This document shows positions 1-64,000 of a stretch of 64,000 bases of DNA, in pieces. Under the pieces are notes generated by a model. The model made no database searches. It saw nothing but the letters and a program-made list of their open reading frames with translations, and had not been told where the DNA came from. The stretch comes from Sialis fuliginosa (Eukaryota; Arthropoda; Insecta; Megaloptera; Sialidae), in the NCBI GenBank assembly GCA_961205875.1, contig OY540820.1, positions 6,138,001-6,202,000 of the forward strand, given 5' to 3'. The stretch's first letter is position 1; the number at the start of each line of letters is the position of its first letter. Made by a program: the position numbers and the translations under genes.

Positions 1-214
1 GAAATAATTTTTCAAAGGGAGCAATAAAAAGCTAAAGCTTGGTAAAAAAAAATATTTTTTTATACCAAGGCATGTATATTATACCCAATATATTATATTA
101 TACCCAAACAAGCGGAATTTGACCCTTTTTCTATTTTTTTTCTAAATCAAAAATGGTGCCTGTAGGGGGCTTTAAAGCAAATCCAAAAAAAAAACAAAAA
201 AATTGTATACCAAG

Positions 215-303
215 TTATTATTACAATAATAATTAATCGTGTTTGTACTTAATTCAACTATATTTTTCAAAAATCCTAAACAATAATTCCGTAGTCCACA
301 GCT
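215..303 (+). mobile_element. Helitron tail fragment
   Basis: Matches the 3' portion of the Helitron family seen at 6590, 9556, 20659 and 41500: the paired AATAATAATT segment, the GTACTTAATTCAACTAT stretch and TCCTAAACAATAATTCC, ending near CCACAGCTGG. Only the last ~90 bp of the family is present and the tip is degenerate. Confidence 0.55.
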
Positions 304-952
304 GGTTTTCTAATAAAACTATTAAAAAGCGTCAGTTAATAATTTAGAGATTGGAAAAATAGTTTTTATTTTTAATGAAATAGTTACTAGTTGAATTTTT
401 TTTCGGAAAATAGTTTTTTTTACGATTTAATAATAATTAGTGCAAATGAAGCAGTAAAAAGTGTCGCAAATTGTTTAAAAATAGTTGGTAAAAGTAGTAG
501 CAAATAGTTGATTTCAAATTGTGTTCAATCAAACCAGTTTTCTGAAAACGGTGGAGATATGTAATAAAAATTACAATAAATGCATTTTTACGCAATAGCT
601 GAAAAACTATTTTTCCAATCTCTATAGTTATTATATAAGTTTAAATATAATGAATGTTAAGAACGCGGCCGCTATTGGTTTATTTATTTTTTTATTTCGT
701 GATGTGAATATCACCCACTGAGATCCGAAAAGCTGTCGACATGAAATGAAACAAAAAAACAACAAACAAAAACAGTTTCATATTGTTTCAGAAGAAGTGG
801 TCAACGTACTTGTTCGTTCTATGTTTTGTTGTTACTTTTTCAGACCTTATTGTAGCGAAAAAAAGTTTAAAAAAATAATATTAATATATGTAATTAACGT
901 CACTGAACATTCATCATTGCTAGTTATTATTAGGGATAAATATAAATAATTC
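304..952. other. AT-rich intergenic, no gene seen
   Basis: Low-complexity AT-rich sequence. The 67-codon open frame at 746-949 has no domain, no context and a composition typical of chance frames. Confidence 0.6.
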
Positions 953-1930
953 TGGTAAGACATACACGAGTGGATGTCATAAGGGTTCCTAAGTACGTAC
1001 TACGTGGACTGTTTGGAATCACTTACAGGTGCATTTTTGAGTTAAAAATATCTGCCTTGGGAACCACGGAACTTTCTTATACCTAACCTAACCTAACCTA
1101 ACAGTGAATTGTATACGTGATTCTTTGTTTATTAAAACATTTCTAACAAACTAACAAGAAAGAACAAAATGAATAATTTTATATTTATATAACAAGTGAT
1201 TTTTTTAACGAATAACTGAAAACGGATGTTTACTCTTGTAAATTTTTGGATTTTTGAATTATTTTTGAAATAAGAAAAAAATGTTTTAGATAAAAAATGT
1301 CGAGTATGTTTTTATCTATAATTTATTCCCCATACATTTTTTTCTCTGTTATGAACCATTTGAACTATAATAATTTTTTTTTTCTTCAAAAATTCGTTTT
1401 TACAAAAAAAATGAATAGAACATAAATTATAGATATAGATATTATCTACATTTTTTAACTTGACTATTTTTCTCTATTTTGCACTGTTTCAGAGTAATTC
1501 GAAAAATTAAAAAATCGACGTAGGTAAACATCCGTATCCGGTTGAAGGATCGTTTTCAAAAATAGGACGTTTTCTTCCCAGCCAAAAATTAATCTTAAAT
1601 ATAAAATATCACCCTTCTACGATTTGTCGTATTTGAGTTACAGCGCTTACAGACAGACAGACAGACAGACGGACACACAGACATCATGGCGAAAATAGTC
1701 AGAATGGATTCAGGGAAGGTCAAAATAGATAATTCTGTCAAAATCCGGAGTTCGAAAAAAATCGGCTTCACTATACCTACTTACTTATACTAATGTATAA
1801 TATTTCATATACATGGTATAAGAAAGTAAAAAGGGGTCGTATTCTACTAATTGAGATCCAAAATTTGAAATGATATTGTTAACTTTAATATTTGTCGATG
1901 GTAGTCTCATCAAAAAGCTTCTCGCGTGCA
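953..1930 (+). repeat. Dispersed repeat with GACAGACAGACAG run (family R)
   Basis: About 1 kb shared with three other places: 36760-37640 (inverted), 44350-44640 (inverted, internally deleted) and 29010-29340 (partial). Shared landmarks are TACGTACTACGTGGACTG, ACGGATGTTTAC, AGTTACAGCGCTTACAGAC followed by a GACA run, ATCATGGCGAAAATAGTC and ATTCTACTAATTGAGATC. No coding capacity and no clear termini, so the class is unknown. Confidence 0.7.
1082..1102 (+). repeat. Telomere-like (CCTAA)4 tract
   Basis: Four uninterrupted CCTAA units, the complement of the insect telomere repeat TTAGG. It sits inside a family R copy. The corresponding place in the copy near 37600 has a single CCTAA-like unit, so a local expansion within the repeat is the simplest explanation. 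Confidence 0.8.
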
Positions 1931-2894
1931 GAGGAAGAAATTGATTTATTCATCTGACTATTAAACTTTTTTTTTTATTTTGTATTTTCTTATTACATGA
2001 AATTCAAAGTATTTCGCGTACCCTTATTTGAGAACTTCTGGTTTACATACATATATTATGTAAAAAAAAATATGGATATGAAAATTAATGTTACTAATTT
2101 TGTTTTTATAGTCCATTTTTACAAAATATCAAAAATGAAATTGCATGAAAAATGACAAAAAGTAACGCATATTTCATTATTATTTTTAATAGTTTTTCAA
2201 CGCAAAAGAAATCTTAATAAGCATGCGAAGTAAATATATGGGAAACTATTTGAATTTGAATTTTCAATTTAGTTTTCGATAAGAGAATTTTGTAATTACT
2301 AACACACAAGCGTGATGAAAAACTATAAAATCAACTTGCAAAATTAATTTTAGAGTTATATATACATTTTTATAATTCACCATTTTACATTGTTCATATG
2401 AGCACGTTATTTTATCACACGTTGTATTATACGAACCATTCAGAAGTAAAGACTGACTAACTCCACAAAACAAGCATTATTCATTTAAAAAAATACACAG
2501 TAGCAACTGTAGTACTTTATATTGAATGATATTGCATTTACAACTAAAAAAATATATTTTTGTAGATTTATACATTAATTAGTACATAACAGTGTCCATT
2601 TAAAAAAAAAATGACAAGTAATATTTAATTTAAAAATACATTCTACATAAATAAATATTGTAGAACTTTGAAATCCATCGCTATTAAAATCTAAATGTTA
2701 CATCCATACTTACTTAATTGTCAAATAATATAGAAAATTAACACTATACTACACTTTACAATAAACTAAAAAATGGAGAGAAAATAATACACCATTTATA
2801 TAACAACCCCCATTGGCCTCCGTGCCATAGAAAACGAGATATTCTCGAATAATCATTTTTCGTGACATTAGACCTTCAATATCTTAAAAACTTG
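1931..2894. other. AT-rich intergenic, no gene seen
   Basis: Very AT-rich sequence with many A/T runs. The minus-strand open frame at 2264-2473 lacks any recognisable feature. Confidence 0.6.
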
Positions 2895-3440
2895 TAAGGT
2901 AGTGGCACCAGTCTTGGCAAGGACCCCAGTAATGGCAAATTTTTAATTAAATGTACTGATTTAGAAATATGTTTTGATATTTGATTACTACCATTTCTGA
3001 ATATTAATCTATAATACATTTAACTGTCTTACAGTGTGATTTGATGACAAACGGCCAATAGGTGTTAAACTGGTGAACATTTAAACTAATTATTAGTATA
3101 ATTTATTTAATAGTTATTATATTATCATAGCAACTGTTTTACATTATTTTAAATTTGACGATTCTTTCTTTTATATCTTTTGTGTCGTAGTACTTATCAT
3201 TTTGTAATTATTAGCAAGTGTCCATCATTGAAAAAAAACATGAACAAAATACAAAATAAAAGGCTATAATTTAAAAAATAAATTATATTTGCGGACTTTG
3301 GTAGTTAAATTGTTTAAATAAAGAGTTACTTGTTTTATTAGTAACAAGAGTTCGTGAGAATTACAAAAATCAAGCCCATTAATAAAAAAAAACAACGAAA
3401 ACTTGCTTTAATAGCGGCCATAACTGGTGCCTTTACCTTA
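2895..3440 (+). mobile_element. TAAGGTACTGGC-ended MITE, near-complete copy
   Basis: Starts TAAGGTAGTGGCACCAGT and ends with the inverted form ACTGGTGCCTTTACCTTA. The left and right ends fit a TA duplication. Internal landmarks CCAGTAATGGC, CGGCCAATAGGTGT and CAAGTGTCCATCA recur at 48590, 56098, 56877 and 63748, and an end fragment is at 28254. Non-coding, about 546 bp; superfamily not assigned beyond a TIR DNA element. Confidence 0.75.
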
Positions 3441-4387
3441 TATCTGTAAACCAAATCTTGCACTAACTAAACTATTAAAATAAAAATGTAATCATGTCTG
3501 CACTTGTACTTTTTTTGCGAATCCAATAATTTCTTAAAATATGGTTGAAAAAAATGTTTTTTTCGACATTTTTTATTTTATTTTATTAATCTGCAAGGCA
3601 TCTGCACGGGGTACATTCATATATATCCCTTACTAAAGTCACCCCTCACAGTGGATACTTATTATGCACGTCAGTGCAAAACAGATCCTTGCGGATTTGC
3701 TATAAATCCGACTAAAGCACATAGCCTTATCCATAAATATGCACACTTTAAACTATAAACAAAGAGAAACAGACGCACGCACTGTGAACGCAATCAGCTA
3801 TCTCCGTCCTTGTCTAGGGTGTCGGTGGACTATTGCACTTGTCTCCCCCGTGTTGCTAGTGTAATATTATTTTTCGTAAACCTGGATTAGCATAAGAATG
3901 GGGTTATAGATAAAACCAGTTGTTAGGAATATACTATCTACTCTCGTCTTCCGGAAACTTATCTATGATACATATTTTGGGCAAATTTTTTAAGCAAGAC
4001 AAATTACAATGGCTCTTAAAAAAAGTCCTGTACTCTTAACTGAATAGTTGCTTTTTGGGTACTGAAAACGAATTTGACTATTGACCCCAACATTTTTTTA
4101 CTATCATCAAAAAAACAGACAATTATAAACCTCCATGGACCGTGATGTTTTTTTTTTGTAAAAACAAATTCATGATTTTTCTAGATTAGACTTCAATTAT
4201 ACCGCTGTGTTACCATATTTGACCGAGTTATACTTTTGGATTTTTTTTATAATCATTTGTTTCAAATAACATAGATATAGGTATACTGAAAGATATATAA
4301 AAATATGGTTTTTGTTTTGATTGCAAATAACTCGCTCAAAAATGTAGTGACACAAAAAAGCAACGTAAAGAGAAAAATGTAGTACTA
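3441..4387. other. Intergenic; a moderately complex patch at 3600-3880
   Basis: Mostly AT-rich. Around 3600-3880 base composition is more balanced, with CACCCCTCACAG and TTGTCTCCCCCGTG stretches and no repeat partner seen in the window. No open frame of interest. Confidence 0.5.
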
Positions 4388-4952
4388 GGGTCGAGCGGGG
4401 TAAATATGAAACACCAAAAAAATGGGGTAAAAGTGAAACAAGCTTGCAACTAAAAAACTAATTTGTTTATGGGAGAATTATAAAAACTGACATCATCATT
4501 AAAGGTTTGTTAAAGCGACCTGAAAATATGAATAGCCTAACAAGTGATGTGTCACCCCTACAGCTTTCCCTGTTAGTCGATGTCAAAACGTGTGAATTAA
4601 ATTATAATTCTTTGCAAATAACTTTCTGTATAGCTCAGATATTAATTTAAGTTACAATTTCACATTGATATGCCACAAAAAAGATAAATCAAAGCTTGTA
4701 GCTTTTCTTTTAATTTTTCGAGAAATATTTTCCATTAAAGGCCTGTTTCACTTTTTCCCAAATTAGAGGTTAAATGAAACACACTTTTTAATTTTTAAAG
4801 TCCGTGTTGTATCGTACAGTTCAAATGACGTAAGTATTTAAAATGGTTATTCATAAGCGCATCTAGTAGAAAAATTAAAGTATGAATTTGTATCGTTAAC
4901 TGTAAAAAAATGAAAGATTTGTATTTTGTTTCACTTTTACCCCAGTTGACTC
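4388..4952 (+). mobile_element. TA-duplicating MITE, 565 bp (family GGGTCRA)
   Basis: Ends are GGGTCGAGCGGGGTAAA and the inverted TTTTACCCCAGTTGACTC, flanked by TA on both sides (4386-4387, 4953-4954), as in Tc1/mariner-like MITEs. The interior is non-coding and is shared with 14974-15482 and, inverted, with 38230-38780. It lacks a transposase. Confidence 0.85.
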
Positions 4953-5349
4953 TACTAGTACTAATACTAAAAAGTTTAGATGTACCTGTGGAAGCTCAAA
5001 ATGAATTATACATTTTTTGACGATTACGAAAATTGTTTGGCTTTTTTTATTATAAAATTTGGTTTCAGTGCTCAAAAATACGTCCGGTGAAGATTAAAAA
5101 ATCCTAATTTTTTTCGATTGGCCTGTATTATTTTAAAAATAATTAAATAATATTTTTAACTTCACGAAACAATTAGAAATTAGATTTCAGTAGTAGGTAT
5201 TGGGTACCTGAATTGTTGTCTATGTGTCTGTATGTAAACAATCTAAAATTAAATAAAATAATAATAAATATACACGGAAACGGATATGCATTCAATTCGT
5301 ATTTTTTAAATTATATTTAAAAGTCTGAAAATAAAAAATCATAGTATAA
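4953..5349. other. AT-rich intergenic, nothing recognised
   Basis: Low-complexity AT sequence between a MITE and the GC-rich island that follows. Confidence 0.6.
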
Positions 5350-5620
5350 GACGGCACGGCGTTATAAAAAACGCACGTGTACAAACGTGAAGCTACGAGT
5401 ACAAAAGGCACTGTTGTAAGATCGCGCGGAGTCTGGATCGAATCAGATTCGCGCCAGTGTCGCGGGCTCGGCGCCATCACAGATTTAAATCTCATCACTG
5501 GTCCGTACACAGCATCTCGCGCTTCGTTGCACAACAAATTAGATTTACAAACTGTATGCGCGCCGCCGTATGTACATATTGTCGATTAAAGTGCGCGAGG
5601 CTTCCGTGGTTATTGTTCGA
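5350..5620. promoter_or_regulatory. GC-rich, repeat-free island (candidate regulatory DNA)
   Basis: Balanced to GC-rich base composition with several CpGs and the short near-palindromes CACGTGTACAAACGTG and TCGAATCAGATTCG, in otherwise very AT-rich DNA. Overlapping short open frames on both strands have no recognisable domains. It could be an enhancer, a promoter of a non-coding RNA, or an old unrecognised transposon. Confidence 0.3.
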
Positions 5621-5911
5621 ATAATAAAAAATATATATTATCAGCTATGATTCGTAGAATTATCGGGAGATGAAAAATATTATAAAATTATAAATATCAT
5701 TTTACATATATTTTTTCATTACTTGTATCTTGATACAGTCGAGTCTCTTATTATATGCGGTTTTAAAATTACGCGGTGCGATATTTTATTCAAATTCGAG
5801 TGAGATATCTCATATTAAAGGAATATAAATATGTAAACGTTTTGTAATTATTATTTTTTTAATCATAAAAATAACAATAAAAAATCTTTAAAAAATTGGA
5901 ATATACTTCTA

Positions 5912-6705
5912 TATATATAAAAAGCTCAACGTGTCTGTCTGTCTGTCTGTTAGTGCGCTTATCACTCGAGAACCACTTATCAGATTTACGTTCTTTTTTA
6001 ATTCATAGGTACATTCTCTGACCAGGTTACAGGTTATAGGCTATAATATTTTGTTACGTTAGGTAAAATAACAACTAAGCAGTGACTATAATAGTAAATC
6101 AAGTCGGAAAATTTTTTGCCGTCGGCGCGCTATTTTGCAGTACGTTGCCTAAACCATTGAACAAAATAATGTATTAAATAATTGTGTAGATCTAAAATAA
6201 AGTCCGCGACACCATATGTCTAACTTTTTTATTTAAGCCACAGTGAATGCTTTTATGTTACAAAGAAAATTTAAAATATTTGGGTTTTGTTTACGTGGAT
6301 TTATGACCTACAAAACATTAATCCTTAACGAAATAAATGATTTCATCGTCTAAGTACTAAATGTAGATATAATTTGCCCTTTACAAAATCTAATTTGGTC
6401 TTTTGGTTTAGGAAATAACGTGAGATATACATACAGTAACATATTATTCGCGGCAATTCGCGCGAATTATGATGAAGTGTCGCGGGGAGAGGGAAGATTC
6501 TGCGCTTGGCCGGCAGTTTATTTTGTAAATTTTGTTCTAATTTGTTTTTTTAAAGTACATTTTAGATTTTGATTAGTTATTATTACGATAATAACTAATC
6601 GTGTTATTACTTAATTAATTCAACTATATTTTTCAAAAATCCTAAACAATAATTCCATAGTTCAAGAGGGCGAAGCCGCGCGGGCTCAGCTATAGCTGAC
6701 CGAGG
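5912..6705 (+). mobile_element. Helitron, non-autonomous
   Basis: Starts TCTATATATATAAAA and continues through a GTCTGTCTGTCTG run and CTCGAGAACC, a head typical of insect Helitrons. The tail has TCCTAAACAATAATTCC, then GCGAAGCCGCGCGGGC and CAGCTATAG, in place of the CAGCTAG tip of intact copies. The central and right parts match 41040-41582. No Rep/helicase frame is present. Confidence 0.7.
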
Positions 6706-6736
6706 TCACAAAAATTACCAGCATTCACTGTATTTA

Positions 6737-6884
6737 TTACCTGTATTTTGTTTCTTCATTTTTTAATTTCAATTGAAGTAACGTTTGTTTGGTGTATAAT
6801 TTGTGGATATTTTGTGTAAATTTCACGAAGCCAGAAAAAACAATTCGCGGTGAACCGTGTGTTGTGAGCATGTTGGGTGGGCAC
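6737..6884. mobile_element. Head of the repeat that carries the 163-bp array
   Basis: Matches 24900-25040 (GGTGTATAATTT, TATTTTGTGTAAATTTCA, CGGTGAACCGTG) and leads into the tandem units. The sister copy contains ACTACTAAACGGATTT just upstream, a phrase common in Helitron interiors, so this may be Helitron cargo. Confidence 0.55.
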
Positions 6885-7535
6885 GTTGGGTGAGCTTGTT
6901 GGGTGGGTATGCTTACTTTATGTTTAATTAAATTAATATCCCCGGATAACATCGGGTCCAATGCGCTAGTCAGTTATAAACTAAAGGACGAGACGTAGTC
7001 TTTTTAAGCTCTATCAAGTAATATTACCAAATTCAAAAAAAGTCGACGTTGGGTGAGCATGTTGGGTGGGTATGATTACTTTATGTTTAATTAAATTAAT
7101 ATCCCCGGATAACATCGGATCCAATGCGCTAGTCAGTTATAAACTAAAGGACGAGACGTAGTCTTTTTAAGCTCTATCAAGTAATATTACCAAATTCAAG
7201 AAAAGTCGACGTTGGGTGAGCATGTTGGGTGGGTATGATTACTTTATGTTTAATTAAATTAATATCCCCGGATAACATCGGATCCAATGCGCTAGTCAGT
7301 TATAAATTAAAGGACGAGACTTATTGTTAGTCTTTTTAAGCTCTATCAAGTAATATTACCAAATTCAAGAAAAGTCGACGTTGGGTGAGCATGTTGGGTG
7401 GGTATGATTACTTTATGTTTAATTAAATTAATATCCTCGGATAACATCGGGTCCAATGCGCTAGTCAGTTATAAACTAAAGGACGAGTCTTTTTAAGCTT
7501 GATCAAGTAATATTATCAAATTCAAGAAAAGTCGT
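6885..7535 (+). repeat. 163-bp tandem array, four copies
   Basis: Units begin with GTTGGGTGAGC at 6885, 7048, 7211 and 7380 (spacing 163, 163, 169) and share CCCCGGATAACATCGG, TCCAATGCGCTAGTCAG and TAAAGGACGAGAC. The first unit is the most divergent; the third carries a ~6-bp insertion. A single related unit lies at 25040-25145. Young tandem amplification of part of a dispersed element. Confidence 0.9.
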
Positions 7536-8184
7536 GTTGCGAGTTAAGTACAAAAATTCTAACATGACTTAAGATAAGCATCTACTACACACGGCACGAT
7601 TTGTATCTTCGTGTAGGCGGGACAGGATATAGCCACCGACACATTCTATTGTGACATCTAACTACCGTATTGTCCGAGCAGCGTGAGATCAGCTTCTGTC
7701 TGACAACCGCTAAAGGGTTTAACTCCGACAACAATGCATACCCAGAAAATTGTACCTATTCATTCACACAAAATGCAAATAAAGAGTGAAGGGGTGTGAC
7801 GGTAATAATTACAAAAGTACGGTTTACAGAGCCATGTTAACTTTTAACTGAAATCTATCGTAATCATAAGTATCATAAGGTTATGCGTTTGTCATATAAC
7901 GCATGAAGTCAGCTGCACAATTAAAACAATCGGTATGGAGAACTATATATGACTTCCATGTTCTTTAATATCTGTTTAAATAATTTTTAATATGTGAAAA
8001 ACATAATACACATTCGTAGAATAATTAATTTGATAATTTGAATTTGGTTGCATATGTTTCCAAGTCAACATGAATTAGTGACGTATTAGTTAATAAAATT
8101 CAAATTTTGAGAGTGGTTTTCACCCCTTCAATAACTGTTTAGGCACGTACAAAAAATAAATGTCCCTTACGTTCAATTGAACTG
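7536..8184. other. Intergenic; balanced-composition patch at 7560-7800
   Basis: 7560-7800 is less AT-rich and repeat-free in this window (CACACGGCACG, CCGAGCAGCGTGAG). No open frame or known motif; the remainder is AT-rich. Confidence 0.45.
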
Positions 8185-8187
8185 TTA

Positions 8188-8417
8188 CCTTGGATTGCAT
8201 AAAGCAAAATTAACCACAATTAGTTAATCAGTTGTTTTCAAACCATGATTACTGTTAATTCTAAACTTTATTTTGTAAATGAACAATTCACTAAATATGA
8301 TAATTTTTTACCTTATAAAATATATCAACCGTGATTGTTTTTTATAATTGACGTAATAATGGTTTTAAAACAACTGATTAACTAACTGTGATTAATTTTG
8401 CTTTATGCAACCCAAGG
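8188..8417. mobile_element. PIF/Harbinger-like MITE, palindromic, 230 bp
   Basis: Ends CCTTGGATTGCATAAAGC and the inverted GCTTTATGCAACCCAAGG, flanked by TTA on both sides (8185-8187, 8418-8420). A 3-bp TTA duplication is the PIF/Harbinger hallmark. The arms remain complementary for about 65 bp, including GTTAATCAGTTGTTTT. Non-coding. Confidence 0.8.
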
Positions 8418-9555
8418 TTAATGTACAAAGTCTTATCAAAATTAGTGAGATAATACTCGCAAAATTCACTATTTAGACGACAATAGTTACAAAATTTCGA
8501 ATATTTCAAAAACCCTTAATCCGATTAGCACCATCAATATATAGGTCTGGAGTAGTCATCGTGATTGAAGAAAATTCTACATACAGTCATTATCTCGGAC
8601 ACTATTTTTCGACGGTATTACAATACTTCCATTTCCTTTGGAACATGGAAGTAAAAAATATTGAAATGTTATTCTATCTATGTCAATAAAAAAAAACTTT
8701 TACCTGCGCAATCCTAGGAAAACTGAAAAAAAATGTTATACCTATATAAGTAATATCGATAATCGATTACATTTTAATTTCTATTGATCCCGATGAATTT
8801 CGAATAAGAATTCTGGATATTAAATATAAAATAAATAAACGTTTTTTAAAAATTATTTTCTTTAAATATGCATTTAGAAGATGGTAAATTGTAGATATCA
8901 CAGATTAAGTTGATAGTACTAAAGTATGCAAAAAATCAGGTTGAGATCACTAAAAATAGAAAAAGAGGTAACTGTTGAATCTGCCATTTTTTGTATTAAA
9001 AATATTTTGGAAAAAGGACTTTCATTCTTAACGGTTAGAAAACTAGTTACTTAAAATCCTTTTTATTTTTTTCATCTCATTATAAAACAGGATTACAAAG
9101 GTTTAAACAAAATCTTAACTTTTTATCTCATGCTAATACCACGAACTCTAGCTCATATAGTATTACAAAAAATTAACTCCACACAAAATATTTGACATAT
9201 TTCGGTAAAGATTTAACCGACTTACAAAATAAAAGGGTATTACATTTACATTGTTTACTCAAAACCTTGTCAAAATGTTCAAGTATTTTCAGTAACATGG
9301 ATAAGTGGCTTCGTAGAAAACAGATATCTGCGATCTGTTTCAAAATCCATAGACTAAGAATTGCGGGTGGGCTGTGGAGTTAATCTGATGTCCAGGTAGT
9401 AGCTAAAAGTCGGGCTTAGAAAACCTGCAAAATGGAGAGCGCGGATAAGCCGTTTAACTTAACAGAACCAGGTGTATCTTCGAGTAAATTAATCATTTGG
9501 TGCGGTGAAAAGGGTGACCAAAATTGGAAAAACATTATTCTCAATTTATTTTTAA
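8418..9555. other. Intergenic; unrecognised open frame at 9432-9629
   Basis: AT-rich until about 9300. At 9330-9550 composition becomes balanced, and a 65-codon frame from a true ATG at 9432 reads MESADKPFNLTEPGVSSSK, then runs into the Helitron tail at 9556. It might be a decayed fragment of a transposon or host gene, but I recognise no domain, and a chance frame is as likely. Confidence 0.3.
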
Positions 9556-9930
9556 CTAGCTGTGCCCGCGCGGCTTCGCTCGCATGGACTACGGAATTAT
9601 TGTTTAGGATTTTTGAAAAATATAGTTGAATTAAGTACAAACACGATTAGTTATTATTGTAATAATAATTTATCAACACCTAAATAACCTAACAAAAACG
9701 AATCAGAACAAAAAGTAAAAATAATTTTTGTTCTGTTTAAATTTAAAAGTTATATAATTATTGAAAACAAAATAAACAATTGACGTTCAAATGACCGAAT
9801 GCCGGCCGAACGCATCGCTCCCTCCTTACCTTATTGAATCAATACTATAGTAAAGGGAAATTAGTATTTTGAAGTGATGCATTCGGCGGCGATCTTTTTC
9901 ATTTTTTCAAAAATGGCCGATTGTGGGCGT
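9556..9930 (-). mobile_element. Helitron tail, minus orientation
   Basis: The tip reads A|CTAGCTGTGCCCGCGCGG on the plus strand, that is CTAG followed by T on the element's strand, the expected Helitron 3' end. It continues through GGATTATTGTTTAGG-like and paired AATAATAATT sequence to the GCCGGCC block near 9800. The 5' part is missing. Confidence 0.7.
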
Positions 9931-12378
9931 GAATTAAAATTTTTTTTTTGAAAATTTCATCATGTCTCTATAACATAAAAATACACATTTCCTTCCATTT
10001 TCGTAAAAATTCCTTGATTTTTGCGTTGATTATAACATTATTAATATTTTATTTTTTTATTTTTCTACGACCTATAGAACCGGAGATATTTCAAAAATTA
10101 TACCTAATTATTATACCCAACTTTCATACTCATACTCGCATTTTTTTTTTTTTTACTTAAATGTATTGAATTTTATTTTTAAGGGTATCTAAAGTATTGG
10201 ACACCCCTGTTGTAGGGGTACGAATTTGTGGTTGGAAGATTTAAAAAAAATATGAGTCATTAGCGGTCAAGTATTAGTTGTGAACATTATTTTCCTTGTT
10301 TGGACATTGATATATCGATTAGGATACCTGTAATTAAAAAATCTTGAGGTAACATATTATGTCTCTTTTATAATAAATATTACAATTTTTACATAACAAT
10401 TATTTTAATTTTTTTATTCATATAATATTTTCATCAAAATTCATTTTATAATCAGGGCCGGATACGATCTCCAACATCGGCCCGGACAAAAAGAAATTGA
10501 CCGGCCCATATTAATTTTAGTCTGATTAATTGTTGTATCCATAGGCGCCGGCTCCGGGAGGGAAGATCGGGGGCGATGGCCCACCTCAGTGTTAGTTAGT
10601 TTAGTTATTTAGCTATTTTCTTATCTAAAAGTTGATATCTCTTTGACAAATTCATGTTTGATGCATAAAATATTACCCAAAAATTTTGATTTAGATTTCG
10701 TTGACAGTATGTTTACTATATCGAAAAAAAAGTGAATAATTGAAATTTTTAAAGCGAAGGTCTGTATCACAAACCGTTCCCGAGATATAGCCTCTCAAAG
10801 TTTTAACTATTTCAAAATTTTTAAGAAAAATTGCTATATTTTAAAAATGTGTTTTATCCGGGTCTGTTCATAACTACTGTTCAGAAATTTGTAAATTAAA
10901 AAAATGCCAATTGCAAATACTATCTAAAAATCTAAAGAAAACGCTTTGAACATTTTTTGTTTTGTTGTACAAAAATAAAAATACAGAGATAATATTATAT
11001 TATAATAGAAGTAATTTTTTATTAAAAAATAAAGAACAAACGAGTATAATGGAGCTTGTTATCCTTCACGATTCGTTCCACGATTTTGTAAATTTGACAC
11101 AAAAAAACAACAATAGAGTATGATATATATAAATATAAAACATATGAATATGTTACACTTTTTACAAGAATAGAGACGTGAAAGTGACTGCATATGTTAC
11201 AAATAAACATACCTTTATAATTTACAACATCAAGGAGCCGAATTTACTTAAAACAGTGGCGTCGCTTTAAAAATTTACTATATTCAAAAATATTTTTTTT
11301 TTATTTGTAGCATTTTACAAGATTCACTCATATTTTAACGACTTAACTATGTATATTAAGCTATTTAATCAGTGGCGTGATCAAGAAGGGTTAGATGACA
11401 ATAATAATAATAAATCAAATAATTATAATAAATTGGAATTTGAGATTTCAGGGGAATTACTCGTTTTAAGAATCCCTGAATCGAATAGGACAATTATCTA
11501 AATTCTAAATTACGTCGATCTATAGATACTGTATCTCAAAAAGAACGTACATAGTAGAAATTGTATATTTAGGATCAATTTTCTCCAAAACATATTTTTG
11601 AAAACGATTTTACAACTTCATAATTTTATAATTATTTTTGAATCGGTGAGAAGAAAAACACATTTTAGAAGAAGTTATACAGAATATTACTATCCATAAT
11701 TTAGCCGTAACATTGTGCACCCAGTGCAGCGTATAAGAAAGTCCTGGTAGTTTTTTTTCAGTATAAAAAAGCCGTCAAGATAATCATGTAAAAATAAAGT
11801 GTTGGAGTGACCACATTTGTTTAAAAATCGGAATGAAATAAATTAAATAAATACAGTCTATATTTTATTGCATTCATACGTTTACCCCCCCCCCCCCCCC
11901 CCTCCCCCTTCCGCCATTTCTCGTTAATATGGCAGATATATAATTTTAATTTTAACCAAACCCTGCACTGCCAAATACATCCATTTCCAAATTACCTTAT
12001 AAAGATCTATTCCAAAACACCCCCTCTTTCCTTCTCATGTTCACACTCGACACTGCATAAAAAACCGTACCCAATATCAGAAATACACATGAGAACCAAA
12101 AACAAGGTTAAATATTATCCAATGTTCTGAGACGTTAGTAGTCCCAGTCGGTCAAAGCAAGTGTACAAAGTGCAGGGCGGCAAGGAGCGACCAATACCGG
12201 ATTGGACGGCTTCGTGTGACGAAACGTCGGCCGGGCCGATTAGCGTACGTGCAGTGGGGACCCTGTACCGTGAATAATTCTGATAAAATGGTTTAATCTA
12301 CATTTAAAAATAGGTTCGGTCTGAGGACAGTGGTAGCTGAAATTTAAGAGAGATTTTTTTCTTTGATGCAATGTGGAA
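9931..12378. other. AT-rich intergenic with fragments
   Basis: No gene. 10454-10580 contains GGGCCGG and GGCGCCGGCTCCGGG stretches like hAT-MITE ends but lacks matching partners. 10740-10800 is a dispersed repeat also at 30450 and 55270. An 18-base C run starts at 11885. 12195-12250 contains TGTGACGAAACGTCGGCC, similar to the arm of the palindromic retroposon family at 22458. Confidence 0.5.
11885..11902 (+). repeat. C homopolymer (18)
   Basis: Uninterrupted C run followed by TCCCCC. G/C homopolymers recur at 21711, 22115, 33895, 34145, 40110, 41610, 42095 and 43670. Confidence 0.9.
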
Positions 12379-12582
12379 CAGCGGTTCTTAAACTTATGAG
12401 GTCTAAGAACCCTCTTTTGAACAATTATTTTTCAGGGACCCCTCCTGACAAAAAAACAAAGAAGGTCGTTAAATACTAATTAATCATTGGTAAATAGAAA
12501 TGTAAAAATACTTTAATTTATGCCAAATATGTTTCACTGACCCCTGCCAAAAGTTCAGTGGACCCTAATTTAAGAATCGCTG
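12379..12582. mobile_element. hAT-like MITE, degenerate
   Basis: Inverted ends CAGCGGTTCTTAAACT and AATTTAAGAATCGCTG flank about 200 bp of non-coding DNA with GGACCCCTCC and TGACCCCTGCC internal segments. The 8-bp flanks do not match convincingly, so age or misplaced ends are likely. Confidence 0.55.
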
Positions 12583-12639
12583 GTGTAGTATATTAAGGGT
12601 GGAACTTCACCTAAGCCTCGTCTCTCTAAGACCGATTTT

Positions 12640-13310
12640 TGCTTTGCTTTCTCGCAATATCGAAGATACGAGAAGCTTTGTGATCGTTTTAGAATGAGAC
12701 AAAAAAATTGTTCTCCGATTTCAAAATTTTAAATTGATCTTTCTGTTTCAGGTCAAGACAAGCAGTTTTCGTTCCGTGTCTGTCTGTCCCCTAAATCCTT
12801 GTCACACGCATAACTCATGAACTACTGAACCCGATATTAATAAAACTTAGTTGGATGGTTGGATTTTGCTTGAGGATGGTCTCATTTCAAAATCATCACA
12901 ATCGTGTGGGGGGTGACATTCTAAAATATTTTTTTTTCAAGAACGACACATGTTACGTGAAATTTTTTTATAGAATCTTTTTTCAATTTTCAATTTTATA
13001 TTTTGGTCTACAATGTTTGTTGAAAAATATTCCCTTACAAAGATTTATCTCGGTTTGTTTTAAAAAAATCGTCATTTGTTTTAGATTTAGATTGAAATTG
13101 TCAAAAAATTAAAAACATACGAAAAAATAATCAATGTGCGTCTTAAGAAAAATTTCGAACTAATATTTTTTAGTAAAATTGTATAAAAATTAAATGGTTA
13201 ATCAATGCCAGGCAATTGGTCTGAACACTTTATCGGTTTTTATTTAAATTATTCAACAATTGGTGAATTTATCACGAGGAAGCACTGTGCATTTACTTGA
13301 CAGATGTTTT
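12640..13310 (+). repeat. Dispersed repeat (family D)
   Basis: Shared with 21845-22060 (ACGAGAAGCTTTGTGATCG, TTTTCGTTCCGTG, CACGCATAACTCATGA), 30080-30420 and, inverted, 35285-35360 (CACGAGGAAGCACTGTGC). CTTCTCG...CGAGAAG around 12648-12675 can form a hairpin. The 85-codon frame inside has no domain. Class unknown. Confidence 0.65.
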
Positions 13311-13918
13311 ATCTTTTACTTTCTTATAACCATGTCTGGAATGCATATAGTATAAGTATTGTAAAGCCGGTTTATCGAATACTGGAATCAATTTTGACTT
13401 TCCCGCGGGATGCATATTTCCAAAAGCCCGCCCAGAGCAACAGAATTATCGAAAATTAAGTGTGTTTCTTCATAACGATATTTATTTTTAAATAATGATC
13501 TAAATGTATTTAAGTTTCAATTTTTAATTTTTTTAACGCCGCCACTGATTGTGCATAATTTAAAATGCGGTGTGTGTAAACTGTAATACACAAGTTAGGG
13601 TTGTTTTTTGTTTTATTGTTGGTACCACTGCTGTTAGTTTGTTTACGAAATCAAGTTATGAAAAGTGAATTGGCGAACGGAGAGAATCGAATGTTCCTAA
13701 ATTAGTACATGATTTAATTTATGGGGTTGGTATTTTATAGTTCATTCTGAGATGATTGAACGCTCATATTTTTTAACTACGTTCACTTGAGAGTTATTTA
13801 TATGTATTAGTATTTTCTACTGAAGCTATTTTCTTAATGAATTATAGAAATTATTATTTGATGATGTATCAACATGAAGAAAAAAATATATCAATAAACT
13901 AGTCTGGAACTATTAGGT

Positions 13919-13960
13919 TCCTGATGAAGGCTTCTTGTGTAACCGAAACGCATGTCGAGG
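13919..13960 (+). ncRNA. Hammerhead-like ribozyme motif, core complete
   Basis: In order: CTGATGA (13921-13927), an imperfect GG..T/A..CC hairpin, GAAAC (13944-13948), a GCAT loop, then GTC. These are the invariant segments of a hammerhead: CUGANGA, GAAA and the cleavage-site GUC, with a 2-bp stem III as in minimal retroelement-borne hammerheads. Stem I support is short (TTC with GAG) and stem II is weak, so activity is doubtful. It may mark a Penelope-like or retrozyme remnant. Confidence 0.45.
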
Positions 13961-14251
13961 GACACGATTATGGTTAAGGTGTTATATACATATTTAGTTT
14001 AAGTGACTAACAATAAGTAACCATAGTTTCTCCGTTTTCCTGTAGCAATTATGTCAAGGTTGAAAAATGTACGACCGTGATTTTTAGGATTCCCGCGTTA
14101 AAATAGAAATCATGCCCGTCAAACAACAGCATACCTCAGAAATTACTGGACGGATTGGGCTGAAATTTGGAATACATGTGTCAACTTTCTCTGTATACAC
14201 AAGTGGGGTATAAAAATAATTGTCTGGTTGAGCTGTTTTCAAATATATACT

Positions 14252-14470
14252 CATAGAAATAATTAAAGGACAATCAAAAAATTGCTCATTTTCAAAATAA
14301 TGCTAATAGGTCAAATATGATCCTTTTTTTACTTATAGGGTGTGAAAATTTAAGGAAATTTAATCTTCTTTTGGAATTCAATTGTATTTTTATGTTATTA
14401 AACGTTTTTTTATGACTAAACCGCGGTTGAATAAAAATAATAAAAATTGAAATTTTGTAAATTGTGTTTT
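14252..14470 (+). repeat. Dispersed repeat, copy also beside the Lim1 exon
   Basis: Shares AATTAAAGGAC, TAGGTCAAATATGATCC, TTTTTTACTTATAGG and CGCGGTT with 62551-62775. Non-coding; the minus-strand frame across it is a shadow. Confidence 0.7.
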
Positions 14471-14499
14471 TAAAATCGTGCACAGTTTGAAGAATTTAT

Positions 14500-14860
14500 T
14501 TCCACGCCTGTAACTTCTTGATGAAAAAACTTAACATACGAGTTTTCTTTGATTTTCACGGGACGTCTGAGGCGAGATAAGACGCCCTATTACTTCTTCA
14601 ATCATTTTATAGAGTTAACTGCATGTTTTATTCTCTGACACGCTGAAAAGGATTGAATTGGCAGTACAATAATGACATTAAACAATCGCTATTACGTGTT
14701 CTTCTCAATAAAACCGACTTAATTGTAAATACGGCCCTTAATCAACGTTTCCGCGGTGTCATTTGTTTACAGGTGCGATTTTTTACACCGGTCATAATGT
14801 GAAATATCAGAACGTAATGAAATACTATGTGGTTATATACGCGTCATCAATGGCGTCTAA
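14500..14860. promoter_or_regulatory. Repeat-free complex sequence (candidate regulatory DNA)
   Basis: Balanced composition without repeat partners in the window. Contains AATCATTTTATAG, ATAATGACATTAAAC and CTTAATTG-type homeodomain-like motifs and GTTTACAGGTG. Candidate only. Confidence 0.25.
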
Positions 14861-14973
14861 AGTATAACTAATTGGGGAAAAATATTTTCAATAAATCATT
14901 TATACCCGGTTTCATGAACAATAGGTATCTATATACGTTACCTCAAATTTTATCAATCAAAATTCTTAACTAG

Positions 14974-15482
14974 TAGTAAAAAACTAATTTGTTTATGGGA
15001 GAATTATAAAACTGACATCATCATTAAAGGTTTGTTAAAGCGACCTGAAAATATGAATCGCCTAATAAGTGATGTGTCACCCCTACAGATTTCCCTGTTA
15101 GTCGATGTCAAAACGTGTGAATTAAATTTTAATTTTTTGCACATAACTTTCTATATAGCTCAGATATTAATTAAAGTTACAATTTCACATTGATATGTCA
15201 CAAAGAAGATAAATCAAAGTTGCCTTTGTAGCTTTTCTTTTAATTTTTCGAGAAATATTTTGAGGTCTGTTTCACTTTTTCCCAAATTAGAGGTTAAAAA
15301 TGAAACACACTTTTTTCATTTTTAAAGTCCGTGTTGTATCGTACAGTTCAAATGACGTAAGTATTTAAAATAGTTATTCATAAGCGCATCTAGTAGAAAA
15401 AATTAAAGTATGAATTTGTATCGTTAACTGTCAAAAAACATGAAAGATTTGTATTTTGTTTCACTTTTACTCCAGTTGACCC
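14974..15482 (+). mobile_element. TA-duplicating MITE, left-truncated (family GGGTCRA)
   Basis: Same family and orientation as 4388-4952. The right end CCAGTTGACCC is followed by TA; the first ~85 bp are missing. Confidence 0.8.
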
Positions 15483-15691
15483 TATATTATAACAAACATA
15501 AAAAATTCAGTGGATCGAGATACAATAATATAGCCGGATTAAGATTATATTCTATATTGCTTTTGATATATACTATACCTAGTACAAGTTAATTAATTAA
15601 GTCATAGGAAAAAAAAGTGTTGTAGTAATCTTTTTTACAAATACATATATCGACGTCATTGGTAAATTTTGAAATACCTCCTCGAAACTAA

Positions 15692-15780
15692 CTGATAAAT
15701 TTTAAATTAATCAATAGTGTTTTATTTTTAATTTAAATAGAATTGAAAACAAAACACTATTGAGAAATTTAAAATTTATC
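15692..15780. repeat. Small inverted repeat
   Basis: GATAAATTTTAAATT with CAATAGTGTTTT at left, mirrored by AAACACTATTG and AATTTAAAATTTATC at right; ~30-bp imperfect arms around an AT-rich loop. Probably a palindromic MITE remnant. Confidence 0.55.
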
Positions 15781-15938
15781 AATTTCGAAATACAAAGACG
15801 CGAAAACATGATCAAAACCTGCAATGCATAATTCTATGTTATCAGATTAGGCAGATTTAAGCTATAGAATATGAACATTTTTTTGCGAATGAAGTTGTTT
15901 TGATTTAAGACTATACATTTAACTCAATCATTTCATTA

Positions 15939-16525
15939 TATGAGGAGGTTAGTATCAAAACGCAATATCTGCACAAAGTTTCATTTTTCACCTAAAGGTG
16001 GAATTAAATGCATCTTTGCAGCCTCTTTTTCGTTGATAAATAATTATGGGTTAAAATGCATTGAGTTCCATAGTTAAGCTACTTTAAGTGTTAATTTTGT
16101 TTCAAAACGCAATATCTGTGCAAAATAAATATATTAAAAATTACATATTTTACTAAATTCACGTTTAAAAAAATGTAATAATTTGTTTATTTTGTAAATA
16201 TATACCTACCTATGTTTATTATATTAATCAAAAGAATAATCTTGTATACAAATCATATTCTTTGATAATCAAAATTGGGTTCAAAAAGCAATATGTACCT
16301 TATTTTGGTTCAAAAAGCAATAAGTAAAAAGCAAAAACTTTATAAAAAAATTTCCAATTATTTTTTTTCTTTTTCATTTTAGTAGATTAATTACCGACGC
16401 CCAATCTTCCAGTAGTGAAAATTTGAATACTTTCCCCCGCTTATCTTACCAGTTATCAGTTTTCACCATTTTCTCAACATTTTGTCTTATGTCAGATATT
16501 GCGTTTTGATACTAACCTCCTCATA
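15939..16525. mobile_element. MITE with 34-bp inverted ends, 587 bp
   Basis: Ends TATGAGGAGGTTAGTATC and the exact inverted GATACTAACCTCCTCATA, extending inward through AAAACGCAATATCTG. The CGCAATATCTG phrase recurs inside in plus and degraded forms. The flanks do not give a clear target duplication. Confidence 0.75.
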
Positions 16526-16599
16526 TGTGTTTATACTGAATTATTTGAACTATATTTAAAAATTTTCTTTGTACGTCAAATTCTCATGAAATAAAAGGC

Positions 16600-16600
<1 letters not shown>

Positions 16601-16637
<37 letters not shown>
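16601..16637 (+). repeat. (TTA)n microsatellite
   Basis: About twelve uninterrupted TTA units directly right of the preceding MITE. Confidence 0.95.
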
Positions 16638-16757
16638 GAACATTTTTAGGAAGATAGAAATGTAATCTAGTTGATTTGATAAGTTTTATTTGCTAATAAT
16701 TGTTTGTACTTCATAGATTTTGGTCAAGTTTTCGCGTCGTTATATTTGTCCAAAGAG

Positions 16758-17259
16758 CACTGCCGGATTAAACCAGTGCGGGGCCTGTAGCAAATGTTAT
16801 AAAGAGGCACTTGGCAGTGGCGTCACTAGGAGGGGGGAAGTGATACCCGGGGTGGAAATCGATAGTGTCATCCCCTCAAAAATTCGAAAGTGCAAGCTTT
16901 TGAATGAGCTTCATGCCAATCTAATAATTAGTTTGAAAATTCGATTTTTTTTGCTTTTCTTTAATTATCCCTTAATTTTTTGAGGAATGTTTAATAAAAC
17001 CAACAAATTTTTCTCAATTTAATGTGGGAAAATTTAGAAAAATCAAATAAAAACACTAAAGATCCGAGCTTTAAAAATCGAATTGAGATAGGAAACCCTA
17101 AATTAAAATTATTAATTACTGTAGATCTGGACACCCTGTATCAACCATTAGACGGTAGGTGGTAAATACAAGAGATATGTTTTTGTTAAGCCGCCGGGCC
17201 CCCAGCGACGCGGGGCCCGTAGCATTTGCTACTCCTGCTACATAGCTAATCCGGCACTG
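16758..17259. mobile_element. hAT-like element, 502 bp, 8-bp duplication
   Basis: Ends CACTGCCGGATTA and TAATCCGGCACTG, flanked by CCAAAGAG (16750-16757) and CCAAAGAA (17260-17267), a 7/8 match of hAT length. The interior has AGTGCGGGGCC and ATTTGCTAC segments and an internal CAGTGGCGTCACTAGG. A related copy lies at 33347. Non-coding; the open frame at 16720 simply crosses it. Confidence 0.8.
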
Positions 17260-17765
17260 CCAAAGAATACTATACAATACAACTAATTCATCCAATGTTA
17301 AATATCCTATGGCTTAATCAACTTTGAATATACTGTATATGAAATATGATTTTCTTGACTTAATGTTTTTTTTGTGATGTCTTACATAACGAATAATAGA
17401 TATAATCGATGTCTGTTTGATTTTGAAAATTCACATCACCACGCCAATGGGTATTGATTCTGACGGGCTTTTAACGAGAAACCGAACGAATTGGAAATGG
17501 AGATGTAATTACTAATTTAAATTGTTTATGCATTCTGGGTAAAGCGCAGCAGTCGATGCTAATAATTTTTTTTTTCAGTAATAAAATGATGGAATTTCTG
17601 TAGTTAATCACTTCTAGTGCTGTTAGATGTTTTATTTTTATTATTATTACTGAATTGGCATGTTTCAAACGACAAAACCATTAAACTTTCATTTATATTT
17701 TGTTAAAAATAACAATTAATTTCGTTTAAAAAAGAGAAAGCCTCAAAAAATATATTAAAACTATT

Positions 17766-18563
17766 AGACCGGGAGCCGTCAACCCCCATAACATACGTAA
17801 TCGAGTTTCGGGCTGAATTATATGCTAAATTAAAGCTATAACAATGTATTTTTTAAATCTTTTGGTCGGCTAGCTCATATCTTGGCAGAATATGCAGTCT
17901 GACCAAAAAAGAGAGGTGATTTTAAGAGTACATTTACGTCATCGAGTTTCGGGCTGAATTATATGCCAAATGAAAGCTATAACAATGTACTTTTCAAATC
18001 TTTCGGTCCAACCAAAATTATCTTTAAAAAAGGTCAATAGTTCGCGAGGTGACTCTCTCCCGATTTTGTTGCAATTTCGTATACTAATAGTCCAATCAAT
18101 TCTAAGGGACACGTATTTTTTTACATGAGTGGTAACGACCATTTAAAGGGTGAAAACCTCCCTCAAAATTTTACGAATTTTTCGTTTTTCCTCTATAACG
18201 CAAAAAAATAAAAAAGTGTTACATACGTAAAAACATTGTTTTTTTATGAGCATTTCAATGGTATAGTAAAAAAAATCGTAAAATTTTGAGGAAGATTTTC
18301 ACCCCTTAATTGGTCGTTATCACACATATAAAAATATACATGTCCCTTAGAATTGATTGAACTATTAGTATACGAAATTGCAACAAAATCGGCAAGGGTC
18401 ACCTTGCGAGTTATTGCACTTTTTTAAAGATAAATTTAGTCGGACTGACAGAACTGCTAAGATATGAGCTGGCCGACCGAAAGATTTAAAAAGTACATTG
18501 TTATAGCTTTAATTTGACATATAATTCTGCCCGAAACTGTGTTTTGGGGGTTGACGGCTCCCG
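17766..18563. mobile_element. Long foldback element, about 800 bp
   Basis: Outer ends CGGGAGCCGTCAACCCCC and the inverted GGGGGTTGACGGCTCCCG. Both arms carry TCGGGCTGAATTATATG-type and AAGCTATAACAATGTA segments, and the left arm repeats them directly (17810, 17943). Central CACCCTTT-like and mirrored segments keep the two halves complementary. No coding frame; superfamily unassigned. Confidence 0.75.
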
Positions 18564-18639
18564 ATCTATATAGTTTATTAACTTTTTTAACGTTTATTAA
18601 AATTTAATCAATTGTGTCGATTATTATTCCAAATTATTT

Positions 18640-18845
18640 ACATTTTTAGACCCTTTTTGGCTTTTATAGCTATGCCCATAGACTGTGTATCTAATATGAA
18701 AATTGAGTTTTCACAAAAAAGAGATAGAGCGTTTATTGGGTCTCTATACTTGTCATTATTTAAACATGAGAATCAAAATGTATTGGTTTGGTTATATCTC
18801 TATCTTCACTTTTGAAAACTAAACTCTATGTCTGTGATATAGCCA
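18640..18845. repeat. Short inverted dispersed repeat
   Basis: TAGCTATGCCCATAGACTG and TGAAAATTGAGTTTTCA at left, mirrored by GAAAACTAAACTC and TCTGTGATATAGCC at right. Related patches with TGACTCGAAAA are at 36480-36600 and 40905-41035. Likely a palindromic MITE family. Confidence 0.5.
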
Positions 18846-19109
18846 GTTTGATAAAGATACCTTCTGACGTTTTTTTTTTAATACATTGTCCAAGATAAGC
18901 GTGAAATGCATGGGGATTTCCTAAATGGTTTGTAACTCGGAAACTAAAAGTGATATAAAAATTCTAAATACAACAACAAATTCTACATAAAAAGTGCTTT
19001 AAGAAACCGCGAACAAAAAGTACCTATCTACTTTGAAGTACTTTGACAAAAAAGTTATAGCCGCTTAAAGAATTTCCGAATTTTAAATTTTTTTGGTATA
19101 CCTACTGTC

Positions 19110-19310
19110 TAAACTAAGCTTGTCCAACCCGCGGCCCGCGAGTATCTTTGGTGCGGCCCTTATCGGATAATTAAAAAAAAATACTCTTATAATAATAAAC
19201 CTGAATTGAAATTGGGGCAATCAAAAAAAGAAAAGGTCTTCAGTTTTTTTATTTTTACATATTCTGACCTGCGGCCCAGAAGGTTAAAAATGTTGGACAC
19301 CTATGGCCTA
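19110..19310. mobile_element. hAT-like MITE, degenerate
   Basis: Left TTGTCCAACCCGCGGCC and right CTGCGGCCCAG...TTGGACACCTATGGCC form imperfect inverted ends of the GTCCAA/GCGGCCC type common in hAT MITEs. Duplication unclear because another insertion abuts it. Confidence 0.5.
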
Positions 19311-19313
19311 AAC

Positions 19314-19646
19314 CAGGGATGGGGAACCTGCGGCCTTTTCAATACTTTATTGTAGCCTGTAAATATTTCAATTATTTATAATATATATTTTTTCTTCTCA
19401 ATTTATTTTTAATTTTATTCTGCCAAGAGACAAAAATAAAAATGTTTGAACAAATAATCTACAATAATCAAACGTAAATTAAAATTGGCTATTGCGCGTA
19501 TATTCTGAAGTTATTTGATATGAACTTCCTAGTGGGAATATATTTCACAACGAAGACTTCTTCAAGAAAGACGGTAAGTATGCGGCCTGCTTATTATTTT
19601 TAAATTTTAATGTGGCCTTCTATGATAAAAAGGTTCCCCATCCCTG
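19314..19646. mobile_element. hAT-like MITE, 333 bp, 8-bp duplication
   Basis: Ends CAGGGATGGGGAACC and the exact inverted GGTTCCCCATCCCTG, flanked by GCCTAAAC (19306-19313) and GTCTAAAC (19647-19654). Internal GCGGCC segments near both ends. Non-coding. Confidence 0.85.
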
Positions 19647-20426
19647 GTCTAAACCATATAGAATTATTAATATTTTTTATGTAGTATTATTCACCCCTTC
19701 TTTACAAATAATTCATCTTATTTAACCGAATCTATATCTCTTACTGTTTAGGAAATCCCCATACATTTCACACTTATCTTGAACAGCCTGTATATCAATA
19801 CATTATTTCAGCGTTACGTAAAGTTAAAAAATTTGCAATTTTTTTTAAATTATCCAGACATATACCACTACAACATAAAACGATTTAAAAATAAATTACA
19901 CACAATCAATCGATTTGCGCAAAGCCCCCCTATTCATTACATATTTACAACATTATACTGCGATCACATTATCCATGGAACATCTGACAACACACACACA
20001 TATCTATGTATGAGGACCCCATATGCGTTGTAAGTTTAGCTCCATCTGTTACAATCTGGGATCTCGTTATGTTGAGGACACTGGCACGGCGTTCCAGTGC
20101 TGACATCTTGTGGCCAGAATGACACTTAAAAGCCGATATTTACAAGTGTGTATGTATGTATGTACGTACGTGCTCATCACATATGTCTAGCTGGCGGTGC
20201 GTATGCTGTAGGGTGTTTTGTTTGTTGGTAAATATATGTATTATAACATGGTAAACATTGTTGTTGAGATCGGGAAGGCTGTGTGTGAAATGTTGAATCG
20301 TTCTGATGCCGTTGTGACTGATTCCACTCAAGAAATATATATCTAATGAGTATAATATAATAGTAGTGACGTTAAATATAAATAAAAACAAACTTGTTTG
20401 TCTAAACGTCAAAATTTATTTAAGAA

Positions 20427-20470
20427 AAGGTAATCGCAAGCTTTCGATTCACAGAATCATCGTCAGGCTA
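20427..20470 (-). ncRNA. Hammerhead-like motif with perfect stem II
   Basis: On the minus strand: CTGACGA, a perfect 5-bp hairpin GATTC-TGT-GAATC, GAAA, then GCTTGCGATTACC. CUGANGA and GAAA fit the hammerhead core, but no UH cleavage dinucleotide is correctly placed after a stem III, so it is a relative or decayed form rather than a supported ribozyme. Confidence 0.35.
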
Positions 20471-20658
20471 AAATATAATAAATAAGTATTAAATACAATT
20501 AATATAATGCAAAATATTGATATTTTAAAATAAAAATTCAGAAATATACCTATTAATAATAATGAATATAGTTAAATTGGAGATACAAAAAATTGTGTTT
20601 GATTGATTGAACAAGTGAAAATCAAATTATTCGAAACTAAATTTACATTTATATTATA

Positions 20659-21050
20659 CTAGCTGGGCCCATGCGGCTTCGCCCGCTTGGACTACGGAAT
20701 TATTATTTAGGATTTTTGAAAAATATAGTTGAATTAAGTACAAACACGATTAATTATTATCGTAATGGTAACTAATCAAAACTTAACGTACCTAAAAAAA
20801 AACAAATCAGAACAAAAATTACAAATAATTTGTGTTCTGTTTAAATTTAAAAGTTAATAATTGAAAACAAAATAAACAACTGCCGGCCGAGTGAAGAATT
20901 TTCCCTCTCCCCGCGACACTTCATCGTAGTTCGCGCGAATTGCCGCGAATAATATGTTATTGTATTTATATTTCACGTTATTTCCTAAACCAAAAGCCCA
21001 AATTGGATTTTTAAATCGAAATTCCATATTTGAAACCATTTTTGAGAGAT
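20659..21050 (-). mobile_element. Helitron tail, minus orientation
   Basis: A|CTAGCTGGGCCCATGCGG at the tip, then the family body (GTACAAACACGATTA, GCCGGCCGAGTG, CTCCCCGCGACACTTC, TTTCCTAAACC), colinear with 6400-6702 on the other strand. The 5' head is missing. Confidence 0.75.
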
Positions 21051-21211
21051 AACAATTCAAAAGTTTTGGATTTTTAGAGATTTTTTTTCAGCTGATTTTG
21101 AAACTATCATGAAAATTCAAATCCGACGAAAAAAAACATATTTTTAACCAAATTAGGAATCTAACTTCTTACAATAAATTAATATTTTTGATAGAAATTG
21201 GTCTATACCTA

Positions 21212-21354
21212 TGCCGTGTTTAGACCAAAGAAAACAAAACTGCAACACGGTGTTTGAAAACACTTCGTATTTAAAAATGCATAGGGTTTGTTTATTGCAC
21301 TTTTGTCAAAAAAACACGATGTTGCTGTTTTGTTTTTTTGGTCTAAACACGGCA
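21212..21354. mobile_element. Palindromic MITE, 143 bp
   Basis: Ends TGCCGTGTTTAGACCAAA and the exact inverted TTTGGTCTAAACACGGCA; arms continue through AAACAAAAC/GTTTTGTTT. Flanking CTA and TTA are compatible with a Harbinger-type TWA site but do not match exactly. A solo end occurs at 33258-33303. Confidence 0.75.
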
Positions 21355-21419
21355 TTAGGTATACTGTATCATTTTTATAAACCCGAAGCTTGAAGTCATT
21401 ACATAGAAAAACAAATCAA

Positions 21420-21660
21420 ACTACACCATCACAATTTCCCCCCAAGTCCGTTTCTGTTTTAGTCGGTTGTCCTTGCGGCGAAGGACCCACGTAAGCTAGC
21501 ATTTAATTTTCCGGTAGTGTGATCAAATCACAGCTGGATCAGGACGTGTCGACAGACGCAGGCACAATCACATTATACTGTCCTTAAACAGTCGCACGGG
21601 GGTGTGGTTCTAATACATACATGTACATATGTATCTTCCCTTGGGATATTATACGAGCAA
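21420..21660. promoter_or_regulatory. Repeat-free complex sequence (candidate regulatory DNA)
   Basis: Balanced composition with GATCAAATCACAGCTG (E-box CAGCTG), GGACGTGTCGACAGACG and CACATTATACTG. No repeat partner or reading frame. Candidate only. Confidence 0.25.
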
Positions 21661-21844
21661 AACACTTTTTAATTGTAATAATACTATATCTTATTTCTTT
21701 AAAAAGGTGTGGGGGGGGGGGGTGTAAATCATATCCCGAGTTGAAGCTCTTCGATTTATGTTGTACTTCGCATTTACGTACATAATTATTTCCCGATATA
21801 TATATTCCGGAAATTGTTCAGTAATGGCATGTATTTCAATATTT

Positions 21845-22060
21845 TGCTTCTCGCAATACCGAAGATACGAGAAGCTTTGTGATCGTTTTAGAATGAGACA
21901 AAAAAAATGTTTTCCGATTTCAAAATTTTAAATCGATCTTTCCGTTTCACGTCAACACAAACACTTTTCGTTCCGTGTTTGTCTGTCTGTTCGTCTGTGT
22001 ATGTGTGTCTGTCCCCTGAATCTTTGTCGCACGCATAACTCATGATAGCTATAGATAGCA
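21845..22060 (+). repeat. Family D repeat, partial copy
   Basis: Colinear with 12640-12840: ACGAGAAGCTTTGTGATCG, ATGAGACAAAAAAA, TTTTCGTTCCGTG, CACGCATAACTCATGA. Confidence 0.75.
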
Positions 22061-22109
22061 AAATAGCAATAGATAGCTTATAAATCAATTTTATAATATA
22101 ATGATTTTA

Positions 22110-22932
22110 ACCTCCCCCCCCCCCTCTCTCAACCCTAAACTCTTAAATGTATTAGCATAAAAAATATAAAGCTAATTTTCATAGGATTTATACATATAGC
22201 TGACCTTCAATATTTATATTATATTATATTTTTGCCCCTTGTCACAGATGAAGGGTAGTAATTGATATTTTTCAATCCGGTGCGAAAAATTTTACATAAG
22301 TGTAGGAACCGAGATAAAGAGTTGGAATTTGTCTCATACGATTCGAGGGGAAAAACAAGCAAGTGTTCAATTATAGTAAATAAAAAAAAATTTAACCAAC
22401 AACAAAATATATCTGTATGGTATCAACTATTAAGTATTCAAAACACTAATAAATAATATGATTCTTGGCTTCTGAGTGTAAGCCGCGTCGGTTTGGTCGT
22501 GTTATCGGCCAACGTTTCGTCACACATTGCAGTGGACATCTTCAGTACACTTTTAGAAGGGCCCTGAAGATATCCATTGCAATGTGTGACGAAACGTTGG
22601 CCGATAACACGACAAAACCGATGCGGCTTACACCCAGAAGCCAAGATCTATATCAAGATCACCGCGGAAGCCTCAAGACTAATAAATAATGGTTTTATTT
22701 ATTCACAAAAATATTCCAAATTCTAATTTTGTATTATATTATAAAACAAAATAATCAATTAAAATTAAAATGATTAGTTAAGTTACATAAATAGAACAAT
22801 ATTTTATAGAAATCAATGGGAAATTAAAACCAACCTCAGTTATTCTGAAACACCTGATACTTAAAATAAACATTACAAAAACATAATTTGTTCGTATGTG
22901 ACCGCGAGCCGCGGGTTGGCCAGCCCTGATTT
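22110..22932 (-). mobile_element. hAT-like copy split by a younger retroposon
   Basis: Matches 52314-52910 in reverse: AACTCTTAAATGTA at left, CAAGCAAGTGTTCAAT, TTCACAAAAATATTCC and, at the tip, TTGGCCAGCCCTG, the complement of CAGGGCTGG. The 220-bp palindromic insertion at 22458-22677 interrupts it. No transposase frame. Confidence 0.65.
22458..22677. mobile_element. Palindromic retroposon with 13-bp target duplication and hammerhead-like arms
   Basis: A 220-bp head-to-head palindrome: left arm antisense (22458-22544), short spacer, right arm sense from CCTGAAGATATCC (about 22563) to GAAGCCTCAAG. ACTAATAAATAAT flanks it exactly at 22445-22457 and 22678-22690. The split hAT copy and its uninterrupted relative at 52550 confirm the empty site. 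A 13-bp duplication indicates target-primed reverse transcription. The sense arm reads CTGAAGA, a GTC/GAC-based hairpin, GAAAC, then GTTGGCC. No protein; probably a SINE-sized derivative of a Penelope-like or other ribozyme-bearing retroelement. Confidence 0.7.
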
Positions 22933-23659
22933 ATATAATAGTTATTGGTAGCTATGCATACGCGATCAAAAGTGCAGTAGGAAATAGTCCCCACACTTTA
23001 TTCTTATTTGATATACTTAGAAATATTTATCATCAAGACGAAAACTCAAAAAAAATATATAAAGATATTTTCCACACATAAGGCCAGTATTTTTTCGTGT
23101 TATATTTTCAGTACAAAACATTTCTAGTATTGCAGTCGTAGGCATCTCTTGATTTCATCTCATTTCGTTCCCCCGTCATTTACTTTTTTCCATTTTTTCC
23201 AAAAGAAATATAATCTTTGTGAAACTATCACCTTCATACCAGCGTCTCATCAGAGCAAGGCGCTATGTAGCTTCATGAAGCTCATTTTATTCGAATATGT
23301 AGGATACTGGAGAGGCGTTACGAACGTGAAAGATATACAAACTTTGATTCTATTCATTTGAGCTAACTAAAGCTTAAAGCATCACACGAAATTTAATTGG
23401 GGCTCTAATAAATGTTAACAAGAAAAGACAATTTTAATTTATTAAATTTTTTATCCAAAACTTGCAAATTATGGTTATTTTAATAAAGCCCTATCTTAAA
23501 TCAAAATAAATAATGATTCCAAACGGGCACTGAAAAATTGTTTTTAACATTTCTAAATAGTTATTGAATATAGCCTATGAAATATTGTTTTATGAAGCAT
23601 AAATATTTATTTGAGGATTTGATCGACATAAAACGGTGAAACTAAAATGTGAATCTTAA

Positions 23660-23800
23660 CTTTGGAGTATAAGTCAAGGTTCTTAAAATCAATAATTCAA
23701 GATGTCCACTGTAATGTGCAGCATAACATTGGCCGAGAAAACGACCAGACTTATACCCAAAAGCCAAGATTCATATTATGATCATCGCGGAAGCTTCATT
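23660..23800 (+). mobile_element. Palindromic retroposon family, decayed copy
   Basis: Sense arm AAGATGTCCACTG, ATTGGCCGA, ACCCAAAAGCCAAGATTC, ATCATCGCGGAAGC, with a short antisense remnant (TATAAGTC) to its left. No duplication recognised. Confidence 0.5.
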
Positions 23801-23897
23801 GTTTGTGTGAAATTGAATTTTTATAAAATATCTGAAAATATAAGATGTCTACAAAATTGAACAAGTTTTTAGATGAATTCCAATTTTTTTTGTTATC

Positions 23898-24008
23898 AGT
23901 GTGGGGGTACTGCAGATTGGGTCGTATATAGGCAAATCGGGCCGACTTTTCACAGAATAATCAGCCCAATTTGTTTATAAACGACCCAATCTGCAGTACC
24001 CCCACACT
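23898..24008. repeat. 111-bp hairpin with perfect 28-bp arms
   Basis: AGTGTGGGGGTACTGCAG...GGGTCGT (23898-23925) is exactly complementary to 23981-24008. A further direct CTGCAGATTGGGT copy lies at 24029. No target duplication is obvious. Either a small MITE or a recent local inversion-duplication. Confidence 0.8.
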
Positions 24009-24849
24009 TCTTCCCGACAAATCGGTCCTGCAGATTGGGTGGTGTATAGAGGCCTTTATCTTTTCAGGGCTAAACCACTGAATCGATCTTAGTGAAATTT
24101 AGCAGGGAGATAGCTTGTATTGAGAGGAATGACATAGGCTACTTTGTACCCCGAAAAATGTATTAGATAAAAAATGGGTAAATTATATTTGTAAGAGTGA
24201 CCTGTTTTATCGACTATAACATAAATCTTCTTTTTTTTCTTCTTCTCAAACCATATGCATGATATACATCTTAAAGGAATATATAAAGCTATTTTTATAT
24301 ATTCCTTTTTGTTATTGTGACTTATGGTGTCGATTTTTAATGGCTAATCAATAAAGTAAATGTAAACTAGAGAATAAAGGAATATTATAAACTAATTGTA
24401 AACAAGTAAAGTACCATGGAAGATGTGTGGTTCCAGATCTTCCCTCGATTCAGAAGTTACAAGTCATTTTGTCTTTTATTAATTTTCGACCTCTTTCAGC
24501 CAACTTAGACTCGGGAATTACTGAACCGATTTCAATGCGGTTTTTACCAATAGTTAGATAATTTTTCTTAGCAGTATCGTGGCTATTAATTCTTATAATT
24601 TACGGTTTCAGTATTTTATTAATTTAGGTCGCTATGATCACGTCTCTTTCAAATAATTTGTCGAATAAATAGATGATTTTTGACACATGCTAACAATTAA
24701 ATATTTTGAAATATCTATGTATATTGATTGAAAATTGAAACATAAAGAAACATTTCACTTCCGAGAAAAGTCAAATATCGAAATGAATTATTATGCTTGT
24801 TGCTAACTTATTTATTTATTTATTTATTTTTGATTTTCATATAAATTCT

Positions 24850-25160
24850 GAAACCTGGTGTTTCCTGGGAGTTTGAAAATATAATTTTACACGATTTTCT
24901 CAATAACTACTAAACGGATTTTATTCCGGTTTTCACTAATGGATAGATAAACTTTAGGTGTATAATTTTTGTATATTTTGTGTAAATTTCATTATATTGG
25001 AAAAAACCAATTTGCGGTGAATCGTATGTTGTGGGTATGTTGGGTGAGCAAGTTAGGTGGGCATGTCGGGTGGGTATGATTACTTTATGTTTGATTGAAT
25101 TAATATTTCCGGGTAACATCGGGTCCAATGCGCTAGTTAGTAATAATACCAAAAATCACT
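24850..25160 (+). mobile_element. Single-unit relative of the 163-bp array element
   Basis: Colinear with 6760-6960: ACTACTAAACGGATTT, TTTTGTGTAAATTTCA, GCGGTGAATCGT, then short GTTGGGTGAGC/GTTAGGTGGGC/GTCGGGTGGGT units and ACATCGGGTCCAATGCGC. Only one long unit is present. Confidence 0.75.
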
Positions 25161-25194
25161 GAAAAAGTTATATTCCTTCCTAAAAAGTAAGTAT

Positions 25195-25570
25195 CCAATT
25201 TCATGCGTTCATAATTCCTCCTCCAAGACGGCCGTAATCCCGATACTCACCGCTAGAACGCACCCCAACCCCACAAGGGATGCGTCGCGCAGCCCACCCA
25301 ATCGTGAAATTATATTGCAACAGGCTTACACAACGTGCGCACCAATACCAGACACACGTTACGAATCCTATCTCTCTCACGACCACTGCATATCTCGCGG
25401 TACGTACGTCTTTAATGACGCTCATCAATCCGTGATGACTATAAGCGTGCATAGATGTCGACAAATCAACGACATACGTTGTATGTTTGCATCTCACACA
25501 CACCCGTCGAGGTGGGTGGGTGACGTATGTCTGTGATGATACGCAGCAATTCGCGATGACTATAGATGCC
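25195..25570. promoter_or_regulatory. GC-richer, repeat-free island (candidate regulatory DNA)
   Basis: About 375 bp of balanced, CpG-containing sequence. Overlapping open frames of 70-100 codons occur on both strands but none has a domain, and none begins in a convincing context. A near-palindrome ACATACGTTGTATG and a TGACGTATGTCTGTGATGA stretch are present. Confidence 0.3.
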
Positions 25571-25579
25571 GATTATATG

Positions 25580-25800
25580 GCTAGATACAGAAACCGACCT
25601 CATCTTGTTTTGTACATAGGATTTTCGACCATAAGGGTTTTGGTTCGATGCTCTTGTATGTGTAAGGGGGTTGTTTCAAGGATTTGGGTTTTTGATCCTT
25701 CCATTGTTTGGATTAGAAAGTTTCGGCTTTTGGTTTGTTTTTTATTGCGGTGTTTCGGTGTATTTGGTAATTTAGATTTGGCTTGAAATTTTGATAGATA
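25580..25800 (+). other. G/T-skewed segment
   Basis: Plus strand is almost free of C over ~200 bp with many TTTGG and GGGTTTT runs, which keeps a 99-codon frame open. Composition, not coding, explains the frame. No element recognised. Confidence 0.5.
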
Positions 25801-26245
25801 ATATTATGTATTGTAGACATACGCTGAATTGAAAAAGTAGCATATATTTTATATACAGAATGTTCCAATTTAATATATACACTACAGTTACCGAGCATTA
25901 AAAAAAGTAGGACATTAAAGATAAATTTAATGTTTCCTTTTAACTCAATCGTTCCCGAGGATTTTTTTGTTACCGATATTGCTGATTTTTCTGTCATCAA
26001 TTCATACCTTTCTATGTATACTAAAACTCCAGAACTTTGGTAATTGCATTGTTGATGTATTCAGTCCAATACTCGAAAATAAGTATGATTTCAAACCCAT
26101 TCGAATTAAAATAATCTTACATCAAACGCAAAATCTTAACAAACGCGATCTGTTACATATTCATATACACAACGCTGGTCACGATTGGGTTAAGTTCAAA
26201 AATATTCTCATAAAGTTAAAAACAAATTAATCATATAATTAACCT

Positions 26246-26394
26246 GTCTTGAGGTTTCCGCAGTGATCTTGATATGGATCTTGGCTTCTGGGTGTAAGTC
26301 GCGTCGATTTAGTCGTGTTATCGGCCAACGTTTTGTCACACATTGCAGTGGACATCTTCAGCTTACTCCCAGAAGCCAAGATCCATAACAAGAT
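26246..26394. mobile_element. Palindromic retroposon family copy
   Basis: Full antisense arm starting GTCTTGAGGTTTCCGC and ending GACATCTTCAG, fused to a partial sense arm CCCAGAAGCCAAGATCC. No clean target duplication. Confidence 0.65.
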
Positions 26395-26885
26395 AAATTC
26401 AAATTTAATTTTTCATACTTTCTCGTGACTTGAAAATTCAGCATTTTTTAATTCTGATATCTAAACGAACATGCTTTATTTATGAGGTGGCGTATTTTTT
26501 TAAGAATTTGGGAAGGCTCATGAAAAAATTATATTTTCAATAATAATAAAATTAATAATATTGAAGAGCTTAAATTGACTTTTTAGATATGGTTGAATTT
26601 GTTTTCACGTTAGACATAAAATATAGGTTGTCATTATTACAAAATTCGATGTCTTGATTATCTATCTTCATTAAAAATTAAAATTAATTTATTATTTAAA
26701 TATATATAAAATAAAATACACAATAAAACTAACATTAAATAAGATATACCTATTACAATAATACTAATAGACTTTAATTAAAAACACATACAGTGATTCC
26801 TAATTAAGACACGTCTTTTTTATTATAACTGGTTTAATAAAAAAACAATTAATATTAAATAAAAACAGCAACCTACAAAAACTAA

Positions 26886-27261
26886 GAAAATAAAAACAAG
26901 CTACCTAATATTAATGAGAACATTTCTACAGCTAATTAAGAAAACATCAAGTATTTAGATGTGACAAAGTGTAACGCGGTGATTCGTTTTGGTACCACTG
27001 TATTATTTAACTTAGAAAATAAAAACAAGGTAATATTAATGAAGACATTTCTACATCTAATTAAGAAAACATAAAATATTTAGATGTGACAAAGTGTAAC
27101 GCGGCGATTCGTTTTGGTACCACTGTATTATTTAAGTAAGAAAATAAAAACAAGGTAATATTAATGAAGACATTTCTACATCTAATTAAGAAAACATCAA
27201 ATATTTAGATGTGACAAAGTGTAACGCGGCGATTCGTTTTGGTACCACTGTATTATTTAAT
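26886..27261 (+). repeat. 125-bp tandem array, three copies
   Basis: CTAATTAAGAAAACAT at 26932, 27057 and 27182 gives an exact 125-bp period. Each unit carries AGATGTGACAAAGTG, TAACGCGG and TTTTGGTACCACTG. Units two and three are nearly identical; the first differs slightly. No relative elsewhere in the window. Confidence 0.9.
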
Positions 27262-29000
27262 AAACTAATGACGTTTTCCACGCGGATCACCTATGCACTG
27301 ACCCCGGCGTAGCCTGCGCTTGTTTTGTTATAATACGCATATCAGTATTTTCATATTTGTATCATATTTTTATATCGGAATTAACGCCACATAAAATACC
27401 CAAACATGCGGTTCCACTTGTATGGACTAATAAAAATATGCTGTGGTTTTTAATTTTATATGTGTATAGGTATGTTAAAACACAGGGTTGGGTTCATACA
27501 CCTCACTTTATAATTCGTGTCGCTTTCTATGGATATTAATTCACAATATTTCCTTAAAAATCAGATGCTAGTAGTGCAACAAACAAAATCTGTTAATGTT
27601 ATTAGTTTCATGAGTGTTAAAACGTGTTTTAATTGCTGCGAATTATTTGTATATGAATAGAGCCATGTTATATTCTAATATATTTAACTGAAGCATCTGA
27701 TTTCGACATATGGAATAACTTAAATATACATGTAACTAGATTTTTAAATGTAATTTATCTAAAAAAAAGAAGATATTAGAAAAGCAGTCTCACACAAAAT
27801 ATAGGGTTCATATCTGCCAAATTTACTTTACTTAATATTCCGTAATATACTCACTTTCATAAGCAACCATTTTTTTAAGTGGTCAGTTTGGAAATGTTTT
27901 AACTTGCAATTAGTTCGTTTTAGCAGAACTGTTTTTGTATAACTGATATTTTATATAAAACTAATACATTACCATTATTGGTCTGCACCAGCCCTGTATT
28001 AACTTTTGTTCTATATGGAGGGACACTAAATTATGTTTACAAATACTACAGTCTGGGTATGTAACATTAAGCTATTTTTAATAAGGTAGCTTTATTTTTA
28101 AAACAGGAGAAAATACCAACTGTAATAATTTTTATTTATATACATTAGGTCAGATAAAAATAAATTAAAAATACAAATGATAACAATAGAATCAGTCACG
28201 AAGAATCAGATTATACCCAAGAACCAAGACTCACATATAAAAAATAATTCAAGTAAGGTACTGGCACCAGTCATGACCGCTATTAGAGCTAGGTTTGCTG
28301 TTTTTGTGTTACTATTTTACTGTCCTTTACCTAACAAAAAGTTTAAAGCAAAAACAGCTGTATTTCAACAAAACACCATAAAAAATTAATTATTCTACTC
28401 GTAGTACAGATAAATACTAATAATATTTTCCCTGGCTATGTTCAATATTCCATTATTTCCCTAACCTACAAATTTCTCAAGATCTCTATACCTAAATTCG
28501 AATATTCTACAGTTAACTACCTACCAAACAGTAAAAAGCAGAATCTATCGTATGTCAAAACATCATATGCAATAAATAAATTAAAAACTACGATTTATTT
28601 TATTAAACCAACACATCTGTCTTTATCAAAAGACCGACATTATATTGCAATCAATAAATTTATGAAATTCTAAAACAGGGCTTGGCGTCCTTCCATTGTT
28701 TCATGACATAGATTCTGCAGACAGAACAAAATAAATTTCGCTACTTCAATGAATATGAACAAGCTATACTTAATTCTTTATCATAGAATAATACGTCTAG
28801 AGTTCTGGTTAAAAGTCACATCTCAAAGATTGATTGAATTAATTTAATTTTTTATCCTTAAGGTAATATCTTCGGAAGATCCAGACATTCGTTAAGGAGG
28901 GAGTGATTGGTGATGTTAATTTTTCATTTTCTTGTTAAGATTGTAATAGTAAAAAGGCTGGAATGGGTGCCATGGAATTTTTATGCGCTGTGATAAAAGA
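27262..29000. other. AT-rich intergenic
   Basis: No gene. 28179-28250 weakly resembles the palindromic retroposon arm (ATACCCAAGAACCAAGA). 28254-28310 is an end fragment of the TAAGGTAC MITE family (TAAGGTACTGGCACCAGT). Confidence 0.5.
28254..28310 (-). mobile_element. TAAGGTAC-family MITE end
   Basis: TAAGGTACTGGCACCAGT followed by ACCGCTATTAGAGC, the inverted counterpart of the right end at 3400-3440. Confidence 0.6.
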
Positions 29001-29009
29001 TAGACAAAA

Positions 29010-29340
29010 ATGAATTGAGCATAAATTATAGATACTAATATTTTCTACAATTTTTATCTAAAAAAATTTTTTTAATTCGTTCCATATCAAAAATAATTAG
29101 AAAAATTTAAAAATTGACAAGAGTAAACATGTTTTAAAAAAAATAGGATGTTTTCTTCCCATATAAAAATTAATTCTAGTTTTTACTTTTCTATGTTTTG
29201 TCATTTTTGAGTTACAGCGCTTACAGATCGACAGACAGATAGACATCATTGCAAAAACAGTCAGAATGGATTCAGAGAGTCGAAATGAATAGTTCCATCA
29301 AAATCTCGGAAAAAAAGAATGTATTTTCATATATTTTTTG
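29010..29340 (+). repeat. Family R fragment
   Basis: AGTTACAGCGCTTACAGA, GACAGACAGATAGACATC and AGTCAGAATGGATTCAG match 1630-1720; flanks diverge. Confidence 0.7.
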
Positions 29341-29633
29341 ATAAGTGGACTTAGCCATGTTTGCTTCTGAATAGCAAGCGACCCTTGTAAGAACTTGGAA
29401 TTCAAATCTCGAGCCAGTCTTGAGTGTTGTTGGCGCGGTGTTGTGCGAGAAGGAACGGCCGGAATGTCATATTCACTACAAATGGTCTGGAACCATGAAC
29501 AGGCCCGCCGACCATGTTAAAGGTCAATCTCAGGGACGGAGTTAACTCTTGAAATGTAAAGGGAGGCTCTTGTAGGATATGTACATCTACATACATATAT
29601 TTATAATAATAAAAATAAATTTTCTGTCTAAAA

Positions 29634-29994
29634 CAGAGGTGTACCGGAATTCCGGCCAGATCTTACGATGTAGATTTAAAGTGAATATTTTAACGTCACT
29701 TATTTTTATATTATATTATTATTAACAGTATAAATGTAATTACATTCGATCGAAAAGAACGTCTGCTATACAAATAATTTAACGAAATTATAACTGTAAA
29801 ATAGTTTTACGAAGCTGAAAAAATTGCAAAATATGTAGAAAACACAATTTTTATAATTTATTATATTTCCTTAAAGAAATACCATATAGAACAATGTTAT
29901 ATTAATTTAAGATAATAATCTATGTATTTATATTTAAAATATAATAGAAGTGACGATAGACGTGAATTCCGGTCGGAATTCCGGTACACCTCTA
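29634..29994. mobile_element. hAT-like MITE, 361 bp, perfect 8-bp duplication
   Basis: Ends CAGAGGTGTACCGGAATTCC and GGAATTCCGGTACACCTCTA are inverted apart from the outermost base. GTCTAAAA flanks exactly at 29626-29633 and 29995-30002. AT-rich non-coding interior. Confidence 0.85.
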
Positions 29995-30079
29995 GTCTAA
30001 AAGTTAATAATTTATTGAAGAAAATAAATATATCCATAGATGCCGAGTTATATTTTATATATATTTTGTTGTAAAATAT

Positions 30080-30420
30080 TCCCTTACAATATTTTACCTC
30101 AATTTATTTTAAAAATTCGTGTTTTGTTTTTCTACATTGATATTTGCTTGAACATATTAATTAAATGTCATTTTGACGTTTGCATTTTAGATTTAGATTG
30201 AAATTCTCAAAAAATTAAAAATATGCGAAAAAATAATCAGGTGCGTTTTAAGAACAATTTCAAACTAATATTTTTTAGTAAAATTGTATAAAAATTAAAT
30301 GGTTAACCAATTCCAGGTAATTTATCTAAACACTATCGGTTTTTATTTAAATTGTTGAATAATTAACTACCTTTGGTGAATTTAGCACGAGGAAGCACTG
30401 TGCATTTACTTGGCAGATAT
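30080..30420 (+). repeat. Family D repeat, right portion
   Basis: Colinear with 13020-13310: TATTCCCTTACAA, TTTTTTAGTAAAATTG, CACGAGGAAGCACTGTGC. Followed by the CTCAAACCGTTCTTGAGATATG repeat also at 10770 and 55270. Confidence 0.7.
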
Positions 30421-30557
30421 TTTTTGTATAGAACATGATGCGAAAAGTTGAAATTTTTAAACCGCAGATCTATATCTCAAACCGTTCTTGAGATATGGCC
30501 TCTCAATGCTTCAACTAAAAAAAAAATTAAATAAATCTTAAACATGTCATTTTTTAG

Positions 30558-30730
30558 GATCTTGGCTTCTGGGTGTAAGCCGCGTCAGTTTGGTCGTGTT
30601 ATCGGCCAACGTTTCGTCACACATTCTAAAAGTGTACTTTTAGAAGAGTCCTGAAGACGTCCAACTGACGCAGCTTGCATCCAGAAGCCAAGATTCATAT
30701 CAAGATCACCGAGGAAGCCTCAAGACTTGT
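30558..30730. mobile_element. Palindromic retroposon with 14-bp target duplication
   Basis: Second well-bounded copy of the 22458 family. ATGTCATTTTTTAG occurs exactly at 30544-30557 and 30731-30744. Antisense arm GATCTTGGCTTCTGGG to CACACATT, a spacer with AAAAGTGTACTTTT, then sense CCTGAAGACGTCC to GCCTCAAGACTTGT. Both copies end with the same CCTCAAGACT-type 3' sequence, which defines the element's true tail. Confidence 0.75.
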
Positions 30731-30744
30731 ATGTCATTTTTTAG

Positions 30745-33346
30745 TAAATTTCATTTTTTCATAGGAATATTAAACAAAACATTTTAAAATCTAATTTATA
30801 TTCCAATATATTAAATCGTTAATGAACACGTCCCTGCAACATCCGAAATACGCGATCACTGTAACAAGAATTTAGATGCATCATTAATTGTACCTATATA
30901 ATTTTGTTTTGGTTCATCAGAAACAATAGTGTATGTAGAGCTAAAATCAGGCCAATAATTTTTATCGTTTACTTTATATCTTTAAGAAAACATAAAACGA
31001 AAACTCAATTTAGTATTTGTATTGTGCGACAATCTAAATTATATTTCGGGACTATTTATTTAACAACCACCAAATACAAAACCGGATTAAGAAAATGGGG
31101 CGGTGGGGGGTAATGTATGGCGTTGTCTGTACCCCACGCTTTGATTACCACTGAAATTTACGATATAAAATGTATATAAAGAAACAGAAGAAGGAAAAGA
31201 ACTATCTAGTGAATTTTTCAGTTATTCCCTACCGTTGCCAACGGCAACGGTAGGGAATAAGAATCCAGACAAAAATAATGGAATGAAAACATCTTACTTC
31301 GTAGATCCATATACCTATATTCTATATATACAGTGAGTATTAAAGGAGATAAACCAGTAAATCTCGAGATATTTTTAATGAAATGTTGCAGAATATAACA
31401 GTTCAATCAACTGGCCTTAAAAACTACGTTCCTGGTACTCGTTGGTTAGCGATACGTCCCCATTAAAACTGTTTAACCTAACTATAACAAACGGAACAGA
31501 CACACATACAAACAGACACGAAAGAAATAGTAGGGGAAAGTATGGTATATTGGACCACCCTTATATCTCGAAAAGTAGATTTCTTAAATGGCAACACAGT
31601 GCGATAGGCGCCTTACATTATTGTATATAGGCTATATTGTTCTTCTTGATATGTTGAATGTTAGTGTTTTGTTTCCGCAAATGTAAATAAATGATTTTTG
31701 ATGTAATTTTGAGTGATTCATGCTAAGGGTGTAGTTAGTACAAAGATAAGCATACAGCGTTTTTAATTTAAAGTTTGTAGCAGCAATTTAAATCAACAAT
31801 TAACTGTCAAGGATTGATTGACGACTTTGATAGGTTATATTTGGAATATAATATTTTGGAATCATGAAACTTATACCAATAATCCTGACATATGTGATGA
31901 TTGTCTTTCTTGAATAATTTAAATGAAATAATGTAACGAGACTGATTTCTTATAGTTATTTGTTTTAATACTTATGATAAATAACTGTTTGATAGTCTAT
32001 AATTCATAAATATATATTATGTTTTGTTTACTGGTGTATTTTAGTTAATATTCTATTAAAGTCCAAATTAGCAACCCCGTGGTCCAATTTTTTTTTGATC
32101 TAGAGCGGAAAGATTAAGTGAAAATTTTGAAAATAGAATTAGAATTCTTTCAAAAATAATCATATGTGGCGAGGAAACAAAATAGCTTATTATAAACATA
32201 ATATTAATTATAATTGCATCGAGAAAGATGATAATATTCCAAGGTTGTAAATTTTAAAGTCGTTGTTATTCTATTAATTAATTAATTAAAAGTACGGGTA
32301 AAAATATCGTATACTCCCGACCGCAAACATGTTAAAAAATTCAGTACAGCATCAATCATGACAGTTTGCTGCGCTCACGGCAAGCTCTGTTTGCCGCTTC
32401 ACTGCAACGAAAACAAAACAACTCCGTGCGGTGGCATACAGTGAGGGGTGGCGAAATTATATAAAATAGATAGAACTTTAAAATAATTCTTCTTTGATCG
32501 ATATTGGATCATTATTTTCCATCATTTATAAATCATTTTTTAGTTGGTCAAAGACTTCTTTACGAATTTGATTTTATTTTTTTCATAAATACCAACCTTA
32601 TCTGAATATAAAATGTATCTTGTACATTTTACGTGCGATTCTTAATTTTTGAAATATTAAATTAAAAAAAAAATGTAATCCAAAAAATATAATTTGTTAG
32701 AGCATTTTTACTTTATTCTTATAACAATCTCGAAAACATGTAAATTTGTATATAAAAATCCTTGAAATCGAATCAAAAAGTAAAATTGTTTTATGAAATA
32801 ACCCTGCAATATTTCTTGATATTAGTTTTGAGGATATCCAACAAATCTTGACTATTTAAAATATAATTAACTAAACTATTTTCATTGTTTTTTGTGTATT
32901 AAAAAGGCACAAACAAGATAGTCATCCACATAGAATTGAGGATTGAATAGGCAATTTTTAAAGTCTGCGCTCACTACAGACGATTAAAAATCGGCCGACT
33001 AAATAATACAAAAGGACTGGTCGATTCCCATTTGATTAAAAAGTCGAGAAACTATCTGCCGATTGGCAATTAATATTAGAGCAAGAGCTGACTGAAAAAA
33101 AACTAGCCTATCGAGTAACTGGGTAAAATATTTTTTAAATGTTAGTACCCATAGCGAGCATGAGAAAAATCATTTTGTGCCTAAGCGGGACTTGTTAATT
33201 TTTCAGGGGGGAGGGGATAAGGACTTAAAGTTAGATAAAAAAAATATTTTTTTATACTGTTTGTTTTTATACTGTTTTGTTTTTTCGGTCCAAACTCGGC
33301 ATTACGTAGGATTTGTGATTATCTATGGAAATTACTATCGACCAAC
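30745..33346. other. AT-rich intergenic
   Basis: No gene. 31530-31600 shares GTATGGTATATTGGACCACCC with 63140. 32970-33060 contains CGATTAAAAATCGGCCGACT, loosely mirrored near 34010-34030. 33258-33303 is a solo end of the 21212 MITE. 32340-32450 is a slightly GC-richer patch with nothing recognised. Confidence 0.5.
31222..31260. repeat. Perfect hairpin, 18-bp arms, 3-base loop
   Basis: TTATTCCCTACCGTTGCC is separated by AAC from its exact complement. Uninterrupted arms this long and this tight are unusual in the window. Could be a palindromic transposon core or a structured RNA stem; no surrounding element recognised. Confidence 0.85.
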
Positions 33347-33973
33347 CAGTGCCGGATTAACTATGTAGCAGGAGTAGCAAATGCTACGGGCCCCGCGTCT
33401 TTGGGGGCCCCGCGGCTTTTTGGAAAATTATCTCTTATTGGTTATACCACTTACCGTCCAATGATTGATACGGGTGTCCAAATCTACAGAAATTAATAAT
33501 TTAATCTTACAGTTTCCAATCTTGACTTGATTTAATCGAAAAATTGATTTTTAAAGCTCCGATCTTTGATTTTTTAATCGATTTTTCTAAATTTGCTCAC
33601 ATTGAACGCCCCAGGTGACACCCATCTCGTTTGTTAATTAAATAAAGCCTATTTACCTCCCTTTTTTGGTTATTTAAAGCTTCTAAGAGGTAAAATGTCT
33701 AATAAATTTAACCAATTGACTTATTTTTTGGTAATTGTCAAGTCTATAAGGGGTGATAACCGTACATAAAGCCCACTGATATTTTTTCTGTCGTAAAAGA
33801 TTCACAGGAGGTGCACTCGCCTAATGCAAAAAAAATAAATCCTATTGATTTTTTCGGGAGGAGGGGGGACTATCGATTTGCACCCTGAGTTACCCCCCCC
33901 CCCCCCTCCCTCGTGACGCCACTGCCAATGGCCTTTATAACATTTGCTACAGGCCCCGCGGTGACTTAATCGG
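33347..33973. mobile_element. hAT-like element related to 16758
   Basis: Begins CAGTGCCGGATTAACTATG and carries ATGCTACGGGCCCCGCG at left, mirrored by CATTTGCTACAGGCCCCGCG near 33940-33960. An internal TGACGCCACTG end and a C run suggest a nested second MITE. The right tip is degenerate and no 8-bp duplication is evident. Confidence 0.6.
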
Positions 33974-34141
33974 AGACAAATCAGTTTGCAACTGGAATCC
34001 GATCAAACTATCGGCCGGCTAAAAGTCTGTATAGTATTCGCGGGCTCTTACACTGATTTGTTTCTGGAGAAATTCTTCATAACACCAGAATCATTTTATT
34101 TGCTGATTGTATTGTGAAAGAGTTACAATAGATTGATACTT

Positions 34142-34380
34142 TTTACCCCCCTCCCCCCCCCCCCAACCCAACCAGGCGTTGCGACGCAGTAGCGCACTGC
34201 CGCCGCGCGCTCGACTGGAAGCCGTGTTTACACTCAGAGACCGCCGCCGGCAAATTATCTGTCAAGAATGTTAAGTCTCTCTATCTCTCTCTCGAGCGTT
34301 GCGCGTTGTTGCGTCACGGAACATCAATACGCCCCGAGTTTCTTACACGCGTATATATACCTTTGTTGTTGTTGTAATTT
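34142..34380. promoter_or_regulatory. Pyrimidine run plus GC-rich island (candidate regulatory DNA)
   Basis: A C-rich tract (about 34145-34165) precedes ~200 bp with GTTGCGACGCAGTAGCGC, CCGCCGCGCGCTCG and a CTCTCTATCTCTCTCTC GAGA-type run, then a TATATATA at 34352. The GAGA-like run and CpGs are reminiscent of insect promoters or polycomb elements, but no transcript unit is visible. Confidence 0.35.
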
Positions 34381-35433
34381 CCCAGCAGCAACGTGGTATG
34401 TCTGTTTTGTTCAATAATATTTTTATTGTTTTTAGATGATATGTATCGAAGTAGTTTATTTTAACTAAAAACAATAATACTTTATGAATCATCTGAAATA
34501 GAATAAAAATACAATATAGCTGATAAAGTACGAACCTATACTGAAAAAAAAATCTGTTGAGAATAAATAAATATTACTTAATTGATTCGTGTAAATAAAG
34601 TATTTGTGCAGTAGTAAATAATTTCCTATTAGGACCAAATAAATATTTTGCTTAAACCCAATATTTCCCAGGTCTTATTTATAGGACATCATATTTTCAA
34701 TTTTTTTCCTCTGACACAATAACGTTGTTCATTTGATTTACATTACTAATATGTTATTTAACTCTCACTACTTACAATAAACATGAACACCTCTAGAGTT
34801 CATTCAATGACAAATTACAACTCTTTTAGAGTAATCGTGTTCTATGCCATCTAGTCGACTTTTATAGTTAATTTTTTTTTCACTTAGTAAAGTGTTTTTA
34901 AATTGACGAAACTATAATATTACTTATGAGAGTGTAAATAAAGCAAAATAATATCAATACATTTCAAGTATAAAGCCAGGTACAGACTCTCGTCGTTAAA
35001 ATGTGCTATTCTATAAATATGACACTGGAAACTCATGGCAATAATCTAGTACTGTGACAGATTATTATTATATCTTGCATTGCATTTATCTTTTTGGTCA
35101 TATTTTCAACAAGAATTGAGAACATGATCAAAAAATTCGACGAAATAAAAAGTCGGGAAGTAATGGGTTAATACGGGCAAGTTAAAAATTATTTATTAGA
35201 ATTACGAATTATTCGAGTCAATAAATTGATTTGATTCAACAGTTTGAACAAAGTACTTATATTTCGTTATTTCATTTAAAAACATCTACCAAGTAAATGC
35301 ACAGTGCTTCCTCGTGCTTAATTCACCAAACGTAGTTAATTATTCAACAATTTAAATAAATTTCGGTTTTTAAATTAACGGGTTTTCCGGGTTTCGGTTC
35401 AGTTCTGGTTCGAAGCCCTGGTTCTAATCTATC
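34381..35433. other. AT-rich intergenic
   Basis: Nothing recognised except the inverted family D end at 35285-35360 (GCACAGTGCTTCCTCGTG). Confidence 0.55.
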
Positions 35434-35637
35434 TGACAGTTCTTTTTAAGTTTCATGAAATGTTTGACAATTTTCACGCACGCGTGGTATGTAAACACCA
35501 ACGGTATTAAAACAGTGGCGATATTATGAAAATTATTTTGTACGGTCAGAGTCGCCAACTGTGTTACAATACGTTGAAGAATTACTGTTCTAAATTTCCC
35601 CCCGCATTATTTGCTAGCTCCTTTATAATACCGGACA
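35434..35637. mobile_element. Harbinger-like MITE, left-truncated
   Basis: Right part of the 61452/42641 family: CCAACGGTATTAAAACAGTG, TTGTACGGTCA, ending GCTCCTTTATAATACCGGACA followed by TTA. The left ~100 bp is missing. Confidence 0.75.
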
Positions 35638-36199
35638 TTAGTCTTTTACTTAGAGCAAAAATGCAACTTACCTCTCGCTAGGAAGCTCCTTAGTAATTTA
35701 ATCGAATAATTGTATTTTGTTGTTCCAAAATAATACGTAATTAGCATCAAATAATTTTTATTTGTACCAACATCTTTCTCATCTTAGTGCGTCGAATAAT
35801 TTTAATTTATCCAGTTAAAAAATTATAAATTTACAGCGCATAATTTGAACTACAGTCAACTTAATAAATATTTCAGTCAAAAATATTTATTATTATACAT
35901 ACATATTTATAAGTCATTAAATACATCAATTCAAAGAATTATAGTATTGAATAAAATAACAATAATTTGTATCAATAAATTAGACTATTTGGATCAAATA
36001 AATTCCTTTAAATAACTGGGTTAAGTAAAATTTACTTTACTCAAATAATTTAAGTTATTTTTATTCATTATATATTTTTTCAGTGTAATTCCATTTAATT
36101 CGGACCCCACTGCTTCCAAATACCTGCACATCTTTACTTATTAGCATCAACCGGTACGCAATATTGAAATCATCAAGTAGTACATCCAACAAAGTAATA

Positions 36200-36440
36200 A
36201 ATCATTATTAAAATTGCACATTCTGTTGTTTGCGGTGTCCGGTAGAAGCGGCGGTAATCACAACACGGCTCCTATACAATATTATAAACAAAACGTAGAA
36301 TGTCTGCAAACCGCAAATTGCTTAGAGAGTTCAGAGCGGCGTAACACAAGGTACCGAAAACCGCAGCTACGATCTATCCCAGTAATTCACGCTTTTGAAT
36401 GTGTAATTGTATTTCTACTTTTCTATCATCGACAGTTGCT
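36200..36440. other. Balanced-composition patch, function unknown
   Basis: GTCCGGTAGAAGCGGCGG and neighbouring sequence have no repeat partner. A 78-codon frame crosses it from a non-ATG codon and has no recognised domain. Could be regulatory DNA or an old gene fragment. Confidence 0.25.
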
Positions 36441-36759
36441 ATATCTATAAAAGAGAATGGGTCTCATATTTGGAATATGCTAAAATATTTACTGTATGTC
36501 CATATCATAGACATCTGACTCGAAAACAGAGTCGTGTCAAAAGAAAGAGATAGATACAGGTTTGGAATATACTTGTCCTTTTTTAAACAAGAGTGTAACT
36601 ATTTCATTCTTGGCTCCGAACATTAAAAATATTCATAGATACATATATATAAAGAGGTTAAAAAACAAAAAATAATTAACGTTATAAAAAATTTTATTTA
36701 ATTGTTCTTCCTTTTTCGTAGCTTCGTAATGTAACCTATTATCAAAAAAAATATTTAAA

Positions 36760-37640
36760 ATTTTGTTAAGTAAATCTTGTATGTGCTGTTTGTATCCCTG
36801 AATCCATTCTGACTATTTTCGCCATGATGTCTGTGTGTCCGTCTGTCGGTCTGTCTCTAAGCGCTGTAAGTCAAATACGACAAATCGTAGAAGGGTGAAA
36901 TTTTAGATTTAAGATTAATTTTTGTCTGAGAAGAAAACGTCCTATTTTTGAAAACGATCTTTCAACCGGATACGGATGTTTACCTACGTCGATTTTTGAA
37001 TATTTAGAATTACTCTGAAACAGTGTGAAATAGAGAAAAATGGTCAAGTTAAAAATTGTAGGTAATATAATTGTCTATAACTTATATTCTATTCATTTTT
37101 TCGTAAAAACGAATTTTTGAAGAAAATTTTTTTTATTATAATTCAAATAGTTCATATAACAGAGAAGAAATATCTGCCATGAGTGTCATGGGACTTTCTT
37201 ATACGTATTACAAAGATTGAACAGTGTGTGTATTTGCCATAGGTACCATGGGACTTTCTTATACGTAATACTGAGAGTGAACAGTGTAGGTGAATCTAAA
37301 TAATTACATAAAAAAATTCTTTCTGGCTAAATCATAAATGTTGGAAAAAAATGTATGGAGAATAAATTATAGATAATAACATACTCGACACTTTTTATCT
37401 AAAACATTTTTTTCTTATTTCAAAAATAACTCGAAAATTAAAAAATGTACATTCGTTTTCAGTTATTACGTTAAAAAATATCACTTGTTATATAATGGAG
37501 AGAATGATATTACCTATATTATTCATTTTATTCTATCTTGTTAGTTTGTCAGAAATGATTTAATAAAATAAGAATCACGTATACAATTCACTGTTAGGAT
37601 TACGTATAAGAAAGTCCAGTGGTTCCCAAGGCAGATATTT
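36760..37640 (-). repeat. Family R repeat, inverted copy
   Basis: Colinear on the minus strand with 1000-1730: CGCCATGATGTC, GACAAATCGTAGAAGGG, ACGGATGTTTACCTACG and TATACGTAATAC. GGGACTTTCTTATACGTA occurs twice (37191 and 37251), a local duplication not seen in the other copy. Confidence 0.75.
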
Positions 37641-38229
37641 TATTAATAAATAAGGCTCCAAAAAAACAAATTTCGTACAATTTTCTCATAAAATGTGTCA
37701 TTATTGAAATAAATTATTGACGTAAGCAATTGAAACACTAACATCTAAAACAGTCATCTAAGGCCTTAGGGTCAAGATGTTGTAAAAGATAAATAATAAA
37801 CTGTTAGAATAGTTTGAGACATAACCCTTTCAAACATTTAGATTCACATTGCCAAATGTTGATTTTATTGGAAACTATTAACCTAAATTCTAACGTAAAC
37901 AATACAGAATGTATTTGCAAAATTTAACAGTTCGTAAAATTTTATATAGCACTTGTACAAATATCATATGTTCGATATGTTTCATTAGCATTTCTAACAA
38001 CTGGTCAAATAGACATAGTTTACAGTAGCCCATCGTGGAAATGTTACAGATAATATAAATATATAGTAAAAATGAAGTTTTAAGAAAATGAACTAGAAAG
38101 AAAGCATCTACTTATCTAAAAATCTGTTAGGATGGAGATAAATTAATTGAAAAAAGTTATATTTTGTAAATTTATAAATTTATAGGCGAAAAACTGAAAT
38201 AAATTAAGTGAAATTTTAGCCGATATTTA
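37641..38229. other. AT-rich intergenic, nothing recognised
   Basis: No frame, repeat partner or motif noted. Confidence 0.55.
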
Positions 38230-38780
38230 GGGTCAACTGGGGTAAAAGTGAAACAAAATACAGTTAACGATACAAATTCATACTTTATTTTTTTCTAGTA
38301 GATGCGCTTATGAATAACCATTATAAATACTTACGTCATTTGAACTGTACGATACAACACGGACTTTAAAAATGAAAAAAGTGTGTTTCATTTTTAACCT
38401 CTAATTTGGGAAAAAGTGAAACAGGCCTCTAATGGAAAATATTTCTTGAAAAATTAAAAGAAAAGCTACAAAGGCAAATTTTATCTTCTTTGTGGCATAT
38501 CAATGTGAAATTGTAACTTTAATTAATATCTGAGCTATACAAAAAGTTATGTGCAAAGAATTACAATTTAATTCACACGTTTTGACATCGACTAACAGGG
38601 AAATCTGTAGGGGTGACACATCACTTATTGGGCGATTCATATTTTCAGGTCGATTTAACAAACCTTTAATGATGATATCAGTTTTCATAATTCTCCTATA
38701 AACAAATTAGTTTTTTAGTTGCAAGCTTGTTTCACTTTTACCCCATTTTTTTCGTGTTTCATATTTACCCCACTCGACCC
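38230..38780 (-). mobile_element. TA-duplicating MITE, 551 bp (family GGGTCRA)
   Basis: Inverted relative to 4388. Ends GGGTCAACTGGGGTAAAA and TACCCCACTCGACCC, flanked by TA at 38228-38229 and 38781-38782. The 62-codon minus frame inside is a family-wide chance frame. Confidence 0.85.
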
Positions 38781-40554
38781 TATACCGTGAGTTAATTTTA
38801 AAACTTATTTACCACCTGAAACTAAATATTTCAGAAAAAATGTTTTAAATAAAAGTTCATTTGTTTTGAGGATAAAACAAAATGGCATTATTTTTTTTTT
38901 ATCCACAGGATAAAAATCTGACTTATAAAACCCCACTTTTTTTTAGAAAATCGCAATTATTACCCCTCCTCCCCTCAATGAAACAGTTTATTTTTTATCT
39001 CATTCTACCAAAATTTCACATCACTAATTGTTAATTACAATCCACAAAAAAAAACAAGTATAATGTATTCCATTTATGATACAAATTGATGAAAACAAAT
39101 GCCCGCAGTTGATACAGTAAACACTCGTGAATAGAGATTTATTATTGTTATTGTTGCAAAGGACATAATGCTTGCCTCCTTTTCTAATACAAACACACAA
39201 TCAGTAAATCACATGTCGCCACAAATATGTCAGGCAATAATTTTAAAAAGATGAATGTGCGAAAAGACTGTCATCAACATATGTGTTCCTAGTGAAATGT
39301 GGTCCAGTTCAACATTCATTTCTGTTAATCTTTTGGATTACTTTTGTATGTATGTGTGTAGATAAATTATTATTTTATTGCTGTTTTGGCAATTTGCTTG
39401 TTAGAATGTATGTAGTGTTTATCTTTTTAATTAACTCTTCAGGAATTTATTAATATTTATTGTATTCAGTTTGAAATTTTACTTTTTATCACGTTTGTGA
39501 TAAGAAAAGTCATGCTAGCTTTAAGACGATTGGCTACTGAAACCAAAATAGTTAAATCTATCTATTTTTTTTTTAATTTTCCTTTGCCCTGTTTTTATGT
39601 AATTTATAATCAAAGTTAGATTCTTATATAGACGATGTGCAATGGAAAATTCTACCATAAAATAGCAAGACTGTTTAAAACCTTGAAACTTTACAGAAAC
39701 GATCTCCGTCACCGCTTCAACTTTGCAAATCTATTACATGTTAGCTGCGTCAAAACTCTGCGCCGTTTCGACGCAGCTAACATGCCACTTGTATTGAATC
39801 ACATATAATAAATTTGCAAGGTCTAAAGTGCCAAGGCTTAAAAATATTTTTATGAATATTAATATTAATATTAAAAAGCATAAGAAAATAAGTGGTTTTA
39901 GAAGTGTAGGCATATAAGAGTAATAAGAGGTCTGGCAACGCCGGATCGTTTTGACACGTAAAATGTATGTGTGTATTGAATCCGGACAAAGGCCGTCTCC
40001 CAAAAGACCGATATGGACAAAAGGCCGACAGACAAAAAAATAATTTAAAACTAGTACCTATTTACCCGCGGCTTCGGTTGTATGTATTATCGATTATTAT
40101 TAACGCAAAGGGGGGGGGGGGTATAGGTAGAGTGTAACTATAAAATTCTTCAACCATTATCACCTTATATCAATTTATGTCCGTTTCGTCTGATCTCTAG
40201 CACGTCAGTTGAAAATTTCTGTGCAAATGTATCGTTTTCTAAAATACACAGTCTTGTTTTTTTACTCATAGTAAGAGTTCTGAGAGCTTGAATAAATTTC
40301 TGATTGATTGTAGTAGCCAAATCTCACTCACATACATATTTTCTCATTTTATCAACCAATATCTTTAAATATACTTTATATTATTACATTTTTATGCTTC
40401 CTAAAAAATAATACATACATGTGTTTCTTATAACGCCTTCCTGAATCCGCGCTTGTGTGAAGCCTAATCTCCACTGGTTCGTGTGTCAAAACGTTGCAAA
40501 TGTAAATAATACCATTAAAAAAAAAAAAAAGTATTGACTTGATATACACTGTTA
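38781..40554. other. AT-rich intergenic; complex patch at 39090-39330
   Basis: 39090-39330 is repeat-free with TTATTGTTATTGTTGC (Sox-like ATTGTT twice) and CACATGTCGCC. A G run lies near 40110. 39734-39785 has GTTAGCTGCGTCAAAAC and its near-inverse around CGACGCAGCTAAC, a small stem. No gene. Confidence 0.4.
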
Positions 40555-40830
40555 CAAATGGTCGACTGTTTTAGGAACACGTGTGGTAGCCGAGACTCTA
40601 GTTAACAGTGTACTAATTATGTGTTAATTGGGGCAGGCAGGATGTGCGCTGTGGCGATGGGCCGTGCACAAAAATGGAGAATCTCCACAATACCGGGTTT
40701 GTTCACATCTCTGAATAATTACAATGTCTTGCGGGGTCGTCACGGAGAACGGCATTAAAAAACATTAATTAGCGTCGATATCGCGAGCATTGCATTCAAC
40801 GAATCGGTTGCAACCAGGAATTTTATATTA
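40555..40830. promoter_or_regulatory. Repeat-free island with homeodomain-type sites (candidate enhancer)
   Basis: About 275 bp of balanced sequence with ACTAATTATGTGTTAATTG (two TAAT/ATTA cores) and CATTAATTAGCG, plus GAACACGTGTGG (E-box CACGTG) and GATATCGCGAGC. Clustering of homeodomain cores in GC-balanced DNA about 10 kb upstream of a homeobox gene suggests an enhancer; this is inference. Confidence 0.35.
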
Positions 40831-40904
40831 ATACGCAAAAATATTTTATCCAAAAAATTCGTGTACATAATTTTATACAATTTTTTTATAATACCAGGCA
40901 TAGA

Positions 40905-41035
40905 TATAAAACATATGGATTGTGTATTTGACTCGAAAATCGAGTCTTCATGTGGGTCTATGCTTGTCTTTCTTACTTGAGTATAAAAAGATAGAGTATT
41001 GCTTGGTTTATATATCAGAATACGCAGTCCATCAA
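40905..41035. repeat. Short dispersed repeat with TGACTCGAAAATCGAGTC
   Basis: GACTCGAAAATCGAGTC is a perfect 7-bp hairpin around AAA. Related sequence at 36500 (TGACTCGAAAACAGAGTC) and, weakly, 18640. Probably a palindromic MITE remnant. Confidence 0.45.
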
Positions 41036-41039
41036 AAGA

Positions 41040-42132
41040 TCTACAATAAAGTCAAGGAACACCATATGTCTAACTTCTATATTTAAGTCATAATGACTGC
41101 TTTTATGTTACAAAGAAAATTAAAAATATTTGGGTTTTGTTTACGTGGACTTATGACCTGCAAAACATTAATCCTTATCAAAATAAATGATTTCATCGTC
41201 ATAAGTACTTAATGTTGATATAATTTACCCTTTACAGCATCCGATTTGGTCTTTCGGTTCAGGAAATAACTTGAAATATACATACAGGGACATATTTTCG
41301 CGCGAACTATGTAAAGTAGACTCATGTCGCGGCGCAGGCATTTGGCAGAAGGAAGCTATGCGTTCGGCCGGCTTTTATTTTCAATAGTTAACTTTTAATT
41401 TTAAACAGAACAAAAATTATTTTTACTTTTTATTCTGATTCGTTTTTGTTAGGTAATTTAAGTGTTGTTTGGTTTTTATTACAATAATAACTTATCGTGT
41501 TTGTACTTAATTCAACTATATTTTTTTTAAATCCTAAACAATAATTCCGTATTCTACGCGAGCGAAGTCGCGCAGGTCCAGCCAGTGGGGTAGATAGCTT
41601 TTTGCGAGGGGGGGGGGTATATTACTTAGTATTTAATCTCATATTTTTGGTTCAGGGACCCTCAATACGTGTAATTCCGTTAAAATCTTGAGTTCGATTT
41701 TTTTCATGCAGCAGGGCTGTAACTAGAAGCTCAGGGGCCCTCAAAATATGCAAAATTAAAAAAAATAATTATTATTATAATTTTGAATTGAATGACCTTT
41801 TGATCATATAGTTAATAAACTGTAGTTTCTTATTACTAAAAAAAAAAAAAAACAAAAAAAAGGTCATTCAATTAAAAACTAAGCAATAACTGAAAACCTT
41901 TAATTTGCCTTTTTAAAACCGACTAAAAAGCTGAAAATAAAATTCTATTAGACTCTTTTCGTACTAACTATTGCATTTAAAAAAAAGTTGATTTTGTTCA
42001 TACTGGAAGAATTTTAAAAAATGTCTCTGAGTTAAAAAATGTCTTTGAGTTTTCTCATGAAGTAGACTCATGGGGGGTGGATTGATCCTCTTGACCCCCC
42101 CCCCCCCCTATCTACGACATTGGGTCCAGCTA
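41040..42132 (+). mobile_element. Helitron, interrupted by a hAT
   Basis: Body 41040-41582 matches 6185-6702 (ACACCATATGTCTAAC, TTTGGGTTTTGTTTACGTGG, GCCGGC, AATCCTAAACAATAATTCC). The tail GCGAAGTCGCGCAGGTCCAGC is split by the hAT at 41583 and finishes as CTAG|T at 42129-42133. The 5' head is not recognised. Confidence 0.75.
41583..42122. mobile_element. hAT-like element inside the Helitron tail, 8-bp duplication
   Basis: Ends CAGTGGGGTAGATAG and CTATCTACGACATTG. GGTCCAGC flanks exactly at 41575-41582 and 42123-42130. G and C homopolymer runs lie just inside the two ends, in inverted arrangement, and a central GAATGACCTTTTGATC segment is mirrored near 41860. Non-coding. Confidence 0.85.
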
Positions 42133-42249
42133 GTCTCTCTATATTTATGATACCAGGCAGGTTATGATTTTGGTACTTGATATCAACTCAACATTTTAAA
42201 AATCATCTGCAGCAAAATGCAATACCATAAAATAAATACAAATGTTTGA

Positions 42250-42480
42250 CATTCCAGGAAATAGATCTACATATTGCACGCTGTGCGTATGGGTGTGTGT
42301 GTGTGTGTATTTGTAACGCCCGGGCGGACAGACAGATTCAATTAGCAGGCGAGTAATTGGACGCATTCCTGCGACACGTTTTCTTCTTCCTCTCCGCCAC
42401 GGTGGCGGCCGGTAACAAATCTCACTGATTTATCGGCAATCCTCACGTATTTGCCTTTGACTAATCTGTGTCGTCGTTCT
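42250..42480. promoter_or_regulatory. Repeat-free island (candidate enhancer)
   Basis: GC-balanced to GC-rich with a (GT)n run, TTCAATTAGCAGGCGAGTAA and TAATTGGACGC homeodomain-type sites, and CCACGGTGGCGGCCGG. Short open frames on either side have no domain. Candidate only. Confidence 0.3.
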
Positions 42481-42640
42481 TTATCTGTGTGTCTAACATT
42501 ATGCACGCCCGTTTGATGTTGGACCAAAAACAACGGGAATATATACATACTATGTCTCTCGCGTTGCGTAATTTCGTAGATTATTCAGATGGTGTTAAAT
42601 CATATTTGAAATACTTTTATAATAAAACAGAAATGCCTTA

Positions 42641-42963
42641 TGTCCGGTATTATAAAGGAGCTAACACATTTGCTAGCTTGCAAGCATTCTCAAATGAGAT
42701 ATATATCAAACTTACATGACAGTTCTTTTGGAGTTTGTTGAAGACTTTGACGCGTTGTAGGTAAAAACCAACGGTATTAAAACAGTGGTGATATTATGAA
42801 AATTATTTTGTACGGTCATAGATGCCAACTGTGTTACAATTAGTTGAAGTGTCATTGCTCTAAATTCCATAGCTAATCCATAAATACTAGGGCAGAATTA
42901 ATACCCCATTTGAGAGTGCTTGAAAGCTAGCAAATTTTGCGAACTCCTTTATAATACCGGACA
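42641..42963. mobile_element. Harbinger-like MITE, 323 bp
   Basis: Ends TGTCCGGTATTATAAAGGAG and TCCTTTATAATACCGGACA, same family as 61452. The left flank is TTA; the right flank reads TAT, so the duplication is not exact. The 83-codon frame at 42468-42719 crosses the element and is not a gene. Confidence 0.8.
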
Positions 42964-42973
42964 TATAAATGTT

Positions 42974-43080
42974 TTTGTTTCTGCACATAAGTTGTGTTGG
43001 TTTGGTCGTTGGTCGATTGAACGATCAAACAGACGCGGTTAATACCTAGATTCTAAGAACCATAGCAAGATCATCATAAA
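42974..43080. mobile_element. Palindromic retroposon family, short decayed copy
   Basis: Antisense TTGTGTTGGTTTGGTCG facing sense GATCAAACAGACGCGGTT, then GATTCTAAGAACCATAGC and AAGATCATC. No duplication recognised. Confidence 0.5.
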
Positions 43081-43094
43081 TGAATCTATGCATC

Positions 43095-43720
43095 TTGGCA
43101 GGTGCGTATACAACCTCACTTCTCAGAGGGAGACATACAGTAAAAAATTATAAATTTAACATTCAAATAGCATCATATTTGAAATAAACGTATAATAAAT
43201 CTCAAAATATTTTTTATTGTTTAGTTTTTGTAAAAAAAAAATCCAGAATAGTATACAGAAAATTCGCTGATTAATAAACTATAAATCACAATTTATCTAG
43301 GGCTGCTATTTTCGAGATATTAGTTAACAAAAATTTTCTTGACTGCAAATTCTTTAATTGTTTATTTTACAAATTCGAACGTTGCAAACGTTAGTAGAGA
43401 GAGATGCACAATATGGCAACTAGAAATGAAGTCAAATCAATTTCCTATAAACTCATATAAAATAATTACCTACTAATTAGGTATATTAAAAATAGTCTGT
43501 CAATCTTCATTTGTACGTGTCAAGGAGCTAATTATCAAAATATAATTTTTTTATTCAAATGATTTTGTAGTTGAAAATTTATTAATACATAGTGATTTGA
43601 ACTCATCTGACTACTTTAAATAACTTTCGGATTTCTTCATAATATCTAGTGTATTTTTTAAATTATTTGGGGGGGGGGGGAGGGGGTATGACCCCTTGAC
43701 ACTCCCTTGTATACGCGCCT
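43095..43720 (+). repeat. Dispersed repeat shared with 63062-63360
   Basis: TTGTACGTGTCAAGGAGC through ACATAGTGATTTGAACTC to TAATATCTAGTGTATTTTT is nearly identical between the two places. Here the right part has a G run; there it reads GAGAGGGTCATGACCCC. The copy here is longer on its left. Class unknown. Confidence 0.7.
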
Positions 43721-43721
43721 A

Positions 43722-43850
43722 GATCTTGATTTCTATATAGGTATATGTTGCGTCGGTTTGGTTGATCTATCGGCCAACGACCAAACTGCCAAGGTTTATA
43801 CCCAAAAGCTAAAATCCATATTAAAATCATCGCAGAAGTCTAAAATCTTG
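43722..43850. mobile_element. Palindromic retroposon family, decayed copy
   Basis: Antisense GATCTTGATTTC to ATCGGCCAACG abutting sense ACCAAACTGCC to AAAATCATCGCAGAAG. It lies at the edge of the dispersed repeat at 43095-43720. Confidence 0.5.
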
Positions 43851-44006
43851 TATTAATGCCTCTATGGATCTTGGCTTATACTAAGATCACCACGGAAATA
43901 TAGAAATGTCTATTTTTTTTCTCTTGATTGCAAAAATTTTTTTTATCCGATTGTCGGATTATAATTTTATTGAGATTTTTGGAAGCAGAATCAAAAATTA
44001 TACCTA

Positions 44007-44229
44007 CACTGAAAGACATATCGTTCATTAATATTATGAAACGCATTCAACAACCATAAATTCATAGTACCTAATAATGATGAAATACTTTATATTAAAG
44101 TAAAAATTCATTAAAAGTAAAAAAGTAATGAATTTTTACTTTAATATAAAGTATTTCTTCTTTGTTGTTTGTTTGTTTCTCTCTGTTGAATGCGTTTCAT
44201 AATATTAATGAACGGTATTTCTTTCAGTG
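44007..44229. mobile_element. Foldback MITE, 223 bp
   Basis: Ends CACTGAAAGACATATCGTTC and the inverted GAACGGTATTTCTTTCAGTG. Arms continue through TTAATATTATGAAACGCATT and an inner perfect segment ACTTTATATTAAAGTAAAAA, so almost the whole element folds back around a short loop at 44115-44130. No exact target duplication seen. Confidence 0.8.
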
Positions 44230-44349
44230 AACTATCATTAAAATTAAAATCCGAATGCTTGTTTAAATTTCATAAAAACTTTGAAAGGCTATATTTTAAT
44301 AACCGTGTAAGATAAAGACCGTGGTTTAAAAAATACAGCATCCATACTA

Positions 44350-44640
44350 ATAATATATAATATTATAAAAAACGAGGCTTTAGTGGGGCTACCAACGACA
44401 AATACTAAAGTCAACAATATCATTTTAAATTTTGGAATAGAATTTTTTATTTTCATATCTATAGGCATGTGGGGTGTCGAAACGTAGATCTCAATTAGTA
44501 GAATATGACCCTATTTTTTTTTTTTTTTCTAACTCAAAAATGTGCCTGTGGCTCCAAACAGTCCACGTAGTACGTACTTCGAAATCCTTATGGAATACAC
44601 CCGTGTATTTTTTTGACTGAATTATTACTTATTAATAGTA
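44350..44640 (-). repeat. Family R repeat, internally deleted inverted copy
   Basis: GATCTCAATTAGTAGAAT matches 1840-1857 and CAGTCCACGTAGTACGTA matches 995-1013, both inverted, but only ~100 bp separates them here against ~830 bp in the 953 copy. Confidence 0.7.
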
Positions 44641-45944
44641 TTTATATCATCTCGCTCTCGTCTCCGTAAAAAACAGACAGTCTCGTATAAATTTAAGGCA
44701 CTCTCGTTTTGATATTACGCACTAATTATTTCACTAAAAATAACAATATATTATTTGAAACAGAACGAGCAAATAAATTCTAAGACATATAATTATACAG
44801 GAATTAAAAGTCACACCTACTTTATTTATTTACAGTTTTCTTTTACTCTTCTACTAGAGTAGCTTGTGATAATTAATACCTGTATATATTTAAAACACAA
44901 CTCAGAAAAGCAAGAAGAAAAAATGCAGGTATATATAATAATTAATAAAACATTAAATGCCATAACTCAGTTTAAATGATTTAGATTCAAAAGGACAAAG
45001 GTTCGATACCGCCCTTTTTCCAACCTCTTAAATGAAGTAGCAATTCGTATCGCTACCTGACTCAATCGCTAACCAACCGACGGTAAATCGAAAAAACCAA
45101 CGTTAGATCCGTATATACACGCACGATTTAACGTAACCATGGGTTATTATTATTTTTACAGAAATAGACACACCTGAAAAACAATAATTTTTGGCAAAAA
45201 TATGTGCGAGTAATATTTCAAATTTCATCGCCGGACGTTTTGAAAAATGATCCAAGCCGGTATGTTAGATTTATTACAGCAATATGATTTTTTTGATTGT
45301 TGATATATCGTTCGATTTTATGTCATTTAAGTTTGGCCGGAACGAAATGCGTTATTAAATGCGCACAGGTGCTTATGGTTTGACCGCAACTATACAACTG
45401 TACACTGTAGGGGCGCGTAATGATGGGCCTTAGGCAGAAAAAGTTGTCGCCCCCACCTCCCTTTATTAAATTTAGTAAAAAATTTCAAAATTTATAATAA
45501 AATTAGCAAAATTGTCACCATATAAAATCTCATGAAGATCTTTTTGTCAAGTGCGAATTGCACTTCGCGTACTAGTATCCCGTACCGTTGATTCGAATGT
45601 TAATTAAATTAAATTTTATCAAAGTTAAGAACCACCACAATTGTTACATTTATATTAGATAGATTGGTCCAATTATACTACTTATAATATATTTTTGTAA
45701 AAGTTTTGAATTATAAAAAAAACGTAAGTGCGGTGGTGCTGATAATATTTTTGTGATCTCGGCTTTATTATAGATATTATTAGCAATAATGTTAAATATA
45801 ATTAATAATATATATTTAGGCATTTATTAAACAAAATAATATTTCTACGTATAATAATATTTAATAGTCCATTACTAGTTCGAATAGCAAAAAAAAGAAT
45901 AAAGTCTGACGTTGGCTAAAGTGCAAGGTTTATTCATTTAAGGG
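44641..45944. other. AT-rich intergenic, nothing recognised
   Basis: No gene. 45410-45470 has GGGGCGCGTAATGATGG and CGCCCCCACC, possibly a hAT-MITE end without a visible partner. Confidence 0.5.
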
Positions 45945-46334
45945 TCGATTACATTGAGCGAGTTTACAAGCTAACAAGCTGGCTTGTTAGCTTGTAAGAT
46001 AGTGATGATGACACACAAAACTTTCCATTCGCTCAGTAGCCAACTAGCTAGCGAGTAAACCACGTGTTGTGAATACATTTTATAGACACTGAAACCAGGA
46101 ATCACCGAGTTACTAGCAGCTAGCAAACTAGCTACTATGATAACACACGGCTAGTTTACAAGCTAAGAAGCTAACAAGCCTACAAGCCAGCGAGTAAAGT
46201 AGCCCGGCTTTCAACTTTTGTAGCAGATTGTTTACAAGCAGCTTGTTAGCTAGTGAACATGATTACATTGAGCGAGTTTACAAGCAGCTTGTAAAAAAGC
46301 TGGCTTGTAGCTTGTAAACTCGCTCAATGTAATC
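45945..46334. mobile_element. AGCT-rich palindromic MITE, about 390 bp
   Basis: Ends GTCGATTACATTGAGCGAG and the inverted CTCGCTCAATGTAATCGAC. The interior is packed with AAGCTAACAAGC, GCTAGC and GCTTGT motifs in both orientations, and GATTACATTGAGCGAG repeats directly at 46261. Flanking duplication not identified. Confidence 0.75.
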
Positions 46335-46370
46335 GACGTTTTACACGCTTTGAATTCTCAACGCCAACAT

Positions 46371-47656
46371 TAGGGCATACAAAAAACCGATAAAATTTCA
46401 AAAACCGGTTTTCGGTTTTTCATAAAGTGAAAAACCGGTTAACCGGTTTTTAGTCGGGTTTTTCAATTAAGTTTAAAAAATGTTTTAAACTATTTAAATT
46501 TAAATAAAATAATATTTTAATATTAAAAAAACAAAACTTATTTAAAAATTGAGACTATTCAATTTCAAATTGGGAATAATCAATTTCAAAATTGAGACTA
46601 TTCAATTTCAAATTGTAAATAATCAATTTCAAATTGAGACTTATCAACTACAAATTGGGAACTATTAATTTTAAATTTGTAAAGATAGTTTAAAAGCTAA
46701 TATTAAAAGTGATATAGGTGAAGACAGTAAATATGACTCAAACTGAGTTTCGTTTACAGTAGCTAAAAAATATTGTAGGAAAAAATATCACGAAAATTAT
46801 TGTTAATTATATCCGATATGTCACTCATGATATATAATTATATGATCCATTAATTATGATTTGTTAATTTGGACAATAGTAAATAATTGAGGGCCTGATT
46901 TTAAATAAAATTAAGAAATTAAAAATATTTAATATATGTTAACTTAATTAATAAATATTCGTAACAATAATAAGTTAAATAATAATTGCAACCCTATACA
47001 AGTATACAAGGCTCTAGCCTGGGAGTCTAGGATTAAGGGGGATCTGGCCCGGCGAGCAAAAATAAAAATCAGCGAATGTTATATTTACGTATTTAAATTA
47101 TTAATTGAATGACCGAAAAAAAAGGCTGGACAAGAAAAAATTTCTTATGGGGTTCGCCAATAATTCAACAGGAGCTCGTGATAGTATGTGGAGGCCATAA
47201 TTGCAGCTATAGTAAATATATTTTGTTTTATAAAACATTATATTATATTGAAATAAATTGTTTATTTATTTTCATCTCAAATGTGGAATTTACAATTCTC
47301 AATTTGAAATTTATTATTCTAAATTTGAACTTGAAATGGTATAATCTCCTTTATTAACATATTATTATATACTTCAGGAATGACCCTCAAATTCCATTCA
47401 CTCCGCTATAGTATTTTTATTTACACATTACGCGTTACTTTATAGATGTCCCCCTTTTTTAATTTAAATAAATTCACAACATAAATACTTCATGAATAAC
47501 AGTAAAAAAATAAAATTATTTGTCACTTAAAGAAACAAAAAAATATATATATAATTGACTTTCGGTTTTTCGGGAAAAACCCGGTTTTACGGTTTTGGTA
47601 AATTTTAACAAAAAACCGGTTAACCGGTGTCGGTTAAAACCGGTTTACATGCCCTA
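46371..47656. mobile_element. hAT-like element, 1286 bp, perfect 8-bp duplication
   Basis: Ends TAGGGCATACAAAAAACCG and the inverted CATGCCCTA, with ACCGGTTAACCGGT motifs near both ends. GCCAACAT flanks exactly at 46363-46370 and 47657-47664. The interior has CAATTTCAAATTG-based subrepeats (46559-46680) mirrored near 47290. The 82-codon frame at 47109 shows no transposase features, so it is non-autonomous. Confidence 0.85.
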
Positions 47657-47664
47657 GCCAACAT

Positions 47665-48589
47665 GGAGATGTTAAAGCCAAATATAACGTTTTTTAAAAT
47701 TAATTTTAAAGTATTTACTATTGTAAAATAGGTACATACAAAAAAGTCTAGCTAAATTATATTATTAAATATAATATTATACTATACTGATAAATAGGTA
47801 TATGAAATTGAAAAATATAAGTTAGAAGCCTTCGGCAAGTTATTTTAGTTTTGTATAAATAATGAATTTTAAAAGTTTATTCAAGAACAATTAATGTACA
47901 GAAAGGAAAATTAATAATACTAAAAAATTGTTATTTTTTGTTAATTACATCCTATTCTCACTGGAAAAAATTATACGGACGTATATATAGATTGAACTAA
48001 CAATAATCTATTTTTAATTTTTTTTAAATAAAACAAAAAATAATAATAATATCCAAGTGTCAAAAACAAGATATAAATAAAAATGTGCTTTGTAAAAAAA
48101 TTGATAGATATTTTCTATTAATTGAATTTCATTTATGAACCATGTTTAGCCGTTTTATCTATAGATATAATAATAATACAATTAAGAATTATTTATAAAA
48201 AAATAAAACAATTGTTTTCTTGAAAATAACAAAAAATAATTTAAAAGATATCAAATTTGACATTTTGAGAAGAAATTCTTAGGTATATACATTAAACCTA
48301 CATATATACATATAGGTATATATAATATAAGTATATTATACCTACCTACAGTGAAATAACTCATTAAAAAATAAGTATATATATTAAAATAAAATAAATA
48401 AAAATCAACATAAGAAGAACTACCTACTGTAATTCAAGTAATTAGTAAAAGGCAGGTACAGTGCCGTAGCAAGAAATATTTATCAGTAGTAGTGGAGGGG
48501 AGATACATATCATCATCTATAGGTATATTTTTTGGGATTGATGGGATTCTTTTTTGTAATTCTCATGAACTCATGTTACCAATAAAACA
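47665..48589. other. AT-rich intergenic, nothing recognised
   Basis: A CAGTGCCGTAGC hAT-type end appears at 48461 without a clear partner. Confidence 0.5.
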
Positions 48590-48800
48590 ACTACCTTATT
48601 GTTAAATCAATTTAATTACCAAAGTCCGCAAATATATATAGCTTATTTTTTAAATTATAGTCTTTTATTTTTTTTTCTCCGGTAATGGAAGAAGTAAAAC
48701 CAGTAATGGCCACCCAGTGATGGACACTTGCTAATTATTACAAAATGATAAATACTACGACACAAAAATCATAAAGCAAAAAAAGAAAAATACTATTTTC
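48590..48800 (-). mobile_element. TAAGGTAC-family MITE, internal fragment
   Basis: CCAAAGTCCGCAAATATA, CCAGTAATGGCCACC and GATGGACACTTGCTAAT match 56230-56380 inverted. Both ends are missing. Confidence 0.7.
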
Positions 48801-50289
48801 AAAATTAAGTCATAATCAGGGGTTATTTTAAGAAAATTTTAGAACTACACATTTTCCTTTTTTTCTACTTATAATTTTTCAACTGGATGTACCTTTTGTT
48901 GAAGTATATTTATGTTTTTCAATTGTAATGATCTTTTTTTTTTGATTTTTTTTAACTGTATTTATCTATCTTCTTTGTTTTATAAATATTCCAATTACAA
49001 TGCCCTTTTTTTTGCTCTATACATTTATAATTTACAACTACACAAATTGACTTTTACAACTGCAGAAACAAGCTACAACTACACACTAAAATAACTCCTG
49101 GTCATAATAATAAACATTAGATACCAAATAATTTCAGGAGGTAGTAGAGAGGGGGGTAAATGCCTACCCACCCATAATAACAAATAAATAAATGCATAAT
49201 GTGCAAAATAAGATAGAACTCACATCAACTATACATTAGCTTGATACCCATCTTGCAATTCTTGTTTTAATTCAAAATAAATTTATCAAGTCGATTAATG
49301 TCAGATATGTGATTTGTATCTGACTCCCAGACACATTACTCATGTTACATGTAAACATGAACGCAGGACCGCATTTAGATTGCATAAATATTTTTTGAAT
49401 AATTAAAAAATAAAACCTTTTTTTCTTGATCGAAAAATTAAATAAATACCTATAATAGATTATAAAGGAACCAAACCATTTTGAAAATTTAGTGTATTAT
49501 ATACCAAAATTATAGATAAAAAATTTCGATATTGGATTCTTTTTTATGGAATGCTTTTATGTTTAATAAATTTTTTCAGGACCGTCGAGACCCGCTTTCC
49601 CTATTATTAATATATTAAAATTGATACAAATAAATTGAATGGTTAATATCTCAGCTTGGCGCGATCCTACAGACTCCAATTTAAAAAATATATATTATTA
49701 TCCTGGTTTTCATTAACAGATAAAAACTAAAAAAAAAAAAATTTAAATGATTTTTGGTTACTCTTCTGAGTAAAAGGCTCTGAAAAATACGAACAGGCAC
49801 TTTTTGAGAAAATTTTAAGAAAATGGCATTCCAATTAAAAATTTATTTTTTATTGTCTTGATTCGATTAATAAAAGATAAGATAAAATAAATAAATGCAA
49901 ATTAAAAAAATCTGTTATCTAAATCTTCAAACTAATAATACTATTACAACAATATATAACTTTTCCATTACCTCAAAACAATTAAAATTTAGGTACAGTA
50001 TATACCTAGTGTAGAAACGGCCAAAATGAAACGAAAAAAAAAAAACAATTCTTATCCGTGTTTGATAGAATGATATAACATAAGAAGTCGGTGCAAAGCA
50101 ATTCTCTCCCGCCCCAGGCATCGCCAGGTACATACCGGTAAGAAGAAGAAGAAAATAAAGAACGGCCTAAAAAACACAACTGAAAAAAAGAAACAACAAA
50201 ACAACATATCAACTGCTAGCATCAAAATATGTATACATCATGCCAAGCACTCTTTGATTTAACGGTTTCAAACAATAACCACCACAAAG
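48801..50289. other. AT-rich intergenic, nothing recognised
   Basis: Overlapping short minus-strand frames near 49927-50212 have no domains. The sequence becomes more balanced after about 50050, towards the putative promoter. Confidence 0.5.
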
Positions 50290-50884
50290 CTTCTACTAAA
50301 TAAAGCCCAAATTCCTTTAGAATACTCGTAGAGGACCAATACGAGAGCAAGTACGTATTCCAGCGCATGCAAAGGAACATAGCGCTTGCTCGTGCGAGTA
50401 AGAGAGATGAGGTTGGTTTGAACCACGCCTACTAACAGCTACCAGTACTGCATGGCTACCAAATACACAGAAAAGGTGTGGTCATGTCTCCTATTGGCCA
50501 GTTCAAATTATTGTTGACATAGAGTGGGGGGATAAATCAATGGTATACATATGTAGGGGGGTGAGAAGGTACTGGATTTTGTTCGGGAAACAATATTCTG
50601 TCAGTACGACTTTTGTCACATCGCATATGCAGACGGTCATTGACGAATTTTATTTTAAATTTTTGCCTTATGAATTTTCCAATATCTCGAGATAGGACAT
50701 CGTAAATATCGTGTTCGCAGAGAGATTTCAACGCACGATTCTAGTGAGTGTATTCTAAAAGTGAACCCTATGACTTATCTACACACAAATACAGTGGTAC
50801 CTTCTTAAACAATAGTGTTTCAGTGCGTGTTTTTACAATTTGAAAATCCCACGTGAATGTGTATATTGTATGGCCCAATAATAG
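50290..50884 (+). promoter_or_regulatory. Region just upstream of the putative Lim1 promoter
   Basis: About 600 bp of moderately complex, repeat-free sequence directly upstream of the TATA box. Visible motifs include a CCAAT-type ATTGGCC near 50492, a GC-box-like CCACGCCT near 50424 and a Sox-like ATTGTT near 50510. These are short matches that could be chance; position and the lack of transposons are the main arguments. No convincing protein is encoded here. Confidence 0.35.
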
Positions 50885-50919
50885 TATATAAATATTGAAG
50901 GTGTGATTGTTGTTAGTAC
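50885..50919 (+). promoter_or_regulatory. Lim1: Putative Lim1 core promoter: TATA box plus initiator
   Basis: TATATAAAT starts at 50885, and the arthropod-like initiator TTAGT (50913-50917) places its A at 50915, 30 bp downstream of the first T of the TATA box. This is the canonical spacing. GC content jumps immediately downstream into a CpG-rich leader. No clear downstream promoter element was seen. The pairing with a CpG-rich leader and a good donor 220 bp later makes a chance TATA match in AT-rich DNA less likely, but transcription start data are needed. Confidence 0.55.
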
Positions 50920-51137
50920 GGGTCTGGAGCGGTGCGTTGTTGTACAGAGCCGGGGCGAAGTGACGGGGGCCGCTGGCTCTAGGGGGCCTCAGCCGGGAGT
51001 CGCGCTGGCGACTTACCTGGACGCGGGGGCCGCCTGTCCGTCCACCGTGGGGGCCCCGGCCCTGCATCTCAGAGCCGGCTTGGCTCATGCGCCGATCGGG
51101 CCGCATTTTAACATACACCATACGCCGCACAATATAG
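50915..51137 (+). other. Lim1: Putative Lim1 5' leader exon (non-coding, CpG-rich)
   Basis: A 223-bp CpG-rich block, by far the most GC-rich in the window, begins at the predicted initiator and ends at donor ATATAG|GTAAGG (intron from 51138). It has one ATG (51087), which opens a 16-codon upstream ORF closing at the donor. Joined to 62337, the leader has no in-frame ATG, so Lim1 translation should start at 62360. The reading frame is open across the join from 50885 to the LIM domain, but only GTG and other non-ATG codons could start it. Assignment to Lim1 is inferred from position, strand and the absence of any other gene between. A minus-strand exon in the same block is an alternative reading. 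Confidence 0.55.
51087..51137 (+). CDS. Upstream ORF in the putative Lim1 leader, 16 codons
   Basis: This is the only ATG in the predicted leader. It encodes MRRSGRILTYTIRRTI, and its TAG occupies the last three bases before the GTAAGG donor. It would be the first ORF met by scanning ribosomes and could dampen Lim1 translation. No homology is claimed; chance is possible. Confidence 0.3.
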   Translation: MRRSGRILTYTIRRTI

Positions 51138-52313
51138 GTAAGGCAAAACAAATTATAGATTCAAGTGTCACATGTAAATTTTAATACAATAACTTAATTT
51201 TAAAGTAATTCAGTCGTACTAGAAATTAATCTCGACATAAACTATTTGGGGACTACTGTTTTAAATAAATTACATATTCTATTAAACCACACTATAAAAA
51301 TGAACACGATTCTAAAATACACAGAAAAAAAATTGCATTGGGCCAAAACAATCCGCTTGTTTCATATAATATCGTATATATAATATTACAATACAATTTT
51401 AATCTATCTATATTATTGTTTCTCATAAAAACAATACAGCCGTATGAAAACAATAAATTCTATGTATGAAACTATATTTTGTAAAATAAAAATAAAAATA
51501 TTTTGTCATAAATAAATAAACTTTTAATAGGTACTGTTAATAATGTAAACAATTAAATACCGATTTTAAATTAACATAAAAATAAACAACCACAAGAAAA
51601 ATTAATTTTCAGAATCGCAAATAATTTATATTAATATGTAAGTACTTAATTAAAATTGAATCATATTAAAGTAGAAGAAAATTATATTCTAACAGATTAA
51701 AATTGTCATTGTGCAAATATAGGTACTTATAAATAATATTTAAATTTAACGGGGGGACTTAATAAAACTTATTATAATTGTCAATAAATAAAGTGACGTA
51801 CTCTATAATATTTATTAAAATGTATATGTAGGTATATAAAAATAATAATAAAATAAAAACACTATATTTAAAAATATATACAAACTAGAAGATATATATT
51901 TCTGTGTAGACATTGTCAAACTAAAATCTACTTGAAATGACAAACAGTTTTAGTTTTGCCTTTTTCGTGTTGTGCTAAAATTAATCTGTTAATCTTTTTC
52001 TGGAAAGTCAAATTCAAAGAAGCCAATTTTTGAAGTTAAGGTACCTGGTTTCTCATAAAAAGTTTTATTTGTATGATATAATATGACCTCTATATCTTGT
52101 GTTTCAAAACAAGAGTTATAACACTGATTGTGAGCTAACAAACGAGTAATATAGGTTAAATTAAGGAAAATTTATTAAAATGATGCTTAGCTATTTTTTA
52201 ATATACAGATCGAGCTTTTCACGAAGGAAATTGACAAAATTTAACACTTACAGAATTATTCGACTTGTAGAGGTTCTACTGTATATTATTTTTATTTAAC
52301 CTTTGTGTTAATA

Positions 52314-52910
52314 CAGGGCTGGTTAACCCATGCTCTTTCGTGGGGCTCGCGGCCACATATGAACAAATTATGTTTTTATAATGTTTATTTTAATTATCAG
52401 GTGTTTAACAATAACTGAGGTTGGTTTTAATTCCTGTTGTTTTCTTTAAAATATTGTTCTATTTATGTGACTTAACTACTCATTTTAATTGATAATTTTG
52501 TTTTATAATATAATACAAAATTAGAATTTGAAGTACTTTTGTGAATAAATAAAACCATTATTTATTAGTATTTTAAATACTTGAAACTATATACAGATAT
52601 ATGTATTTTGTTGTTGGTTAAATATTTTTTAAATTTACTATGATTGAACACTTGCTTGTTTTTTTCAATGAGACAAATTACAACCCTTAATCTATGACGG
52701 GGCAAAATATTGAAATTCTTTCGATATTTATTAATTATACAAAATCGTAAATATCTCGGTTTCTATGCGAGGTAGTTGGTAATTTTTTCTCTAAAACTCC
52801 TGCACTTATGTAAGTTTTTTCCTACCTACACCGGATCGAATACAAAATTAGCTTTACATTTTTTATGGTAGTACATTTAAGAGTTTAGGGATGGAGGGTT
52901 ACATAAGCTA
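52314..52910 (+). mobile_element. hAT-like copy, relative of 22110-22932
   Basis: Begins CAGGGCTGG, then GGGGCTCGCGGCCACATATG, TATCAGGTGTTTAACA and AACACTTGCTTGTTTTT, ending near TTAAGAGTTTAGGGATGG. It preserves the site (52555-52570) that is interrupted by the palindromic retroposon in the other copy. Confidence 0.65.
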
Positions 52911-55199
52911 TATATATTGGCTTTTTATTTATTGCTCTATGATTATTAGTTCCGGAGATATAAGCTTTCAAAGTGTAACATATTTTCGTTACATTCGTGT
53001 TTCCGAGCTTATTCCCTAATATTGCCGGGGAAGAGGAAAATCTAAATTTTTTTACAAAATGTCTTATTTATGTGCGACCCTCGGAAAATTTTAGGTTGTC
53101 AATGAGGTCCGCGGTGCAATTTGGGTTTACCAGGCCTGTGTTAATAGATAGGTACCCGTGTACTTTTTTTGAATTCATTCGACGAGTTTAGTATGTAATT
53201 ATTTTTTTGATTTTATAGGCATCCAGGAATACCAAGATCCATTTATTGTTATGCTATTTCTTGAAAAAAAAAGTTAAAAAAGTAAAAAGTATTTGAAAGT
53301 AATAGATTTTTGGGTACCTATAAATATAAACGAACGTTGGTTAATGCAGATAAGGTTCTCACGTACCTTAATTATCTATAATTGAGATTAAATTTGGTAT
53401 AAGTACAGACATAGATTGATGACCCGAAAACAGAAATTATTAAATTAAAAAAAAAAATTTGGATCCCCCTTTCATAGACGTCAAATTTTTTTTTCATTTA
53501 CCCCATTGTGGGGTGTCTCCTAAAATGCAAGAAACTATGTTCTAGAAACTTTAGGTTAAGAAGAGAAAATAAATATAATTGAAGAATCTTTTTTGTAAAA
53601 AAATATAATATTATTTACCTTCTAAATTGAAAATTATTTTTGATATTGAGCAATAATAATAAAATTTCAATCCTACACTTGCCATAATAAAAACACAACC
53701 GTTTGTATGTAATATTGAAAATTTTACACTGATGTTACTAACATTTGCTTTCTATTTACATATTTTCATTGATTTTAAAATGATTGTTGTATAATAAAAA
53801 GTAAGGTTACTAAAAATATAATATTAAATTTGACAACAATAACATTAAATAAATTAAATGAAGGTACTCGGCTACCTATCCATTATGAAACGTAAAAACA
53901 TTTATCCATTAATATAATGGTTAAACTAATTGGCATATTTAATTAATTTTATTATTTAGAAATATTATTTAAAAATAAAACATATTTTTTTTATATCCAA
54001 CTAACAAACAGTGAGTTTGAGATAAATATAAACAATTTAATTTGTTATTGTTAAAAAGTCCTACGTTATAGATAGAACACAACAATAACATTGTTAATAT
54101 TTTTATTTTAACAAATAAAAATATATATATAGGTATCAAAAAAATTCATGTTCTGAAATGATTGTCACATTTTTTTATTCATGTTATTGATGCTTATAAC
54201 AATAAACAATTTATTTTATTGACTAAATCACCCACTACTGCATAGATTATTGCAAAAAGTATTAACAATGGGTCAAATAATAACCATATGGAAAATGTTG
54301 TTGGAAAAATTATAAAAAAGAACAAAGAAAATTGCTTTTTAAATAATTTAGTGGTTCTAGGACATATTTGTTGTTTTCAGTAGTTTATTTTTATGGTTGA
54401 TCTCAGTTTTTGTGTTATTTTGATAATATTGCAGTTATATATATTGTATGTTGACGTTTGAAAGTTTTTTTTTTTTTTAATTTTTAAATAATAATATTTA
54501 ATATGAATTTCTTAGTTACTATTGCCATTTTTACCACTCTGGGTCTTACAATGTGATAAGGTTAAAAACCAATTTGTGTTTTTATTTTAAATTTGACAGC
54601 TTTTTCTGAACAAGAATAGATATATAATATTTTTTAAATAATACTGCGTAGTAGGTACATATTTTGCATTTAATTGGCGTAATTTTTAAATAAAATATCA
54701 TTTTTAAATTTCCGCGGAAAGTAAAAAAACATATTAATAAAATAAATGGTTAAATTTCAGCAATGTAAACGTCAAATAAATGTCACAAATGCTATTATTA
54801 ATGCAAATATTGATATGGTGTGACTGAAATAATTATATATTATATATACGTTGTAGTAATGGACAAAATTTAAATGTTAAAATTTGACTTCTTTGTAGTT
54901 ATAATTTTATTATGTTTTTTGTACTTGTACATTAATATATGTAAGTATTTATTTATTATTTATTTGAGATGATATTATGAGAATATATTTTTTTGTAATG
55001 CGTTGATAGTTACTAATTAAGTTTGTAGTGTGATTTAAAAGAAAAATAAGATGAAATATAATGAAAATTATTATTTATAAAGTAAATTATGATGTTCCTT
55101 CTAATTTTTTTATCTTTAAATCAAAATTTTTGTTGTCAAGTTTTAAAGTATTTTACGTCGTTATATAGATTTTGACACGATGATTTCATATTTGTCAAC

Positions 55200-55380
55200 T
55201 AAAATCAATTTCAACCACGCGTTCAAAAGTTACAGCTATTTTTCACCAAAATTTTGATAAAACTGAAGATTTGAGAGGCCATAACTCGAGAACGGTTTGA
55301 GATACAGACCTGTGGTTTTAAAAATTTCAACTTTTTACATTATTTTCTATAGAAAAACATATTTTTAGCGAAATCTAAAA
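55200..55380 (-). repeat. Dispersed repeat fragment
   Basis: GAGAGGCCATAACTCGAGAA and GAGATACAGACC match 10745-10800 and 30450-30510 inverted. Confidence 0.6.
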
Positions 55381-55539
55381 TTCAAAATTTTTTAGTCAAT
55401 TTTTATGGTTTTAATTTCACTTTTCATAGAAATTTCATAGAAAAATTTCAACTGATGAGTTCAAAGGATTAGTAATTACATTTTTTTAAATTGTTTGATA
55501 CATGTTGTAGAGAATATAATTATATATCATTTGTGTCCC

Positions 55540-55670
55540 ATTAATTTTATTCTATCTTTTCGTAGTTTGTCAAAAAATTTTTTTTAATAAAATTAGAATC
55601 ACGTGCACTTCTCATTCATAGTATTATACGTATAAGAAAGTCCCGTATCTCCAATGGCAGATATTTTTGA
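55540..55670 (-). repeat. Family R terminal fragment
   Basis: TACGTATAAGAAAGTCCC and ATGGCAGATATTTTTG match the left part of family R (around 1040-1085 and 37590-37640). Confidence 0.6.
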
Positions 55671-56097
55671 TTGTAGTTTAACTTCGATTAAACGAAAAAT
55701 CATTTTTTATTTTTTATGCAGGTACATTCATTAGTTAGACGGTGTCCAATTAGGGAATATTTCTATATAATTAATTTTTTAAACAAATAAGAATTTTAAT
55801 ATTGTATTATAAAGATACATTGCTAATTATATATAGTTATACTTTATTGTTTAATTAAAATTTTTATTTGAAGTTAAAGTTAATTTCTTCAGTCAATAAC
55901 TAATTAGTGTTTGTTTATTACTTACTTGTGATATGTTATATTTATATATGACACTATAAACAAATATCTATTTCCTTTGATAATGGTTTAAAATTAATTA
56001 TTATATTTATAGCAGGTACTTCAAATAACTACAGTTAAATATTAAATGTGGATTGATTTCCTATGAACAATCGATTCAACAAAGAAAAATAAAAAAT

Positions 56098-56500
56098 ATA
56101 GGTGTTAAAATGGTGGACACTTAAACTAATTATTAGTATAATTTTTTTATTAATTATTATATTATCATAATAACTGCTTTACATTGTTTCAAACACGATT
56201 CTTTCTTTTGTATCTTTTATGTCGTAGTACTAATCATTTTGTAATCATTAGCAAGTGTCCATCACTGCGTGCTCATTACTGGTTTTACTTTATCCATTAC
56301 TGGAGAAAAAACATAAACAAAATAAAAGGCTACAATTTAAAAAACAAACTTTATTTGCGGACTTTGGTAAGTAATTAAATTGATTAAATAGAGAGTTAAT
56401 TGTTTTATTAGTAACATGAGTTGATGAGAATTACAAAAAAAAACAAGCCTGTCAATAACAAAAACAGTAAACCTTGGCCATAACTGGTGCCAGTACCTTA
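56098..56500 (+). mobile_element. TAAGGTAC-family MITE, left-truncated
   Basis: Colinear with 3055-3440, ending ACTGGTGCCAGTACCTTA. Contains GTCCATCACTGCGTGCTC, absent from the 2895 copy. Confidence 0.75.
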
Positions 56501-56876
56501 CTCATTTGTGTACAAATTATTAAGAAATGATGGGCAAAATTTCTCGCAGAGTAAATACCGCAATTTAGCATTTGTTTCGATCGTTATCATCGATATATTT
56601 CTCGTTAAAAATCCATGGGAATTGTAAGAACAGTGTTTTATAACTCATACGAAAATAATGTGTACATGGGAAAATGAATCGAACGAAAAAAATGTTAGTT
56701 TATAGCGCAGATAGTCACAGTGTATTGGAACAATGGCTTGTTTTCTGATTAACCGCCAGTGCCGCACTAGCCCTCGGTAAATATATGTGTTTACTAGTAT
56801 AAGGGATGGATTCAGGGTATTTTTGATATTGGACTTGTAAAAAAAATTATCTATCGGTAATATTAAAATTTGGTTT

Positions 56877-57190
56877 ATTTTTTATTAACTACGACACAAA
56901 AGATATAAAAGAAAGAATCGTCAAATTTTAAACAATATAAAGCAGTTGCTACGATAATATAATAATTACTAAATAAATTATACTAATAATTAGTTTAGAT
57001 GTCCACCATTTTGACACCTATTGGCCGATTTTCATCAAATCATGCTGTAAGACAGTTAAATGTACGAGTATATAGATTAATATTCAGAAATGGTAGTAAT
57101 CAAATATCAACAAATATTTCTAATTCAGTATATTTAATTTAAAAATAGCCATGACTGGAGTTATATCCAAGAATGGTGCCAGTACCTTAT
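56877..57190 (-). mobile_element. TAAGGTAC-family MITE, truncated, inverted
   Basis: ACGACACAAAAGATATAAAAG to GGTGCCAGTACCTTA (57189). Only the half adjacent to that end is present. It lies 377 bp from the plus-strand copy at 56098, in opposite orientation. Confidence 0.75.
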
Positions 57191-59285
57191 TTTAGATTTT
57201 GTGGTACTATATTTTTTCATAATACCATTTAACAATGATGGAATTACTATAAACTATAATAATTTGTAGGTAAATCGGTACATCTTAACTAGAATATTTT
57301 AATATAGTTCAGGAAACAAAAACACAGCTCCATATAAATTTCTAAATAATTCCAATAGTAATGATACTTATGCATATTGTTCCCAGTTCTTATACGTATC
57401 TTTTCAGAAATATCCTCATATGTGGGTGTTGAACAAAAAAATATACACTTATTTTAATTTTGGTATTTTTTTTAAATGAAGTGCTTTCTTAATATGGTTG
57501 TATCTTTTGAAGTTAAGAACTTACACACTTTTTTCATTGACTTAAATTGTTTAAAATCAAATGTTTTAAATGAATATATATAATTTATTATTTTTTTTAT
57601 TTTATAATGCAAACAACTAAAAATGCATATAAAGTCAACTATCTCTAAATCCCTGAACTATTGGAATTATTTGGAACTTTTGCACAAGTTTCCTGAACTA
57701 ATAATAAAAATAATCTAAATGAAACTAGTATAAATTCAATGCATTTTAAAACATTTATGATTACATTATAATAGGCGTAACTTATATCACTTATTTATAA
57801 TTTAATTTGAAACACTAGGTACGGCTTAAATAATCACTATTGATATTTTATTCAAATGTCAAGTGTAAACGAGAAAAATTCATGTGTTTGCATTTTTATA
57901 CTAATTTAGACACATAATAAAAAACAGTTTTAATATAAAATTAATGCGCAGTGCTGTAAAATTAAGTGATAAGATTGTGATAAACATGTTCAGATAATAT
58001 AGTGAAATAAGTACATACGGTTTTTATAATTAAGCCACTCGCTTATATAATGTCTTTAATGCATTTTTGAAATTATATACCTAAGTATGTATATTTTGTA
58101 TATACATTTAATTGTTTTTATAACATATTTGAAGTTATGTTATATATTTTTAGACAAAGACAGATATAGGACTCATAATATACTAATTAACTAGCATTGT
58201 TACCGTTGTGCTCCGCAAAAATGTGCTCCGTAAAGTCAGCGATGTACCATTCTGGTCTTAAAAAAAAAGTATTTGAGTGATATATGTATAAATAACAGAT
58301 AAACGTCTATTTGGAACCATTCTTGTCCAAAATTTCAATTGTAATTTTAAGTATTTAATGCAAAGTATAAATATAACATTAAGTAGAACTTTGATTACCT
58401 GGGCTAAATAAAGATTAAGACGGTCCAGATAATGAAATCTGAAGAAAAACATTTGCTTGAAATAATATTAAATTTTGTATATGATATATATTTTTTAACT
58501 TAATTTTTCACGATAATTTGAGGTTATGTTTAGTTATATTTTATTTTTGAATTGTCAACGAAATTCCACGCTCATATTATTGAAAAAAAAATTCAATTGT
58601 ATAGTTTTTGACGTGGAGTAAAGAATAAATATACTTTTTAAGATGCAGTCTGGTTGTACTATATTTATAAAATAAAAGTAGTTTTATATGTAATAATTAT
58701 CAACTAAAACTGATAGTATGTTTACATATTATCTTAAAATATTTATAAAATTAAAGTAGCAATTTAATAAGACATTCTTATATCAAGATTAATCCAAATA
58801 ATATTTAATTTAATAATGCAATTAATGTATTTTTATATACTTAAATATTAATTTAAAAAATCTAACCTATATCAAATAAATTTCTTAATAAAATTATTTT
58901 AGAATAAAGGGTAGTTTAATACATCTAAATAACTATTATTCAAATCGAATGTATAAAAAAAAATAGTTTAATATGTATAAAATTCAATGTTTCGATACCG
59001 AACCAACCAATACAATAAAATTCACGTTTCAGCCATGCGGGGAAATTAAATGTACAATTTATAAAATCAATAATTATAAATAGCGGTGGGAAACGAAGAA
59101 GGGAGTCAGTTCTACAGCTTCTGATTATATAAACATTACAAATGAAAATTAATGTTACTAAAATATGAATGTTAAATAATAACGCATGATTTTGAATATT
59201 GTATTAAATATTAAACATACTTAATTGTTGGATCTGTATCTGGGATTCCCAATCAGTTGGGGACCGTAAAATTCATACCCCTTAC

Positions 59286-59507
59286 CAGGGCCGTAACTAG
59301 AGGCTTGGAGGCCCCGGGACAACAAGTGACCGAGTATATGTAGAATATAAAAATTGAAAACTTTTTTTATATTTGCCTTCTTAAATTTTACGCTTATTAC
59401 TAATTTTAATTTGAATGGCCTTTTCTCAATCAATCAATGCTCACCCCAATTTTTACGCTGCTGCGGTGCCCCCATACGTTCGGGGGGGGCCGAAATGTAC
59501 GGCCCTG
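59286..59507. mobile_element. hAT-like MITE, 222 bp, near 8-bp duplication
   Basis: Ends CAGGGCCGTAACTAG and TGTACGGCCCTG. Flanks CCCCTTAC (59278-59285) and CTTCTTAC (59508-59515) agree at 6 of 8. Internal GGAGGCCCCGGG and CGGGGGGGGCCG segments. Non-coding. Confidence 0.7.
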
Positions 59508-61451
59508 CTTCTTACTCGAACCATCTAGTAGCCAGATTAAACTAATTGACCAAACTTCAAACACACATAGTAGAAATACTCTAGTCGCCATATTTTTAGC
59601 AAGTATCGAAAAGAAAATTAAATAATGTAATAATACATATGAAGTATTTTTAATGATATTGATTGATAAAATATAAAAAAAACGACTGGGGGAGAGACTT
59701 GGCTACTACAATCAATTAAAAATGTATTCGGGCTGTCAGAACTCTTACTATAAGTATATCTAACACACAGACAGACACAGAAAAATGTTTGTTTTGACCT
59801 AAAAGGAAAACATCAGTAGGAAATTTTTAAATCAAAATCTGTTCGGAAATGATCTCATTATCCTTTGAATATGCATAATAAGGAAGGAATTCATTATCAA
59901 TTAATCAATATTATTATTTATCTTTGTATATATGAATCCTTTCTATAATTTTTTATCAGAGAATCCAAATTATTTTTAAGTATTAATATCTATGCATTTC
60001 CAGTAAAAATTAATCTGTGATGTACTCATTATAAATCGTGATCTTTAATTTATAAATATTAATTATTAAATATATTATACGTAAGTATATCCCGAATTGA
60101 CGGTCTTAAGCATAAATTCCTTTGTTGATCATTTAACCGCTTAAAAAAGAAACCAAGTTTTAAAGTATAACATTTAAAAATATAACTTATACGTTATAAT
60201 GATGATGTGTGTCCATTGTTGAATAAAGATGGGTAGAATAAACTTGTCTCAACAAAAATGTTTTTCTATAAATCTTTATGTGATTTTACAATTTGTACGT
60301 TGAAACAGAATTCAAGAAAATAGATTTCACGCGGTAAACATGGAATAAGAGAACAAATCTCCTATATTTACCTTGAAAATTGGTTTCTTTTAACGTACAA
60401 ACTTCATTATTCCGAAAACAATTTTTAAAGTACAAAACTTCATTTATCGCGTAAACGTTAAGCCCTGGTTTTATATTTTGACTCGAGATATTTTGTAAAA
60501 TAAAAGAATTAATAAATATTTTTAAATAGTACAACATATACGTATTTTATATTAACCTGATGGTACTTTAAAGGCTTCTAATTTGACCAGCGTGAGCTTT
60601 TAGATATTTTAAGCAGCTCTTAGATTGCTTGTTTCCGATTATTTAAAGAAATAAATTTAATAAAGTACCTGAGGCAAATAAGGCCCAGGGAGTAATAAGA
60701 ACCATGTGAAAAAAACACATTTATAATAGTTGGATCGGTCTGGATTTTTATATACACATAGAAGGTACTTATACAAAGCTAACTACACACCGACTAGTCT
60801 CTCGCCGCGCTAACTTTTTGGTACCTCTGAGTTTGTTGGGAGAGATGGTGACGAATGCTCAGTTTTATAAAAACAACCAACAAATTACCTCATTTTTTGT
60901 TAATTTTTTATGTATTATATGTTTCTTATTTGTTCAGGTAATAGAACGATCCTTAAAGTTTATAGTAAAAAGTTCATTTCTATTGTTTTTAAGTTTTTGT
61001 TTTATAAAAAATAAAATGAAATATACTGTAGTACCTTACCAAGGCCCACCAAATTTAAGATTGGATTTTTTATTATTTATTACAATTTATGATTCCATAT
61101 TTTGTTCTAGATTGGTATGCATTTTTATTTACTAATAGTTCTATAAAAAAATCATCTACAACAAAGAAATAACGTGGTCTGGCGAGAGTTTAGCAGCTGC
61201 TATGGATGCAGCATCGGCACGTTATGGATAAAAAATAAATGTTAAAATAAAATTATTGATTGTTTATTTATTAGCTGTAATTAAGCAAACATTACGCCAA
61301 ATGTTGATTAAAACATAGTTTCCATACAAAATAACATTATAATTATCTGAAAATATTTAATTTAGTTAAATGGACTTATTATACCACCATAGTTTAATAA
61401 GGCCTAAAGTTACTTTTTTTAAGATGTCTTAAAAATGAAAAAAGCATTTAA

Positions 61452-61764
61452 TGTCCGGTATTATAAAGGAGCTAGCAAAATTTGCTAGCTAGCAAGCACT
61501 TTCAAATGGGGTATTAATTCTGTACTAGTATCTATGGATTAGCTAGGGAATTTAAAGCAGTGACACTTCAACTAATTGTAACACAGTTGGCATCTGATCG
61601 TACAAAATAACTGTTTTAATACCGTTGGTATTTACCTACAACGCGTGCACAAAACTTGTCAATGTCTTCAATAAACTCCAAAAGAACTGTCATATAAGGT
61701 TGATATCTCATTTGAAAGTGCTTGCTAGCTAGCAAATTTGCTAGCTCCTTTATAATACCGGACA
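61452..61764. mobile_element. Harbinger-like MITE, 313 bp, best copy
   Basis: Ends TGTCCGGTATTATAAAGGAG and the exact inverted CTCCTTTATAATACCGGACA, flanked by TAA on both sides (61449-61451, 61765-61767), the PIF/Harbinger TWA duplication. Arms extend ~60 bp through GCTAGCAAG. Relatives at 42641 and 35434. Confidence 0.85.
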
Positions 61765-61919
61765 TAAGAAAAGTACTTCTTCAGATTAATAATAAACCAA
61801 AGTTTACCATTAACATAGCCTATTTAATATAAATAACTTATTTTCCGAAATATAGCATTTTTAATTCAGGTGGGCCTTATTTTCCTTCATGACCATACAC
61901 ATATTTTCAATTTGTGTAT

Positions 61920-62307
61920 ATGGGTCGTTTCAAAATTTGTTGCAGATAAACCTAACCTAACTTGTCTCAAAAGATTTTTGTTAGTTACATTCAAACTTAG
62001 ATAATATTTTGGAATCAATAAACAAAGCACCGTATTAAACATTTTTTATAAAAATAAATAAATCCCACTTAAAATTACTTTTTTAAAGTAACATAGTGGT
62101 CAACAAAGGTAACAAAGTTGTCTTCTATATAAAGAAAAATGGAAAATTTTAAGTGGGATTTATTTCTTTTCATAAAAGATGTTTAATAATACGGTGCTTT
62201 GTTTATTGATTCCAAAATATTATCTAAGTTTGAATGTAACTAACAATAATCAATGTTTTTTCTTCTGGGACAATAGTTTATCTGCAACAAATATTGAAAT
62301 GACCCAT
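61920..62307. mobile_element. Palindromic element abutting the Lim1 exon, 388 bp
   Basis: Ends ATGGGTCGTTTCAAAATTTG and the inverted CAAATATTGAAATGACCCAT. Arms of ~150 bp remain largely complementary through GAATCAATAAACAAAGCACC and ATCCCACTTAAAAT. It finishes 29 bp before the acceptor of the LIM exon and contains ACTAAC at 62239, a strong branch-point match. No clear target duplication; superfamily unassigned. Confidence 0.8.
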
Positions 62308-62336
62308 TTGTTATCTATCTGTATTTGTGTTTGTAG

Positions 62337-62532
62337 GTCGGTGCGAACCCGCGGCCGGGATGCTGATCGCGTGTGCCGGTTGCGACAAGCCGATCCTGGA
62401 CAAGTTCCTGCTCAACGTTCTGGAGCGTACGTGGCACGCGGATTGCGTCAGGTGCTACGACTGCCACGCGCCTCTCACCGATAAGTGCTTCTCGCGCGAG
62501 GCGAAGCTCTTCTGTAGGAACGACTTCTTCAG
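62337..62532 (+). other. Lim1: Lim1 exon containing the LIM1 domain (5' UTR tail plus coding)
   Basis: Full exon between a TG-rich pyrimidine tract with ttgtag and a GTTAGC donor. The first 23 bases (62337-62359) are GC-rich and precede the ATG; they contain no other ATG and no stop in the coding frame. Both flanks are repeats: a 388-bp palindromic element ends 29 bp before the exon and a dispersed repeat starts about 18 bp after it. Confidence 0.9.
62360..62532 (+). CDS. Lim1: Lim1 (Lhx1/5-type LIM-homeodomain factor), first coding exon, LIM domain 1
   Basis: This exon encodes the N-terminus of Lim1, a nuclear LIM-homeodomain transcription factor used in head, neural and appendage patterning in insects (family knowledge). 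It runs from acceptor ttgtag (ends 62336) to donor AG|GTTAGC (intron from 62533). The chosen start is the ATG at 62360, because orthologues begin a few residues before the first zinc ligand. The 58-codon translation begins [16 protein letters not shown] and ends CRNDFFR; the last codon is split by a phase-2 intron. All eight ligands of a LIM double zinc finger are present: C5, C8, H26, C29, then C32, C35, C52, D55. The signatures [10 protein letters not shown] and [11 protein letters not shown] separate Lim1/Lhx1/5 from Lhx3, Apterous and Islet types. LIM domain 2, the homeodomain and the C-terminus must lie beyond position 64000. Codon use is GC-rich, unlike the surrounding AT-rich intron. 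Confidence 0.95.
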
Positions 62533-62550
62533 GTTAGCGATCATTCTTTA

Positions 62551-62775
62551 TATACACTCACGGAAAAAATTAAAGGACCACTTTTATTTTTCGAAAAAAT
62601 TGTTCATTTTCGAATTAATGCCGATAGGTCAAATATGATCCTTTTTTTACTTATAGGATATGAAAATTGGAGGAAATTTTATCATCTTTTCGAATTTAGA
62701 GGTATTTTTGTGTTATTAAACTTATTTTTGTGACCAAATCGCGGTTTAATAAAAAATAAATAAAATGATTTTTTT
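62551..62775 (+). repeat. Dispersed repeat just after the Lim1 exon
   Basis: Colinear with 14246-14470 (TAGGTCAAATATGATCC, TTTTTTACTTATAGG). Begins about 18 bp after the exon donor. Confidence 0.7.
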
Positions 62776-63061
62776 TTGTAATTTTGAAAGATACCCACGG
62801 GGATGTTAAATTTTTTTTCTAAAATTTCAAGATAACCATTTTGTAGAAAATTTTTTCAGCTTTAAAACTTTTAAAACTTTCCCAGCTTCGACTCGTCTTT
62901 GAGAACGAGACTAACTTAAACCTAGCTTCCTGTGAAGCGGTAGTATTTTCTATAGTATAGAAATTCAAAAAAATCTATATATTTACGGACAGAAATTGAA
63001 GAGAACAATTTTAGATAATCTCAGCTATAAAATCTGAGACAAAAGATATTTGCCTATGACC

Positions 63062-63360
63062 AGACGCGTATACAGCCTAACATACAGGAAAAAAATTACA
63101 AGTTAAACTTTCTAATAGCAGCATATACATAGGGGAAAATATGGTATATTGGACCACCCTCGAAAAGTAGTTTTGTACGTGTCAAGGAGCTAATTATCAA
63201 AATATAATTTTTTTATTCAAATGATTTTGTAGTTGAAAATGTATTAATACATAGTGATTTGAACTCATCTGACTACTTTAAATAACTTTCTGATTCTTCA
63301 TAATATCTAGTGTATTTTTTAACTCTTGAGAGGGTCATGACCCCTCGACCGCCCTGTATA
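63062..63360 (+). repeat. Dispersed repeat shared with 43095-43720
   Basis: Carries TTGTACGTGTCAAGGAGC to TAATATCTAGTGTATTTTT. The insertion-like GTATGGTATATTGGACCACC at 63139 is also at 31540. Confidence 0.7.
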
Positions 63361-63747
63361 GATATCTGCCTATAACCTAGTATAATTTTGGCACTATTTA
63401 TTGCAGGTTTGTTTTTAATATATATGTTTTGAGTGAACAAACTACATATATTATATCCGATTGATATAATTCTGACTTAAAAAAGACAAGATATGTGAGA
63501 CAGTATTTTATTAAATCGAAATTAATGACTTCGATCATTGAACTAAAATATTTACATTCTTCTGATCAAAACACAATCACTTATTGATTTCTAAACTCTC
63601 AAGGTTTCATATCTAATAGTTGTAATATACAAAAAATAACTGGGGTAAATGTACGTGTGCATACAAGGTCATACTGCAAATATATTATTATAAGTTTTAA
63701 ACCGAGTGAAATCCTGATTATCTAACTTATTAGAAAAAATAAATAAA

Positions 63748-64000
63748 TAAGGTACTAGCAGCAGTCTTGGATATGACCCCAGTAATGGCTATTCTTTAAT
63801 TAAATGTACTGAATTAGATATTTGATTACTACCATTTCTGAATATTCATCTATATACATTTAACTGTCTTACAGCGTGATTTTATGACAATCGGCCAATA
63901 GGTGTCAAAATGGTGGAAATTTAAACTAATTATTAGTATAATTTATTTATTAATTATTATATTATCATAGCAACTGCTTTACATTGTTTCAAATTGGACG
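63748..64000 (+). mobile_element. TAAGGTAC-family MITE, cut by window end
   Basis: Starts TAAGGTACTAGCAGCAGT, colinear with 2895-3160. The right part lies beyond the window. Confidence 0.8.

What the first reader, a model, noticed from the sequence alone, without database searches (positions are those of the whole stretch)
22445..22690. Short palindromic retroposon with a 13-bp target duplication and hammerhead-like arms
Seen: a 220-bp head-to-head palindrome flanked by exact ACTAATAAATAAT copies, sitting in a hAT-like copy whose relative at 52314 preserves the uninterrupted site. Known: 13-bp duplications come from target-primed reverse transcription, not cut-and-paste MITEs; Penelope-like elements and retrozymes carry hammerhead ribozymes and often insert as inverted or tandem units. 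The sense arm has CTGAAGA, a bulged GTC/GAC hairpin and GAAAC, then GTTGGCC where a hammerhead would have N4-GUC. Inference: a tiny, possibly undescribed, ribozyme-derived retroposon family whose normal product is a palindrome.
Basis: partly seen in the sequence, partly recalled or inferred. Interest (0 to 1): 0.82.

Follow-up and report, generated by a model that had tools for sequence, protein, structure and literature searches.

The report
Inverted Penelope retroelement end fragments
The palindrome is one of about six broken copies of the end of a Penelope-type jumping gene in this animal DNA, each made of two copies joined back to back, which is a known habit of these elements, although copies made of nothing but the two ends give a neat genomic footprint of how they probably insert.

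Summary
A 220-bp head-to-head palindrome (22458-22677) lies between exact ACTAATAAATAAT copies, and a paralogous repeat near 52560 keeps the single uninterrupted site.

It is not unique. The window holds about six related copies, all head-to-head inverted. The two best preserved have duplications of 13 and 14 bp. In every copy one arm stops about 80-90 nt after a shared ATG, while the other runs on to about +106 to +114, carrying an extra "tail" (shorter in the decayed copy E, about +93).

This anatomy matches published Penelope-like elements (PLEs): inverted pseudo-LTRs, a roughly 31-bp tail on only one of them, a minimal type I hammerhead overlapping the ORF start, and reverse transcription starting inside the ORF (111-118 nt in the Anolis PLE).

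The hammerhead is weak. Rfam finds none at E up to 10, but the segment folds as a minimal, helix-III-less hammerhead, as only 0.4% of shuffles do, and such minimal forms are typical of PLEs.

Best reading: solo, inverted pseudo-LTR insertions of a PLE, made when both cut target strands primed copies of one transcript. "Undescribed family whose normal product is a palindrome" is mostly a known PLE habit. No parent PLE could be searched for: no host genome is held.

The parts
22445..22457 (.). left target-site duplication ACTAATAAATAAT
   Evidence: single copy at the empty site of the paralogous repeat
22458..22545 (-). copy A, short (tail-less) arm, antisense: unit positions 19 to about 107, outer end about 82 nt after the ATG
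22545..22677 (+). copy A, long arm with tail, sense: unit positions 1-133/136 (the last three letters ACT are shared with the TSD)
22558..22603 (+). minimal type I hammerhead-like segment AGGGCC-CTGAAGA-stem II-GAAA-CG-TT|GGCC; predicted cut after 22598; in this arm stem II is weakened by two substitutions
   Evidence: core match at 22564; fold; no Rfam match
22653..22677 (+). one-sided tail ATCAAGATCACCGCGGAAGCCTCAAG(ACT), between the two inferred reverse-transcription start sites
   Evidence: comparison with PMC11167929 and PMC3846280
22678..22690 (.). right target-site duplication ACTAATAAATAAT
23650..23800 (+). copy D: decayed head-to-head copy, sense arm with tail 23699-23798, short antisense arm about 23650-23677, no TSD found
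26246..26396 (-). copy C: sense arm with tail on minus strand (26361-26246), short 34-nt antisense arm (26362-26395), no TSD found
30544..30744 (+). copy B with 14-bp TSD ATGTCATTTTTTAG (30544-30557 and 30731-30744); antisense arm from 30558, both arms meeting near GTGTAC, sense arm with tail to 30730
42965..43082 (+). copy E: decayed head-to-head copy, possible 7-bp TSD ATAAATG
43720..43850 (+). copy F: decayed head-to-head copy with tail; inner junction between the same unit positions as E
52344..52693 (-). paralogous repeat carrying the uninterrupted (empty) target site

Best explanation
The feature is a solo, head-to-head inverted pair of pseudo-LTR fragments of an endonuclease-bearing Penelope-like element (Penelope/Poseidon type). 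Proposed working: a PLE protein-RNA complex cuts both strands of an AT-rich site with a stagger of 13-14 nt. Each free 3' end primes reverse transcription of a PLE transcript at an internal start site inside the first about 110 nt of the ORF, on one side at the inner site (about +80 to +90) and on the other at the outer site (about +106 to +114, giving the tail). Both cDNAs stop within about 136 nt, their ends are joined head to head with little or no homology, and the stagger is filled in to leave the TSD. Shown here: the palindrome, TSDs, empty site, six copies, the clustered two-level arm ends, the open 37-codon frame in the consensus and the hammerhead-like fold. Inferred: the PLE parent, two-sided priming, ribozyme activity.
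For: 1) All copies are head-to-head with variable inner junctions. 2) Short-arm ends lie at +79 to +90 and long-arm ends at +106 to +114 (E, decayed, +93) from the ATG; the short-end span has p = 0.009 with four copies and 0.002 with five under a uniform null. 3) The Anolis PLE cuts and extends both strands, starts reverse transcription 111-118 nt into the ORF, has two start sites separated by the tail, prefers AT-rich targets, and has hammerhead C3 and G8 before the start codon with the cut 26 nt after it; here C3-G8 (CTGAAG) precede the ATG and the predicted cut is 29 nt after the A. 4) A. vaga Penelope: inverted pLTRs, 31-bp tail on one of them, TSDs of 8-10 bp, palindrome at the pLTR 5' end, head-to-head arrangement; here the unit begins within the palindrome CTTCTAAAAGTGTAC/ACTTTTAGAAG. 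5) The consensus segment folds as a minimal hammerhead without helix III (80 of 20,000 shuffles do so), the form reported for PLEs. 6) TSD and empty site.
Against: No PLE reverse transcriptase or endonuclease ORF was found or could be searched for in the host genome. Rfam hammerhead models do not match. Copies C and D have no detectable TSD. A 37-codon open frame is not significant by itself. None of the arms reaches upstream of unit position 1, whereas random 5' truncation of a long PLE RNA should sometimes do so. E and F share one inner junction, so they may not be independent insertions.
Confidence: 0.72

Rival explanations
1. Same PLE origin, but the palindrome is made by one cDNA folding back on itself at the 5'-end palindrome (self-priming), as proposed for A. 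vaga Penelope, and not by two independent priming events.
For: The unit begins in a palindrome (consensus CTTCTAAAAGTGTACACTTTTAGAAG), and copy B joins its arms there. Both arms of copy B share the variant CTGACG, as expected if one arm was copied from the other, though two cDNAs of one source would share it too. Self-priming is the published proposal.
Against: A fold-back copy should carry the tail on both ends, but only one arm ever does, and the tail-less ends cluster. At the inner junctions of A and C the cDNA end shows no matching stretch of more than 1-2 nt that could anneal (own inspection).
Confidence: 0.25
2. A dedicated short non-autonomous family (retrozyme- or SINE-like, template about 136 nt) mobilised in trans by a PLE, not fragments of full PLE transcripts. 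(This overlaps with the best explanation on mechanism; it differs on the source RNA.)
For: No arm extends upstream of unit position 1; several arms end at position 1 or 19. Metazoan retrozymes are short, carry type I hammerheads and may depend on PLEs.
Against: Metazoan retrozymes are tandem head-to-tail repeats with canonical hammerheads; here all are head-to-head with a minimal hammerhead, and there is an ORF start with a tail as in PLE pseudo-LTRs. Only six copies were seen.
Confidence: 0.2
3. A palindromic MITE (cut-and-paste DNA transposon relic) with long terminal inverted repeats.
For: Near-perfect inverted arms; the window is rich in other inverted-repeat elements.
Against: The ends are not symmetric (one has a 25-30-nt tail), inner junctions differ between copies, and TSDs are 13 and 14 bp.
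Confidence: 0.04
4. A 5'-inverted fragment of a LINE produced by twin priming.
For: TSD of 13-14 bp and internal inversion are typical of LINE inserts (own knowledge).
Against: In twin priming the inverted and direct parts are adjacent parts of one RNA; here both arms cover the same sequence. There is no poly(A) or simple-repeat 3' end.
Confidence: 0.04

Closest known systems
Penelope retrotransposons of Adineta vaga, inverted pseudo-LTR inserts and solo pLTRs (PMC3846280)
   Same: Head-to-head inverted pLTRs; about 31-bp tail on one of the two; TSDs of around 8-10 bp; palindrome at the 5' end of the pLTR; ORF start inside the pLTR
   Different: There, most inverted pLTRs flank coding sequence; here the two pLTR fragments are all that is left. 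TSDs here are 13-14 bp. No sequence comparison was possible.
PAc/Poseidon PLE of Anolis carolinensis (PMC11167929)
   Same: Hammerhead core just before the ATG, cut site shortly after it, internal reverse-transcription start 111-118 nt into the ORF, two start sites separated by a tail, both strands cut and extended, AT-rich targets
   Different: Shown biochemically there; only inferred from anatomy here. Sequence relation not tested.
Metazoan non-LTR retrozymes (PMC7229834)
   Same: Short, non-coding, type I hammerhead-like, TSD longer than 4 bp
   Different: Retrozymes are head-to-tail tandem repeats with canonical hammerheads; this is head-to-head with a minimal core
Minimal type I hammerheads of PLEs and Terminons (reviewed in PMC7761336)
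   Same: CUGANGA, stem II, GAAA, no helix III, stem I closes the motif
   Different: An extra U between the CUGAAGA box and stem II; Rfam does not recognise it; activity unknown

Membership tests
Penelope-like element (pseudo-LTR insert) | reverse transcriptase with GIY-YIG endonuclease encoded by the parent element | not testable with these tools
Penelope-like element (pseudo-LTR insert) | direct and/or inverted pseudo-LTR arrangement | tested here: met
   all six places are head-to-head inverted
Penelope-like element (pseudo-LTR insert) | optional 30-40-bp tail on one pseudo-LTR copy | tested here: met
   one arm only extends further, by about 20-35 nt, in A, B, C, D and F; compare
Penelope-like element (pseudo-LTR insert) | target-site duplication of variable length at AT-rich targets | tested here: met
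   13 bp (A, with empty site) and 14 bp (B); possible 7 bp (E); none found in C and D
Penelope-like element (pseudo-LTR insert) | ORF starts inside the pseudo-LTR, overlapping the hammerhead | tested here: inconclusive
   the consensus has ATG directly after CTGAAG and 37 open codons, but a short open frame is weak evidence and the downstream ORF is unknown
Hammerhead ribozyme type I (Rfam) | match to an Rfam hammerhead covariance model | tested here: not met
   no hammerhead at gathering threshold or at E up to 10
Minimal PLE-type hammerhead | invariant core, NUH cleavage site, stems I and II, helix III absent | tested here: met
   core CTGAAGA/GAAA and GTT|GGCC; MFE gives stems I and II; 80 of 20,000 shuffles reach this. 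The core alone is not rare: four other CTGANGA...GAAA sites in the window
Minimal PLE-type hammerhead | self-cleavage of the RNA | not testable with these tools
   needs in vitro transcription
Metazoan retrozyme | head-to-tail tandem repeats with canonical type I hammerheads | tested here: not met
   only head-to-head pairs are seen; helix III is absent
MITE / TIR transposon | symmetric terminal inverted repeats and constant TSD length | tested here: not met
   one-sided tail; TSDs 13 and 14 bp; variable inner junctions

The most novel reading that the evidence does not exclude
A short (about 136-nt template) non-autonomous element that lives off a PLE and inserts regularly as a two-sided palindrome, one arm primed at each of the two PLE start sites, so that each copy is a direct genomic record of two-sided target-primed reverse transcription.
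Probability: 0.2. Interest if true: 0.55.

Novelty: new member of a known kind. Interest (0 to 1): 0.33.

Why it matters
How PLEs insert is still open: self-priming on an antisense template was proposed from genome anatomy, while biochemistry showed cutting and extension of both target strands. Small copies made only of the two arms, with clean TSDs, one-sided tails and an empty site, are good material for deciding between these. Otherwise this is ordinary repeat DNA.

Tried and rejected
Rfam on the whole window and on two copies: no hammerhead; the hits were microRNA or snoRNA models attracted by a long hairpin. Viral-contig scan with the hammerhead-like motif: four matches, in phage-like coding sequence unrelated outside the motif, judged chance. 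Genome-contig scan with a 20-mer: one planctomycete match, about what chance gives, not pursued. Two further viral scans and a phage search: nothing. Literature search for the sequence itself: nothing. The whole unit folded as RNA shows no unusual stability (z -0.32). MITE and LINE twin-priming readings were rejected on anatomy. Three papers on PLE hammerheads and PLE structure (Lunse 2017, Cervera 2014, Craig 2021) are not held.

Full report
The observation. The window (64 kb, 30% GC) has at 22458-22677 an imperfect palindrome with arms of 97 nt at 89% complementarity, between exact copies of ACTAATAAATAAT at 22445-22457 and 22678-22690. Joining the flanks with one copy of the 13-mer aligns straight through to a paralogous repeat on the minus strand near 52344-52693, so the empty site is real and the 13-mer is a target-site duplication.

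It is a family. A blastn of the window against itself and an nhmmer profile find five more places: 23699-23798 (copy D), 26246-26394 (C), 30557-30726 (B), 43007-43075 (E) and 43720-43843 (F). All contain an antisense piece followed by a sense piece of the same unit, head to head. Copy B has an exact 14-bp duplication ATGTCATTTTTTAG at 30544 and 30731; E has a possible 7-bp one; none was found for C and D. E and F join at the same unit positions and have a short similar flank, so they may descend from one insertion (own inspection).

The unit. The consensus is 136 nt. It starts inside a palindrome (GTACACTTTTAGAAG; in copy B the arms meet as CTTCTAAAAGTGTAC-TTTTAGAAG apart from one changed letter at the left end), then GGCC, CTGAAG, ATG, and stays open for 37 codons to CTCAAGACT. 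The marked copy itself has lost the ATG in its sense arm (ATA) but keeps it in the antisense arm. In each copy the arm without the tail ends 79-90 nt after the A of the ATG, and the arm with the tail ends at 106-114 (93 in decayed copy E). The clustering of the tail-less ends has p = 0.009 (four copies) to 0.002 (five) under a uniform null; the end positions were read by eye from the alignments and are uncertain by a few nucleotides.

What this matches. In the Anolis PLE the ORF starts inside a hammerhead, with core residues C3 and G8 before the start codon and the cut 26 nt after it; both target strands are cut and extended; reverse transcription starts inside the ORF at 111-118 nt; two start sites bound the 'tail' (PMC11167929). 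In Adineta vaga, Penelope inserts have inverted pseudo-LTRs with a 31-bp tail on one of them, TSDs of 8-10 bp, and palindromes at the pseudo-LTR 5' end and at the head-to-head junction (PMC3846280). A curation guide lists inverted pLTRs and short 3' extensions as PLE peculiarities (PMC8969392). The copies here show each of these features except the coding region.

The hammerhead. Rfam finds none. The letters CTGAAGA and GAAA recur by chance (four other sites with that spacing in the window). But the consensus segment AGGGCC-CUGAAGA-UGUCCAC-UGCAAU-GUGUGAC-GAAA-CG-UU|GGCC folds on its own with stem I GGCC:GGCC and stem II, leaving both core strands essentially single-stranded; only 80 of 20,000 shuffles with the core held fixed do so. 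Copy A's sense arm keeps this fold with a weaker stem II, and copy B's upstream variant (GUC) still pairs through a G-U. Helix III is missing, as reviewed for PLE hammerheads (PMC7761336); the letters ACGU between the core and the cut are self-complementary, which would allow pairing in a dimer (inference). An extra U after CUGAAGA is atypical. I take it as a probable, decayed PLE-type hammerhead; activity is unknown.

Mechanism. Two cDNAs primed from the two 3' ends of a staggered double-strand cut give exactly this product: antisense arm at left, sense arm at right, RNA 5' ends in the middle, the stagger duplicated outside. The two start sites explain why one arm has the tail and the other does not. 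Fold-back of a single cDNA, proposed for A. vaga, is the main rival: copy B's arms share a variant and meet in a palindrome, but the one-sided tail is hard to explain that way. Both routes give the same family assignment.

Limits. No host genome is held, so the parent PLE, copy number and TSD distribution are untested. The public collections that could be searched hold bacteria, archaea, phages and viruses, and gave only chance matches. That the window is animal DNA is supported by a LIM-domain exon (Pfam E 3e-16).

Noticed in passing
window 62303-62635 (+): Exon with a LIM domain (Pfam PF00412, E 3e-16), resembling a LIM-homeobox gene; it shows the window is animal DNA.
   Followed up: partly
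window 17738-18595: Nested long inverted repeats (arms up to 123 nt, 91%), probably a foldback or TIR transposon.
   Followed up: no
window 61973-62251: Inverted repeat with 65-nt arms at 98% complementarity and 149 nt between, a young MITE-like element just upstream of the LIM exon.
   Followed up: no
window 44007-44229: Inverted repeat with 46-nt arms starting CACTGAAAGACATA, 96% complementary, MITE-like.
   Followed up: no
window 23898-24008: Near-perfect palindrome, 54-nt arms with 3 nt between, AGTGTGGGGGTACTGCAGATTGGG..., close to copy D but of unrelated sequence.
   Followed up: no
window 43863-43900: Small further fragment next to copy F: GGATCTTGGCTT joined to ATACTAAGATCACCACGGAA, which looks like a very short head-to-head remnant of the same unit.
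   Followed up: partly
copies A (22545), C (26361) and D (23699): Arms end repeatedly at unit position 19 (the start of CTGAAGA), and C and D both break near position 82; possibly preferred stops of reverse transcription. Unexplained.
   Followed up: no
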